Source: Tetraselmis striata (taxonomy: Eukaryota; Chlorophyta; Chlorodendrophyceae; Chlorodendrales; Chlorodendraceae). Taken from it: a stretch of 64,000 bases of DNA. The stretch covers positions 186,001 to 250,000 of the forward strand of contig VCJN01000965.1 in the NCBI GenBank assembly GCA_006384855.1, read 5' to 3'. The notes under the pieces are model-generated. The model worked only from the letters and a program-made list of their open reading frames with translations, ran no database searches and was not told the origin of the DNA. Shown piece by piece: positions 1 through 64,000 of this stretch (position 1 is its first letter; each line of letters starts with the position of its first letter). A program made the translations under genes and the position numbers.

Positions 1-3000
1 CGCACGCACGCTCCCCGCGCTCCGCCGCCACCGCCACCTCCTTCGCGGCGCGCAGCTCCTCCGCCGCCGCGCGGAGCTGCTTCTGCGCCTCGCCCTCGCC
101 CGCAGCGGCCGCCGCCTCGCGCCGCTCCGCCTCCGCAAACGCCGACTTCAGACGGTCCGCCATGCGCTCCAGCTCCTCCTCGCGCCGGTCCAGCATGCGG
201 CTGCGGCTCTGCAGCTGCTCCACCACGTCCGACACCTCCGCCTGCAGCCGCTCGTGCCGCTGGCGCTCCGCCTCCACCTCCGCCGCCTTGGCCTCCAGCG
301 CCTTGGTGTCCACCTTGCGCGCCTCCAGCTGGTTCGCCACCGCCGCCTGCCGGCCAGCCTAAGCAACCGCCCACGCACAACCACGTCAGCCTGTGGCTCC
401 TACGGGGTGACGGCGCACCTAAAACAAGCCTTACTACAAACCTCAAAGTCGGCTTGCATGCAACCTATAAGAACCTTCGCTATAAGTCCTCTGTAGTTTC
501 CGCTGCGTTCGACCTCTGGCAGGCAGGTCAGGCTCCGATTTGCCGTGTTCATATGACCGCGTCGGCCCCGTAGCCGAACAGCTCCCATATCCGTGTTGTG
601 GCGCAAACGCCGCAACAGGGCCCAGTTGTGGCAATGTTGTTGTGTTGGTTCCAGACCCGGCGAAGGTAACGTGGCACTCATGCTTTGGTTCGAGAGCATT
701 GTGGCTTTGCAGCACCCTCGCTCGGCTAATGCGGGCATGGTACAGCCGGACGTCAAAAAAATGATCCAAAGTGTACACGCCCATGCGCACCTGCCCCCCC
801 AAATGCAATTGCGAGTCTCTGGTGTCCGGTGGATGGGCCGATTAAGACATGGCCCGCAAAGCCGACACTCTGAAAGGTCAAGTAAACGTTGGGAGATCGG
901 GGCAAGGCAGACGGCCCATCTATGGAGAAAGGCCCATGCGTTGGAGGTTGCGTGTGTGTATATATACATACATACATACATACATACATACATACATACA
1001 TAAACCTATATACATACTATGCATGTATACATAACCTAATATATATCTACGCATATAATATACATAAATATATAGGGGGAGGGGGTCACCTCCAGCTCCA
1101 GCGCCACCGCCCAGCGCTGCAGCGCGGTCTCGCGCTCCAGCAGGTTGCCGCGGTGGCTCTCCAGCGCGCTGGCGGCGTCCGCGATGGAGTCGTACTCCGT
1201 GACGACGTCCATGAAGTTGGAGGCGGAGGGGATGGCGCCCTCCAGGGCCGCCGCGGTCGCGTCGTGCTGCAGCTGCGCCATGTGCGCGCCGCCGCCCTGG
1301 TGGTGCGCCACCGCACAGCACGTGAGTGTGGCTTTCAGGAGGAGAGCGCTGTGAGCGCTGCGTCGTCTGGGTCACAATGAGCTCAGTATGGGCGAATCGG
1401 AAGTGCACGGGACAAGTGCTGCTAACGCGCGGAATGCCACTGGCCGCGAGACAACAGCCACTCGTCGCGAACGCGCAGCCCCACCTTGGCCAGCTCCTTC
1501 TTTGTGGCCAGAGCCTGAGCGCGTAGCGCGCGCCAGCTGTCCTGCAGCTTGGCCTCCCTGTTCTCAATGGCGGTCTGGAGGGGTACAGGCCGGGCAGTGG
1601 AGGGGGTGTCAGCACATCTTCATGCCAGGACATCCGCCAAGCTGCAAGATCATTGATAGACTGATAGTGGTTTCGGAGCACGAAGCACGATACCACAACA
1701 ATACCGTTCCATTTGTAACCTTCTGGTTCCGGAGACAGCAGCCGTGTACATAATTCTTCCACAATAAGGATTCACGGTAGATTCGGTAGTTCAGACGTTT
1801 CGGGTACTGTACGTACTCGAACATCACACATGGCGATATTATTGGGGTACCGGGGTAACAGGGTTTAAGGGCACGCTATTGGGTTACATGCAGTAGCCGT
1901 AGTCGGAGATTACGGGATGATATTTGGAATACTACTCGTACACAGCGACTTCAGTGCGAAATACAAGTCTACCATACAAGAGCAGTTCCGGATCGTGACA
2001 CGGTGCGTGGTTGATTCAAGTTAAGCCGTCTTGCGAGTTGCGGATGTCATCCGCTTTCCAAAACCACTGCAGTTTACGACTGATATATATGGTTTCGGAG
2101 CTCCTGATTCGTAGGGATAACACGGAGATTATCATATTATTTACGTCTTGGGGCGAGCAGACCACATAATTTCACATGTGCAGCACCACAACACCCGCTG
2201 TCTCGGCTCAAGCACCACCCAGTGGTCCCCACCACACCTCCACGCGCAACAGCGCCTTCTTCGCCGCCTCAATCTTGCTGCGCTCCTTTTTGATGGCCGC
2301 GGCCTTGGACGCCGCCCTTCCCTCCGCTGCCTTGGCCTCCTCCAGGCGCTCCTGGCAGTCGATGCCCCCAACAAGGGCACCCCGGTCAGCCCACACAGCG
2401 CGCACACAGCTTCGCGCTTTGGCACGCAGCTAGCAGTAAGCCAGCAGGCCTGTAGCGCCGCCCTTACCTGAATGGCGGCCTCCTCCTTGGTACGGTGCTT
2501 CTCCCACGACACCGCCGCCTCCACGGTCTTCTCCGCATCGCGCTTCACCTCGGCCGACTTGGCCTCCACCGCACGCACCTACGTCCCAGCGGGAAAGCAG
2601 GCACAAAATCAACCCAGCGCGACACCATATTGGTCCCAGAAATGCAATATGTTTGAAATGTTATCGGCCACCACCACCACATTTGCACATTGTTCCATTG
2701 TGGGCTGAGAACCGCAATGTAGACATAGGATGTTGACATTAAGTGTAACAAACCCCATCATCTGAAGAGTAAGTGAACAACATGTATAGTCTATAGAGCT
2801 CTTCCACAATAAGAGTTCGCGGTGAAATTTGCACTCGCTATTTTTGACGGTACGGGTATGGGACATAGTTAAACAGTCTATCAAACGAACTTAAACAGTG
2901 AAACGGTAAACATAATCATTGGGCTACAACCGCTACAATGGTACGTTATATTGAGGACCATGCAGAATAATACCGTATATGAAGGACACTCGAAACTGTC

Positions 3001-6000
3001 CGTCTCCAGGTGCTCGTACATGACAAAGTCGTTCCGAATCCTTTTACGATGGGAAGGAGTTTTAGGGTTTAGACCCCTAAAACCTCCACTCTAAAACCCT
3101 TCCTTCTTCTTTTGTTGAGGAACTCTATGAGTAACAGAGCAGTAATAAATGGAACCGCAGTTTAGCATCTGGTGCAGATAGGAACTGTGCGAACTCAGTT
3201 CCGTTATTATTATTCCACCCTGTACCATGCTGGATGATACCGCATCACCGCTCTCCACCCCCATATCAATCCGTTTATCAGTCGCCCCACTCCCTCTCGC
3301 GCCCAGCCCCCGTGTTGGCACCTGCTACCCCTCCCCCTGAGCCACGTCGCACCTCCTGCTCCCGCTTGTCCAGCGACGCGCTGAACGCCTCCGCCTCGCG
3401 ATGCAGCGCGCGCGCCTCCTCCTCCTTCCGCTTCACCCCCTTCTCCCGCGCCGCCAGGGCCTCCTCGCGGTCGTAGAGCTCCTCGCGGTCGCGCTCCAGC
3501 TCCTTGATGGCCTTCCGCAGCTGCCGCGGCAAAGCGCAACAACGAGTCGAGGCTGAGGCGACTAGGACCACGCGATCAGAATGAATGCCGGATCAACATC
3601 GTATCCAACCTGGGGCAGCATGCTTCCGTGTAACCCAGCGCATGGGGAGATAGGGGGGGGGGGGGGGGGGGTGAGAGAGAGAGAACAGCACACTTGTCAT
3701 GCAACTTCAGAGCATCACTGCAGCCCCATTGAGATGTCCCAGCTGCATGAGGTGCGTGTTCAAATCGAACAAATACCAATACATACATACATATAATGAT
3801 ATACATACATATACCAATACATGTACATGTGCATAAGCATGTATAGTATATGTATGTGTGTAATGGCCTTATCAGTTCCTGTCAGTGTGCTGTGATGCTT
3901 TCCTTTGCTCCTTATTGTGTGAAGGTCACCAGGACAGTATGTTTCTGCTGTTTGCGGCCTAGGGCAGGGTGATTGTGGGTCATGTGAAGGCAAGACGGAG
4001 TCGGGGGCCACCTTGTCCTGCTGCGCCTCGAGCTCCCGCTCTCGGCCCTTGAGGTGCGAGGTGGCGACGTCCAGGTAGGCGCGCTCCTCCTCGCACTTCT
4101 CCGTCTGCGTGCCACCCCATGCTCAGCCGTCTGCGCGCCGTTGCCGCTCAGCGCTGCCTGGGGCGGCATCAACGGCAAGCATGCGCGGATGTGCCGGGAG
4201 ATGTTGGCCACCTGGTGGACGAGGGCGTCCTGGGATGACTTGAGCTTGGCCTGGAAGCTGCGGAGCTCCTCCTCCTTGGACTCGAGGCTCTGCAGCGCGA
4301 AGGCGCGGTGGGTCAGGTGGCTCTACAAGGGGGGGGGGGGGGGGGGGCATGCCCTTGCGGCAGCGGTCTGTCTAATATCGTCATATGAATCCCAAGAGCG
4401 GTGTACGCTGGCTCGCTGCCCAGGGTACCCTAGGCAGTCGGGACGAGGCACTTTGCGCCCCCCCCCTCTGCAATCTTATATGTATGAGCCAAGCTGCGCC
4501 CGGGAGATCGGCAAGCGCATCGGCGTGCGGAGGCCGCAGCATGAGGAGCAGGTCAGGAGCAAAGGTAGCGGCAGCTCACCGATGCGCGGCCCTCCAGCTT
4601 CTTCTCCCGCTGCTCCACGGCGCGCACCCTCTCGCCCAGCTCCCCCTCCCCGGTGTCCACGACCTGCGCGCGCTTCTGCAGCTGCGCCTCCCAGTCCGCC
4701 AGCACCGTCTCCCGGTCCGACAGCTGCTTCTTCATGTCCGTCTTGAGCTTGGCCTGCCACCGGGTGCACGGCACGGTGTGGGTGGACAACCGGGACAAAG
4801 ATGGCATCGACGCCACGGTGGCGCGCAAGTCCATTTGGAGCCGAATCAACTTAATCACGTCGACATCAACAGTTAAGTTCCGCCTATCAACAACATCTCC
4901 GTAGTACAATTCCGTTTGGCACTTACGCCGGGGGTTAACCGCACGTTAGTAGTGGAGTGACAAATTGGACCTGAGGTAATTTCTGTCTAATTTTGCGGTT
5001 CAACGGTCATGACATCTGTATAAATGTGATGGCTTCCGAATGTGATGGCAAGAATATAAATGCTAGCATTCTAAATAGTGTTTGAATATCTCTAAAACGC
5101 CATAGCACTGCGGTGTTTAGGTGTTGAATTGAATACATGCAGGAAGCTGGGTGGGGTCCAAGCGGGCTCACCCGGTACTCGCCAATCGTCTCTTCCTGCT
5201 GCTTCACCGTCTTCATGCGTTCAGTCAGCTCCTCCCGATCGCGCCGGATGGCCTCCGCTGCCTCGCGAGAGGCGGCCACGTCCTGCTCCAGCTTGTGCCG
5301 CACCTGCCCCCGCCAATGCCACGCCGTTGTGTTAGCGCACGCCTGACCGCTGACTTGCTGCGAGCCACTCAGCCGCCGGTCCAGCTTTCTCCTTGCTATG
5401 TGCAGACCCGCAATCTCTGCGCAATATGTGCTTTGCAGTAGTGCAACTTCGGAGCGGTTTCTACTGCCGCCAACGGAGCACGACACTCGTCACTGCGACC
5501 GACAAGCCGTGAAGCGGTCTGCGCCATCACTTAATGCCCAGGTAAATCGCGCGGCGGTTCGCTCACCGCGTTGATCTCCACCTCCTTCTTGAACATGTCA
5601 TCCTTCACGCCCTTCAGCCGGATCTCCTCCGCCTCAAACTCTGCCTGCACGGGAGACATTTCGCGTTCCGAGGCTGTGAGGCCAAGGCAAGCAGCAGCGC
5701 TGTCCTCCCATAGCCCATGCCGTCAGCCGAGCGGGCGCGCAAGTGCGAGGGCGGCAGCGCGAGGGGCGGCCGCCGCCACGCACCCTCCGCTTCAGCAGCT
5801 CCGCCTGGGCATCAGCCGCCGCCTTCTCCACCTCCGCCTCCCGCCGCTGCAGCTTTGCCTCCGCCGCCTGCACCTCCCCTTGCGCCGCGTCCTTCTCCGC
5901 CGCCCACGCCTTGCGGTCCGCCTTGATGGACGCGTCCAGCACCTGCGGCACAGGGAGGGCAAAGCGCGTAAAGGCAGGGTTTCGGAAAGCGGAGCCGGGG

Positions 6001-9000
6001 GAGCGGAGCCGGACAATCGAGGCGACATTCGCCTCAGCAGCACAACTCTCTGCAGCACGGCAGCGTGATATCCTATATGTATACTTATTGTAACCTCAGG
6101 TACACATCGTGCACGTTCCCGTAGTGTATATAGACATCGTTATTGGATACAAGTAGTCATGATCGTGATTGATAGCAGGCAAGTCGTGGAGTGTGCCGTC
6201 AGTGGGTCAGATGTTACCAAAGCTACCAGTCAATGGGTGGTCAACTGCCGACGCACCCATTATAAGTCTCAAATAGGGGCTTGTTAGTATATATGCTAAC
6301 GTCCGCTATATAGTTTCGTCTTCATTTGACCTCTGGTGGGCAGGGCGGTTCGTATTCGCAGAGTTCTTATAAGTTTGCGGGCGCCCGTATTGCTGAACTT
6401 CTGAACAGCAGCTGGAGTGTCAGCTGGAATGTGCTTCTGCTAACATTGTCTGCAACACTGCATGCGCTGTCATTTATGACTTGGTGTCGTGACTATAAAG
6501 ACAGCCTTCAGAGAGTCCTACGCCGGGGTACCACAAGTCTGGAAGGTTTATGCTAGCAAAAGTGCGCTACCAGTTCAAAGGATATTTTGCAGAGGGGCGA
6601 ATCGCCCGACCACTCCGAAACCATATGTATCCAAGAACCGCCAAATATCCTATCCCATCCTATCCTATCCTATCCTATCCTATCCCATCCTATCACAACA
6701 TATCATCACAAACCATATCAAATTACAAGGTATTATATCACATCATATTAGTGTCAAGAATGCCAAATGTAAGGCGAGAATAAATTGAGGCGACGACGAC
6801 ACACGCCGCTCCGAAACCATGTGTTTATCAGTCGCTCCAAATCCGGTGGACGGTCGGTTGCAAAGAGAAACAAAGCACTGGCAGCATCCCGGGCCCCGGA
6901 TTAAACCGGTTTCGTCCGTCGCCAACCAGGCCGCCGGGAGCTCACCGCCCTCTCGCGCTCCAGGTCTGCCACCATGCCCTCGTGCTGTCGGCGCCAGGTG
7001 TCGCGCTCCTTGCTCATAGCCGTCAGGTCCGCCATCGCGTTGTCATACTCCTCCCGCAACCGCCGCACCTCCTCGCGCCCCGTCTGCGGAGCAGCGCGCT
7101 TTGCGGTGAGACGCCCCAGAGGCACAGTCACACGCATCGCCTCGCCGCTCGCTCGCAGACGGCACCCACCTGGATGGCCACCTCGGTGGTCTTCTCCGCC
7201 TCCTTGGCGCGCGACACCGCGTACTGCGCCGCCTCCACTTCCTGCAAACACGCACCGCAGTCCGCCCCCAATAAGCCCCCAATTCCACCCACCTGCGCTC
7301 GCCCACCCACCAGTGGCACCACGACACCGCATCACCCCCCCCCCACCCCCCCCCCCCCCCCGGCCCGCGCAGCGCTCGCCACCTTGTGCGTGCGGACCAG
7401 CCGGCCGTGCGCAGCAGCCTGCTCCTTCTCCACCGCGCGCAGCTCCTTGACGGCAGAGGACACGGCCGCCTCCAGCTTGCGCAGGTCGCCGAGCACCAGC
7501 TCGCGCTCGCTGTCCACCCGCGCGGCGTCCTTCTTCTTCAACTGCGCGCGAGGGAGCGGACGGCATGCCGGCCGTCAGTGGCTCGGCAATACCCCCCAGA
7601 GCCCCCGAACCTCACAAGATCATGCCCCGATCATACTCGAGGCACAGCACAGCATGCCGCGCCAAAGGGAAGGGAGCGGCGCACCTCCTCGATGCGCTGC
7701 ACCTCCGCCGCGACAGCGCGCTCCTGCTCCTTGACAGCCGCCTCGTGCGCCGACGCCTCCTCCTCCGCGCGCTGCCGCTGCTCCTCCAGCTCACGGCGCT
7801 GCCGCTGCAGCCGCGCGCTCTCCTCCTGCAGCGCCAGTCCCTCAGCCAACTGCCCCATCCCATCCAGCAATGAACTCCAGCAGCCTCTTGGCATGCGCGG
7901 GAAGGGGGGGGGGGGGGGGGGGGGTGCCTTGTGTCCCTTGATGGCGGCGTCTGCCTCGGCACGCGCGCTCTGCAGCGCCGCCTCACGCATCTGCTGTGCG
8001 GCTTTACCCTCCGCCAGTGCCTGCTCGCGCCTCAGCAGGTCCTTGTCCTGCAGGCAGGGAAAGGACAAGGAGGAGATCGGGGGGGGGGGGGGGGGGGTAA
8101 GATGGCCTGATGACCACGGAAGATGAGACATGCACAGAGAGACTAGGAGGAGCATGAGGAAGAGGGGGAGCAAGATGACGGTGATATGGATGATGACGGT
8201 GGTGATGACGGCGATGGCGGTGATGATGGAGGGATGATAATGGGGGTGGGCGGCATGGTGATGCTGGTGGTGGTGATGCTGGTGGTGGTGACGGCGATGA
8301 TATATGATGGAGGGATGATAATGGTGTGGGCGGCATGGTGATGGTGGAGATGGGGTTGGTGGTGATGATGCCGATGGTGGCGGGCGGCATGGTGATGCTG
8401 GTGGTGACGATGGCGATGATATGATGGAGGGATGATAATGGTGTGGGCGGCATGGTGATACTGGTGGTGGTGATGCTAGTGGTGACGATGGCGATGATAT
8501 GATGGAGGGATGATAATGGTGTGGGCGGCATGGTGATGCTGGTGGTGGTGATGGCAATGATGATTGAGGGATGATAATGATGTGGGCGGCATGGTGATGG
8601 TGGAGATGGGGTTGGTGGTGATGGTAACGATGATGGCGATGATGGTGAGCGGCATGGTGATGGGGATGGTGGTGGCAATGGTGAGCATGATGAGGAAAGT
8701 ACTGCAACCACGCTGTGGCTTCCCTAAATACCATCATTGCTGACCCCTTCGCAAGGACGGCATACCCCCCTGGATCCGTATCATCAGAATAAGCAAGCTG
8801 CAGGCAAATCTCGATTTGGTACCGCCGAGGTTCGGGACGCCTAAACCCGATTTAATCGTACAATACGGAGGAAACCCTTTGCTGCCCGGAGCACGAGAAC
8901 TGCAACGCTGCCGCCCTCCCCTTTCAAGCTGGGCCTGAGCCCTTCCCGCTTTCCGCCCCCGTCCACTTGGCCCCGGGAAGGGCAGCTGCTTTTCGCATCA

Positions 9001-10424
9001 GCGGGGCACATGCGCCGGGACACGGCGCGCACCAGCTGCTCAAACTGGGCGGCTCGCTGCTCCAGGTCCCGCACGCGCTGCTCGCGCTCCGCCAGCTCCC
9101 GCTCCTTGACCTCGCACCGCTGCGCGCCGCCCTCCAGCTGCCCCTCCCGGCTCGCCACCTCGCCGGCGCGCGCGTCTATCTTCTTCGCGCGCTCCTCCAG
9201 GCTCTCTGTCAGGCGCTGCAGCGCGGCCCGCTCGCGCTCGATGGACTCCTGCGCCGCCTGCCGCCAGAAGCGCCAGCCCACCCCGGCCCCGGAATCAGCC
9301 CCCCAACAACGGCGCGCCTCCCGCTACTGCGGCGCCGCCAATGCCGGCATCACCTCGCCCTGCGCCCGTGCCGCCACACCGTGCCCTCCGCTTGCTTGGC
9401 TGCCCTGGCGAGCATGCCCCGATGCAATCCCCTCCCGGCCCAGTCGGACTTCTCACCGCAGCGTCTGCCTCTGGTCTGCACCTGCGCGTTGCCTGCTGAC
9501 TACTGTCTTATGCCTGTAGGGACTGCATCTGCGAGTGGGGACCCCCCCCCCCCCCCCTGCGCGCGAGCGCCCCGCCGGTTGCACTGCCACCCACGTGTCG
9601 GCCTAGGTGCGCCCCACCTTGCGCGTGGCCTCCAGGCTCTGCTTCACAGCCTGGCGCTCCGCGTCCAGCGCCTCGCGCGCCATTGCTCGCTCCCGCTCCA
9701 GCTGCTCCGCCTCCTCCTTGCGGGCGCTGCGGGGCGCGAGGGTAGGGCCGTGGACGGGGGAGGTCAGGCAGCGCGGGGCCCGCGGGCAGGGGATTGACTT
9801 CTCGGGCAGTTGACACAGCCGCGGGCCGAGGCGGGTCGGCAGGAGCGCCACCACTCACCGCTCGAGGCTCCTGAGCTGCCCTTTGGCGCGGTCCAGCTCG
9901 CGCCCCAGCGTGTCCAGCTCCGCCCGCGCAGCAGCCGTGGCCGCCATTGCGCCTTCGCTGTCCCGCTCCAGGCTGTCTCGCTGAGGAGAGGGACGGGGCA
10001 TGCATACGGGGCGGGGAGCATGAGCGGCTGCCTGACCCCACACCGCCACGCCGCAGCACCGGGTCATGCCTAGACGGGGAGGAAGAGGGACAAAGGGAGG
10101 GGAGGGGGGGGGGGGGGGACAACCTCCGCGCGAAGCTTGGCTGCCTCGCCACGCAGTCCCTCCACCTCGCTGATGTACTGCAACTTGGAGTCATCCACCT
10201 TGTGGGTACGGATCACGGCACGCAGGATCGGCAAGCTGCTCCTTGAAGATTGCCCGGGGCGGTTGGGGAGAAGTGCCGGAGGGGCGGTTGGGGAGAAGGG
10301 GGGGGGGGGGGGGACAATGACTCCGGGCGGCTCACCTCCTTATAGAAGTTGGCCGAGACTGCTGAGAAGTTGAAGTCCTGACATAGAGGGTGGAGAGCGG
10401 CGGGTAAACATTAAAGGGTAGAGG

Positions 10425-10459
<35 letters not shown>

Positions 10460-10971
10460 CTCAGTCTATCTGTCCCGCTGGCACGTGTCTACCTCTTTGC
10501 CTTTGGGGATGCTTAAGATGGGTTGGGTTGGGTTGGGAGAGGGAAGCCTCACCCCCTCCACGCTCTCGCCTTTGCCTGGGGAGGACCAAGCGGGTGGCGG
10601 CTCCTTTTGCAGGCTAAGCGGGAGCTGAAAGCGCCTGGCACTCTTGTCGGTGCTGCATGTGATGGCAAGCCACGTAGACAGACAACAATGTGGTGGGGTC
10701 AGATGGAGTAGGTGCCCACTGGACGTAGACGGCGCCACCCGCACACCACTAATACGCGCATGAATGGGTGGTGCAGCAGTGATTGTCTGGACGGGCGAGA
10801 CGGGCTTGGTTAGAGGGAACTGACGAACCTGCCGCGCACGTCTGCCTGTCCTGATGAGTAGCTGCCGCCGCCGGAGATGTGCTTATTGACGTCGCTCAGG
10901 ATGTGGGCTGACTTTTTGAGCAGCTCCGACACGTCCGGGGCCTTCCTGCCGCTACCCTGCGGCACGTCCAT
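1..10971 (-). CDS. Long coiled-coil protein, at least 23 exons, 3' end missing
   Basis: Exons read in transcript order: 10829-10971, 10336-10377, 10124-10235, 9859-9980, 9618-9726, 9033-9257, 7928-8047, 7685-7849, 7383-7541, 7170-7241, 6946-7083, 5784-5942, 5567-5644, 5172-5303, 4580-4753, 4212-4322, 4012-4104, 3353-3520, 2468-2578, 2238-2351, 1485-1574, 1090-1296 and 1-346. Together they give about 1060 residues without an internal stop. Nearly every junction is AG/GT and phase 0. The start MDVPQGSGRKAPDVSELL was chosen because it is the first ATG of the first exon with a supported donor. From the third exon on, the protein is almost entirely charged heptad-like helix rich in E, K, R, A, L and Q (for example REELYDREEALAAREKG), with no catalytic motif. 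That fits a filament, centriole, basal-body or axonemal scaffold, but the family is not identified. The 5' side of the third exon is uncertain, because its frame fits only if the first two junctions are phase 2. One intron appears to use a GC donor. Exons in the 1-kb introns may be missed. Confidence 0.85.
961..1002. repeat. (CATA)n microsatellite
   Basis: About ten CATA units lie in the intron between exons 1-346 and 1090-1296 of the coiled-coil gene. Shorter CATA and TATA stretches occur around 3780-3830, also intronic. Confidence 0.9.
3653..3671. repeat. poly-G run, C on the sense strand of the intron
   Basis: A 19-nt G run sits in the intron between coiled-coil exons 3353-3520 and 4012-4104. 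It reads as C in the transcript. It is one of several such runs described in the findings. Confidence 0.9.
4329..4347. repeat. poly-G run forming a pyrimidine tract before a minus-strand acceptor
   Basis: The run ends 6 nt from the acceptor TTGTAG of exon 4212-4322. In the transcript it is a C-only polypyrimidine tract. Confidence 0.85.
6646..6693. repeat. (TATCC)n microsatellite
   Basis: Roughly nine pentanucleotide units (TATCC with CATCC variants) lie in the 1-kb intron between exons 5784-5942 and 6946-7083. Confidence 0.9.
8110..8690. repeat. Degenerate GATG/GGTG minisatellite inside an intron
   Basis: The core GGGATGATAATGG followed by GGGCGGCATGGTGAT recurs about five times with variable GATG-rich spacers. 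It fills most of the intron between exons 7928-8047 and 9033-9257. The long His/Pro/Ser-rich frames on the minus strand here are a by-product of the repeat. Confidence 0.85.
10426..10456. repeat. 31-nt poly-G run, C on the sense strand
   Basis: This is the longest pure mononucleotide run in the window. It lies in the second coiled-coil intron, about 49 nt upstream of the acceptor of exon 10336-10377. Confidence 0.9.
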
Positions 10972-12118
10972 TTCCGCTGCACCTTGAGCTTCCTGCCAAG
11001 CGGGATCTGAGCGCAGGGGGGCGGGGGATGAGCCTGCTGCGAGCCCGCACACGGCGCTGCCTCGTCACTCCCGTCGCCCCCCCCCCCCCCCCCCCCCCGC
11101 CCGGGGCCCTTTGCTCCCTGCCCGCACTGCCTATCGTCGCTCGCAAATCAGGACCGGCCGAGGATGCCTGAATTGAGCACGCCACGGCAAACGAGCGGGA
11201 GACTGGCGCGGCGGTGCCGTGTTCCGTCCGGTGGCGGTGGTCGCCGAGTGGGACTCGGCACATCCCGACATCGGTGGCGGTCGGCCTCCCCATCCGCCCC
11301 ATCGGGTCGCTCACAGGCTCTGGCTGCCGAGCGACACGGTTGAGGGGCGTATGGTTGCAGTTTGAGCTTGGATCCTCTAGCAGACCCGCCGAATATCTGG
11401 CTGATGTGCGCATGTGAATGCGTTGGGGAAAGGTTTGGAAAGCGGGGGGGGGGGGGGGGGGGGGATTATAACCGACTGTCATTTCTACACCCTGCTGAAC
11501 CGCCGAAGCTGTCCCGGCTCGCGCTGGTAGTTTGACCGCGGGAGATAGTAAGCTCCCCCACGCCCAGCGAGAACCTTCGTGAGTACCTTTCACAGCCAGG
11601 CGCTTTGTTTCGGAGGGGTGTCGACTGCGGTCAAGCCAGCTGGCTTGCGCGGGAGTGGGCGTCACCAGTCGCTGATGTGCTCACAGGCGCGGAGCGTCGT
11701 GCAGATGTTAACTGCACGAGTACCGCACGGAAGTACTGCTGGGTTAAGTGCCGGCGCGGATGAGGAGTGCCGCCGGGCGGCGGAGGCAGTAGTGGCTGCT
11801 ACGGGCCGGCATATACACACACGTGCTGGCTGGGCAGACAACTTCTCTCCACCGTGTCCCCCCGTGTCTTGGGTGTGGCTACTCTTCACGACTGGGCGGC
11901 GGTTAGCGAGACTAGCAGGAGGAGCGCCAGCAATCGATGCATTATAGGCCGAAAACTCTACCCGTAAGATAATACTCTGCTAATCTTCTTTCTGCTCGGG
12001 CTAATAATTGCTGAGGCCTGGCTGAAGTAGCGGCTGGAGTGCTAGATTCGATCTATGGATGACTGACTGGAAAAGTGCACAGGACCTACTATCCCTGGCA
12101 TTTGCAATGAACCCTGCT
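10972..12118. other. Intergenic region upstream of the coiled-coil gene
   Basis: No gene is supported here. The stretch contains a C run near 11079-11098 and a G run near 11443-11464. Overlapping frames exist on both strands, but none shows a domain or phase-consistent exons. It should hold the promoter and 5' leader of the minus-strand coiled-coil gene. The acceptor-like TTGGCAG just upstream of the start suggests a leader intron. Confidence 0.5.
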
Positions 12119-12370
12119 GCATCAGTCAGGCTGCAGTACACGTAGGGCGGCCTTATACAAGTACCGGGTTCGATTCCTGGCTGATGTATTTCGGCAATAT
12201 CGGCCCGGCGTGTCCCGGGTTTACTCGGTTGATGCATTAGCCCTTCGGGGTTCGAATGAGGCAATGGTCTATGGGCTATGCCAGACCTACGACTGCAGTT
12301 GGCGCACGAGGTCAAGTGCTGGGGCGGCTTCGGCCGATGTCCCGGGGCGAACTTTACTTTACTTTTACGA
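12119..12370 (+). mobile_element. tRNA-derived SINE, copy 1
   Basis: The head carries a B-box-like GGGTTCGATTCC (12167-12178) with flanking acceptor-like complementarity (CATCAGTCAGG against CCTGGCTGATG). The body contains TTGATGCATTAGCCCTTC and GAGGCAATG, and the end is CGGGGCGAACTTTACTTTA. The same ordered blocks recur on the minus strand at 28611-28897, which shows a dispersed family rather than a single tRNA gene. The A box is weak in this copy. Confidence 0.75.
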
Positions 12371-13025
12371 GTACCTGTAGTCGCGACGACTGTTCGCGAA
12401 GACAAGAAATAACAATAAGCGCGGATCATCGCCGGGCGGCGGGCCGGGGCCGACCGTGCGGAGGGGTTCGAAAACGACGACAAATAAGGTTATAAAGGAT
12501 TTTAAGGATAACCTATAACCGCGGTAAAAGTCGCTGCTACGAGCGGTGCCCGCGCGGCCTGCCAATAAAATGACAATTCACCACTAAGAACACACCCGCC
12601 TTTTGGACCATATTTGACAGATTTATTACGATATTACAACGAAACCTTAGAAAGTGCGCCTATAGACCGCCAAGTCTGATCCATCACGGATTTTTTGTAC
12701 GAGTATATAGCGACTAAAGGGTAGTCGAAGTGCCGCGCGCGCACCCACATAAGCGCAATATATCAGATGACGACAGCATCGCGATCGTGGGCCGGTGGGC
12801 CGGCACCCTCCCTGCCTGCTGCACGGTATATTGCTGCACCGCCCGCACGTCAACCAGTAGCTGTTTGTCTAGGCACAGATACAACGCAGAAACGTCTTTG
12901 CTGCGATCCCACGAACACAGCTCCAGCGCCACTCAGTGACTCTGTGGCAGGCTCGCTGGAGTGCCTGTCGTGACATCCAACCGGTATAATAACTAATAAA
13001 TAAGGGACTCTACTCGAATTATACG
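12371..13025. other. Intergenic, upstream of the DUF1214-like gene
   Basis: No gene is supported. A minus-strand frame (12714-12932) is open for 72 residues, but it has no recognisable domain or splice context. The last 100 bases are the likely promoter and leader of the gene starting at 13026. Confidence 0.4.
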
Positions 13026-14121
13026 ATGGCCATCACCGGCTTTGTAGGGAAGCAGCTGTACCGTTGGGCCTCCTGGCTGGTGGAGAGAATATACAACGTG
13101 GCCCTGCTCCTCAGGCTGTTCTTCCTGCTGCTGGACAGCAACAGGTCGGCGACGCAGCAGTCAACAGCGGCAGGCCGGATCGAGGATGAGCAACGCGTCG
13201 CGAGCGGCACGGCGTGGGCCGAGTTCTGCGACTCTCTTAAAGCCGCCGGCGAGGTGGTCCTGCGGCGACGCGGCGGTGGGCTGCTGGCCACGACGGCGCT
13301 GGACCAGGCGGAAGGCTACCGCTACCTATCGCGCCTGGTGCGGGGAGGCCTCGAGGGGTTCATGGAGAACAGCCTGCCATCGCATCCTCGCCTTCGCCCG
13401 GCCTTGCCCTACAACGTGAAGATGGGCGCCGACAACCCCGACAACTTGTACCTGGTTCGGCCCATCTCCGCCAACTTACCCCCCCCCCCCCCCCCCCCCC
13501 CCCCGCAATCCGATCGAAAAAACCCGACCCAAACTCCGTCCCCAGCTCTGAAAATGCGCCCCAGCCCGGGCGTTTCGCCACCTTGTGATGGGCGTTACTC
13601 CTCAGCAGCATATCTCGAGCCTTGCGCTTATGTTAATCTTCCCCAATAAGAAACTTCCCACCTCGCCACACAAGTGATGCCATCCACTCGATTACCTTCG
13701 CAGACAGCGCCCATTGACGGCAGGGAAACGTATCGGATCTGGGGTAGGCGGGGAACCATCCACTACCTGGGCTTTGGTGCCTACGCTGGCAATCACCCAG
13801 GTGACACCCCCTCCCCAATGGGATGGACCTCATGGACGGATCAGCAGCACACCTCGCGGCACAGCTGATAGCATATCTCACGCGCCCGGCGCGGACACCG
13901 ACGAGCAGGGAGAGGCAAGCCCGAGCCGACCTACCTGGATGCTGCGGACCTCGCATTGGAGGAGGACGGCAGCTTTGAGCTTGTCCTGAGCCCAGTGCCG
14001 CACGGCGGCAACTGGATGCCTCTGGAGAGAGACATCGAGCGCTTGCTCGTGCGCATCCTCCGCGCAAACTTAGTTTTCTGAATTACCTTTTCCGCTTGCT
14101 TCATTCCGCGCTGCATTGAAG

Positions 14122-14179
<58 letters not shown>

Positions 14180-15494
14180 CCCAGTACCGCGTCATCACTG
14201 CCAAACGTGCCTCGTATGTATTAATCATGTAGAATATATATAATAATAAAGATATAGATACTTAATGTTGAAAATTAAGTGCCGATGGAGAAGTATTCAT
14301 TTTCGCGATGGAGGTGGAGTACAAAGTATATTTTATAATATCCGCAATGGCGGGCAGCAAAGAAGGCGGGGATCTGAACACAATGATTAGTAGCGAATTC
14401 AACACCATGACATTATGAATACTACGGTGTGCGCTACAGTGTTTGTTGCTCTGACGACTCCCCTGATGGATGCGCTCGTCAGGTGAGGCAGACCTACTGC
14501 GACCGCGCCCACGAAGTGCCGGCCCAGCTCCGCATTGAGCGCACCGGGGCCGGCCCTCCCCCGCCCCTCACCGCCTCCCAGCTCCTGGCAAACCTGAAGG
14601 GCGCCTGCCTGTTCATCCACGGCATCAACTACCAGTTCCCAGGCTGGTGGGACCGCCCCACCCGCACACCCTGTCACGCCCCATCCCACTCCATGGGCCG
14701 CTTACCCACTACCGGTCTGCACTGTCCAGTTGCCGGCCGCTGCTGACCCTCTCGCCGTTGTCGGGCCATCCTACAACTGGTCAGGGTGGACGGTTTCGCC
14801 AAGACACCCAACACGCTTGGCCCGTTACCAGGCGGGGCCTCTTCCGCTGCCTGGGCGGACCCCAACCTCACCATCCACCACGGCTACTGGTGATTCACCG
14901 CCTGCGTCCCTCTCCCACTCGTGTCAAGGTGCCGTCTGCTACCATGCCCCTTACGGGAGATGGCACGGAAATGCGCATGTGGCCAGGGTGCTCCGTGAGG
15001 ACGAGGTGCTGTCGATTGTGCTCGAACTCCCGGCGTGCGAGTACTGGAACTTTCAGCTGAATAACATTTGGATGGAGTCGATGGATTATGAGTACGCATG
15101 CCCATGTCATCCACTCGTCCCCAGCCAGCACTGGCTGCGCTATCATTATGGCATGGTTACCTGTTGTTGCTCTGCTGGCGGCTGAGTCGCATCCCAGATC
15201 AGTGCTGCCTGGTTCGTGGGCGCTACCAGGGGGGTTGACATCTCGGTGGCCCCCTCGTCTCCCAGGAGCTTCAATAATGTGTCCATCAACCAATGCACGG
15301 CGGTCACTTACGCGCCTGGCTCCGTCTCAATCGTCATTGCTCACAAGGACCCCTCCGAGCTGCAGCTCCCAGGGGTGCCGCGGCCGTTCAATTGGATCAG
15401 CACCACCGCGCATCGGCATGGGACAATGGCGCTACGGTTGCTGCGATCCGCCACAGCGCCTGTGCCGGTCCTCCATGTTTTTCCAGCCGTTTGA
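13026..15494 (+). CDS. DUF1214-like protein, seven exons
   Basis: The exons are 13026-13454, 13704-13800, 13909-14048, 14483-14646, 14785-14889, 14987-15091 and 15266-15494. All six junctions are GT-AG and phase-compatible, giving 422 residues. The product matches what I know of the bacterial DUF1214 (PF06742-type) family along its length. It shows WAEFCDSLKAAGEVVL, the GADNPDNLY segment, YRIWGRRGTIHYLGFG, LDAADLALEEDGSFELVLS, HGGNWMP, VRQTYCDRAHEVPA and CEYWNFQLNNIWMESMDY, then AHKDP and NWISTTAHRHGTM near the end. The biochemical function of the family is not established, so no reaction is given. A short hydrophobic segment near residues 20-38 could tether the N-terminus. The first intron carries a sense-strand C run. 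A bacterial-type gene with six introns suggests old horizontal acquisition, which is inference. Confidence 0.9.
14124..14176. repeat. (CA)n microsatellite
   Basis: About 26 dinucleotide units lie within intron 3 of the DUF1214-like gene, 75 nt after its donor. Confidence 0.95.
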
Positions 15495-17716
15495 TATGTG
15501 ACACATGCGCGCAAGAAGCACATCTATGTCGCTGTGCCTAGTATGAAGACAAGCTCATGCATAGTCTCCGGATCACTGTTCCTGCCGCGGGGCACGGGTA
15601 CCTCACTCCATTTCTAAGCACATATGTTCATATGCCCCAATGTGACCACAATGTGGCAGCAATTGACAGTGCTGATGTGTAGTGTACAATGCGCTGGAGC
15701 CCGCTGGAGTGTGCGATAAGCACATTGCCGACTTCGCATATGGATAACTATGTGATGACTGCTAGGATTTCGTCCAGATACTGAGATGTGGCGTCTTGGC
15801 GGTTGCCGGGTGTTTCGGTCTTGTAAATGCCTTGATGACGGCGCTGCAATCAAAACTTGCAACTAGCCCTCACTGCCAGGCAATCGTCTCCGAACTCATA
15901 GTATACGAGTACCGGTAGTGGTTGTAGTATAAGCGGATACATAATTAATATGTCTCTGCCGTTTTGTAGCTTTTCTTTAGTTACTGACTGTCTATGCATT
16001 TTACAATGGCCGTGTCTATTGTCATTATGCCATCCTTTCATTGTGCTGCATTTTGTGCAATTGTCTTTAGTGCCATTACTGGCTATTTGCATCGGTACTT
16101 CAGTAGTGAGCTTTTTGTTGTGGCATTAAATCAGCAAAAAACAATTGCGCATACGGCGTCTAATGCAAAAAGCTATGAATGTGCGCTTATTTGCTGTGGT
16201 ATTCATCAGACGATCAGTACTGTCCCACACGCCGCCGGTTTGTTTATTGCATTGCTTGTGCTCACACCGTCCGTCGTTACATAAAGTGACAACTTACGCC
16301 CCCCTAACTTTATGTCGTGGATGCGTCAATGGATCGCATGTTGCGCGCAAAAGTATTGCGAACCATCCATCGGACACAACTGGGAGGTGCTATGATTTTG
16401 ATATTGTCCCATGCATATTTGTCATCATCACAATCCGCAGGTGTGCGTCATGATGCTGCTGCTGTTATCCGCCCGATGATGTCCGCCATAGAATCGATCG
16501 GAATCATTGGATCGTCTCCTGGTGGACGGCTGCCAACGCCACGAGGTAGTCATACACCACTATCATTCCATATATTGTTCAGCAAAGTATATATCAAACA
16601 ATAAGCATACTGCTGCTGCAAGCTCGCTTGCTGAGAAAGCAACGGGCGGCGTCGGCGGCGCATTATATTTAGTAGGGAGGGGCGAGCAAACAGTCGTGAA
16701 AGCTTGGCGATGTAGCCACTGCGCATGCTGCCTATGCACGCACGCGCTCGTCCCGCTGACAGACGGCGGCAATTCAAGCCACCAGTGCAGGTATAATTAC
16801 GTATGGTATGTAGGGCGAATTAGTTTACTGAGTTGGGCATCAGCAAACGATACATGTTGCCGTTGCAATGCAAAGCAGTTATTTATTGCTTACACATTGG
16901 ACTGGTGTGATGGTGATATCAATGCAAACTCGTATACATGCCTGTGAATATTTAATGTGCAACCATATCATCGCAAATTCGTCCACTTCATCCCCCTGCA
17001 GGGTGAGCGAAGTGGGTGGCTGCTCGCTGCGCTAGGAGAAAATTGCACATCTAATAGGTAAGAATTGCTTTCGATTCCGCTGGCCCATGATTATTTGTGT
17101 CACTCGCACCGCCGTGATGAGATAGTAAGACCACGACGCTGCTGGCCATTTCGCCACCAATAGCTCCGAAACCACTGCGTAGAATGCTGATCCGTGTTGT
17201 GGAGCTTATCGCTTCTGTTGACACAAGGGGCAAGGCGAAATGGTGCGTAGGTCGTAACAACTACTCGGAGCCCCATCCAGCGAAAGGTCTACTTCGCATG
17301 CACATGCAAAGCAGCGCGAACGAAGCGACTCATAACATGGCCCCACCCATCACCAACACAAGTATATGGCTATACAACAGTTTAGACACGACTAAGAGCA
17401 ATCAAGTAAGAGGGGCGATAAATGGAGGCGGTCTATTACTCAGTGTAGTCGTGCACCCCTTACCACCGTTATTACGCCGCTGTTACATTCCTGTATGCTT
17501 TCTGTGATTTGATTTGCCCGCCAAGTTGCAACAAATACTGGCGAAGACGACGACGGGGACAAATATCGGGAATAGTCGCAATATCCAATGAAATTGATCC
17601 AAAAACTCAAAGTTGAATGTGGCCATCTAATAATGGGGTCAAAACTGCACTGTCTAAAATGGACACAATGGCACAATACGTAGTGAAATTTCAACATACT
17701 GCCAAAGTACAACGCC
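15495..17716. other. AT-richer intergenic DNA without a supported gene
   Basis: Base composition drops clearly from the flanking exons. Open frames up to 146 codons exist (for example 16507-16947), but none shows a motif or splice context. I see no transposase core or RNA gene. Confidence 0.5.
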
Positions 17717-18424
17717 GTGACTTACGCGGATTTTGCTGTCGCGATGATCGCCGTGAATAAGTTCTATCCGTCGTACTCTATCAATCTTCTCTCTCGTCCA
17801 AATGCCGCCACAAACGGGTGGCGGCCACAGGGCCAACCCCCCGTGCCGTGCCAGCGTAGATTATTCCTCAAACTTACCCTACTCCTTATCTTCTCGCACT
17901 TCTTGGTTGCCCGCATGGCACGCCATCCTAGGCATGCGGCGACGGAAACATGCATGGCTGATGGGAACGAGGCATACCACCGTGAGGCCGCGGTAATGGA
18001 GGGCGTGCTAAGGTTATTCGACGAATACGGCCCCTCCCTGCTAGGGTCAAGGGAGGTGGAATATATGGAATATATGGAGCAATTCAAAAAGATTGCGAGA
18101 CGCGTCATCAATACCCTCCATGTTTATCCAGAAGCTCCTTTATTTCGTCCCAAGCCATGTAACGTGCCCGCCCCGCCTATGTGGTTCGACAACTGTGTGT
18201 GTGTCTGGGTCCCGAACCGTTACCTTGCACCCAAGCGCGAGCAAGAGCGACACGAGCTCGCTTGGGAAGCGCGTGTTGGAGTCCATCTCCAACGACGATG
18301 TACCGACACCTACATCCCGTTTTGTAGGGCGGAAGCGCGTTACATATACGTGAACGCGCCTTGGCGAGGCTTTCGCGTTCCCCAAGCGGGAGGACACAAG
18401 GGAAACCGTGAAGTGGCTGCATGA
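17717..18424 (+). CDS. Hypothetical ORF, 235 codons, family unknown
   Basis: The frame is open from 17717 to 18424. Its middle part is protein-like: an acidic/aromatic stretch MEGVLRLFDEYGPSLLGSRE is followed by VEYMEYMEQFKKIARRV. The ending is basic and less convincing. A 20-nt C run follows at 18471-18490, which on the pattern in this window would fit a plus-strand intron, so the gene could continue. It may equally be a remnant of a mobile element, because the next 1.5 kb contains several short frames that look decayed. I do not recognise the product. Confidence 0.3.
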   Translation: MTYADFAVAMIAVNKFYPSYSINLLSRPNAATNGWRPQGQPPVPCQRRLFLKLTLLLIFSHFLVARMARHPRHAATETCMADGNEAYHREAAVMEGVLRLFDEYGPSLLGSREVEYMEYMEQFKKIARRVINTLHVYPEAPLFRPKPCNVPAPPMWFDNCVCVWVPNRYLAPKREQERHELAWEARVGVHLQRRCTDTYIPFCRAEARYIYVNAPWRGFRVPQAGGHKGNREVAA

Positions 18425-20389
18425 CGGGTGGTGCTTCGACACTATATGGAGCCTAAAACTCTGCGGTACCACCCCCCCCCCCCCCCCCCCAACACCTTTA
18501 GAACACACGCCATCAACCCCTTTTCCGAGGACGTTTGGTGGGACTAACTATATTAACCTGGCTCACAACTTTGTCGTTAGGTGTATACTCTTGCCAGCCA
18601 CACGTTCATTGGTTGTGATGTCCTCTTCCGTGTGCTGGCGCAATGTGTTGTCACGAAGTCTTGGAATGAGGTACAACGTGACGAGTGCCCTCACTACTAC
18701 GCGCCTCACAAGCATGGGGAGGTATTAGCAGCAAAGTGCCACAGAGCATAAAGACTGTCATGCGTCCCGTCATCATGTCGGATACCCCCGCGCGAGCAAT
18801 TGCCAAACTTTCGCGTGACAACGCATGCGGGAGAAGATCCGGGACTGCGACTACGGCTTTCCGATGGATGGACGATAATCTTGGAAAAATCGCCCGCGAG
18901 GCGACTAATAAAGGGTGGCACAACAATTGAATCCTTTGCGGACGTCGCCGGGGGCATCTGCGCACATGCATAGCGCGGATGGCACAGCCGATGGGGAGTA
19001 TTGTTAAGGCGAGATTGCATAAAACAATCTCGCTATCTTCTTCATCGAGCCAACCGCCAATGTAGCTTGCTTATTTAGTAGCGAAGGCCTTCTCCGTGGT
19101 TCCCGCCACGCGGAGCCGTCCGACTTGCCAGTCTTCCTAGTGACAGACGTCACAAGATTTACTACCATATCGGAACGTGGATGCTTATCACCGTGGGATC
19201 GTACTCAGTTGAGTATCGGTCCACCGTTCCCACCCAATCTCCTTTGCGTTCGCCTGAAGCGAGAGCGAGGCCTTCGTGAGCTTTCTATTCACATCTACAT
19301 TTGTTGCAACGCACCACCGAATCTATATATGGCGCCGCCCCCGTTGTCAAGTGCCTCGTCATCGACAAAGGCACATGTATCCGGGCACGGGGGGCGGAGC
19401 ACTCTCCCCGATTTTGGCACGGAGCTAGCCCAGCATGTGCACGAGGCCATGTGGGCTATATCGGCGACCGGCGGACGTATCACGAATTGGACGGCGACCT
19501 CTAACTTAATGCCGACTCGTACACCGACCGCACGGAGCTTCACATGCACTCGCGCCCGAAACTACCGCCGAAGCTTGTCCGCAGACTTGCTCCCCGGATA
19601 CCCAATGTCCTTGCAAGCCCTTCGCATGTGTACTACTGCCTTCACCGACTCGCCTCAAATGATTGAGTGCCAATCTGCGATTGCAAGACCTTTTGACGCC
19701 ATGGCATCATCAACCATTCTCTCGTTTGGGCCGCGTTGCGGTCCAGCATCGAGATGGCAATATAGCGGAAGCTCTCCAAAGATCTGGGCGATTGGAGAGT
19801 AAGAGCGCAATTACTCCACCACGCTTTCCCTGCCCTTCAATCAGCGTCAAGCCGAAGATGGTGTCCCCGCTCCCGGACGTGGCAAAGGCCGCGTGGCAGA
19901 GGCTGACGGGGATGCGGCGGGGGTACATATCACGGTCGAACATGTACTCCCTTCCCCCTCAAAAACAGTATACCCCCATTTTAGATTATTAAGTCTGACA
20001 ACGCATTGTGGACGGCTGATAAGAAACAATTTGCATCATTATATCGTTGGTTACATTGACCGCAAATTATACCTGTGCTCTTGCGGCAAGGGCCTCGGGC
20101 GCGGAAACGGTGCGCGGCCGGGGTAGCGGCGCGGCAATACCGCAATGGATGCATGAATGGTATGCTTACGGCGTCAGATCCACAACACGAAAATCATGAC
20201 TGTATAGCCTAGGCCATGCTGAGGCCCGGTGAGGAGGTGTAGGCTAGCGACGTCATGCCGCAATGATGTCTTAGGAGAGCAGCAACTACAACACGGTCCT
20301 CGACGTGGATGTGGTTTGGAAGCATACATATGGTGATTACTTGGGTGGTAGGGGTGTATACCATGCGGTAAGTGGTTAAGCCGCGTGAT
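18425..20389. other. Decayed coding-like DNA, unassigned
   Basis: Short plausible segments occur in shifting plus-strand frames, such as LVIDKGTCIRARGAEHSP near 19340 and a segment around 18780-18930. None extends far without stops. This looks like an old mobile-element gene, but no family motif is clear enough to name. Confidence 0.35.
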
Positions 20390-20518
20390 TAAGGCTCCGC
20401 ATCGGTCGTGGAGACTTAAATATCAAGAATTGATTATATTCGGAATCTAAAGATCAAGAATTGATTCTTGATCCGGTTGATCCGATCTTTATTTGATTTT
20501 ATTTACTTCGTAAATATC

Positions 20519-20722
20519 GGTGCACCAGTAAATCCCACCACCTAAATACCAATGCACCAGCAAATTCCGGTACCTAAATATCGGTGCACCAGTAAATCCC
20601 ACCCCCTAAATACCGATGCATAAGTAAATCCTACCACCTAAATATCGGTGCACCAGTAAATTCCACCACCTAAATACCAATGCACCAGTAAATTCTGTCT
20701 GAAATATTGGTGCACCAAAGCA
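20519..20722. repeat. Left subterminal array of the hAT element, 32-bp units
   Basis: About six full units and a partial one carry the palindrome GGTGCACC (or variants such as AATGCACC) followed by AGTAAATCCCACCACCTAAA. The period is 32 bp. The units are contiguous without spacers, so this is not a CRISPR array. The array is a candidate multi-copy transposase-binding region. Confidence 0.9.
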
Positions 20723-21163
20723 GATTTATGCAGTATTAGGGCATTTTCTTCCGTGATTTTGCGAAAAAGCCGGAATGTATTAAATTGTGTCCCGACTATC
20801 CGCTGAATACTGGGCCTCTGGACCGCAAGCAATACATCATTATTACACAATTGTCCATTCAGCACAACAACATGTAATCCTTATACTACATCACCTGCCA
20901 TGTGCTAAGTACTACAAAATATGTATGGGACCAATCCCATACAACTTGGGAAAAGTATGCGGCCCTTGCCCTCCCCCTTAGTCCGCTGGAATCATCAATG
21001 AGTTTAACCCTCTCCAGGTTGATTATTATATTATGCGCCTCTCCATGACAGAGTTTAACCCTCTCCAGCAGGTTGTTAGAGATCATTGGGTAAAAAGTGG
21101 ATACGCATCGCTGCTGGGTGACACATACGATTTATATGCATGGTGAGTGAATGGCTGTTGCTG

Positions 21164-22460
21164 TCATGGCCGGCATGTGCTGGTTGTTGCTGATGGCTGC
21201 GGTCTATCGTGCCATAATGCAATGCCGCGTGATAAGATGTGCTTACATGAGTAATTGGCTGCAATACCGACACTACCGACACGTAACCACATCTGATGTA
21301 GGTTCTTGTACACAAGGAGCGAATGCTCCAGTGTCGTATCGGAGGTGGACTTCTTGAAGTCGATGTGCATTCTCCCGGCGGCAGAGAAGAGGCGCTCCAC
21401 ACTAGCTGACGTGGCAGGGAACACATGGTACAAGCGAGCCATCTTGCTCAGGTGAGGAAAGATTGCTTGCCTTGCTTTCCATGCACGAGGCCAACAGATG
21501 AAAGTCTGTTCCATCATCATTGATGGGACTCACATGCAGCCAATATTAGTTATGTCGGCATCATTTATGGCACACAAATGGTAGCGCATTAATATGGCAC
21601 ATGAGCGTCACTACTTCACTACCACCTGGTGAGTTTGAGGTAATCCTCCACCTCCTTCATCTGCACTGCAAGTGCCTCGGCAGGGGAGTGAGCGGGGGGG
21701 GGGGGGGGGGGGGGGGGCGTTATCGTCCTAGAGCTCGAATGTGCGCATCAGCAATATCACCCCCAACGACGCCTGGCAGCTTGGCCTTCTTGATGGGCGC
21801 CGCATTGAAGGCGGTGCGCCTCCTGATAGGTGCAGCGGGAGCTGCTTCAGCCAGTTCCAGCGGTGGCGCGAAGTCCTCTTTGTAGGCGCCTTGGAGGTAC
21901 TTGGACGCCTTCATCCTACGGTCAGCCCAACAAAATCAAGGTTTTCCCTGCATAGCGAAACCATACATTGCGTCACTCACTCATTGAGCAGACATAAAGC
22001 GAAAAATCAGACAACACACGCATCAACATCATCGCGGCGAATTGCCTTGGGTCCATACTTGTAGCAACCAAAGGCTAAAACAACACATGCACATTAAGCG
22101 CACCCTACCTACATCACTGGATAGCAGTATGCGGGGGTATGTGGCAGCATCTGCACATTAAGCGCACCCTACCTACATCACTGGATAGCACTACGCGGGG
22201 TACCGCAGCTAATTAGGAATGATTGAAAGAGGGCCTAACCTGATTGAATGGCTTGGCAAGGAGCAGCAGTTCGTCCTTCAATTCGAAGTCAGGTGCAATC
22301 CAATAGGCCATGAAGTATATGGAAATGCCGTTTTCACCCAGATGTCCGCAGCGAAGGAGACATGTAGTCCTTCCTTTCGCAAGTCCTTAATCTCCTGCAA
22401 GAAGTGGCAGCAGAAATGTGTGTGGGCATGCATGATGTGTCCTTATCGGTTTCGATGAAA
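21164..22460 (-). pseudogene. hAT transposase, interrupted
   Basis: The C-terminal part (21340-21520) reads FPHLSKMARLYHVFPATSA, then SVERLFSAAGRMHIDF and LEHSLLVYKNL. This is the hAT dimerisation (Dimer_Tnp_hAT) motif. A second exon-like segment lies at about 21720-21914 and is separated by a sense-strand C run (21694-21717). Further upstream (22230-22420), GLHVSFAADIW and then, one frame over, ENGISIYFMAYWIAPDFEL match the central hAT core. The frame change between these two pieces has no obvious intron. Exon borders are approximate and the N-terminal zinc finger was not found. Confidence 0.7.
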
Positions 22461-23185
22461 ATGGGGGACATGGAGTAATTGCGCAGCATACTACTCACCT
22501 TTATCATGAGAAGGTTCTCCACGCGGGGCTGCACTTGCACTACACGATAAGGCGTGCCCTCTGCAGATGGCAAGCAAATCTGCATCGTTAGCTAGGAAAG
22601 GGTATAAGGGAGGCAAGGGGGAGTGTCAGTGGAGGGGGCGGAGCGCGGAGCATCTCACCAGCGGCGGGCGTGGGGTTTTGTGTGTCGCCGACAATCACCA
22701 CCTGCTGGGTGTTAGCCGCTTCGTCACTAGGATTGACCTCATGCGGGAGGCTGCCAGTGCCTCAGGCCCCCTGACCACCCCTGGTGCTCGGCTGCTTGTT
22801 ACTGGGGCGAGCGAAGCTGAGGGCCTGTCTTGCCTCGAGAAACTCCTCGATCTCGGTCGTGTTGTCGTCGTCCTCCATGTGACGACGACAGCAAGCTTCG
22901 CTAGTATCGGCCTCCGTAGTATCGGCCGTCTCGCCGAGGCCATCCCAAGCGCACGATGTAACGCTCCACTGTCTTGCGTGTTATCTAGCCAAGGATCTTC
23001 TTGACTTTTGTTCTCCTCGCAACCCTTGTACATGTCGGCGAAACTAATGGGTGTGCGCTTGGGTCCAGATGGGCTGCATTATGGGTCCATTGTGGGATCC
23101 CGTGCAGGAGGAAGTGATGCCCGCGGGCGGGCGCGCTTCCTGCCCATATCGTTTGAATCGTCAGTAGTTTGGTACCAAGCAAGAC

Positions 23186-23285
23186 TTCCAGGGCTTTCCG
23201 TAACTGGATTGCTGCCCAAACGGCCGTCGTAGAGACGCTGCAAGGGTTTCATTGGAGCCAGTTTCGTCCCGGGGCGGGAAAAAAA
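23186..23285. repeat. Dispersed ~100-bp repeat, copy 1
   Basis: The block runs from CCAGGGCTTTCCGTAAC through GGCCGTCGTAGAGACGCTGC to CCCGGGGCGGGAAAA. It recurs at 41138-41240 on the same strand and inverted at 36100-36160. This copy lies inside the hAT element. Function is unknown. Confidence 0.8.
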
Positions 23286-23742
23286 AGACTTCATGTACTC
23301 GGACGATGAGTTAGTTAGTTAATTGTTAGTTCAAACATGTTCGAACTGGCTGTCGCTATTGCCGTGTGCAATATCGGTACGAGGTACTGGAAAATCGCGG
23401 CCACGCCCAAGGTTCCTGCCGCCACCCCGCCGCCGCGCTGTCGCCCACCCACCGTCGTCATGCCATGGGATTCTGACGCCATGATCCCGTCATTGTTATA
23501 TCTATACCGTCCGATCCTTAACCGGGTATTGTACTGCCGTCGATTGAATCATGGAGCCAAGATCCCACATTTGTTCAATGGCGACCGTGAGATCGTTGCA
23601 GTGACTCATCGTCACAACCTAAACCGTCGATGCTACATGTATCCCATGGTGGTTGATTCTCGGTTGATTATTGGTGCACCAGTCGTTGATTCAATTACGC
23701 GGCTAAATATTGGAGCATCGATTAAATCGAGGGTTAAACATC

Positions 23743-23966
23743 GGTGCACCAGTAAATGCCACCACCTAAATTTCGGTGCACCAGTAAACTCCACCACCTA
23801 AATTTCGGTGCACCAGTAAACTCCACCACCTAAATACCAATGCACCAGTAAACTCCCCTACCTTAATATCGGTGCACCAGTAAATCCCACCACCTAAATA
23901 TCGGTGCATCAGTAAATACCACCACCTAAATACCAATGCACCAGTAAATACCTGGCCTAAATATTG
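23743..23966. repeat. Right subterminal array of the hAT element, 32-bp units
   Basis: Seven units of the same 32-bp repeat as the left array lie here in the same orientation. They are followed by the palindromic TTGGTGCACCAA at about 23991 and the right inverted repeat. Confidence 0.9.
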
Positions 23967-24040
23967 ATTCGTGGTGCGATTCACGATCTGCTTGGTGCAC
24001 CAAGTTTTGATCTTTTATCAATACTTAATGCGGAGCCTTA

Positions 24041-24260
24041 CGCATGATGATATGCTCATATGATGTATGCTATGATATGCGATGATGTGCATATTCGATG
24101 ATAAGATGATGGTATGCTCATATGATGTACGCTATATGATGCTATGATATGTTATGTAACTAGGACAAATATGCGATGATATGCAATCATGGTATGATGC
24201 TATGATATAATGCGGGTAAGCCACATGATGACGATGCATGATGATATATCCTCATATGAT
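24041..24260. repeat. Degenerate ATGATATG-rich low-complexity tract
   Basis: ATGATATG, CATATGATG and related octamers recur irregularly just outside the hAT element. No gene is supported from here to 25078. A G-rich run lies at 24626-24651, and a TIR-like CGGAGCCTTA occurs again at about 24843. Confidence 0.6.
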
Positions 24261-25236
24261 GAGGATATGATGTGGGCGTGTGGTATATTCCCGCCGCTTT
24301 GACCATCGCTTGAGCCAAATGCGCCCCGGTGCATACGTTGAAAACCGAGGGGTGGAGGGCATGGGTCTTGCCTCACGGCCTCTCCACGTCTTGTCCTCCT
24401 TCTCGGTCCAACCATGTACGGTCGTAGCCAGTCCATGAGGTCAACAATGGCGGCGCCGTTCCACGCGTGGTCTTCTCAGACGACACTCAGTCGAAGATTC
24501 GTTGCTAACCACGTCACCGCCTCCCATACCTCCTTTCGCGTTAGCACCTCGGGGAATCCGTAATACGAGACCACCATAGCGGGCATAACGCGTGTTGGGT
24601 TATTGCTTTGCGGCGGTTGTGGTTGGGGGGTGGGGGTGGGGGGGGGGGGGGTAAAGCAGCCTCTGGAGTTAAGAATATTTGAAGCGAACCAATATAAGAT
24701 GAGCCGCTAATGCTCCACGCACGGTCTCGCCCGATAAGAAACCACGGTGCGCGCATGCCCGTAAGGCCGTAAATGGGTTCATGGCATAGCGAGATGCCAC
24801 CACAAAGAGTCTGCCCTCGGCACTCGGCACCATCTTTGGTACGGAGCCTTATTGCGTGAGGTAGTTGTTAGGAATTTGGACGCACGATATGTCTGATAAT
24901 GTGCTCGCCGCTACTAACCAACGGCAGACACATCAAGTTCATTGTAATGAACCATGGCGAAGTAATTGCGTATGGGCAAACGATGTGTTGGGCCGCTGCC
25001 ACGACGGCAACCGGGGATAGGGCATCTGTGTGAAAAACGGTATGCCGAGACTGAAAGCAATTCAAAAGATCCGATCATGTCACATTTCAATCATGCATTC
25101 GAGTCTGGTTTTGCCAAAAAGGGTGCGGAGGCTGTTTTACACGGAAAAGCGCCATTTTATGGCTAGGAAGGTTCAGCGAAAGGGGAGGGAATGTCGGAGG
25201 AGGAGCCCGCAGGGCGGAGGCGGAAAACGGGAGGGC

Positions 25237-25444
25237 GCTGCCGAAGGCAGCGAGCTGGAAGATGGCAGACGAGCTGCTGGTGGCTGTCCTAAGTAGCTCC
25301 CCGGCCGGGAGCGAAGGGCTCGCGGGCGATGGGGTAGCCCGTACCAAACCCCGATGGTAACGGCTTCAAACCACTACATACCGTACGGGTCGCACTAGGA
25401 CAGCTATAGTCCGTTAGGAAACCCCATAAACACGTTTAGATCAT
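25237..25444. repeat. Left 208-bp terminal repeat of copy 1
   Basis: It is identical to 27333-27540 except for four substitutions. It begins GCTGCCGAAGGCAGC and ends CACGTTTAGATCAT. Confidence 0.9.
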
Positions 25445-27332
25445 TTCAATCATGCATTCGAGTCTGGTTTTGCCAGTTTACACGCGGTTCGTTTACGACT
25501 GCGAGCGTGGGCAGTCGGCAGGCGTGCCGACCAGACGAAGGCGGAAGATGTCTTGAGTTGTAGAGGGGTCTCGCGCCAAGAGGACCTCGATCGAGGCGCA
25601 GGCGCATCAGACGCGGGCGGGAGATGTTGACGCCGGCATGACATAGGCCGGACGTGTCGCGGAATTAAGGCGCCGTCTCCCGACGGCGCCCTATAGCATT
25701 GGTTGCGCGCCATGGTGGCGTGCGGCACGAGCCGGAACTGCAGGCCAGTAGAAGCAGCAGGGGTAGCAAAGCCCAAGTTGGCGACGAGCGCCCAGCAAAG
25801 CAGCGGCACATGCACGAGTAGGACGAGTACAGCTGCGCGCACGAGCGCGCGAGCGCGCCGAGTACAGTCAGGTGAAGTACTGGTGCACTGTACCCGACGC
25901 AATGATAATTCGTACCATGTACCTGTACTGGCGATGCACGTTACGAGGGGTGGACACGCAACAACTCGCGATGACAGCGATGTACTGCTGCCGTCATCAC
26001 CAACGGTGGTTGTTTCGCCCCCTTGCGCGAAGAGCGGCGGGTGAAACGCACAACGCTGAGGGCGCGGAAATGTGGAACCCTGTGTGGTCGTGCCGTACCG
26101 GTTCAGGTGTGTCGGGGTCGGTTGTCGGCGACGTCGCAGAAGACCCGCCGACTCGGTTAGCTGTCGCCGTGGGTCTTTCTTCGCGGAGAGCGGTGAGCCG
26201 ACCGCCGTTGCTGCACCAACGACGGCTGCTGACCAACCCACAAAGCGTAGGCTTAGGATGATGCCACGAAACGCACAAGTCGCGTTAGGTGGCGGAGCTG
26301 TCCCCCGGCGGGCAGCTCGTGTTGTCACAGATGCGTTGCCGTGATGTTGGAAACGGGTTGGCCGGCGTAGAGGCCCTTGTAGCCTATGCCGGCCCGTAAC
26401 GATGCCAATGATGTCGGAGCGAGGGTGACGACGAGGCGGCCGCTGCTGCTGCACCAGCGACGGCCGCCGAAGTCCCAAACCCAGAGTTGGCCAAGGGTAG
26501 TTACGTACACCACGAGACGCCAGGCACGCCAGGTGGTAGAACTGCCCCCCGGCGGGCAGCTGCAGGTTGTCGTGGTCCTTGTGACGACGACGTTGGAGTA
26601 GGAGACGTCGGAGACGCATCGGCACGGGCCGCACAAACGCCTCCCACTGCGACCACAGCAAACGTTGCTGAAGCTTCATTGGGGCGAGGGCAACGAGCCC
26701 TCTCAAAACACCGGCGCGTGAGCGGCGCCACCCATGTAACATGCCAATTACGCGAGTAGTTCCGGAAAACCACAGCATGTAACGACCATTGGTGCCACGG
26801 CGCCCTGCTGCGAGGACACGGGGACTGGGTTGCAGTGTCTTGCGGGACAACAAGTGGTCGCCCCGACGACACGGACGTCCTCCTCCGTCCGCGCCGATTT
26901 GTTGCGGTGGGCGTAGTTGTCGTCGTTGACAACCGTGACGAGCAGCGGCCATGGTGCCGAGCGCGTCCACCTCACCTAAACCTCAAGAGTTGACTACTGC
27001 GAGAGGGCGCTCCACTGCGGGAGCCCCGAAGGCCTGTATTGCGACTCGACTTCGGGTGTCGAGGTTTAAAACCCCCCCAGCGGGGACCCCCCAGCTCCAA
27101 TTCCTTGCCGTGCGCATCGCCATCCGAAAAGGTCCCAGCTGCAAAGCCAGGGCAAAAACGGAAAACGACCTCGGGCGCACGAGTAGGGAAAACCACACTA
27201 CCGAGGGGCTGTCTGTCGCTGCTTGATGTTGTAACGCATGTGCGCGGCACGACGACTCACTACCGGGTGGATGAACCTCGGTGCGGACTTGTTCAGCCTC
27301 AGTGACCCTCGGGCGCACAAGTACGCGAAGCC

Positions 27333-27540
27333 GCTGCCGAAGGCAGCGAGCTGGAAGATGGCAGACGAGCTGCTGGTGGCTGTCCTAAGTAGCTCCCCGG
27401 CCGGGAGCGCAGGGCTCGCGGGCGATGGGATAGCCCGTACCAAACCCCGATGGTAACGGCTTCAAACCACTCCAGACCGTACGGGTCGCACTAGGACAGC
27501 TATAGTCCGTTAGGAAACCCCATAAACACGTTTAGATCAT
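27333..27540. repeat. Right 208-bp terminal repeat of copy 1
   Basis: It has the same length as the left repeat, about 98 percent identity and no indels, which indicates a recent insertion or gene conversion. Confidence 0.9.
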
Positions 27541-27694
27541 ACACGCGGACAACCGCATATATAGCCATACAGCCGCTACACGGGCAGCCGAGTACTGGTA
27601 TACCGCGCCACACTAGTATCGATACCGGGCAGCCGGGTATCGGTACGAGTATAGCTAACATTCCATCCTGTCCCATCCATGGACGACTGATTCC

Positions 27695-27780
27695 ATTCTC
27701 CGGGTGATAGGGAGTTTCGAACCAGTGACCTCCTGGATCGCAGCCAAGGCTCCGAGAAACCAGTGAAAGCAATTCAAAGG
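27695..27780 (-). repeat. tRNA-like fragment with B box
   Basis: On the minus strand CACTGGTTCGAAACTCCC resembles a tRNA T-arm with a B box, and a D-arm/anticodon-like stretch lies upstream. No complete cloverleaf could be folded by eye. It is probably a SINE head or tRNA relic rather than a functional tRNA. Confidence 0.4.
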
Positions 27781-28610
27781 TGAAGGTGAGAAGACGCCCG
27801 CGGCTCGGCCTTGGGGGCATCGATACATATCCGTTGTATGTGTCCCACACGACAAGATGTTTCCACATATGTATCGAGGCTGTAAGGCTCGCAAGGAAAC
27901 GAAAAGATATTACACGGCCTTTGCTAGTTGTTCAATCATCGCGTGTGTCCAACGGAAGCTCGCGCGAGGGCTGAATGTGTCCACTCGCTGGGCATGCCCC
28001 GCCTTGGACGCCATTCGAAGTCCGCGCGGGAGGTGTGGAGAATCCAACTTATGAGATTCCTCGCGCCGCGGATCTGTTGCATGCGACTTTAGGCATCACT
28101 TACATCGCCATATGCAACTCACATTCGTTCTAATAGCATATGCGTTAACTTCGCACCTCGTAAAACGTGCTTGACACCGGCGGAAGCACTGCCTACGTAT
28201 TGTATTCGGTGAGAACGTGTTGGTGGGCCCTTCATGTGCGGCCCTTGGAGGGGCCGATGACCACCTCCATGGGTCACAACCACCCTTCGCCGCACCAACA
28301 ATGTCGTGAGATAGCAGTAGCACGGAAGACCACCGGGCACTCCGCCAAGGTTCATGAAATGGTCAATAGCCCACTCAATAGGTACTACCTAGAAAGGTGT
28401 GACAATATCTTATCCAAGGAAGTGATGATCAGGTGAGGTCGACAACCCCAGCCACATGCGAGGGTCATCGATCCGTGAACAACTGGCTGGAATCTGCATG
28501 ATTTATCCAGTTGTTGAGTTAGTACATATATGATAGCACAACCCGCCACAACCCGCCCCCTCCCTTCATCAACAACCCGACCAAATATCATTCATTGATT
28601 GATATTAATA

Positions 28611-28897
28611 AATATAAAGTAAAGTTCGCCCCGGGCCAATCATCGGCAAACGCCGCCCAACACTTGATCTTGCGCTAATTGCAGTCGTTGGCGGTCTGGT
28701 ATGATAGTCATTAGATCATTGCCTCACTCGTAAACCCCGAACTCCCAAACGGAAGGGCTAATGCATCAAACAAGTAAACCGGGACACGGGCCCGGCCGGT
28801 CGATATTGCTCTGAAGTGATAGAGCCGGGAATCGACGATCCGGGGACCTCCCCCAAGTAGGAGACCACCGCTCTGCCGCGAGCGCGATTACGAGGCC
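28611..28897 (-). mobile_element. tRNA-derived SINE, copy 2
   Basis: Read on the minus strand it starts with an A-box-like CGGCAGAGCGGTGG and a B-box region ending CGATTCCCGGCT. It then follows copy 1 (12119-12370) block by block: TTGATGCATTAGCCCTTC, GTGAGGCAATGATC, CAAGTGTTGGGCGGC and the end GGGGCGAACTTTACTTTA. The tail runs into an AT-rich stretch. This copy keeps more of the head than copy 1. Confidence 0.8.
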
Positions 28898-30091
28898 TGT
28901 TTGATATGATGACGATGTCGAAGACAATGGGATGGGACAGAGGGCACCGTTACGTTTCGAGTCCTAAGGATTATGTCTATTGGGTAATGCTGATCGGGTC
29001 GCGACGGATACACACACGATTCGGTAAATCTGATCGATGCGATGGCGCGCGTATATTACTGTTTCGAGGACGGTGACCGGGTGTGCTTAGTCGCTAAAAA
29101 ACGGGCGGTGCAATTAATAGTGCGGTTTTATATAGGTAAAAATCGCTCAAGTCCTTACTTCATAGGTACCCGTAACCGTAGAGGGACAGCGGGTAAACTT
29201 CATGGAAATCATGCTATCAGAAATACTGCAGGGAATAAAAAAACCTACCACAAATTGGCCTACCACAGAAACGGTTCTCGTGATTTTTGCCCGATTTTTG
29301 CGTTGCGGAATATTTGCTACTCTTATCTCCATATAGACGTTGCGTAATAAAGGTTACTATATTGGTCAGTATTGTCCTCATCTTATAAATCATAATACCT
29401 AGCGACTATCGGGTTGTAAATATCTAATAATTATGTGGGACATGTATGGGATATGTGGTCATTAACTACTATGTCCTGCAAGAAAAGTACAATTTAATCT
29501 ACGCCGGCAGTCATCCGGCATAGTATTACTCTAAAATAACCAGCACAGTACTGATTAATACTGTACAATTGGGCTACGGGTACACGTACCGGTATTTCCG
29601 CAGCGCGTGGTCGCGCGCAACTAATGTTACAATGCCGCTACATGGTATGTTAGTACTTGAAGTACTTGAATCGCCTTCTGCTGCTATAGCTCATGTAAAT
29701 AATAATGTTAGTACTTGAAGTTGTACTGACGCGTACGGCTCTGCTGCGGTACAGCGGCCTGCTCCCCAGGGCACCACCGCGTGGGCGGGGCAGATCACGG
29801 CTGCTGCCACGGGCGAAGCTCGCTCATGCACACCCCGGGCAGTACTTGAGAGCTCGACCGTTATTTACTGAGGAAATAATGAGGAAAGGCAAAGGAAACA
29901 GCCCACCGGGGGGGGGGGGGATAGGTATTATATATAAACGGACACAAGACTGGGCTGTGAGATACTTCAATGACACTCACGAAGCATTTACTGACATTCC
30001 ACTCAACTTCCGAAGCAATTTCAAAGCGCGCCACTTCAAGACCTTGCTCGCATTAGTATCCCACTCTTGCCAGTCAAGCGCAGGTGATAAA
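28898..30091. other. Intergenic, no supported gene
   Basis: A 101-codon frame at 29042-29347 has no recognisable motif. A GTTAGTACTTGAAG motif is repeated near 29650 and 29706. A 12-nt G run lies near 29909. Confidence 0.4.
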
Positions 30092-30628
30092 ATGGATCGC
30101 ACCGAGTCTACCAGTCGACGTCCAATCCGCAGCTCGGCAGCTCAGCGCGTGCGGCGTAGCTCCAGCAGCCGGTGTTTGAAGCAGCACGCGTCCGAGCGCA
30201 ACACCCTGCGCCGTAGTAGCTCCTTCACCGCACCGCACGACAGTAGGGATCGCAGTATGTCCGCGAACAGGGACCCAAGACATCGTCGCCGCTGTTGGGA
30301 ATCCCGACTCTCTAAGCTGCACCCAAAGGAGAAGGTGTCGGTCACCGAGGCGGAGAACCGCCAGCGAGCAAAGCCAGGGAAGGCAGATCCTCACGCGTTG
30401 CTCAATCACCGAGTACACATCCCATCGAAAAACAAGAATCAGCTTCAGGACCTGACCAACCAGCTGCAGAGAGCAAATTCTCTCATGGAAAACGTGGAGA
30501 TGTCACGTTCGTCTTTCGACCACACGGAAAGGAAGCTTGAAAACAAGTTCAACGATCTGGTATACACGTGGGTAGAGCCGCAGCACACGCGGAGTCCTCG
30601 ACACGACACCAAGGCGAAGCGGGATTAA
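30092..30628 (+). CDS. Hypothetical basic protein, 178 residues
   Basis: The frame is open without introns from an internal ATG. It could start as far upstream as 29705, but that leader is Pro/Arg-rich and crosses a G run, so the shorter form is preferred. The N-terminal third is Ser/Arg-rich and probably disordered. The C-terminal part is helical and charged, with NKNQLQDLTNQLQRANSLM and then a segment ending LENKFNDLVYTWVE. This resembles a short coiled coil. No family is recognised. A spurious frame in GC-rich DNA cannot be excluded. Confidence 0.4.
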   Translation: MDRTESTSRRPIRSSAAQRVRRSSSSRCLKQHASERNTLRRSSSFTAPHDSRDRSMSANRDPRHRRRCWESRLSKLHPKEKVSVTEAENRQRAKPGKADPHALLNHRVHIPSKNKNQLQDLTNQLQRANSLMENVEMSRSSFDHTERKLENKFNDLVYTWVEPQHTRSPRHDTKAKRD

Positions 30629-31211
30629 AGCACGCGTGCACATGGCTTGAATCTTGGCGCTCTGCTCGATAGCCAGCACGAGGTGATATTGCAATCATGT
30701 TGCTTCACCTTCCTCTGACCACACTTCTCCTCATGCGCAGCCGATCCACAACGTCGCTCGCAAAATAGCGACTGTAAATATCTTCTAGACATATCAAATA
30801 ATATGATAGAGAAGCAGTCCAAGAAGGTGTATTTTTACGAGTATGTGCATGCTGGATAGTCATAATCCGTTTGTAATATTATCGCAATGCTTCAGTAAGA
30901 CATTGACAACACCGTTGAGCAGTTGAACTTCAATCTTCACATTTCTGGTGGCTGTAGCTAGCACTATGTAGCATCTTTCTGGTGTCACACTCACCTGCAT
31001 ATCTTTCATGTACGTCTTGTCGCTATTATTCGTATTATCAGGGGTGACCATCAATAAGTTCCGCCCTTCTCTCATTGATGGCCTTCATCATAGAGCAGCA
31101 ATGCATTACATCGCGCGTGCTGCTGATGCGCTGCTTCAAACTGGTACCCGAACGAATCCGGATTCTCCCCTGATGGGTTTTACAGTGTTAGCGAGCTAAG
31201 CCCGCCCGGCA

Positions 31212-31234
31212 CGCCGCCGCCGCCGCCGCCGCCG
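31212..31234. repeat. (GCC)n trinucleotide repeat
   Basis: About seven GCC units lie in otherwise AT-rich intergenic DNA. Confidence 0.85.
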
Positions 31235-32529
31235 TATTCCTCGCATATTCGTACCAATACTCGTATGAATTACACAAATGATAGACTCGGGGCGAACTTC
31301 GTTTTCAGTTTTACACAAATAATATTTGCGCAGGCGGACGAAGCCAGGCCAGGGGGTTGGCACAAGGTCGCTGAAATTTGACGCCGGTTGACGTTAACAC
31401 CCTGGATGTAGAAATGCTAACTCTTCTCTGGTTTACACCCTGGCATCTCACAACCCAGAACGTAGTTTTTTAGGGAAATAACTAAATGAGAAATAATGTT
31501 GCGTAGCTGCTGCTCTGCACGGCTGTGTGCCGACATGTAGCCAGATACGGGTGTGCATTGGTTTCATGCAAGGTCATATCGAACACATTAATAATGGGCG
31601 CAATACCCAGGCAATTGCAATGGTGAGGATAACTGCATGAGGATAACTGCGTGAGTATTAAGATGGCGTGCAGCCCTGGGAACCCAATAACCGGAGACTG
31701 GTTTTAACCATTCCTTCAATCGCGTAATGATAAATCTTCATTCATGCGGCGGTACCTCATCGGACAAGAACGTCTGTGAATGTAATTTGCAACTGCTGAA
31801 GACTGCATGATTCTGCTGACATACATTTCAATGCAATGCTGCTGTGCGTTGCTGATGGCTAGAGCACCACGATGTGGGCGCCTAGTATCCTCGCATGCTG
31901 ATGATTCGCCTCGTGCGCGCGCTACATCGCTTAAGCAGTTTGTCTGGTTCACATCACGTGTCCCCGCTTCTCAGACTGCGGTCACTTCTTTGTAACCAGC
32001 AGTTCCATCCGACACCACCGATACGAGTTGGGACTGCACGCCGTAGGCGGCATGTGCACAGTGGTGAAGATAAATGCAAAGCTGTGCATTCTTCACATAA
32101 GATACGAGCAGGGGCTGTGTCGCTGTAGGGAGTCGGTACTGTACCCCAGGATGGAGCGATGGGTAGCGTGTTAGGTGCCAAGAACGCACGATTGACGTAG
32201 GTCTGGGTATATGAGCCGATGTTTGTAACTGTGCAAATGTATTCAATGCGCTGCGGGAATTTTCTACTGCGGAAATGGATTGAGGCTGCACCGACAATTC
32301 AACAATGCGCCGCCGCTCAAATTCTGTGAGTGCGCTAATCACCTCCCTCCCCTGGGACCACATGCGCCACCCACGAGTAATGAGTGGCTGCTGTCGGGGC
32401 GCCACTTTCCCATCACTGTCAGCACAGTGGCATACTTAAACCGGCTATCGTGCATGTAGCCAACAAGCACATTACAGGAAAGCCGCCGCCCCCCCCTGAC
32501 CATGGCATCAGAGTGTGCACCATGCACAC

Positions 32530-35225
32530 CAGCAACACCATACCAGACAGGTCGAACACTCTTAGCACTCTCCCAGATTTCCAGCGAACATGTATGCACT
32601 ACGGTGGTAAAGTTGGCCTGAACACCAGTCCAGGCTAGGGCTGTCTGATGGGAGGCACTCTGATGCCAATCATGGGGACGCCTTCATCGGAGACTTCCCC
32701 TGCGGACAGAATCACACCAAATCCTCATACCTACAGGTTTGCTGGCCTCCTCCAACCGACCACGCGGCTGGCGGTATCTCCTCTGGTATGTGAGCATATT
32801 GCGAATCATTGTATTGCATGCAAGCCCAGCATGCTGTCACCGACCTATCCTTATCATGGCCATACAAACATGCGCATGCATGTACTTATTCATGCCAACT
32901 GTCCAGAGTTTGCATGCAGCATTCCTGTTGTTCAGATCATAATGGAGTGCGGACACCTGGCAACACAACATGTTTGTTTAAAGCAAGTTCTCCTGACAGG
33001 GCTGTGTGGTCCACGCACCTGTATCATCAACATAGTAGTCCGACAGGTCATAGTCCGCCATGTCCACCGTCGTGCTTGAGGTGCCACTGCGGGCGACATC
33101 AGCGTCCTCAGCGCCGGCGCCATCCCCCCCAGTGGGTGCTTGCGCCGCCGGCTGCTGCTGTGCTCCCGCTGTACTGTTGCCCCTTTCGCTGGGCGTACTC
33201 TCCAGTCGGAGGCTCCCTGGGTCTGAGGCAGGCGGGCCTGCATGATTTAGCATCGAGCACCTCAACCAGCAAGGAGGGGAGGCGCAGCCGGTGGGCAGTG
33301 GTGGTACTACAACGCTGCCGCAGGTTCATGTTGCAGGCATCTCCTCATCTCAGGCATGGTGGCGGTGGTGGCTGCAGCAGCAGCAACGCACCCGACGCGG
33401 CCCGGACGAAAGAGTTGGTGAGGTACACATCCGCCGGAATCAGCACATTGTCAACGACGATTATTGCAGCCTGCCAGGGAGCAAGCAGCGAGCAGCAGCC
33501 AGCGCGAGGCGTAGCTGGCGTGTGAGGGAGCACATGGATACCTAGAAAAGGCTCTGCCAACGCGAGTAGCACAGCAACGACGAAAGGGGCACCTACATTG
33601 CAAATGTTGTACATCAGCTCGATCCGCAGCTGGGCCGCTTCGTTTCCAGTTCCCACAAAGTTGTAGTGGCTCATTTCGCTGTTGTCGGCAACGCAGACCC
33701 CATCACGCACACCCACAAGCGCGGTTACTATGCTGTTTCCACTGCAATGGCATTGGGTGTCCAGCAAATGTACTCAAACGTGAATAGGGTAAGACTGAGT
33801 ATCGGAAGGTCACAAGCATTTATGGAATATTACCTCCATTCCACCAACAGAGGGTTCCCAAAGTCGAGGGTGAGCAACACCTGCCCATCCTGCAGGTCGC
33901 TGCGGACGTCCAGAACGGCCGGGATGATCTGCACGCAGCGGAGCACAGAGGTGCCGCGGACTATTAGCAGGCCTTTACACACATTCTCTCATTGTACCGC
34001 AGAGTAACACTGACACGCATGCCAGATACGCGAGTCTCCAGGGCAACAGGCAGAGGCCTCACGTGCTGCTCCAAGATGCGCCTCACGACTGCACGGTCTT
34101 GCAGCAGATCGCCCACGGAATCCAGGCCAAGTTGGCGGACAGCATTACTAAACGCCTGCACAGGAAGAAGTTAGCACACTATGGCATGATAAAAGGTCGG
34201 TGTATCCAGGCCCACTCATGTCAGGCGCAAGTACACTCAGCGACGGCGCACACCTAATCCACCAGTGACATGTACGGGAGGAAGGGCGGCGAGGGGGCGC
34301 TTTCCCCCAAGAAATAAGGAATGCAAAAGAGAGGGGAAAGTAGGGAGAATGCTGTTGAGAAGTGTCAGGCACTGTGAGGAATCAAGAAGGATCCGCCACC
34401 TGATTGGTTGGGGTCAGCAACGTGATGAATGGCGTCTCCGATTTCATGGTCTCTAGCAGGCCTGCACCCTGTAGTGCGCGGACGGTGAGGGAAAGGAAGT
34501 CCAGGTCTTGCAGAACGTCTGTCATGAGGGTGCAGTCCTCCTCGACAGGAATACTCTCCCCTGCCGTACAGGCGCAATACGTATGGCGTCACAATATGGT
34601 GACATTCATAGCTGCCAGGCAAAATCTTCATTTTATGTGTCTGACGCCCCTAACATCAAGGCTGGCGAAACAGTCTGCCATGCATCACTGTAGCATATGC
34701 TCACTGCGCATTTAGCATCATCACCGACTATTGTCCTGCAAGGCATATATCTTATGTGGCTCCAAAGTGTAATTATTATCCATATTTCACTGTACGTCGT
34801 CAACTCTTCACCAACATGTATAGCATTACCGATAGCTGCTCCGGAATCCGGATGGACATTCCGACCCCAGCCCGAAAAATGCTCACCGTGCTGTCATGTG
34901 CAAGAAGCTGCGGATGTCGGCGACAGTGCGGTAGGTACCACCTTTCGCTCTGTTAGCTGCTTTGACACTTTCCATGTCATCCTGTCAGTGGGCTCAAGAG
35001 GAGGTGCGGGGCATGGTAGGTGTGATTCGCCTCACCGTCCACTCCGTTCTGGGTCTGGTTGCCGCGGTTAGGGCTCGGCGGCTGGCCAAGGACGGAAGTC
35101 AGGCTCGCCGACAGCAGCAGACACAGCCCCCACAGGAGTGCGACGCATCGCGGGGTCGTCGGCTCCGACCGTCGCCGATCACGTCCGCCTTGTCGCTGGA
35201 CTCGTCGGCATATGCATCTTTCCAT
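32530..35225 (-). CDS. Multi-exon gene, signal-peptide-like start, family unknown
   Basis: Exons supported by frame and phase are 35036-35225, 34400-34560, 33981-34155, 33834-33960, 33597-33741 and 33392-33470. Probable further exons end at 33019 and at 32530 (start 32617), and coding may continue to about 31971. Phases close from 34560 down to 33392. The first exon has an ATG, a basic stretch and a hydrophobic run CVALLWGLCLLLSASLTSVLG, so the product may be secreted or membrane-anchored. Later exons give LLVEW-S-GNSIVTALVGVRDG, EAAQLRIELMYNICN, IIVVDNVLIPADVYLTNSF and VVHTCSLEIWESAKSV. An acidic Asp/Tyr-rich stretch (MADYDLSDYYVDD) precedes 33019. I do not recognise the family. The link from exon 1 to the exon at 34560 and the borders near 33250 are unresolved. 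Confidence 0.6.
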
Positions 35226-36099
35226 AAAATATTCACTCCAACTATCCGTCGTCGCTACTTCTGCCGACGCTGCTTAATATTGCATTCTAGCTATTGCTGC
35301 CAGGATGCCCTCCGGGCGTCTCGCTGATGCTGCACGCGAACAGTGGCGCTCCAGGGAGGTGCCTCCTGATATCTGCGCGTCGATCCACTGGCTCGAAAAA
35401 TACTCGGTATCAGTAGCAGCCTCAGTGCTGAGAGTCGCAGTTCTATAATACTCTGGGTACTGTATATACGACTACCACCTACCACTCACCACTCGCTCTG
35501 GCTGTCACCTTTGGATATGCGCGTCAGCATGCGGTCACCCCCACGACGGTCGGCCCGTCCTTCGTGCAAGAGTTCCACCGCACAGTATAAGTGGGCGCGT
35601 CAGATATCCCCACCCCGCTCCCCAATAAATGAACGAATGTACTCCTGCTGTTGGGCCAAGTCAGCGGACGTGACGATGTCGAGCGGCGGTAACTTGGGGC
35701 ATCCTTGTCACAGACCACGCGAAGAGAAGGCGATACTCGTACGTGTGCAGGCGGCGGCTGTGTCCTGGCGACTATATTTACCGCCGCTCGCTGGAGGTAG
35801 ATGGAGTGCATACGAATCCGGTCACCCGTACCGGTGTACACCGCGTCGTACTGGTAGGGGTAATGCTGCTGACGAATTTCATCTCCAAGACGATTGAACG
35901 ACAGAGCACGCGTGGCATATTGTCAAGAAAACAAGGATTTACAGAAGCTGAATCGTCTTGAACCGGTAGTGCTATATTTATGTCATGATTTAGAGCGGCG
36001 CGACGGCCGACGGGGGGTACACATATAGATAGGGACCACCACCGGCGGTATACCTGGGCAGCGTGCAGCATGCTTACAAAAAAGGCGCGATAGAAATGT
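35226..36099. other. Intergenic, no supported gene
   Basis: Overlapping frames on both strands reach 128 codons between 35511 and 35897. None has a domain, a matching exon or clear splice sites. Confidence 0.4.
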
Positions 36100-36160
36100 T
36101 TTCCCGCCCCCGGGACAGGATGACTGGCACCAGTGCAACCTTTGCAGCGTCTCTACGACG
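36100..36160. repeat. Dispersed ~100-bp repeat, copy 2 (inverted, partial)
   Basis: The reverse complement matches the GTCGTAGAGACGCTGC-to-CGGGAAAA part of 23186-23285. It lies about 90 bp upstream of the second terminal-repeat element. Confidence 0.7.
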
Positions 36161-36252
36161 GCGCGATAATTTAAACAATATAAATAACATTTCCTGTAAT
36201 ATTATGGATTTCTTGATTTCTTGTAATATATAATGTATATTGTTATTTCGGA

Positions 36253-38010
36253 AAAGCAATCGAGTCTGGTTTTGCCAAAAGGGAGCGGAGGCCGTATTAC
36301 ACAAAGAAGCGCCATTTTATTGCTAGGAAGGCTGACACCGGGGGGGGGGGGGGGGGGGGGTCGTCGGAGGAGGAGCCTGCAAGGCGGAAACAGAAAAGGG
36401 GAGGGCGTTGCCGACGGCAGCGAGCTGCAAGATGGCAGGCGAGCTGGTGGTGGTTCTCCTAAGTACCTCTCCGGCCGGGAGCGCGGGCCTACTCATGGGC
36501 GATCGACGGGGAAGCCCGTACGGGAATATAGCGGTACCGGTAATTGAACCGGTTGAAACCACCAATACACCGTACGGGTTGCAATCAGACAGTTAAATTG
36601 TTGGGAAACCCCATAAACATGGTTACATCATTGTAAACATGCAAGCGAGTCTGGTTTTGCCAGTTACGCGCGGTCGTTTAAGATTGCGAGCGTGGGCAGC
36701 AGTCGGCATGCCTGCCACCTAGCTAGACTAAGGCGGAAGATGTCTAAATTTGTAGAAGGGTCTCGCGCCGAGAGGTCTAGATACCTCGATCGAGGCGTAG
36801 GCGCAGAACGGACACGGATGGGGGCGGCGCGACCGTCCGGGCGACGTAGGCCGGACGTGTCTCGAAATCAAGGCGCCGTTCCCGGCGGCGCCATGCAGCA
36901 ATTGGCGCGCGACATGAACCAAAACTGTAGGCCGGCATGAGCGGGCAGGTTGGCCACGAGTGCCCAACAGAGCGGCACATGTAGGATGAGTACGAGCTAC
37001 GCACGCGGTCGCGCGACGGCGCGAGCGCGCCGCGTACAACTACTTCGGTGAAGAACGGCACGTTGTATGCGACACGACAGTAACTATGCACTTGTACCGG
37101 CGACACACAATACGAAGGATGGAGAAAGTGACCCCGCGCGACGACGGCGGTGTACAGTCGCTGCCATCACCAGCGGCGGTCATCTCGCCGCCTCGCATGA
37201 GGGCCGGCATCTCAAACGCATAACGCATCGGGGCGCGGGCACATGGGACCTAGTGTGGCCGTGACGTACTGGTTCTGATGTGTGTCGGGGACGGTTATTG
37301 CCGGCGACGTCGCAGAAGACTCCCCGGCTTTGCCGTTAAGTGGTCGTCGCGGGTCTCGCATCGCAGAGTGTGGCGAGGCGGCCGCCGCCGCTGCTGCAAC
37401 GACGGCTGCCGACCACCTCACACGCCGCAGACCTACGATTATGATGCCACGAAATGCATAGCAGGTCGCGCTAAGTGGCGGAGCTGCCCCCCGGCGGGCA
37501 GCTTGTAGTGTTGTCAAAGGTGGGATGTCGTAAAGCCGGGAACGAGTCGGCCGGCATAAAGGCTCTGACAGCCTACGCCGGCCCATAACGATGCCAATGT
37601 TGTCGGGACGAGGGCAACGACGAGGCGGCCGCCGCTGCCGCACTAGCGACTGTCGCCAAGGTTCCCAACCTGGAGTCGGACCAGAGTGCAGTTACGGTCA
37701 CCACGAGACGTTGAGCACGCTAGATGGTAGAGCTTCCCCACGGCGGGCAGCTGAAGATGGTCGTTGTCCTTGTGACGACGACGTTGCAATCGTATTTGAC
37801 GCGTCGGAGACGCGCCGGACCGAGCCGCGCCTACGCTTCCGACTGCAGCCGCATCAAACATTACTTGCGGCACGGTTAGGGCGAGGGCAACGAGCCCTCT
37901 CAAAACACAGGCGCGTGAGCGGCGCCATCCCGTAACGGACCGATTACGCAGGTAGTTTCGAAAAACGGGTTGCACTAGGACAGTTGAATTGTTGGGAAAC
38001 CCCATAAACA
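36253..38010. mobile_element. Terminal-direct-repeat element, copy 2 (diverged)
   Basis: The blocks follow copy 1 (25079-27540) in order: GAGTCTGGTTTTGCCA, the GCGAGCTG/GATGGCAG region, AAACCCCATAAAC, the second GAGTCTGGTTTTGCCA, then the internal modules with CCCCCCGGCGGGCAGCT. The right end near 37970-38010 repeats the GGAAACCCCATAAAC block. A 20-nt G run interrupts the left repeat. Beyond it, 38120-38240 holds an inverted fragment of the same terminal region. The copy is older and rearranged compared with copy 1. Confidence 0.6.
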
Positions 38011-38754
38011 GGTTTATAGACCAGTACATCGTCGTACTGCTGTTGATGCTCGTATGTAGTGGTATACGGGTACGAGTACAAGGGCTTCCGATAATCCCCA
38101 TCCCCCGTGAGCCCCGCCCGCGCACCCGGCCGGGGTGCTACTTAGGACAGCCACCAGTAGCTCGCATGCCATCTTCCAGCTCGGTATCTTCGGCAGCGGC
38201 TTCGCATACTTGTGCGCGCGGGGGTCGTAGAGGCTGATCGGGACGTTTTCGGGTAGCGATGCGCACGGTATTGAATTTGAGTTGGGAGGTCGCCTTTGGG
38301 GGGTTTAAACCTCAACAACCGAAGCCGAGTCGCAGTACGGGCTTTCGTGGGCTCGCAACAGGGCTCGCAGTGGAACAACCTCTCGCAATACAGTCAACTC
38401 TTGAGGTTACGTGGGGCGGACGCGCTCGGTATCATGGCCGCTGCTCGTCACGGTCGTCAACGACGAAAGCTACCCCTGCCGCACCAAATCGGCGCGGACG
38501 GAGGTGAACGTCCGTGTCGTCGGGACGGCCGTTTGCCAACCTGCAGGACACGTCAATTCTGTCCGCGTGTCCTCGCAGCAGGGCGTCGAGGCATGCATGA
38601 TACATTTTATGGGGTTTGGAGTACTTAAGTGTGGGGTGATGGCATTAGGCCGACATTCCGACAAGACCGCGTTACGCGAACAAGCAGCCCGATGGCAGCT
38701 TGGGGGATAATGGGTACCGATTGTAAATGAATTTGGGTACGGTCATTAATTCGG

Positions 38755-41090
38755 ATCTAGGTATGCAGCACATAGTAGACGACCGGTTAAGAAAGGTAAA
38801 CGCGCCATCGAGGAACTCGATTCGGTATATATCCCTATATTAGTCGGTGGACGGGACATAATTCCTATTAATGTGCGTGTGTCTGTCTTTAAAACCGGTG
38901 TACTACTGATTCTAACTAACTTACGGGTGTGAAGTATGGGGTATGGATAGAACTAGCGGCGCAAATAAATTACAAATTGTACGAAATCAATGCTTGCGGT
39001 GCCTTATTGGGGTGGGTAAAAACTCCCCTTGGGTGGGCCACTGCACCGATGATGCGGGAATTGGATATTGCGCCCATAGAGGCTACGGCCGCTGCGGCAC
39101 GGGCTCGGGCGTTCCTTCAAGCACCCGACTTGAATACTTGTATAACCCAATTAGTAGATCAGCCAAGTTGGGCGCGCCCTAACACCTGGACGTCGGGGAC
39201 TGTGTGGTGGTTAGATGATCGACTAACTAGGACGAAGGTAGGGCTAGCTGAGGGGTCGCACCTTCCACTTGAGTGGAGTTAACTAGCCGCGCGCGATGCC
39301 GCTAAACTAGTAAAGGCATCGGCGCGGGCGCGGATCGTCGGCATCGTTACCACGCACTAAAACCTGGGGTATATATGTCCATGCGTCTTATGCGTCAAAC
39401 CCGTTGCCACGGTATGGTGTGGGTGTCCCCGCGGGGGTTGTGGCCGGGCTGCACATTATGACACAATTACGCACCCGAGTATACCTGCCCACAAAAGTCT
39501 TGCCCCCCTTGTCAAGCATCTATTGTACATTGGCCCATTATGAGCCCTCACCGTTTCCGGCCGCGCCCTTCCATGTGTCATACGTGAACACGACATCATA
39601 CGTTGGGGGGGCCCAAAGTGGCGTTTGTTGGGCTCTCGCTGTAAAAGCCATACGTGTGCGTGCCATTGTTCAGGTTTAGTAATGAATTTGACAACCCAAT
39701 GTCACGAGGGCACGAAATTTTATATCGCACGTGTATGCGTTCTATCTATACGGATGCACGCCAAGAGTTAGCTCTACCATCGTAGAGCACATTCACAAAG
39801 GCACGTTGTCCCCACCGTCGGCATGCAAGCAAGTGAGCACTTCCCGCAAAACGGCCAATACTGCGATAAAAGCTTGCTCAAAAAGCCAGCCCACCTACAG
39901 CTGCTGCCCGCATTCAATGCGCCCTTGGTAGAGTCGGGCTTCAGCCCTACCTGCGCAGGGGTGCATCCCCCGAGTCAGCGGGTGGGTCCATATGGTCACC
40001 TACTAGGGAATCGTCTTGGGTATGTGGTAGGGCTGGCCATCAATACGCTCCCATATTCTGCTGTTGGGCTGCGCCTAGCGGGCCCCTAAGCGGGGAAAGT
40101 CCGCCCGCTCAGGGCGAGTACATCGCCTTTTTATCGGGATGCGGGTCGCGCGGTAAGCCACTGCACCAGGGTTTGTAGGAGAACCTAACAATATTTGCGT
40201 CGCCCCCCCCCCCCCCCCCCCCCTCGGTATATTTCCACCGAGGGGCCGACAGGGTTCGAACCCGCGCAGAGCGGAATCACGAGCGTAGCAGGCAGCCCCC
40301 CCCCTCCGCAACCTATCACATTTCAAGCCATTGATGAATATTCGGAGTTACTTAATTATATCATAAAAATGCGAGTCGGCGGTCGGCGGCGCCGGTGCTT
40401 ATGTGGCGATATGGACAGATACGTATGTACAGGTCAAGACTTACGAGGGGACTGTATTTCTCACTGCCCGCCGCGATTGGTCCGGATTCGTACCATGCCA
40501 TGAGCGGTTCCTAGAACACTGCCCTTCATGTGGCGGAGGTGAATCTGAAACTCTATCGAACATATGTTGGTGGAGTGCCCGCGGTGGGCGGGGGTATCAC
40601 CGTCCTAATTTGGGTTACTTGTTAGCTCCGGAGTTCAGGGATTTTATTAGTAGTCAGGTTAAGACGCGTCAAGACTTGAGGACTTAACTGCCTTCATTTT
40701 GGGCGGGGTCCCCCCCTCCCCACACGGCACCCGGGATTTTACTGGGCATGGGAAAATTTTCCAGCTATGGCGTCGGGCCCTCCCTCACGTTGCCTTCTTT
40801 GTTGCACATTTGTCGCACTCCCTAATGCTTTGCTCCGCGGGTTGGGGCTTTGCCCCAACTCGCATTACTCGAATGGGCCGACGCCCAAACGGGTAGGGCG
40901 GACCTTTTCGTGGTCAGTATCTTTTTGTTATACAGGGAGAGCGTCAAGAGAATGCACGGAAAGTACTGGGGAAGGAAGAAGCCTACATTTAAGCAGAACC
41001 CTCTCGTGGTCGGTGCCGGGTATTTTGATGGCACTGTTTTAGACGGTGATCCAACAGTGATGGAAATTTTATCACTGGCCTTTAATTAGT
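38755..41090 (+). mobile_element. Decayed non-LTR retrotransposon (LINE), 3' part
   Basis: KRAIEELDSVYIPI is followed by a segment ending VLLILTNL, then YGVWMDRTSGANKLQIVRNQ and LRCLIGVG, and in the next frame ELDIAPIEATAAAARARAF. Together these match the region after the reverse-transcriptase core of LINE proteins. Further on, CPSCGGGESETLSNIC (about 40518-40565) matches the C-terminal zinc finger of such proteins. Frames shift at least twice, so the copy is dead. The RT catalytic core itself was not found. Confidence 0.6.
40235..40320 (-). repeat. tRNA-like fragment with perfect B box
   Basis: The minus strand reads GCGGGTTCGAACCCTGT, a perfect B-box/T-arm sequence, beside a 20-nt C run (40203-40222 on the plus strand). 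No full cloverleaf is convincing. It is probably a SINE or tRNA relic inside the LINE region. Confidence 0.4.
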
Positions 41091-41137
41091 CTTGCAGAAT
41101 GCTTCGGCAATTTCCTTGACTATAACGGAGCGTCGCC

Positions 41138-41240
41138 TACCCAGGGCTTTCCGTAGCTGTATCGCTGCCTAAACGGCCGTCGTAGACAGGCTGCAAGGGT
41201 ATTACTGGTGCCAGTCCTGTCCCGGAGGCGGGGAGAAAAA
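41138..41240. repeat. Dispersed ~100-bp repeat, copy 3
   Basis: It matches 23186-23285 on the same strand, from CCCAGGGCTTTCCGTAGC through GGCCGTCGTAGACAGGCTGC to GGCGGGGAGAAAA. Confidence 0.75.
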
Positions 41241-41539
41241 ACCTCGCGGGATACAGCAGGAGGGCACCCGTACGACCGCGCTGCTTTGGCTTGGCGGCAT
41301 GCGGGTGAGTGGGCGGCATGCGGCCTCAAGCGCCTCCAACTCCAGCGGGTCCTTGCCCTGCTGCTGAGCGACAGACACCGCGACCGCTGGGGTTAAGAGA
41401 CCTTCGAGACCACCTCGTAAGCACTTCACCGGTGGGTGGCTGAGCTCGCGGGTATTGCTGGTGCCCCCCCCCCCCCCCCCCCCTCTTGGATACCTGGCGA
41501 GCCCTGGCAGTAATAGCGGCAGCAGGAAAAGCCGACAGC

Positions 41540-43891
41540 ATGGAAGCGCTGGGCGTGGACCCCGCCGTGCTGGCGAACATGGGTGCCTCCGGCAAGGGTA
41601 GCCTCCGCATCCACAGCACCCCGCCGAGCAGCAAGTACAAGCCGGTGGACTACCCGCCGAATATCGTGATGGCGCGGGCCGCCTCCCCGCCGAACCCGAC
41701 CCTGCCGCGCAAGCCCAACAAGGGCATCCGCACCAGCAAGGCGCTCAGCGAGACCTTGAAAGGTGCGCGCCATTCGGCTCAGTACGTATCATCATACATA
41801 TTGCCTCTGCAATCAGAACCCTGTCACCCCAGTGACGCTTGGTTGAGGGAGTGAGAGAGGGGGAAGTAGGGAGGGGGGTCGATACATGGTAGGTGTCACA
41901 TTGGCTGTGCAAATAGAGCCTCAATCATTCTGTCAGCACTGCACCAGGAGTTTGAGCCTGGCCTGATTGGTACCAGGCTCGCCGCTGCGTAGAGGAGAGT
42001 GCGCGTAAGCCTGACTAAGGCGCACGGCTTTCTCTCTGGCAGGCCGCGCGGGCAAATATGGCGAGCTGATTGGCAAGAACGGCGGCCACTACTGTGGGGA
42101 GATCTTGGCGGGGCGGCCGCATGGCAATGGCCAGTACTTTGTCCCAGCTGGTCCCTCCGCGCGGAACTACAGGTGGGCAGCCAGCGCCATCTGCCGCCCA
42201 TCTCTGCCACGCCAAACCCCTCTTGTCCCATTCCCCTCAGCAGTGCCGGGCCCTGACACATATGCATTTCCCGCCAGGCTTCAATACGACGGAGAGTGGA
42301 TCCAGGGGCGCCGGGAAGGGCATGGCATCCGATACTACCACACCAGTCCGCAACCCTCTCTCACTCTATCGCCTGCGTGCTGCACTGCCCACATCTGCTC
42401 CACCCCTGCGCCCACAGGATGACCCTCACGCCCACTGATGCTGAAATCTGATTGCTGCGGGCTCACAGATGAGGTATACACCGGCGACTTTGTAAACAAT
42501 GAGCGGCATGGTTACGGTCGCATGGACTACCGAAACGGCGACAGTTACGAGGGCCAATGGATGTCTGGCCACAAGCGAGGCCTTGGCACCCACTACTACG
42601 CGGTCAGCAACCCTCACCCCTCCCCCCCCCCCCGCCAAACCCCCTCCTTTCCCCTCGCCTTTTATCTGTGGGTACCCCATGATCAGCCCTGCGAACATCC
42701 TGCCTGCGCTGGTCAGGCTTCATGCGGCATCCTTGTCCTGAGACGCGCGCCCCTGCCTTGCTGTGCCGCAGAATGGCGACTTCTTTGTCGGGTATTTCAT
42801 GAATGACAACAAGGAGGGGCTGGGCACGCTCTACATGGTGCAGAAGGTGGGCGCCCCAACGCGCTGTCAACCCCTTCCTGAGACCGGCAACCCCGCCACC
42901 CCCTCTGATCTAAGCGGCGTCACATGTTGCGAGACGGGACGGGGTTGCGCTAAATGCCGAGGCCGTCTCGCTGGCCGGCAGGGGAAGAAGATGGTGGGGG
43001 AGTGGGTATCTGACAAGTGCGCCACCTCGAGCATCATGTTCATCGAGGAGGGCGAGCTCAGCCCGCTTGACGACAACCTGGTGGAGACCATTGAGATGAG
43101 GTGCGCTGCCTGGACTCCCCCCCTCCAGGGGTCCCTGGCCTAGTTGTTCTGGCAGCTGCTCCGGAATGCGCACGAGGCAACTATACTCAGCCTTCCCTCT
43201 GTGGTGCACCTGCAGCATGCCGGAGAGCGGGCCGGACATGGAGCGCCGCGAATTCCCTGCGCTGGACCTGAAGCAGCCCAACAAGCTGCTGGCCCGGCAG
43301 TTCGCTGGCATCCGCAAGATGCGCGAGGCAGACATCAGGGTGGGCATGACCCCCCCCCCCCCCCCCCCCCCCCCACCCCTCTCTCCCCCTGTTGTTTCGG
43401 TAGTCAACTGCTTTTGCAGCAACATGCATTATGGACAGTGCATCAGCATTGCCGTATCAGCCAGAAGGGGTCCAGCAGGGAGCAGGCAATCCTTCCTCTC
43501 TTACGTTGTCATTTACCGGCGTTTTCTGGGGATGATCGAGCCTGGTCCCTGACAATGCTCTTGTCGGCCTGCCGAATGACAGAGCCAGCGCGAGGCGCAG
43601 CAGCAGAGCGGCACGCTGGGCTACGCGGACGTGGAGATGCTGCGCTTGTCATTCATCCTCATGGCGGGCGGCGACGAGGTAGAGATGGGCGTGCTCACGC
43701 ACCAGCTGCGCGAGCTCTGCGTCATGGCGGGTCTGGACCCTGCACAGGAGCGCACGCCCGAGCTGGTCGCCGATCTTGTTCGCCAGAAGCGCGGCAACGG
43801 CCGTATCCACCTCGACGACTTCCTGAAAATCGTGGCACACTATCGCAACCACTCCACCGCGGAGGTGGCCATCCCGGACGAGTGGTTCTAG
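41540..43891 (+). CDS. MORN-repeat protein with EF-hand-like C-terminus, eight exons
   Basis: Coding exons are 41540-41762, 42043-42172, 42278-42345, 42469-42602, 42772-42846, 42982-43100, 43216-43339 and 43589-43891. All junctions are GT-AG and phase-compatible, giving 391 residues. After a Pro/Lys-rich N-terminus come about six MORN-type units (for example YDGEWIQGRREGHGIRYY, VYTGDFVNNERHGYGRMDY, SYEGQWMSGHKRGLGTHYY, FFVGYFMNDNKEGLGTLYM). The C-terminal 100 residues are helical and resemble a degenerate EF-hand pair (LVRQKRGNGRIHLDDFLKIV), though the loop lacks a full set of Ca ligands. MORN proteins commonly link membranes or radial-spoke/axonemal complexes, so a flagellar or basal-body role is plausible but inferred. 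The upstream C run at 41466-41483 and acceptor CCTGGCAG suggest a 5' leader intron. Confidence 0.9.
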
Positions 43892-43912
43892 AAGCTGTAT
43901 TACGCACTCCAT

Positions 43913-44685
43913 CCCTGAGCTTGCGCCCTGCCCGGGCGTATGACTGTAGTAATGAGAGACACACAACAGGCCTCATGTGGCGCCGCTGAGCCACATGCTG
44001 GCATGAGCTGCTGCGCGTTGTCTCCAGGGAAGGAAAACAACTGGGGTAACTGAAGTTTCACTGGGGACCTGTAGGACAGTCTACAAAGAACCACATCAGT
44101 AAAGCAAGCCAGAAAGGGGGGGGGGGGGGGGGGAGGGGAGAAGTACGCGAATTGGCTGAGGGCAAGGGGAGGGGATTGGGTGAGCCCAGTACCCAGACAG
44201 GCGCCATGGGAGGAACAAGCTGGCCTGTGACTGGTTGGTGAAGTGGCGTACGTGATGATAGTAATGCAATGCTTTATTGGGATGGCATGGCGCGCCCCGA
44301 CTTGGCGCTCCGCCTCAGCCCTGAGCTTGCGCCCTGCCCTAGCGTACGACTGTATTAATGAGAGACACACAACAGGCCTCATGTGGCGCCGCTGAGAAGG
44401 AAAATAACCGGGGTAATAAAAGCTTCACTGGGGACCTGTACTTGGACAGTCTACAAAGAATCACATCAGTAAAGCAAGCGAGAAAGGGGGGGGGGGAGGG
44501 GAGAAGTACGCGAATTGGCTGAGGGCAAGGGGAGGGGATTGGTTGAGCCCAGTACCCAGACAGGCGCCATGGGAGGAACAAGCTGGACTGTGACTGGTTG
44601 GTTAAGTGGCGTACGTGATGATAGTAATGCAATGCTCTATTGGGATGGCGTGGCGCGCCCCGGCTTGGCGCTCCGCCTGGGCCCT
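43913..44685. repeat. 406-bp tandem duplication downstream of the MORN gene
   Basis: Unit 1 (43913-44318) and unit 2 (from 44319) both start CCCTGAGCTTGCGCCCTGCC. Both carry the same GAGAGACACACAACAGGCC block, a G run (17 nt in unit 1, 12 nt in unit 2), and end at GGCGCGCCCCG/CTTGGCGCTCCGCC. Unit 2 is shorter mainly through small deletions. A (CCTG)n stretch follows at 44683-44702. No gene is supported in the array. Confidence 0.85.
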
Positions 44686-44702
44686 GCCTGCCTGCCTGCC
44701 TG

Positions 44703-46157
44703 CGCTGATGCCTCCTTGGCCGTGCCGCGCAGCCACGTCGACCAATATCATGTGTGCCACCATGTGCCATTTGCCCCACCAAGGGGGGGAGGTCTCTGGC
44801 GGGAGCGGCTGTTTGCCGTGATTGACCTTGCCCGCTATGAATTGACCTTGCTCACATTCATTGACTTTCAGAGGCGCGCGACCGCATGCCCGAGACGAAG
44901 TTTCTGCCTGGGCATGACGCATACTACCCATAGCGTCGCCAAGGCGGGCGGACTGCAGATGTCAGCGATGACGCTGGCCCGCACTTAATACCAAAATCAT
45001 TTCAACCGAGCTTGGGAGTTCACTCCCAATACACGATTTTATTTTCCACACCGTATGGGACGACACTGGGTATTCCAACGATGTGTATGTATGGGATGGG
45101 GTGCAGTACCGGCGACGGCATGGGCCTGCACTACCCCTATGGTATGGTATGGTTTAACGCGCCCAGCCTGGAGGCCTGGGGGTAGTGAAAGGGCATCATC
45201 CGGCCCCACCTCGGTGCCTGGCTGCAGCCCTACCAGTGGTGGGTGGCTGGATGATGGTGGGTGACTATCACCAATTACGTTATGTGCATACACTTCACTG
45301 CACAAGGGCTGGCACCGCAGAGGCAGGCAGTGATTGTTCGTGGTACAATACCAACGTTTCTACTTCACAGACTGTTATACATATCCATATACACTGGGTA
45401 CACATCTTTTTACACTGGAACAGCAGCCCAGACAGGGTTTCCAATTTCTACAAACTATAATATACATATATGCATATATCTGGTAAACTGGTAAACATTT
45501 CATTAGATGTCACCTGCCATTTTATTAGGCATCTGCTCTGTGCCACAGCCATCTTACATGTACACGCGGATGTCTGACACTTAGTATCATTCATTGTTTA
45601 CTGTGATTATGATAATTATGATAGTTGGCCTGCACTACGAGATATTAATTGTCATAACAGCAGGACCTCTGCACACTGCCCTCTGCCTTGTACAGGCATT
45701 TTTAGTGGTGGCCTGTTGGCCAGGGCCACACTGGCTTTCTGCAGATGACGACGGATGAGGCACGAGAAAATTAAGAGAAGGATTTATTACCGGTAGAAGA
45801 AATTAGGTGCAAGAAGAGTCGAGTCCGTGCAGGTCTAACGGCCAGCGAGTTTGGGAACGTGCCGTTGAATCTTCAGAAATCACTCCTACTCAGTGGCCGG
45901 ACACTTCCTGCACGCCCCTGTAAGGCAGCACCTCTGTGCAACTACCAAAGCACTGCCTCGCGACAACATCAGCAGTTGCGACGAGTGATTGGGAGTGCCG
46001 GGTTTCCGTCTCGTCGAGTTGTCATTATGGGTAGCGGATATATTACATCATTCAATCGTACCAGTACGAATGTTCGGGATATGAACTGATGTACTTCTTA
46101 CTCCTTATATGCACAATAGTTGCAGGTTTCATTAGCAGTCTAAACTCCGGCGTGAGC
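44703..46157. other. Intergenic, no supported gene
   Basis: A minus-strand frame (44602-44931) and a plus-strand frame (44515-44988) overlap but neither has a domain. The rest is AT-rich and without long frames. Confidence 0.4.
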
Positions 46158-46541
46158 TCAGCAGGCACTAACGCCCTCGGCGTCAGTGCTCGCCGCCGCA
46201 TGCTTGGGCATGCTCAGCTTCAGCTCTCCCTCTTGGGTCATCTTCGCAGTGATATTCGACTCGTTGACGACGGGTGGAAGAGGCATAGCCCGCTGGTATG
46301 GGACCTGCTTCTGCCCAGCATCTGCTTGTTCACCGGTCTGCTCCGCGACTACGGTCTGCTCCCCTACAATGGTGAGGATGCGGTCCTGAGTCAGGCCGAG
46401 CTTGACGTTGGAGATGGCGTTATCTTTCATATCGCCGGAAATCTCTACAGAGTTCTTCGTGTCCTCCACTTTGAACTCGGAGGCAACCACAGGCGGGTTG
46501 ACGTCCACATTGAAGACAGTAGGAGTAGTAGAGGCCGCCAT
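46158..46541 (-). CDS. Small heat-shock protein (HSP20 / alpha-crystallin domain)
   Basis: A single uninterrupted frame of 127 codons starts MAASTTPTVFNVDVNPP. The order of elements matches the alpha-crystallin domain. The N-terminal strand is NVDVNPPVVASEFKVED with NSVEISGD after it. The domain end is QRAMPLPPVVNESNITAKM followed by the characteristic GELKLSMPKHA. The protein is short for the family and has little N-terminal arm. Such proteins act as ATP-independent holdases that bind unfolding proteins as oligomers. The C-terminal I-x-I oligomerisation motif is not seen. It stands alone in AT-rich DNA, and the absence of introns contrasts with the other genes here, so retroposition or recent transfer is possible. 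Confidence 0.8.
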   Translation of the reverse strand: MAASTTPTVFNVDVNPPVVASEFKVEDTKNSVEISGDMKDNAISNVKLGLTQDRILTIVGEQTVVAEQTGEQADAGQKQVPYQRAMPLPPVVNESNITAKMTQEGELKLSMPKHAAASTDAEGVSAC

Positions 46542-47419
46542 GGTCTACAAATTAAGTATACAGTGGGTTAAGAAATAGTTGGTATTCTGTGAGGGGCCAA
46601 TAATATTGTCAGGCTGATTTTATAGTCGCTGCCTTTTTTCTCGCCCGGTGCAATCTTACTGCTGCTACTCCTAGAGTGTGCTTCGGTCGATGCTCCGCTA
46701 GTTGAGGTGAAAAGAGGCTTGCTGTTATTTTGCCGGCAGGCAGTATGCCGGCAGCGCTACCAGTACGGGTAGATGCTCGTACAGGGTAGCTACCAGGTAC
46801 CAGTAGCTTAGAGGGTCGTACGGTCGTCACTTTATGGGGATATACAGGTAGTCGTCATACCGAAGTTCTACGGGTACGAGGCTACCAGTATTTATAGCCA
46901 GCCATCCAGCTATAGCTACTATCATCTACTATATTTTTAAATATTAAACACGATATCTGCGCCGTGTCGTACTCGTACTCGTACATGTACTGGTACTGAT
47001 GTGATCGGCGTATGTGATGATGTACCGGGTGCGCGGTGTGGTGGCGAGGGCTCCTATGGCTGGATGTATAATATACCCAGGCGGCCAGGCCAGATACACA
47101 GGTATATGAATATACGTGCATAGTAGTACAACAAGCAGGCTTTGCGTAGTAGTTGTCTGCAACATCCCATACAGGCATGCATATAACACATGATGAAGAT
47201 ACTAGTACGTTATTGCGTTTTATCACCGATAAATGCAAGCAGGCCGTCCCGTGCTGCGTCATCGACTCGACAACTAGTCGACCACTCGTCATCATCACGT
47301 ATTTAGTGGATGAAGTGAAAATATACGGTACGGTAGGGTACAGTGACGGTACCGGTACCTCTACTACGGGTACCTGTACCAGGAAATCCATACCTTTAAT
47401 CCTGATTAATGGTCGCTAC

Positions 47420-48864
47420 CAGGGTTGGGCTGCAGTCCACTTTTGAATACTGCGGGCTGCAGTGCAGCCTGCAGTACTGCAGCCTGCAGTGCAGCCTGCA
47501 GTTAAGGCTGCAGTCAACGGGCTGCAGTACTGCAGGCTGCAGTGCAGGCTGCAGTAGCACTGCATTTGCTGATTTTAGGGAAGGGAAGGGCGGGACAGTG
47601 AAGGGCAAAGGGGCTGCCATGGCGGATGCAGAGGGGCAGCAATCGTGGTGGAAGTTGTAATACATCATTAAATTGCCTACAGAGGGGAAAAGCCTACTGT
47701 GTGTACATTTGTGTGTGTCCAACGATGATGCTGTCCCCACGCATGCATAGTGAAACATGCGTAAAAAAGCATGATGGCATAAAAACCCTCTAATCCCCCG
47801 CCTCCTCATCCGCTGGCGCTGCCTCCTCATACTGCTCCAGCATGGACTCCGCCGCTTCCCATTGAATGCGGCTGGCCTCCCCCTCGCCCTCTCCATCAAG
47901 GACTTGGCTGGCCAGCCAATCCTCCCCGCATGGCTTGAGTAGATCCGCCGCCACGGCGCTGAAAGCAGCCTCCCCGTAGTACGACGCCAGTAGCTCCTTG
48001 ACCTTGGCATCCAAATCCAGATTCTTCTGAATAAAGACGCAGGCACCCATGTTATCCAGGTTCATTATATTTCTTAAGTGCATGGTGACAAGGCGTGGGG
48101 GCTCTCGTGGGGCAGTGAACCGTGTAGGCCGCCCGTGTCGGCTAAGTGGCACAGCCAACAACACAGGACGTTCGACTTCCTACTCTCGTCGAGCGGTAGG
48201 CTAGTGTCATGCGGCACGAAAAAAGACCAGACGGCACGGTTGTTCTCGCGCTGGGTGCCGTCCCAGCAGCCGGCGGCGGCTTTGCTGAGGATAGACAGGG
48301 GGGGAGGGCACTGGGGTTCATGCCTAAGAGTGGGTCATCTTCGTCGTTGTCGTTGAGAATATCGTCGGCTTGCATCCCAAGTGGTGTCTGTGCCACTCGT
48401 GCTGACCTGTTGGCTGCAGTGCTGGCCGCTGCGGCGCCGGTGCTGTCTGCTGCCATCGCCTCGTCCGCCATCGCTGCTGCGCCTTGCTCCGCGGCAGACT
48501 GGTACCCCTCCATGTAATTGACGAAGAGTGACGAGAGGAGGATGAGCACGGTGAGCGTAAAGTGAGGATAGGTTCGGCTGGTGTGTGTGGTCTACTGGTA
48601 TGTGCCCCGATGTGGCGACGTGTGATGGTACTGTACAAGCGAGTACGGTGCTATCCGCGGCGCTCGGACCGCCGGAACTGTCATCATATGGCTTGTTATC
48701 ATTGGCGGGCGCCATCCAAACGCTATCCAGGGATATTTGGGGCTGTTTGGGTTACTGCACTGCAGTCCCTTTTCGGGAAGTACTGCAGGCTGCAGTGCAG
48801 TAGGCTAACTGCAGGCTGCGGTTTCTGCAGTCTGCAGTGCACTCGATACTGCAGCCCAACCCTG
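47420..48864. mobile_element. Compact hAT-type element with perfect 8-bp target duplication
   Basis: The ends CAGGGTTGGGCTGCAGT (47420-47436) and its exact inverse (48848-48864) are flanked by identical octamers GTCGCTAC (47412-47419 and 48865-48872). Both subterminal regions are packed with CTGCAG/GGCTGCAGTGCAG motifs (47440-47560 and 48765-48850). The element is 1445 bp, too short for a full hAT transposase, and encodes a minus-strand finger-containing ORF. The perfect target duplication indicates recent insertion. Confidence 0.9.
47790..48715 (-). CDS. Possible BED-type finger protein carried by the compact hAT element
   Basis: The start MAPANDNKPYDDSSGGPSA lies about 150 bp inside the right terminus. 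Further downstream, one frame (about 48110-48250) reads AVWSFFVPHDTSLPL, then VLCCWLCHLADTGGLHG and SLPHESPHAL, which gives C-x2-C with a later H-x3-H as in BED fingers. An acidic C-terminal segment (47790-48080) contains DLDAKVKELLASYYGEA and ends at 47790. The pieces lie in different frames, so introns or damage must be assumed, and the joins are not resolved. No catalytic DDE/hAT core is present. Confidence 0.45.
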
Positions 48865-48914
48865 GTCGCTACCGCCTGTGATTTTAAGGATTAGCAGATT
48901 TCTTTTCTCCGAGT

Positions 48915-48952
48915 TGGCCTACCTACATGTTTCGTCAAAGGTAGGTAGGCCA
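48915..48952. other. Perfect 12-bp hairpin
   Basis: TGGCCTACCTAC (48915-48926) and GTAGGTAGGCCA (48941-48952) are exact inverse complements around a 14-nt loop. The hairpin lies 43 bp outside the right target duplication of the compact hAT element. Function is unknown. Confidence 0.8.
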
Positions 48953-49439
48953 GGGAGATTAGCCGAGAATAGCGCAGACTTAGTTACGCGAAAAAGGGCG
49001 GGGGACTGACGGCAACAGAGAGCCACGCAACAGGGAGGGCGGGCGGGTGTTGCTGGCAGGAGGCCAGCACAAAACTGGGAGTTGTCCATCTAGCGGACGA
49101 TGATGGTCTTTTTATAAGATTCGACGGGTACTGGGCTGACCGATGTTTTCGCCGAGGGCAGCACGCAAAGTGCCGTACTTGGGCAAGTCGGTGCGAAAGC
49201 ACCAAGACTGCCCGGTGGCGGGCGTGCATTGAAGCTATATGTGGCCGCCACGTCAAATTGGCGTGGCGCAGAGGCCGCGGGCAGCCGGTGTTGACACCCG
49301 CATACCCTTAGGGTTCAGGGAGGGACAGAAAACCCCAAGAACACCGCTCTAAACATTTTAAAGGGAGGTGGGCAAGAGAGGTTAGCCACCTCGGTATTAA
49401 AGACTACGGAGGGGATGGGCAGCGCCCGACGGAGTGGGG

Positions 49440-50744
49440 GCGCTGCCGAGAAGGCTGCGAAGGACCACCGTCGGAGAGAGCCAGCCGAACAGAAGCGCGG
49501 CGGCGCGGGTAGGGGGCGTAGTCGGGTCGATGTAGTTGTTGATTACCGCAGAATTGCGGCCCCATCCGCCCTAGTGGCGGATTTTGTCCATGGGTACGCC
49601 GGCTACGTTTGCGCCCGACGTTGCGCCCTTTCGTAAGGAGTGCGAGGTCCACACGAAGCCTTCTGGGTGGGTGGGTGGGGGGGGGGGGGGGTCGATTGAT
49701 GCGGCTGACGGCCCGCTTGAGCCTTGAGCCAGTCGCCGAGGGTAGCCGCGTTCCACGTAAGGGGTGGGGTAGCACCATCGCGCCGGGGAGCGCCTATAAT
49801 CGGGCAGGTTGCTTGGAGGAGGGGGATGCTCAGCTCGCCGCGTCGCGTTACTTGACGAAGCGGCGCTGAAGGGCTGTCAAAGTCGGCACGGCGGCAGCAG
49901 AGTTTCGAAGTAGTAGGGGCTTGAGCCCGTCTCGACGCTTGCGATGTCCCGTCTTCTCGCGGTTGACGAAGAAGGTGATGCTGTGGGCGTCGACGTCCAT
50001 GTCGCGGAGTCGGCAGGAGACGCTAGACTCACAACGGGAGTAAAACATGAACGTCGAACGTATCGCTGCGCCGCCGCAAAGGATATTGCCGTAGTCGGTG
50101 TTAGTCGTAGGAAGGGCAGCAAGGTCGTCGAGGATGTCGGTGATGACGTCGCACGGTGAGGGGGCGCGCCGAAGGTCCTCGCTGGGCTTGAGCTTACGGA
50201 TTTGAAGCGTGCGCTTCATGTCGGTGATGGCTGGACTGGTATACTTGGTATACTGGTATAACCGGCGGGGTGTCATCCCGACCGTTGTGGCGCAGGAAGA
50301 TGTTGATTACATAGAGGTAGGGTTGCAAAGAGCGGGCGCGCCGATGGTGCCGCGCTCCGCAATTCATGCGAGGGTAGCGGACGCACGTTGCCTCGGTGCA
50401 GTCTAGCTATATAGGGGATATGCCTTCCTTGTCGATGCAAGACTCGGCAGAGAGGCGGATCTTGCCCTCTTACTTCGAGTAGGTGCTGGCCGTGAGTGAT
50501 GTGGGTAGGGACGTCGAGCAACTTGGCGCCCCAGTCGTATATGCCGTTCAAAGCTTCGATGCTGCCTCGCATGAGCTCGCTCCATGGGGCCTTTGCCTCG
50601 GCGTCTGCGATGAAGTAGTACGTAGGCGTCTTCGTGGTGCGACGGATAACGCGCCGAAACGCGCCGTACGCCGCTGCAGGGATCGACGATGGAGCTCGCC
50701 GGGTGGTGACGACGGGGCCATGAGTAGCACGAAGTTGATGCCAC
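49440..50744 (-). pseudogene. Tyrosine recombinase (DIRS/Crypton-like), broken
   Basis: The upstream part (49848-50276) contains FMFYSRCESSVSCRLRDMDV, consistent with the first catalytic Arg region, followed by FFVNREKTGHRKRRDG. After a frameshift at a poly-C tract (49676-49692, G on the plus strand) comes TSHSLRKGATSGANVAG, matching the H-x-x-R box. Then MDKIRH, an in-frame TAG, GGWGRNS and NNYIDPT follow, giving the Trp and the nucleophilic Tyr. The catalytic residues are thus recognisable, but the frame is broken at least twice. Upstream sequence to 50744 may be the N-terminal core-binding part. Whether it came from a DIRS retroelement or a Crypton is not decided. Confidence 0.7.
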
Positions 50745-51119
50745 GAGGGCAGGGTACTACAACCGATGATATCGTATCGGGCATAGCGCGAATACTTGGC
50801 CCGTACTCGGGCCGCCCGCGAGAGGCCGTTGCGCGAGCGACGGACAAATAGGGTTAGCGCGGCAGGTCGCCAGGTCGGGGAGTCGGTTTAGACTCGTGAT
50901 GTATAAGGACATAACGAAGACGGAGGGGCTGACTCAAGAGAGAACTAGCCTCCCGGACTGTCTCGTAATTATAATGGCAGTAAATGCAACCCCCCTATAT
51001 CTACCAGTCATCGACGTGACCCGCATCGCATGCACGGGCCGAGGACTAGACGGAGTCAACCAATACATGACGATGCCACCCATCTGTTTGAAGTCCGATG
51101 GGAACCAACCTGACAACTA

Positions 51120-53262
51120 GCCAAGTCCATCATGGATACGGTGTCAGGGCCGCGCCTCTAGGTAAATGCCAGCGCATTTGGACCAGACTCGGAACCCCGG
51201 AGCTCCCCCCCCCCCCCCCCCCCCCCCCCGCGCAACCGGCCGCGTGCCCCCCCTCCCCAAAAACACTTAATAGAAATCAAAGTCGCCACCGTCAACACGG
51301 TCATGGACTCTCTGCCCGCGGGGGAATTCTACTTCAACGTCCTGGACGACCACCAACTAGTGCTTCACAAGCCCAACGGCACAGCCTCCCATGCATACCC
51401 TCGACCGCTGGATAGTCGAACAACTCTACTTTCGCTTCTGCACTAACCGCAGAGACAAGACTTTTGCAACGGAACTCTACGCGCTTATCGGCAGGGCGGG
51501 CACCCTTACGAGTGCCGACGACAAGTCCCAACGCGAAATCCGAAAGAACCTACGGGCCACGGACGACCGCCTCACACTGGAATTCATGACCGCCCTCCAC
51601 GCCTGCACGGAACTTTTCAGTGACCCTCTCAACAAGTCGATCTACCCCTCCCGGTACCAAAGCCTATAACCCGGGGATGCAGTTTTCGACGTGAGGCCCC
51701 TCAACGATGACCCGTACCTGTAGGCTGACACATCCCTCGCCAACCCCGAATACGATGACAAATGCATGTTGAACGCGGTGGAACACGCTCTACGTAGTGT
51801 GCACGCTCCGCGACACGAGTCGACCGCCACCGTGCTCATCCTCATCCCCGAGTGGACACATGTGTGTTACAAGAAAGCCCATCTCCTCAACCACCCCTAC
51901 ATAATGAAATGGTGCGAGCTCCCCGCGGACATGCTAACCAAATTCCGGTCCCTAGACCAACACACCCAACTCGCTCCGGACGTGAACTTTGGCACTAAGT
52001 GGCCGGGGGATTGTACTTGGTGACCTCCGCCCCCTACGTCAAGAACATCAACGCCGTAGATGCCTCAACCATGATGACGGCTGCCCTCCGGGCCCTATAC
52101 CCCGACCGTACCCCCCACTTCCACCTCGACACCACCGAAAGGCCGGTAGGCTCGGAAGCAACCAGTGCCGCAACAACGGGCCCCCACCTTCCTAGACCTC
52201 TCGGCGACTGGCAACTATAATGCCACCCGCAACACCAGAACTTAGTCCGTTGATTACACCAATCCCGTCCATACAACCTCTGGAAAGACGACAAGACCCG
52301 AAACGCTTCACGTACACCGACGGCTCCCGTAGCCACCGCGCCGGGGTTTACAGTTTTACACGATGGGCAATAACAAACTCATCGCAGTGGGAGTGGAGGC
52401 AGACGAAACCCGCCGCACCATCACCATAGCTGAAATGGCCGCCATTTCGGTGGCACTGGAGTCCGAGCTTCCGGAACACATCCTCTTAGACATCGTGGTC
52501 TCCCACTACTTAATAGAACACATGATGTACTCATCTTACGACGCCGCGCACAAAAATACGCGAACATATCGTTCATCAACTCGGACGAGCAGTTGTTGGA
52601 CTCCGAACCATCGTCAAAGCCCAAGTCAAAGCCCACATCAAAGCCAAAGTCAAAGCCCACATCGGGGTCGAAGCCCTGGGTAGGCGACGCTCCGTTACAG
52701 TCAGTCATCAATCGTATTGCCTAAGCATTCCGCAGGACGTATTCGAATATCGAAGGCATATCATATCGAAGGCAATGAGCAAGCCGAAGCCGACACCACT
52801 GCCGGGTAAGTAGCCAACGGCACAATCCCGCCAGACATCACTTTCACCGTAGGCGCAACTCAGTCCCGAGACGGACGAAGACGTGTGGCTGACCCCATGC
52901 CGGGGGGCGCGCCGACCCCCACCCCCACCCCCCACAACCTGAAAACCGCCCTCCGGAAACACGCTAACGCCAATGTAGGCTGCGACGCCACCGACGAGAC
53001 TCTGTACTCCCATCTCACAGACCATGCGTTGGCAACGAGTGGCGCCGGAACTGCCGGACCTTGTCGCCCCCTTGGACAGCACCACATGGGAAAGAATCCA
53101 CATGATGCAATTCATGTGGGGAACACACTCAAGCCAAATGAGACGCAAAGGCCAGCCGTCCTTCACGTGCGGGAAATGCGGAGAACACCTTAGCAACGGC
53201 CACATGGCAGGCAACTGCCCCTCTATGGCCGGCCTCAAGACACACTGTGAGATTCAGACGTG
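51120..53262 (+). mobile_element. Retroelement remnant: methyltransferase-like segment, RNase H, zinc knuckle
   Basis: Segments in shifting plus frames read in a sensible order. First come FYFNVLDDHQLVLHKPNGT and LYFRFCTNRRDKTFATELY (51330-51480), then ELFSDPLN, ANPEYDD and TATVLILIPEWTHVCYK (51600-51870). The latter resembles the PCIF1-WW-type domain that I recall from some algal and dinoflagellate retroelements, though that is from memory. Next is YTDGSRSHRAGVYSF (about 52311-52355) with IAEMAAISVALE, an RNase H signature. Near the end CGKCGEHLSNGHMAGNC (53171-53221) is a zinc-knuckle-like C-terminus. A C run interrupts at 51206-51229. No reverse-transcriptase core is present. Confidence 0.55.
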
Positions 53263-53949
53263 ACATACGGGTGACGAAGCACTACTACTAGCGACTATTA
53301 TTTATCCGTGAAGGCTGCTGCTGGTGGCGGCACGTCCATCCAGTTACGTGCGAGTACATCCGGCGTTATTGCCGGCGGGCGATAAATCCTTTTTGTCATC
53401 ATTCTGGTAGTCGTACTAGCCCGGTGAATTCTTACATGGCACTGACGTATAAGGTACAAGGTTGTCCGTGTAGTACCGGGTAGTACGCGATATATTTATC
53501 AAGCTGGTACCGGGTATCTAGTACGAGCCCGGGCGCGATGACGAGTCGTCTTGTGGATAACTACGACTATTAGTACATGGGGGCGCAAATCGGAGCCGTA
53601 CGTATTTGGTAACACTGGGGAATTTTGTGTACATTATAGCTAGTACTGCTGAACGGGCCTGCCAGCCGTCCGATCAAAGGTCATCAGATGGGCGGTTTGG
53701 CTGCCATGTTTTGCCAAAGAGTGCTCACGTTACATAAATATTCGCGAGGGGGAGGGCGGGGGCAGGCAGCGGTTTGCCGAAGAATGTTTGAATTACAATA
53801 TTCGCGACAGCTGCCGTCGGGGCATGTGGCGGGGGGCGGGGGGGGGGGGGGGGGGGGCGGGCGGGCGTGGTCCCCCCGCCCCCCCCCCCCCCCCCGCCAC
53901 CCGCCGCTCCCGCTGGGGGAGTGAGGGGAGGGGGGTAAGGGGGCGGGGG
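53263..53949. other. Intergenic with adjoining poly-G and poly-C runs
   Basis: No gene is supported. A G run (about 53835-53857) is followed after some 20 bases by a C run (about 53876-53895). The two could pair as a hairpin. Confidence 0.5.
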
Positions 53950-54679
53950 CTACTGCTTGTTCTTGTTCTTGCGTGCCCGGGGGACCCTCCGCTTCGACGA
54001 TCTCGCTGCCTCCGCCTCCGCCTCCGGCTCCGCCTCCGCCTGCGCCTCCGACTCCGCCTCCGACTCCGCGACCGTCAGTTTCTTACCTCGGCGCTTCTTC
54101 ACTGGCCTGTTCCGCTTCTTGTCATCCGTCAGTGTCTTCACCACCTCGGGAGGCTGTGCCGTCGACGACGCCGCCATGAGCTTCCTTACCTTGGCGTCGG
54201 GACGCCCCCTGTGCCGAGACGCCCACAACAAGCCACAATCGTTTCGCCTTTAAGCGGCTGAGGATGCGGCCTCCTCGGCACCACGAGTTGCGCCGCTGGC
54301 ACTGTGGAAGCCTTGGCGTTGAGGTGGGCCTTACGGCGCTCCCGGACGAACCTGCGCGCGGCACAAGTTAGCCACGAGCGGGTGCGTGCTAATGTGGAGG
54401 GTGGAGTGTTTTGTTGCGCGCCCACCTTGTCACGCGTTTCCTCATGTCTTTCTCGTCCTCCTCGATGCCGGCGGCGCGGACACACGAGACAACAAGGCTC
54501 GCCGCCCACTTTTGCCCGGGGGGCGAGGTCTGCCATGGCGCTGTGAGCGGTGAAGGGGCGGGGGGGGGGGGGGGGGCGGCCGAGGTGGAGAAACTAACAC
54601 CTAGTCGACGACCGCCTTCCGCAGCAGTCAACGACACATCGGAGGCGAGGAGCAGCGCGCCACTACTATTTATATGCAC
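53950..54679 (-). CDS. Small nuclear-type protein with acidic repeats and basic tail, several exons
   Basis: A clear junction joins an exon ending IEEDEKDMRKRVT-R (donor near 54424) to one starting FVRERRKAHLNAKAST (acceptor CGCGCAG near 54355), with matching phase. The last frame (to 53950) reads PPEVVKTLTDDKKRNRPVKK, an alternating ESEAESEAQAEAEPEAEAEA stretch and the basic end RRVPRARKNKNKQ. An upstream exon near 54610-54670 is likely, and the intron after it holds a C run on the sense strand. The composition suggests a nuclear, nucleic-acid-associated protein, but no domain is recognised. The junction before the last exon does not close in phase, so the model is incomplete. Confidence 0.5.
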
Positions 54680-55190
54680 GTATTGTCAAGAGCTAGTCGG
54701 TGCGGCATTGTGTCGGTGTAATTTCGCAATGTTTATTGTTGAAGTAGCACGGCGTAATGAACACGCGGTTTCACCGAGTGAATCCGGGATAATATGTGCG
54801 GTAGGGCGCGCGTATATGTGCGCGACGAATGTGTGCGCGCAGCGTTGTGCGGCGGTGTGCGGCGGTGTGCGGCGGTGTGCACCGATGTTAATATAGTGTG
54901 AATATTATATCGGCCGTAGACGATCGGGTCTTGCAGCACCGCCCGTGCTTGTAAATAAGCGACAATGGATCACGTCATGCTCCGGTTGTACTCCTACACT
55001 TCCTCCACTTTGGCGGGTGGGGGGGGGGCGGGGGGGGGGGGGGGTCCTGTCCTTATTACTTGCATCGGTGGACGTGCTGGATATGGAGGTCACCGGCGGG
55101 CACATCGCGTGGTTTCGGAGCAGTTCATTCGCGCCTCCTCGTCTTGTTTGCAATCGTCGCCCTAATCCAATGCAGGGTGAGTAGCGGGAC

Positions 55191-55222
<32 letters not shown>

Positions 55223-56179
55223 GGGTTTATGTAAACAAATATCTAGCCGTGCATGCGCCGCAATCGGTACCCATTGAGCGGGGTATGTGACAGTGGTTTC
55301 GGAGCAGTGCAAGCATTCCGTGCGTGTGCACAAGCACGTACGACTGGGAATGAGGCGGGGGTTGCGGATGGAGTGCATTGGCGGTGCATAGAATAGCGTG
55401 TTCCTGGGGTTTTGGCTGCATCAGACGCCGTATTCCCATCCATCCGGCACGGAATGTCCGGTTTTCACACATTTGTGTGTTAATATAGTGTGAATATTAC
55501 GCGTCTTCTACGCCGGGTGGATGGGCATCCGGCGTCCGAAACCCTAAAAACCGCCATTACTTAATAGGAACCTAGCACAGCCAGGCTTATATGCCCGCTT
55601 TGCCGATCAACTTCTACGCACTTTCCGTCCCTCAACCGCCGGACATGGGGGTTAAGCCGCCAGCCTCGGCAGTTGCTTAGCCATACTTGGCATCCCGTAC
55701 CGTGTCCATGGCTTCGCAGCTCTGCCGCCGGCACACGCCGAGTCCGGGGCTTGCTGCCGCGGGGTTGCGCACGCATGCACGCACAGTAATACGTCGCCGA
55801 CGCCGCCACGCTTACTTCCACCACCTTCGCCAGCCGCAGCTTCGCACGCCGTTCCGCCGACATACGAAACGCACGAATCCCCCCCCCCCCCCCCCCCCCC
55901 CCCCGCGTCCCCGCGTCATGTATGATATATTCGAGGCGACTATGCGGGGCGCAGCACACGCCGCGGCGTGGGTCGGCGGAGCGGCAGGCGGCGGGAGCCC
56001 TAATGGCCGGGCAGTATCGACACCCACACAGGCACCGCCGCTCACCTCCGACGCGGATGAACCGCCTCCCAAAGTAAATATGCCGGTTGGTGGTAAGCCC
56101 AGCAGGCGTGGGGTGCCGGCGCCGGTACTCGTGCGACGGAGCTGTCGCGTCAGGAACCGCACCGCATGTGGAGCAACAC
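54680..56179. other. Gene-poor stretch with C/G runs and repeated motifs
   Basis: TTAATATAGTGTGAATATTA occurs at about 54888-54907 and 55480-55499. GTGTGCGGCG is repeated near 54848-54882. TGGTTTCGGAGCAG occurs near 55111 and 55292. C runs lie at 55198-55222 and 55880-55904, and a G run at 55031-55044. Long frames on both strands (for example 55561-56250) are Gly/Pro/Arg-rich and not supported. Confidence 0.45.
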
Positions 56180-56783
56180 ATGGCGGTGCCGGCCCCACCT
56201 ATGTCTAGGGCCACCTCCTCACAACACCCCGCCACGACGGCGTCGGCCACCGCCGACGGCGCCGTTGCGGGGGGGGACGCCCTGCCAGGCGACGATGATG
56301 CGCTTGGTGCGCCGCGTCAGGAGGCGGAGGAGGCCGTGGTCGAGGCGACTGATCGGGCTGAGGGGGTTGTTGAGGCGATCGAGGCTGCGCTCGCGCCACC
56401 CGCCCCGCAGCCACCTGCGGGACATGCCGACTTGCTCGTCGCCATGTTGACCGGAGCACTACGAGCAGTGGCGGGAGGCGGCCACATGCACTATCATGTG
56501 CGTGGACTGCGGCCAACGGACGGACTGGGAGTGTTGCTGCGACGGCACCCCGGCTTTGTGCGGCCCCAAGTACCCATGCATGGCGACCCATCAGCGGGCA
56601 GTCCCCTGCCCGACCACGGCCACGGTGAGGGCGGAGTTCCGCCATGTCAGGGACGCGTTCCACGACGCGACTCGCGCCGCCGTGTGCGAGGCTTCCGAGA
56701 AGGCACGCGCGGCTGGTGGGGTGCGCAGGGTGAGGCGGCGGACGGCCCAGGAGATGAAGGAGAGCGAGACATGCCGTCAGTGA
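56180..56783 (+). CDS. Cys-rich protein with acidic/Ala-rich N-terminus; one frame break
   Basis: The N-terminal frame starts MAVPAPPMSRATSS and runs through a helical acidic stretch (EEAVVEATDRAEGVVEAIEA) to about 56450. One frame over, EHYEQWREAATCTIMCVDCG leads into a compact Cys-rich module (C-x2-C, then ECCCDG, CGPKYPC and VPC). A charged helix ending MKESETCRQ and a stop at 56783 follow. The two halves read as one protein if a single-base shift occurs near 56455. No splice sites explain it, so this is a pseudogene or contains a sequencing indel. The Cys spacing suggests zinc binding, but the family is unknown. Confidence 0.5.
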
Positions 56784-56827
56784 GGTCGGGCGCAATGTCA
56801 TTGGGTGGGGCACACGGACGTGTAACA

Positions 56828-57527
56828 CTTGCACTTTGCGCGTACTGCTGGGTTACATCCAGGCGGTGTCACACTATGCAGCCGGAAAGGCTGCGTTGCT
56901 ACTGCAAACGATGCTACGCCTCACTCGGTAGCAACCGCTGCCCCGCCTATCCCACAGCCGCTGCCCCCCCCCCCCCCCCCCCCCCGCGGGATCCCCGCCA
57001 TCAACAGCTTGCACTTGCACTTTGCGCGTACTGCTGGGTTACATCCAGGCGGTGTCACACTATGCAACCGGAAAGGCTGCGTTGCTACTGCAAACGATGC
57101 TACGCCTCACTCGGTAGCAACCGCTGCCCCGCCTATCCCACAGCCGCTGCCCCCCCCCCCCCCCCCCCTCACGCACCGTCCTGCGACCTCGCGTGGATCC
57201 CCGCCACCAGCAGCTTGCACTTGCACTTTGCGCGTACTGCTGGGTTACATCCAGGCGGCGTCACACTATGCAACCGGAAAGGCTGCGTTGCTACTGCAAA
57301 CGATGCGACGCCTCACTCTGTAGCAACCGCTGCCGCGCCTATCCCACAGCCGCTGCCCCCCCCCCCCCCCCCCCGCGGGATCCCCGCCATCAGCAGCTTG
57401 CACTTGCACTTTGCGCGTACTGCTAGGTTACATCCAGGCGGCGTCACACCGGAAAGGCTGCGTTGCTACTGCAAACGATGCTACGCCTCACTCGGTAGCA
57501 ACCGCTGCCCCGCCCATCCCACTTGCG
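56828..57527. repeat. Four tandem ~185-bp units, three with a C run
   Basis: Units begin at about 56828, 57014, 57220 and 57403 (spacing 186, 206 and 183). Each starts CTTGCACTTTGCGCGTACTG and includes GGAAAGGCTGCGTTGCTACTG. The first three end in a C run of about 18-20 nt followed by GGATCCCCGCCA (unit 2 has a 20-bp insertion). Each unit also contains a GT donor-like CTCGGTAGC (CTCTGTAGC in one) and an acceptor-like CAACAG or CAGCAG. The whole looks like a duplicated exon-intron module. Confidence 0.85.
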
Positions 57528-59374
57528 TTGGCGCCGCGCTGCCCCGGCCGCCGCGCCTTGGCGCCGCGCTGCCCCGGCCGCCGCGCCTTGGCGCCGCGCT
57601 GCCCCGGCCGCCGCGCCTTGGCGCCGCGCTGCCCCGGCCGCCGCGCCTTGGCGCCGCGCTGCCCCGGCCGCCGCGCCTTGGCGCCGCGCTGCCCCGGCCG
57701 CCGCGCCTTGGCGCCGCGCCGCCCCGGCCGCCGCGCCTTGGCGCCGCGCTGCCCCGGCCGCCGCGCTGGGTCTCGAGTCCTCCCCTCCCTGGTGAGCGCG
57801 TCCACCTGCGCCTTGCGCTCGGGGCCGTCCTCCTCCGTCACCACATTCTGCAACCCCCACCGCGTGACGAACCACGCAGCTCCTTGCATGCGCTTGTACA
57901 TGTGCCCAAGCACCGCATGGGGACGCGAAGCTCCTTCTCGGTCATGATCGCCTTCACCCGGGCCTCCTCGAACAGCGGACCGGCGTTAAGAATGGAAAAC
58001 GTTTCCATGTGGTGCAAGCAGTCCTCCATGACCCAGCCGGACTGCACCGTCACCTTGCCTGACCCTGCAGTCATGGAGGGGAATGCCGTCACGCCCACGC
58101 CCACGCCCACGCCCGGGGGGGGGGGGGGGGGTTACCTTTCGACTTCTTGGACACCGCAAACGAAGGGCGCAACCCGCGTCCAAAGTTGCTGGGTATCGGG
58201 ACTAAAGCCTGGCGCCGGTCTTCCTGCTTCATAGCTCGGACTCCAATGTGGCCCTGCACGGTGACAAATTTCCTCCAGAAGTCCCTTCCCAAGCCAAGAA
58301 AAAAACAGGTGGAACGGCGCGAGGGGGAAGAGGTTGACCATGCTGACATAGCCCAGGACCACATGCACATGGCACACGCCATGGCAGCCAGTGTTGTGCT
58401 TGGCCTCCGCCAGCCGGGTTGTGTTGAACGCACGCCGGGCAAGATGCGTGATTCACTGGACAAGTCATCGCCTTCATGGACGGTTACCAAGCGAGCATCC
58501 CCGTCCGCATCCACAGGGGGGTGCTCCCGGGCAGCCGCCATAGCCCCCACAACCTACCACGCCGACCGGGCGGGTGCGTGTGATTCCATACAACCGCAGT
58601 TGAGTGGTGCCACCCGCACGCAGGCCGGGCCCACTCACCTCGGAACGCAGAAGGTCCACAATGTCACCGTCCTCGAAAACAACGCGCCACTGGGTCGCCC
58701 CGCCGTAGTCCTCCAACACCCACTCGGTAACGACGCCGGTTATCACGCCGTAGTGCCATACTCCCCGGAACTTCTTGGCGATGACCTTCATGTAGAAGTC
58801 ACCGGGATCGCCTTTCCGTATCACGCCCTCATCGGCAGCTTCCACGTCCGCCGGCGGCCACGCAGGCGCGTCGATGTCCATACCGTCTTCGCCAACGGGG
58901 TCCTCCCCCACACCCATCACATCGTCCTCCGAGACCGGCGCCGGCGGGCCCTTTCCGACGGCTGCAGCTACTCTTGCTGCCGCCCCTGCCGCTGCTGCTG
59001 CTGCTGCTGCCGCCCTGCTGCTGCTGCTTGTAATAAGGCGGCCTTGCGGTGCAACTTAGCCGCACGCTTCAACGAGTGGCTACAGTTCGGGTATTTCCGG
59101 AAGTGCCGCTCTCGCGCCGTCCTTTCACTACTGCCCGTCACGATGCCGTGGCAGTGCTTGCATGTGTACACGCCATTCTTCGACACACTCGACATCCATC
59201 CCTCTCCCGGCATGCCTGCTGCCGCGCGCGCGCGGGGGGGGGGGGGGGGGGGGGGGTTGAGAGTTGGGGTGGATGTAGCCCACCACCGGCAGGGAGCACA
59301 AATGCGAGTGCGCGGCTGTTCGCGCTTGGTTTAGCGGTGAGCGGCGGTGACCGCCAGGCGACCCCGTACTTCAT
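57488..59374 (-). CDS. Finger + Tudor-like protein with basic 10-residue repeats at the C-terminus
   Basis: The likely start is 59374. An exon at about 58985-59219 encodes VYTCKHCHGIVTGSSERTAR and ERHFRKYPNC, a C-x2-C...H...C BED-like finger, followed by a CAG-encoded Gln/Ala tract. The next segment (58640-58920) holds VIAKKFRGVWHYGVITGVV and WRVVFEDGDIVDLL, a Tudor-like fold typical of chromatin readers. It ends at a good donor (TCCGAG/GTGAGT). An exon ending SFAVSKKSK-G (58135) has donor GTAACC followed at once by a C run. Another exon near 57915-58065 is followed, one frame over, by LGHMYKRMQGAAWFVTRWG and then eight RRPGQRGAKA repeats to the stop at 57488. Frame changes in the CAG tract and near 57910 are unexplained. 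Confidence 0.5.
57528..57767. repeat. 30-bp minisatellite, eight units
   Basis: Eight nearly perfect units begin TTGGCGCCGCGCTGCCCCGG at exact 30-bp intervals. Because 30 is a multiple of three, all frames stay open. On the minus strand it encodes RRPGQRGAKA repeats of the gene ending at 57488. Confidence 0.95.
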
Positions 59375-60734
59375 GCGCGTGCTGGGGCGTTACACAATCA
59401 TCAGCAGTTAGGGCGGCTGCATTAAAACGCGCACCTACGAACACCACCTACCGCCTACCACCTACCGTACCACCTACATCCGCCCACACCTCCGCCCGTC
59501 ATGCCGCACATCGCCGCACACCGCGGGGTCAGCGATGTGCAGCGATGTGCAGCGAGTACGTGCAGCCGCCTGTACTTAGCCCGGGTACTCCGCGTCGGCG
59601 GGCGACACGCGAGCCCGCGTGCGCATATCAATTTGATGAAATTATGGAAACGAGAAATTCATATAGTACTTTACAGGTCGCGCGCGATAGTCGTCGCTAC
59701 TCGGTATGAAATCCACGTCCCTCGTCCGTCCCGTATCGTCCCTGTATGTCGTCGTTCGTCACCAGTAGGGCACACTTGCGTCACATCTGAATCTCACAGT
59801 GACATATAGACACAACAACACGCTTATTAAACTCCTCATCATAGAGCTTGAAAACCTGAACGGCGGGTGCTGGCACGTATACTATCGACGGACGCGGGCA
59901 ATAAACCAGTGGCCGACTTCTCCTCCCCCGCGGACCGAGACACCCTCATCTCCGGCCTAACAAACAGAGTCCAACTTACCATCCCGCACGTCAGCAACAC
60001 CAACCGCCTGATGGACGCCCACGAAGGGGAAATTAAAGGTTCCAACGCCACCCATGCACCCACGCCATAATGCTCCCCACGACCATGCTACCTCCCCCCC
60101 CCGCCATCTTCACCCAAAACATTGCAAGCCGGACGCACTGCGCATCATCGGATTCGACTGGGAGCCGGCCACCGAAACCATATATACCTCCCAGCGACGA
60201 TCCTATAGCAATCCAAAAAATACAGGTTATCGAATTAGAAAAAAAAATACTGCACTGATTTCAATCATGCCACCATACATCTACGCTCTCGTCACATAAA
60301 ATACGAACTCTTGGTGGACAAGGCTGTACGTATCCGATTGAAATAAGATTGAAGAAATCAACGTTGTCATGGTGGCAATTGAGGTTAGGATAGTACCACA
60401 CTGCATGGATAAAACGTCATGAGGACGATGGACCGGGAGTGATGCATACATACATTGAGTCGCATATGCTAGGAAATCGGGACTGATGCATGATGCAGTG
60501 CGGAGCATGTACTTAGAGGCCCACTGCCAGGTACAACTGGTGAAGTGGACCATGCGATTTGCGACGCATGCATGGTGGTTAGTGGCGCATCGGAATCGCC
60601 GAGGTGCGCCCTCGGGTTGCAAGTGGGGTGAGGGGGTGCACATCAGGTCGAATAGACAGCGCACCTTGGCAATATACCGATGAAAAGCGGCTGCGGTGTA
60701 GGGTTAGTGGGCCGTTTTTTTTTCAGTATCCCTG
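59375..60734. other. Intergenic, no supported gene
   Basis: CACCTACC-type short repeats occur near 59447-59475 and CAGCGATGTG near 59531-59552. Frames at 59867-60070 and 60054-60299 are open but unrecognised. Confidence 0.4.
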
Positions 60735-60915
60735 GCCTGGGGGGGTCCAAACAATACCGCGGGCCCCTAACACCGGAAACCCGACATGCAGAAAGGTCCA
60801 TAAAATACAGCGGGGGGTCTATAAAATACCGCGGGGGTCGAAGCGACCGTTCCAATCAAATACCGCGACTATAGTCCAAACAATACCGCGATCAGTCCAA
60901 TCACATTACCGCGCA
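60735..60915. repeat. Array of ATACCGCG motifs
   Basis: The core (A)ATACCGCG, preceded by CCAAACA, CTATAAA or CAATCAA, occurs at about 60753, 60821, 60859 and 60882. Variant copies lie at about 60803 and 60906. Spacing is irregular (about 18-50 bp). It lies 0.7 kb upstream of a DDE-transposase-like gene and could be a subterminal binding region, but no matching right-hand array was seen. Confidence 0.6.
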
Positions 60916-61623
60916 CGCAGCCAAACCTCCAGCGACTCCGCCTGTTCCCCAGGGCGGGCACAGTGACCCCCAGTCACGCTCTCGGCAGGGCGGGGGAACA
61001 CTCCCGGATGTAGGAGTGCCGGCGGCGGCGGCAGTGACGGTGCGAGGCGGCGACTCGGCGAGCCGCGGCGGTCGGGTAGTCGGCCGGGTCGGAACGACTG
61101 GACGGGCGACTATGTGTAACGAAGGCTGCCGCCGCATCGAGCAGGGACGCTACCAGAAAGACTGCCACCATGGCAAGGGGGGGGGGACTCTTCAACGTAT
61201 GACGGGCGCCGCCGGTGGTGCTAAGGGCGGCCAGTTTGAAGGGGTCAGGAGAAGGCGAAAAGGTGGGGTATCTATTTGTGGATGCTTGCCCAACAAATCA
61301 ACGCGACGAGCCGACGAATAATCGCGGCGGGCAGCAATCCTAAAGCTCGGCATACTGCCGCATCAGCGGCGTGTCTACACGCGCGCCGCATATTCACGTA
61401 GACTAGTCCATGATTATTATAACTCATAGAGCCGGACAGAGAAGCAGAGGACGTTCGCTCGCGGAGGCAACATCCAGCAGGTAGTCTGACGGTCGCGAGA
61501 ATGGCATACATACATATGCTGCTGCCACACATACATACAGAAACAAACTCGTATATACGAATGTTGAAGCATATGTATATGAAATTCGTATATTTTTCAC
61601 ATAGTGTTCATCCGAGCTGAGTT
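60916..61623. other. Upstream of the transposase-like gene; no supported gene
   Basis: A GC-rich part (60920-61320) carries frames on both strands without domains. An AT-rich part with CATA repeats follows (61500-61600). Confidence 0.4.
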
Positions 61624-62878
61624 ATGTGGCCTGCGCTGTCAAACATGCGTGAGCTCACCATCAAGTGGGTTAGGGCGCAACATGGAGCAGATGGCTTGCG
61701 GCCTCAACCCCTGCTCGCCATTCAGCAGATAATCAATTATGATGAGACCAATCTGGACATCAACGTGCTGCTAATTCAGTGCAGTGGGACCAAGAAAGGG
61801 TTCCTGACCATGAAGGGATACAAAACCCAGAGTTTGGTTCCTTCCGAGCGGGCCGAACACGATACATCGATACTGGCCACAATGGGCAGCAAGGCCCTTC
61901 CGATGATGCTGATCTTTGCACGGAAAGATCTGCCTGCAAACTTGGCCAAGTGAGTCCCACTAAATTAGTATGGTGTATGACGGATGATTGACATAAACAT
62001 ACTTGTTGATTTGTTTTTACCTATTGGTAGCTACAACAGTGCTCGGTCTTCAACAACTGCGATACGTTGTGTTAAACATACTTACAATACGGATGTGGTT
62101 ATGAAACACCGGGAGCTGAAAGGTGACATAGTGGCTGTCTCCAACACTGAGAATGGATGGGTCAGCAAGGGTACAAAGCTTGTTTACCTTGAGTTTTTGG
62201 AGAGTCATGGTATTGTTGGACCACATGTGATACCAAAACTGGTGACATTTGGTAAGCGCTTCTGTTGTTGTATTTGCCGGCTGATTTTTCGGTTATTTTC
62301 CTTTGCAATCAACAATCCAAGAATTCGCAGCATTTTGTGTTTGCGGAACCCATCAATAATAGTTTGGATCGTTCACCCGTTGATGCTTGCAACACAGATG
62401 GGCACTACACCAACATGACCATGGCCGTGAGATCATTTTGCAAGTCCAACAACAAGGAGGCCGTGGCTGGCATCGCGCACTTGACCCACAAGACCCAAAG
62501 TGCTGATGCAGAGAGGCATGGTGTTATAACCAGGTCAGCAGTATAAAACACTGGCAGTCCACATGCATGTTGACGCAACAGGTATTGTACGCAAGTATAC
62601 GTACGTTTATGCTCTAATAATTTCGATATTAAGTGTGTTCCTTGTTTGCTGCAGGTTCTGCCTGACGTGCTCCGCCAGACTGCGATTCAACCGCGCTAAT
62701 GAAGGTACCATCCGACTGCCCACATCGGATATTGTGGGTTGCATACCAAGATGTGCTTGGTCTGGAGGAGGAGCAGCAACACCTCCGCAGGGCCAAGGAG
62801 AAGGTTGGTTGGTTCGCAGACAGTGACTCCGACCTGCAGTACGACCTTACGAAGGTGCTGCGAGAGGAGGAGTACTAG
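61624..62878 (+). CDS. DDE-superfamily transposase-like protein, four exons
   Basis: Exon 1 (61624-61949) reads QQIINYDETNLDINV, then GTKKGFLTMKGYKTQSL, SERAEHDTSILATMGSKALP and MMLIFARKDLP. This matches the first-Asp region of pogo/CENP-B-type DDE_1 transposases. Exon 2 (62031 to 62240 or 62251) contains VSNTENGWVSKGTKLVYLEF. The next exon (about 62323-62532) has HFVFAEPINNSLDRSP and HYTNMTMAVRSF. The last (about 62669-62878) encodes HRILWVAYQDVLGLEEEQQH and ends REEEY. The first junction closes in phase. At the second, the GTGACA donor at 62241 keeps frame 0. The usual second-Asp motif and an N-terminal DNA-binding domain are not seen, so it is either truncated or domesticated. Confidence 0.6.
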
Positions 62879-63019
62879 CTGCCACCCGCCCAAGCTGCGC
62901 GTGCTGCATCCGAGCAACAGGCTGGTGTCCTGTTGGATCGCAGCATGCGCGCTGAAGGGATCGATGGAGCAGAGGATGCTGGCAGATCAGCGCCTTCGGG
63001 CAGCGCATCTGGTGCTGAA

Positions 63020-63105
63020 AATGGCAGCTGCGCTCTTATTGCCCCGGACTGATTCGAACCCACAGCTTCCAGAGAGAGCTATGCTCGTAACTCAGGCTGC
63101 GCAGA
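63020..63105 (-). repeat. tRNA-like fragment with B box
   Basis: The minus strand reads GTGGGTTCGAATCAGTCC, a B-box/T-arm-like sequence, with GAGCATAGCTCTC upstream resembling a D-arm. A full tRNA fold is not convincing by eye. Confidence 0.4.
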
Positions 63106-63409
63106 GCTCTTATTGGCTTGTTTAGCAACCCACTTGCCAACCGCCCCGAACGGACGCAGCAACCAAGGATGAGAAACTCCATGTCGCGACGTGGAGCCTT
63201 GATCACTGGCCGGAATTTTGGAGAGCATTTACAGGCATGTGGCTCTCAATACTGTTACTCAACATATGCAAATATACCAATGCCTATCCTGCCACAGACT
63301 ACATATTGCACGATATCAGTCAGGCGCTCTCTCATTGAGTAACCTGGCTGAATTCAATGACTGAAATGATTACTAACATAACCCTTACGGAATAATTCGA
63401 TTCATGGAA

Positions 63410-63772
63410 GGACAAGGAGCTAGAAGTGGAGCTGACTGAAGCTGTGGCGTGCTCCAAAGAAGAAGTGCTGTCATCAAAAGAAGATGTCAAGGTGGTGAGC
63501 CACCTTGCCGGTTGCGCCATCCCTCCCATGAGCTTGATATGCATTGGCTGACGTTGAGGTGTATGTTCACGCATAGCTGCCACTGAGTAGGAAGCGTGGC
63601 CGAGAAAGCTAAAAAGAAGATTGAGAAAGAGCTTCAGAACATAAAAAATCATCTTTCAGTGGTCATGACCGCGGAGGCAGACCTCGAGGCACGCCTGAAG
63701 GCTGCCGATGGCGATGTTGCCAAGGTGTTGAAGTCCCTGCGGGCTGTGACCACATTGAAGGTATTTATGGCT
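63410..63772 (+). CDS. Coiled-coil exons of an unidentified gene
   Basis: Two exon-like segments read as charged helix: DKELEVELTEAVACSKEEV, ending at a donor after SSKEDVK (63480), and VAEKAKKKIEKELQNIKNH. The second continues through LEARLKAADGDVAKVLKSL to TTLK before the donor GTATTT (63760). The phase between them does not close with the visible acceptor, so a further exon or a different border is needed. No family is recognised. Confidence 0.4.
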
Positions 63773-63884
63773 TCTCACCGTTACTGACACATAGGCACGT
63801 ATGCAGCAGCAGTGCTCAATATAAATGGAAAATGCCATTGATAACGTGCCTTTCTGGAACATGACTATGTGTTCAGCTGGCAAG

Positions 63885-64000
63885 ATGCCCCCCAAGCGAT
63901 CAGCGATGCGCACTCTCGACAAGACTCAGCTCGGCGAGCAGTGGATGGCTCGTATCAAGTCACCTTGCGTGGACTATGATACGCCAATCGCTGCAAAAGC
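63885..64000 (+). CDS. Start of an unidentified gene, cut by the window edge
   Basis: The frame begins MPPKRSAMRTLDKTQLGEQW and stays open to the end of the window. It may be the first exon of a new gene or the continuation of the preceding coiled-coil exons. It is too short to identify. Confidence 0.35.
   Translation, partial: MPPKRSAMRTLDKTQLGEQWMARIKSPCVDYDTPIAAK

Follow-up and report, generated by a model that had tools for sequence, protein, structure and literature searches.

The window analysed here, a stretch of 64,000 nucleotides of the Tetraselmis striata genome, contains a minus-strand coiled-coil gene and plus-strand DUF1214 and MORN genes, which are accompanied by long G/C homopolymer tracts (Table 1). 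The 173 amino acid residues of the coiled-coil gene that were searched gave no match in Pfam or PDB, and its splice sites were mostly read by eye. The DUF1214 gene was assigned by Pfam (PF06742, E 1.8e-5), a marginal match whose 25.6 bits barely exceed the cut-off of 25. The MORN gene was assigned in the same way (PF02493, E 1.2e-17), and seven of its exons fit one joined frame with a stop at the end.

The section 3653-10456 holds nine G/C tracts of 10 or more nt, with 7335-7344 and 7346-7361, separated by one A, counted once. Seven of the nine, ranging from 15 to 31 nt, have G on the plus strand and hence C in the sense strand of the coiled-coil gene, and the other two (7335-7361 and 9542) are C on the plus strand. 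A C run at 4458-4466 (sense G) is nine nt long, just below the 10-nt threshold. All four tracts of the DUF1214 and MORN genes are C on the plus strand. The preliminary description of this DNA had given these counts and had placed the runs in introns; the counts are reproduced, but most introns and splice sites of the coiled-coil gene rest on reading by eye, and the run at 41464 is located upstream of the first joined MORN exon. Chance would give seven sense-C tracts of nine with p 0.18 and 11 of 13 with p 0.022, and the window by itself is therefore weak evidence. Neighbouring runs in the window had the same orientation in 9 of 12, 7 of 14 and 5 of 11 cases by rising distance, which is no clear agreement.

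Table 1. Homopolymer tracts and associated introns in the window (a slash marks a putative exon-intron boundary)
Positions	Strand	Feature	Basis
3653..3671	-	G19 on plus strand, sense-C19; mid-intron, coiled-coil gene	intron by eye
4329..4347	-	sense-C19; putative acceptor TTGTAG/AGCC 6 nt later	acceptor by eye
7335..7361	-	sense-G tract (16 + 10, one T between), exception; about 20 nt past donor-like AAG/GTGGCG	donor by eye
7850..7927	-	GC-AG intron, 78 nt; sense-C21 (7904-7924) at donor +4	flanking exons in phase
8079..8097	-	sense-C19; 31 nt upstream of acceptor-like CTGCAG/GACAAG	acceptor by eye
9542..9557	-	sense-G16; second exception to strand rule	run scan
10104..10118	-	sense-C15; +6 from donor GAG/GTTGT	donor by eye
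10298..10313	-	sense-C16; about +23 from donor GAG/GTGAGC	donor by eye
10426..10456	-	sense-C31; about 50 nt upstream of acceptor-like CAG/GACTTC	acceptor by eye
13455..13703	+	DUF1214-gene intron; C26 (13479-13504) at donor +25	PF06742 match
41464..41483	+	C20 upstream of first exon in joined MORN frame; intronic status putative	joined frame
42603..42771	+	MORN-gene intron; C12 (42622-42633) at donor +20	seven-exon joined frame
43340..43582	+	MORN-gene intron; C25 (43350-43374) at donor +11	seven-exon joined frame

Abundance and variability of the tracts

Long single-base runs in this 224 Mb genome are almost always G or C. The C15/G15 windows number 638,538 and the T15/A15 windows 2,064, a difference of about 309-fold, and the G:C tracts of 15 or more nt are estimated at 86,000. 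Homopolymer length is error-prone in sequencing, and such runs might have been inserted or stretched in assembly or base-calling. This origin is hardly credible here: near-identical contigs have the tracts at matching positions, and a base-calling error would not track gene strand or splice donors. The tracts common to these contigs differ in length and are therefore regarded as hypermutable. In one contig pair (C332/C2788) the two copies of a tract have 16 C and 5 C, so the presence of a tract is not always kept.

Orientation and length of the tracts

The strand of genes elsewhere in the genome was fixed by protein homology to exons of kinesin and P-type ATPase. The matches used were 150 of 164 for kinesin and 54 of 57 for the ATPase, together with 44 of 44 for a chaperonin, the latter for coordinates only. 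Among the matches listed, the anchored runs of 10 or more nt numbered 86 (68 C and 18 G), and removal of near-identical copies left 68, of which 55 are sense C and 13 sense G (p 2.7e-7); the longest sense-G run in this de-duplicated set has 25 nt. By locus, 20 of the listed loci favour C and 3 favour G. Three further introns, picked by length, contributed four sense-C runs and no sense-G run. Seven contigs whose ATPase genes lack introns, of which four look bacterial, contain zero runs of 10 or more nt and were excluded from the length, exon-end and motif counts. The sense-C observation is thus confirmed as real and reaches beyond the window. For the first 100 tract places, neighbours had the same orientation in 24 of 31 cases at less than 5 kb, in 16 of 20 at 5-20 kb and in 7 of 19 farther apart, and sharing of this kind is what gene strands would give.

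The share of sense C climbs with the length of the run, from 50% at 3 nt to 87% at 20 or more nt (z 5.8). Skewed composition of the sense strand in general was ruled out as the cause, since C and G are equal overall (30995 C and 30233 G). In the mapped gaps between exons, runs of 4-5 nt are C in 46 cases and G in 23 (35 and 17 at 4 nt alone), and near 29 exon ends, up to 60 nt away, the runs of 4-9 nt are C in 17 cases and G in 5. Part of the rise of the C share may therefore reflect the preponderance of short C runs in introns, at 2:1. Taken to its end, this would mean that seed composition is sufficient: short C runs outnumber short G runs in introns, mostly near donors, and slippage would enlarge the runs present with neither filter nor function. 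Besides the short-run counts themselves, the difference between 46:23 and the long-run ratio of 59:13 reaches only p 0.053, so a filter is perhaps unnecessary. However, the C share keeps climbing up to the longest class although sense-strand C and G are equal overall, and the classes of 4-7 nt and of 10 or more nt differ with p 4e-4, a value to be read with the caution that exon sequence left unmasked may dilute the short classes. Seed composition as the whole cause is considered unlikely.

Position of the tracts relative to splice sites

The preliminary description had noted that runs often start near a donor or end just before an acceptor. The first part is well founded. In 10 of the 12 mapped gaps with sense-C runs, one run is found within 40 nt past the exon end (1.4 gaps expected), and 10 of the 16 sense-C run starts in these gaps lie within this distance (5% expected); in three of the mapped gaps (C1134, C1880 and the second gap of C2410) 24-42 model positions are absent and a further small exon may hide there. 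The first 60 nt past the exon end, examined at 29 ends, hold eight long C runs, as against one long C run and zero long G runs in the 60 nt before the exon start, examined at 30 starts. The acceptor part of the claim, as a strand-biased feature, is accordingly not borne out, and the polypyrimidine tract of the 3' splice site is ruled out as the main explanation. Genome-wide counts of acceptor patterns gave 300 for sense C (reversed control 90) and 370 for sense G (control 149), a confounded comparison because CCTGCAG followed by C12 also matches exon ends of the form CCTGCAG/GT. The polarity of the C runs, with a pyrimidine-rich 3' side, is small genome-wide (7166 and 6062) and is not significant in the window alone.

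The strand rule also holds beside donor motifs genome-wide, where two motif tests gave donor motif with C12 against donor motif with G12 as 511:158 and 183:94. In a 206-kb subset of sequence, AGGT was followed by C10 in 19 cases and by G10 in 14, and for GGTGMG these counts were 12 and 2. The motif CAGGTRMG occurs 51 times in this subset, with zero cases of C12 or G12 within the next 25 nt.

A tract just past the donor with a preference for one strand, as found here, is the pattern of a 5' splice site element. The C tract might be a cis signal whose sense orientation is kept by selection; for example, a KH-domain poly-C-binding protein could bind the tract and help to define weak 5' splice sites. 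The clustering in the mapped gaps and the donor-motif ratios suggest this, and donors adjoining runs look weaker, with G at +5 in 10 of 18 of them as compared with 16 of 18 run-free donors in a hand-picked set (p 0.06). However, weak donors may merely be donors invaded by runs. In addition, tract length varies freely between near-identical copies, many mapped donors are without any run, and the bias is retained away from donor-like sites (26 sense C and 9 sense G, p 0.006). The splicing signal proposed in the preliminary description fits the donor clustering, and we consider it rather unlikely. A stronger form, in which poly-C tracts past the 5' splice site would be a genome-wide intron-definition element of this lineage, replacing part of the donor consensus and recruiting a putative poly-C-binding factor, is improbable. 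Under this reading the donors could be very simple ones such as GTCCCC, GTACCC or GCACCC, and each such intron would be a tunable splice switch differing between alleles, because the tracts are hypermutable.

Possible origin of the tracts and comparison with known systems

The best explanation at present, which we propose tentatively, is that G:C tracts grown by slippage are filtered by the direction of transcription inside genes. Very many hypermutable tracts would grow out of short C or G runs. Within genes, those with G in the RNA and the non-template strand would be lost or held short by R-loops, by RNA or DNA G-quadruplexes or by interference with RNA processing, while those with G in the template strand (C in RNA) would persist and lengthen. 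The tracts are densest immediately behind the donor, where short C already exceeds short G runs and where little further sequence may be required, unlike in the branch-point and acceptor region. A bias linked to the transcribed strand, also put forward in the preliminary description, fits the length dependence and the bias away from donors, but transcription alone would not lead one to expect the donor clustering. The 13 sense-G runs left in the anchored set also speak against the filter.

Belotserkovskii and colleagues are said to have found that transcription is blocked through R-loops where the non-template strand is G-rich. In vitro, however, template-strand quadruplexes act as a block to transcription, and those on the non-template strand increase it (PMC7341879), and according to a review the polymerase can be impeded by template-strand G4s (PMC9921937); these results point in the direction opposite to the proposed filter. 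The third suggestion of the preliminary description, that G-rich template strands slow the polymerase, would predict loss and not survival of sense-C runs.

The effect of transcription direction on repeat growth is usually studied at few loci. An estimated 86,000 tracts, oriented by gene in the tested loci and variable between near-identical copies, would be a natural experiment on this effect. Since the runs in the genes tested are mostly sense C and gathered just past the exon-intron boundary, an influence of transcription or splicing on repeat growth is testable. A functional donor clustering would amount to an unusual splicing signal, and one without function still marks where introns tolerate unstable DNA. 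Gene finders for such genomes would gain a cue to strand and donor.

Human first introns are reportedly G-rich at their 5' ends, with G on the non-template strand (Eddy and Maizels). An asymmetric G:C-rich feature near the intron start is thus common to both, but in the present genome the G is on the template. In the part of the Daphnia report consulted, introns contain sense-strand T runs (PMC3152781), which are likewise intronic mononucleotide runs with strandedness. In Chlamydomonas and Volvox, the density of tandem repeats peaks in introns and is raised near exon-intron junctions; the abundant intron motifs in the portion of that source available to us are the dinucleotides GT/AC, and this portion does not mention mononucleotide C obeying a strand rule (PMC3887541).

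The sense-C bias is already known from C. elegans, while the donor clustering and the density are without found precedent: word searches of the open-licence literature returned no description of an alga with such runs, and none of donor clustering or of this tract density. According to the sections consulted of the Caenorhabditis study (PMC2211496), poly-G/poly-C tracts are over-represented in introns and intergenic DNA and nearly absent from exons. Intragenic G tracts of C. elegans favour the non-coding strand (84 and 47) and so mostly give C in the transcript; the authors of the study likewise suspect trouble with transcription. The same sections give 396 tracts of 18 or more nt in 100 Mb, an unbiased location within introns, and a length conserved between two strains for the tracts tested. 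A DOG-1/FANCJ-like helicase serves to maintain tracts of the Caenorhabditis type. The T. striata genome resembles Caenorhabditis in having G:C homopolymers far above chance and, among the matches listed, in preferring G on the non-coding strand. It differs from C. elegans, as described in those sections, in the clustering of tracts at donors, in their far larger estimated number in 224 Mb and in lengths that differ between near-identical copies.

Runs and gene models in the window

The window has a G+C content of 57% and contains spliced genes. Runs of at least 8 nt comprise 21 of C and 23 of G, with 2 of A and 1 of T. Of the nine runs within 3653-10456, in the minus-strand coiled-coil gene, seven are G and two are C when read on the plus strand, in agreement with the preliminary description. 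Runs were assigned to introns where the flanking exons join in phase, and two further donors were judged by eye (Table). C runs of the plus-strand genes had also been described as intronic; this holds for three introns, but the run at 41464 precedes the joined MORN exons. In the MORN gene, seven exons connect in one frame terminated by a stop. The MORN domain is backed by Pfam, DUF1214 marginally so. A small heat-shock protein gene (PF00011, E 2e-8) is located at 46158-46544 on the minus strand.

Table. Position of runs in the window; sense C and sense G denote the base as read in the transcript
Run	Location	Gene, strand	Basis
Sense C at +20	intron 42603-42771	MORN, plus	flanking exons in phase
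Sense C at +11	intron 43340-43582	MORN, plus	flanking exons in phase
Sense C at +25	intron 13455-13703	DUF1214, plus	flanking exons in phase
Sense C, 21 nt, from +4	GC-AG intron 7850-7927 (78 nt)	coiled-coil, minus	flanking exons in phase
Run at +6 of donor	10104	coiled-coil, minus	donor by eye
Run at about +23 of donor	10298	coiled-coil, minus	donor by eye
Sense G, true exception to the strand rule	7335-7361		
Sense G, true exception to the strand rule	9542		

Strand rule at independent loci

The genome searched comprises 224,097,584 bases in 2903 contigs. The strand of exons outside the window was set by the Pfam families kinesin (PF00225) and E1-E2 ATPase (PF00122). The anchored exons covered lie in 53 merged stretches (187 kb), which contain 86 runs of at least 10 nt. 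Of these, 68 are sense C and 18 sense G. A run as far as 1.5 kb from a mapped exon took the strand of that gene, and some such runs may fall outside it. The sense-C rule proposed earlier holds at these loci, with 55 sense C versus 13 sense G once near-identical copies are removed (p 2.7e-7). Twenty loci lean to C, three to G and one is tied, and the longest run is C in 21 of 24. Three further kinesin introns, picked on length with their sequence unseen, hold four sense-C and no sense-G runs of at least 10 nt. For one kinesin from outside the window, kinesin-2 is the best match among solved structures; with the spliced genes, this points to a eukaryote that is probably flagellate and probably a green alga. 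ATPase genes without introns, bacterial in look by eye, are found on contigs C1010, C1539, C1694 and C2348, so some contigs of the assembly may be bacterial.

On the sense strand of the anchored loci, with mapped exons masked, total base counts are equal (C 30995, G 30233). Runs of 3 nt have a C:G count of 983:981; for longer runs it is 334:236 at 4 nt, 98:62 at 5, 47:30 at 6-7, 13:5 at 8-9, 14:5 at 10-14, 15:4 at 15-19 and 26:4 at 20 nt or more, the short classes being possibly diluted by unmasked exons. The C share rises with length (trend z 5.8, or 3.7 leaving out 3-nt runs). Run counts drop down to 8-9 nt and climb again at 20 nt or more, forming a second mode, while A and T have one run each of at least 10 nt. 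Runs of 4-5 nt in the mapped gaps alone number 46 C to 23 G; the step from there to the long runs (59 to 13) has p 0.053. This bias of about 2:1 in the short runs from which tracts could grow explains part, perhaps much, of the C effect. That such seed composition accounts for all of it seems to us rather improbable.

Position of tracts behind donors

Gaps were taken between neighbouring mapped exons, whose ends are those of profile matches and carry some distance error. Of the 12 gaps containing sense-C runs, 10 have one that begins no more than 40 nt past the end of the mapped exon, where 1.4 would be expected, and 10 of all 16 run starts lie in this stretch (p 9e-10). In a ten-gap subset, nine gaps have such a run and 9 of the 13 run starts lie there (p 2e-8). 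The first 40 nt past 29 exon ends contain C 475, G 279, A 203 and T 203, and in the first 60 nt the long runs are eight of C and none of G. Ahead of 30 exon starts, C (378) and G (374) are alike, with one long C run. The suggested nearness to splice sites gains support for donors and, as a strand-biased feature, none for acceptors. Away from mapped exon ends and donor-like motifs, C runs still outnumber G runs (26 versus 9, p 0.006).

Annotation-free counts over the whole genome, each motif being counted once on the plus strand with a run within 25 nt after it, gave 511 cases of CAGGTRMG followed by C12 (reversed motif 78) and 158 followed by G12 (reversed 49), where local densities predict about 178. 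For AAGGTGMG the values are 183 (reversed 11) and 94 (reversed 40). With the reversed motif as control, the Fisher p values are 9e-4 and 5e-9, respectively. Counts of runs before motifs were excluded because a single run is counted many times there. The acceptor motif (sense C 300, sense G 370) is confounded by similar-looking exon ends.

A G at +5 is kept by 10 of 18 donors beside runs and, where no run is present, by 16 of 18 (p 0.06; the donors were chosen by eye). Either the tract invaded the donor or it compensates for it. A role of the C tracts in splicing is, in our estimate, unlikely.

Length change and comparison with known systems

Windows of C15/G15 number 638,538 in the genome versus 2,064 of T15/A15, a 309-fold difference; from this C15/G15 number and the local mean length, about 86,000 tracts of 15 nt or more are estimated. 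A/T homopolymers are nearly absent genome-wide while G/C homopolymers abound. Six contig pairs (C2426/C2456, C332/C2788, C476/C1576, C24/C735, C2594/C1110 and C1216/C277) are 97-99% identical over the compared stretches and are probably uncollapsed haplotypes. Near-identical pairs have the position and base of tracts in common and differ in length (for example 18/28, 18/26, 24/32, 28/34, 21/23/12); one tract has 16 nt in one copy and 5 nt in the other. Such pairs could be used to measure tract mutation. In the window, a duplicated stretch (44100-44500) contains G runs at 44116 (18 nt) and 44486 (11 nt), a local pair displaying length change. At 56930-57374 a near-identical 35-nt sequence lies upstream of three C runs (56964, 57150, 57356), a tandem arrangement whose unit measures about 190-205 nt. 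C runs are locally pyrimidine-rich on the 3' side and not on the 5' side. A small polarity is seen genome-wide (C12TC4 7166, C4TC12 6062).

The reading that we tentatively prefer, at slightly less than an even chance, is that tracts would lengthen by slippage, a strand-dependent filter would remove them by acting against G in RNA and on the non-template strand, and the stretch just behind the donor would tolerate them best. G-rich non-template strands block transcription via R-loops. An in vitro study, in the part available to us, counts against such a filter, since quadruplexes hindered transcription on the template strand and helped it on the non-template strand (PMC7341879).

In the available portions of other reports, tandem repeats are abundant near intron ends in green algae, chiefly GT/AC (PMC3887541), and the sense strand of Daphnia introns favours T-rich motifs (PMC3152781). 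The literature on comparable systems, as far as available, yielded no precedent for the donor clustering or for such tract density. C. elegans has 396 tracts of 18 nt or more, with no positional bias inside introns according to the part of the account at hand (PMC2211496). Within its genes, 84 G tracts are on the non-coding strand and 47 on the coding strand, which, on that partial account, provides a precedent for the strand rule.
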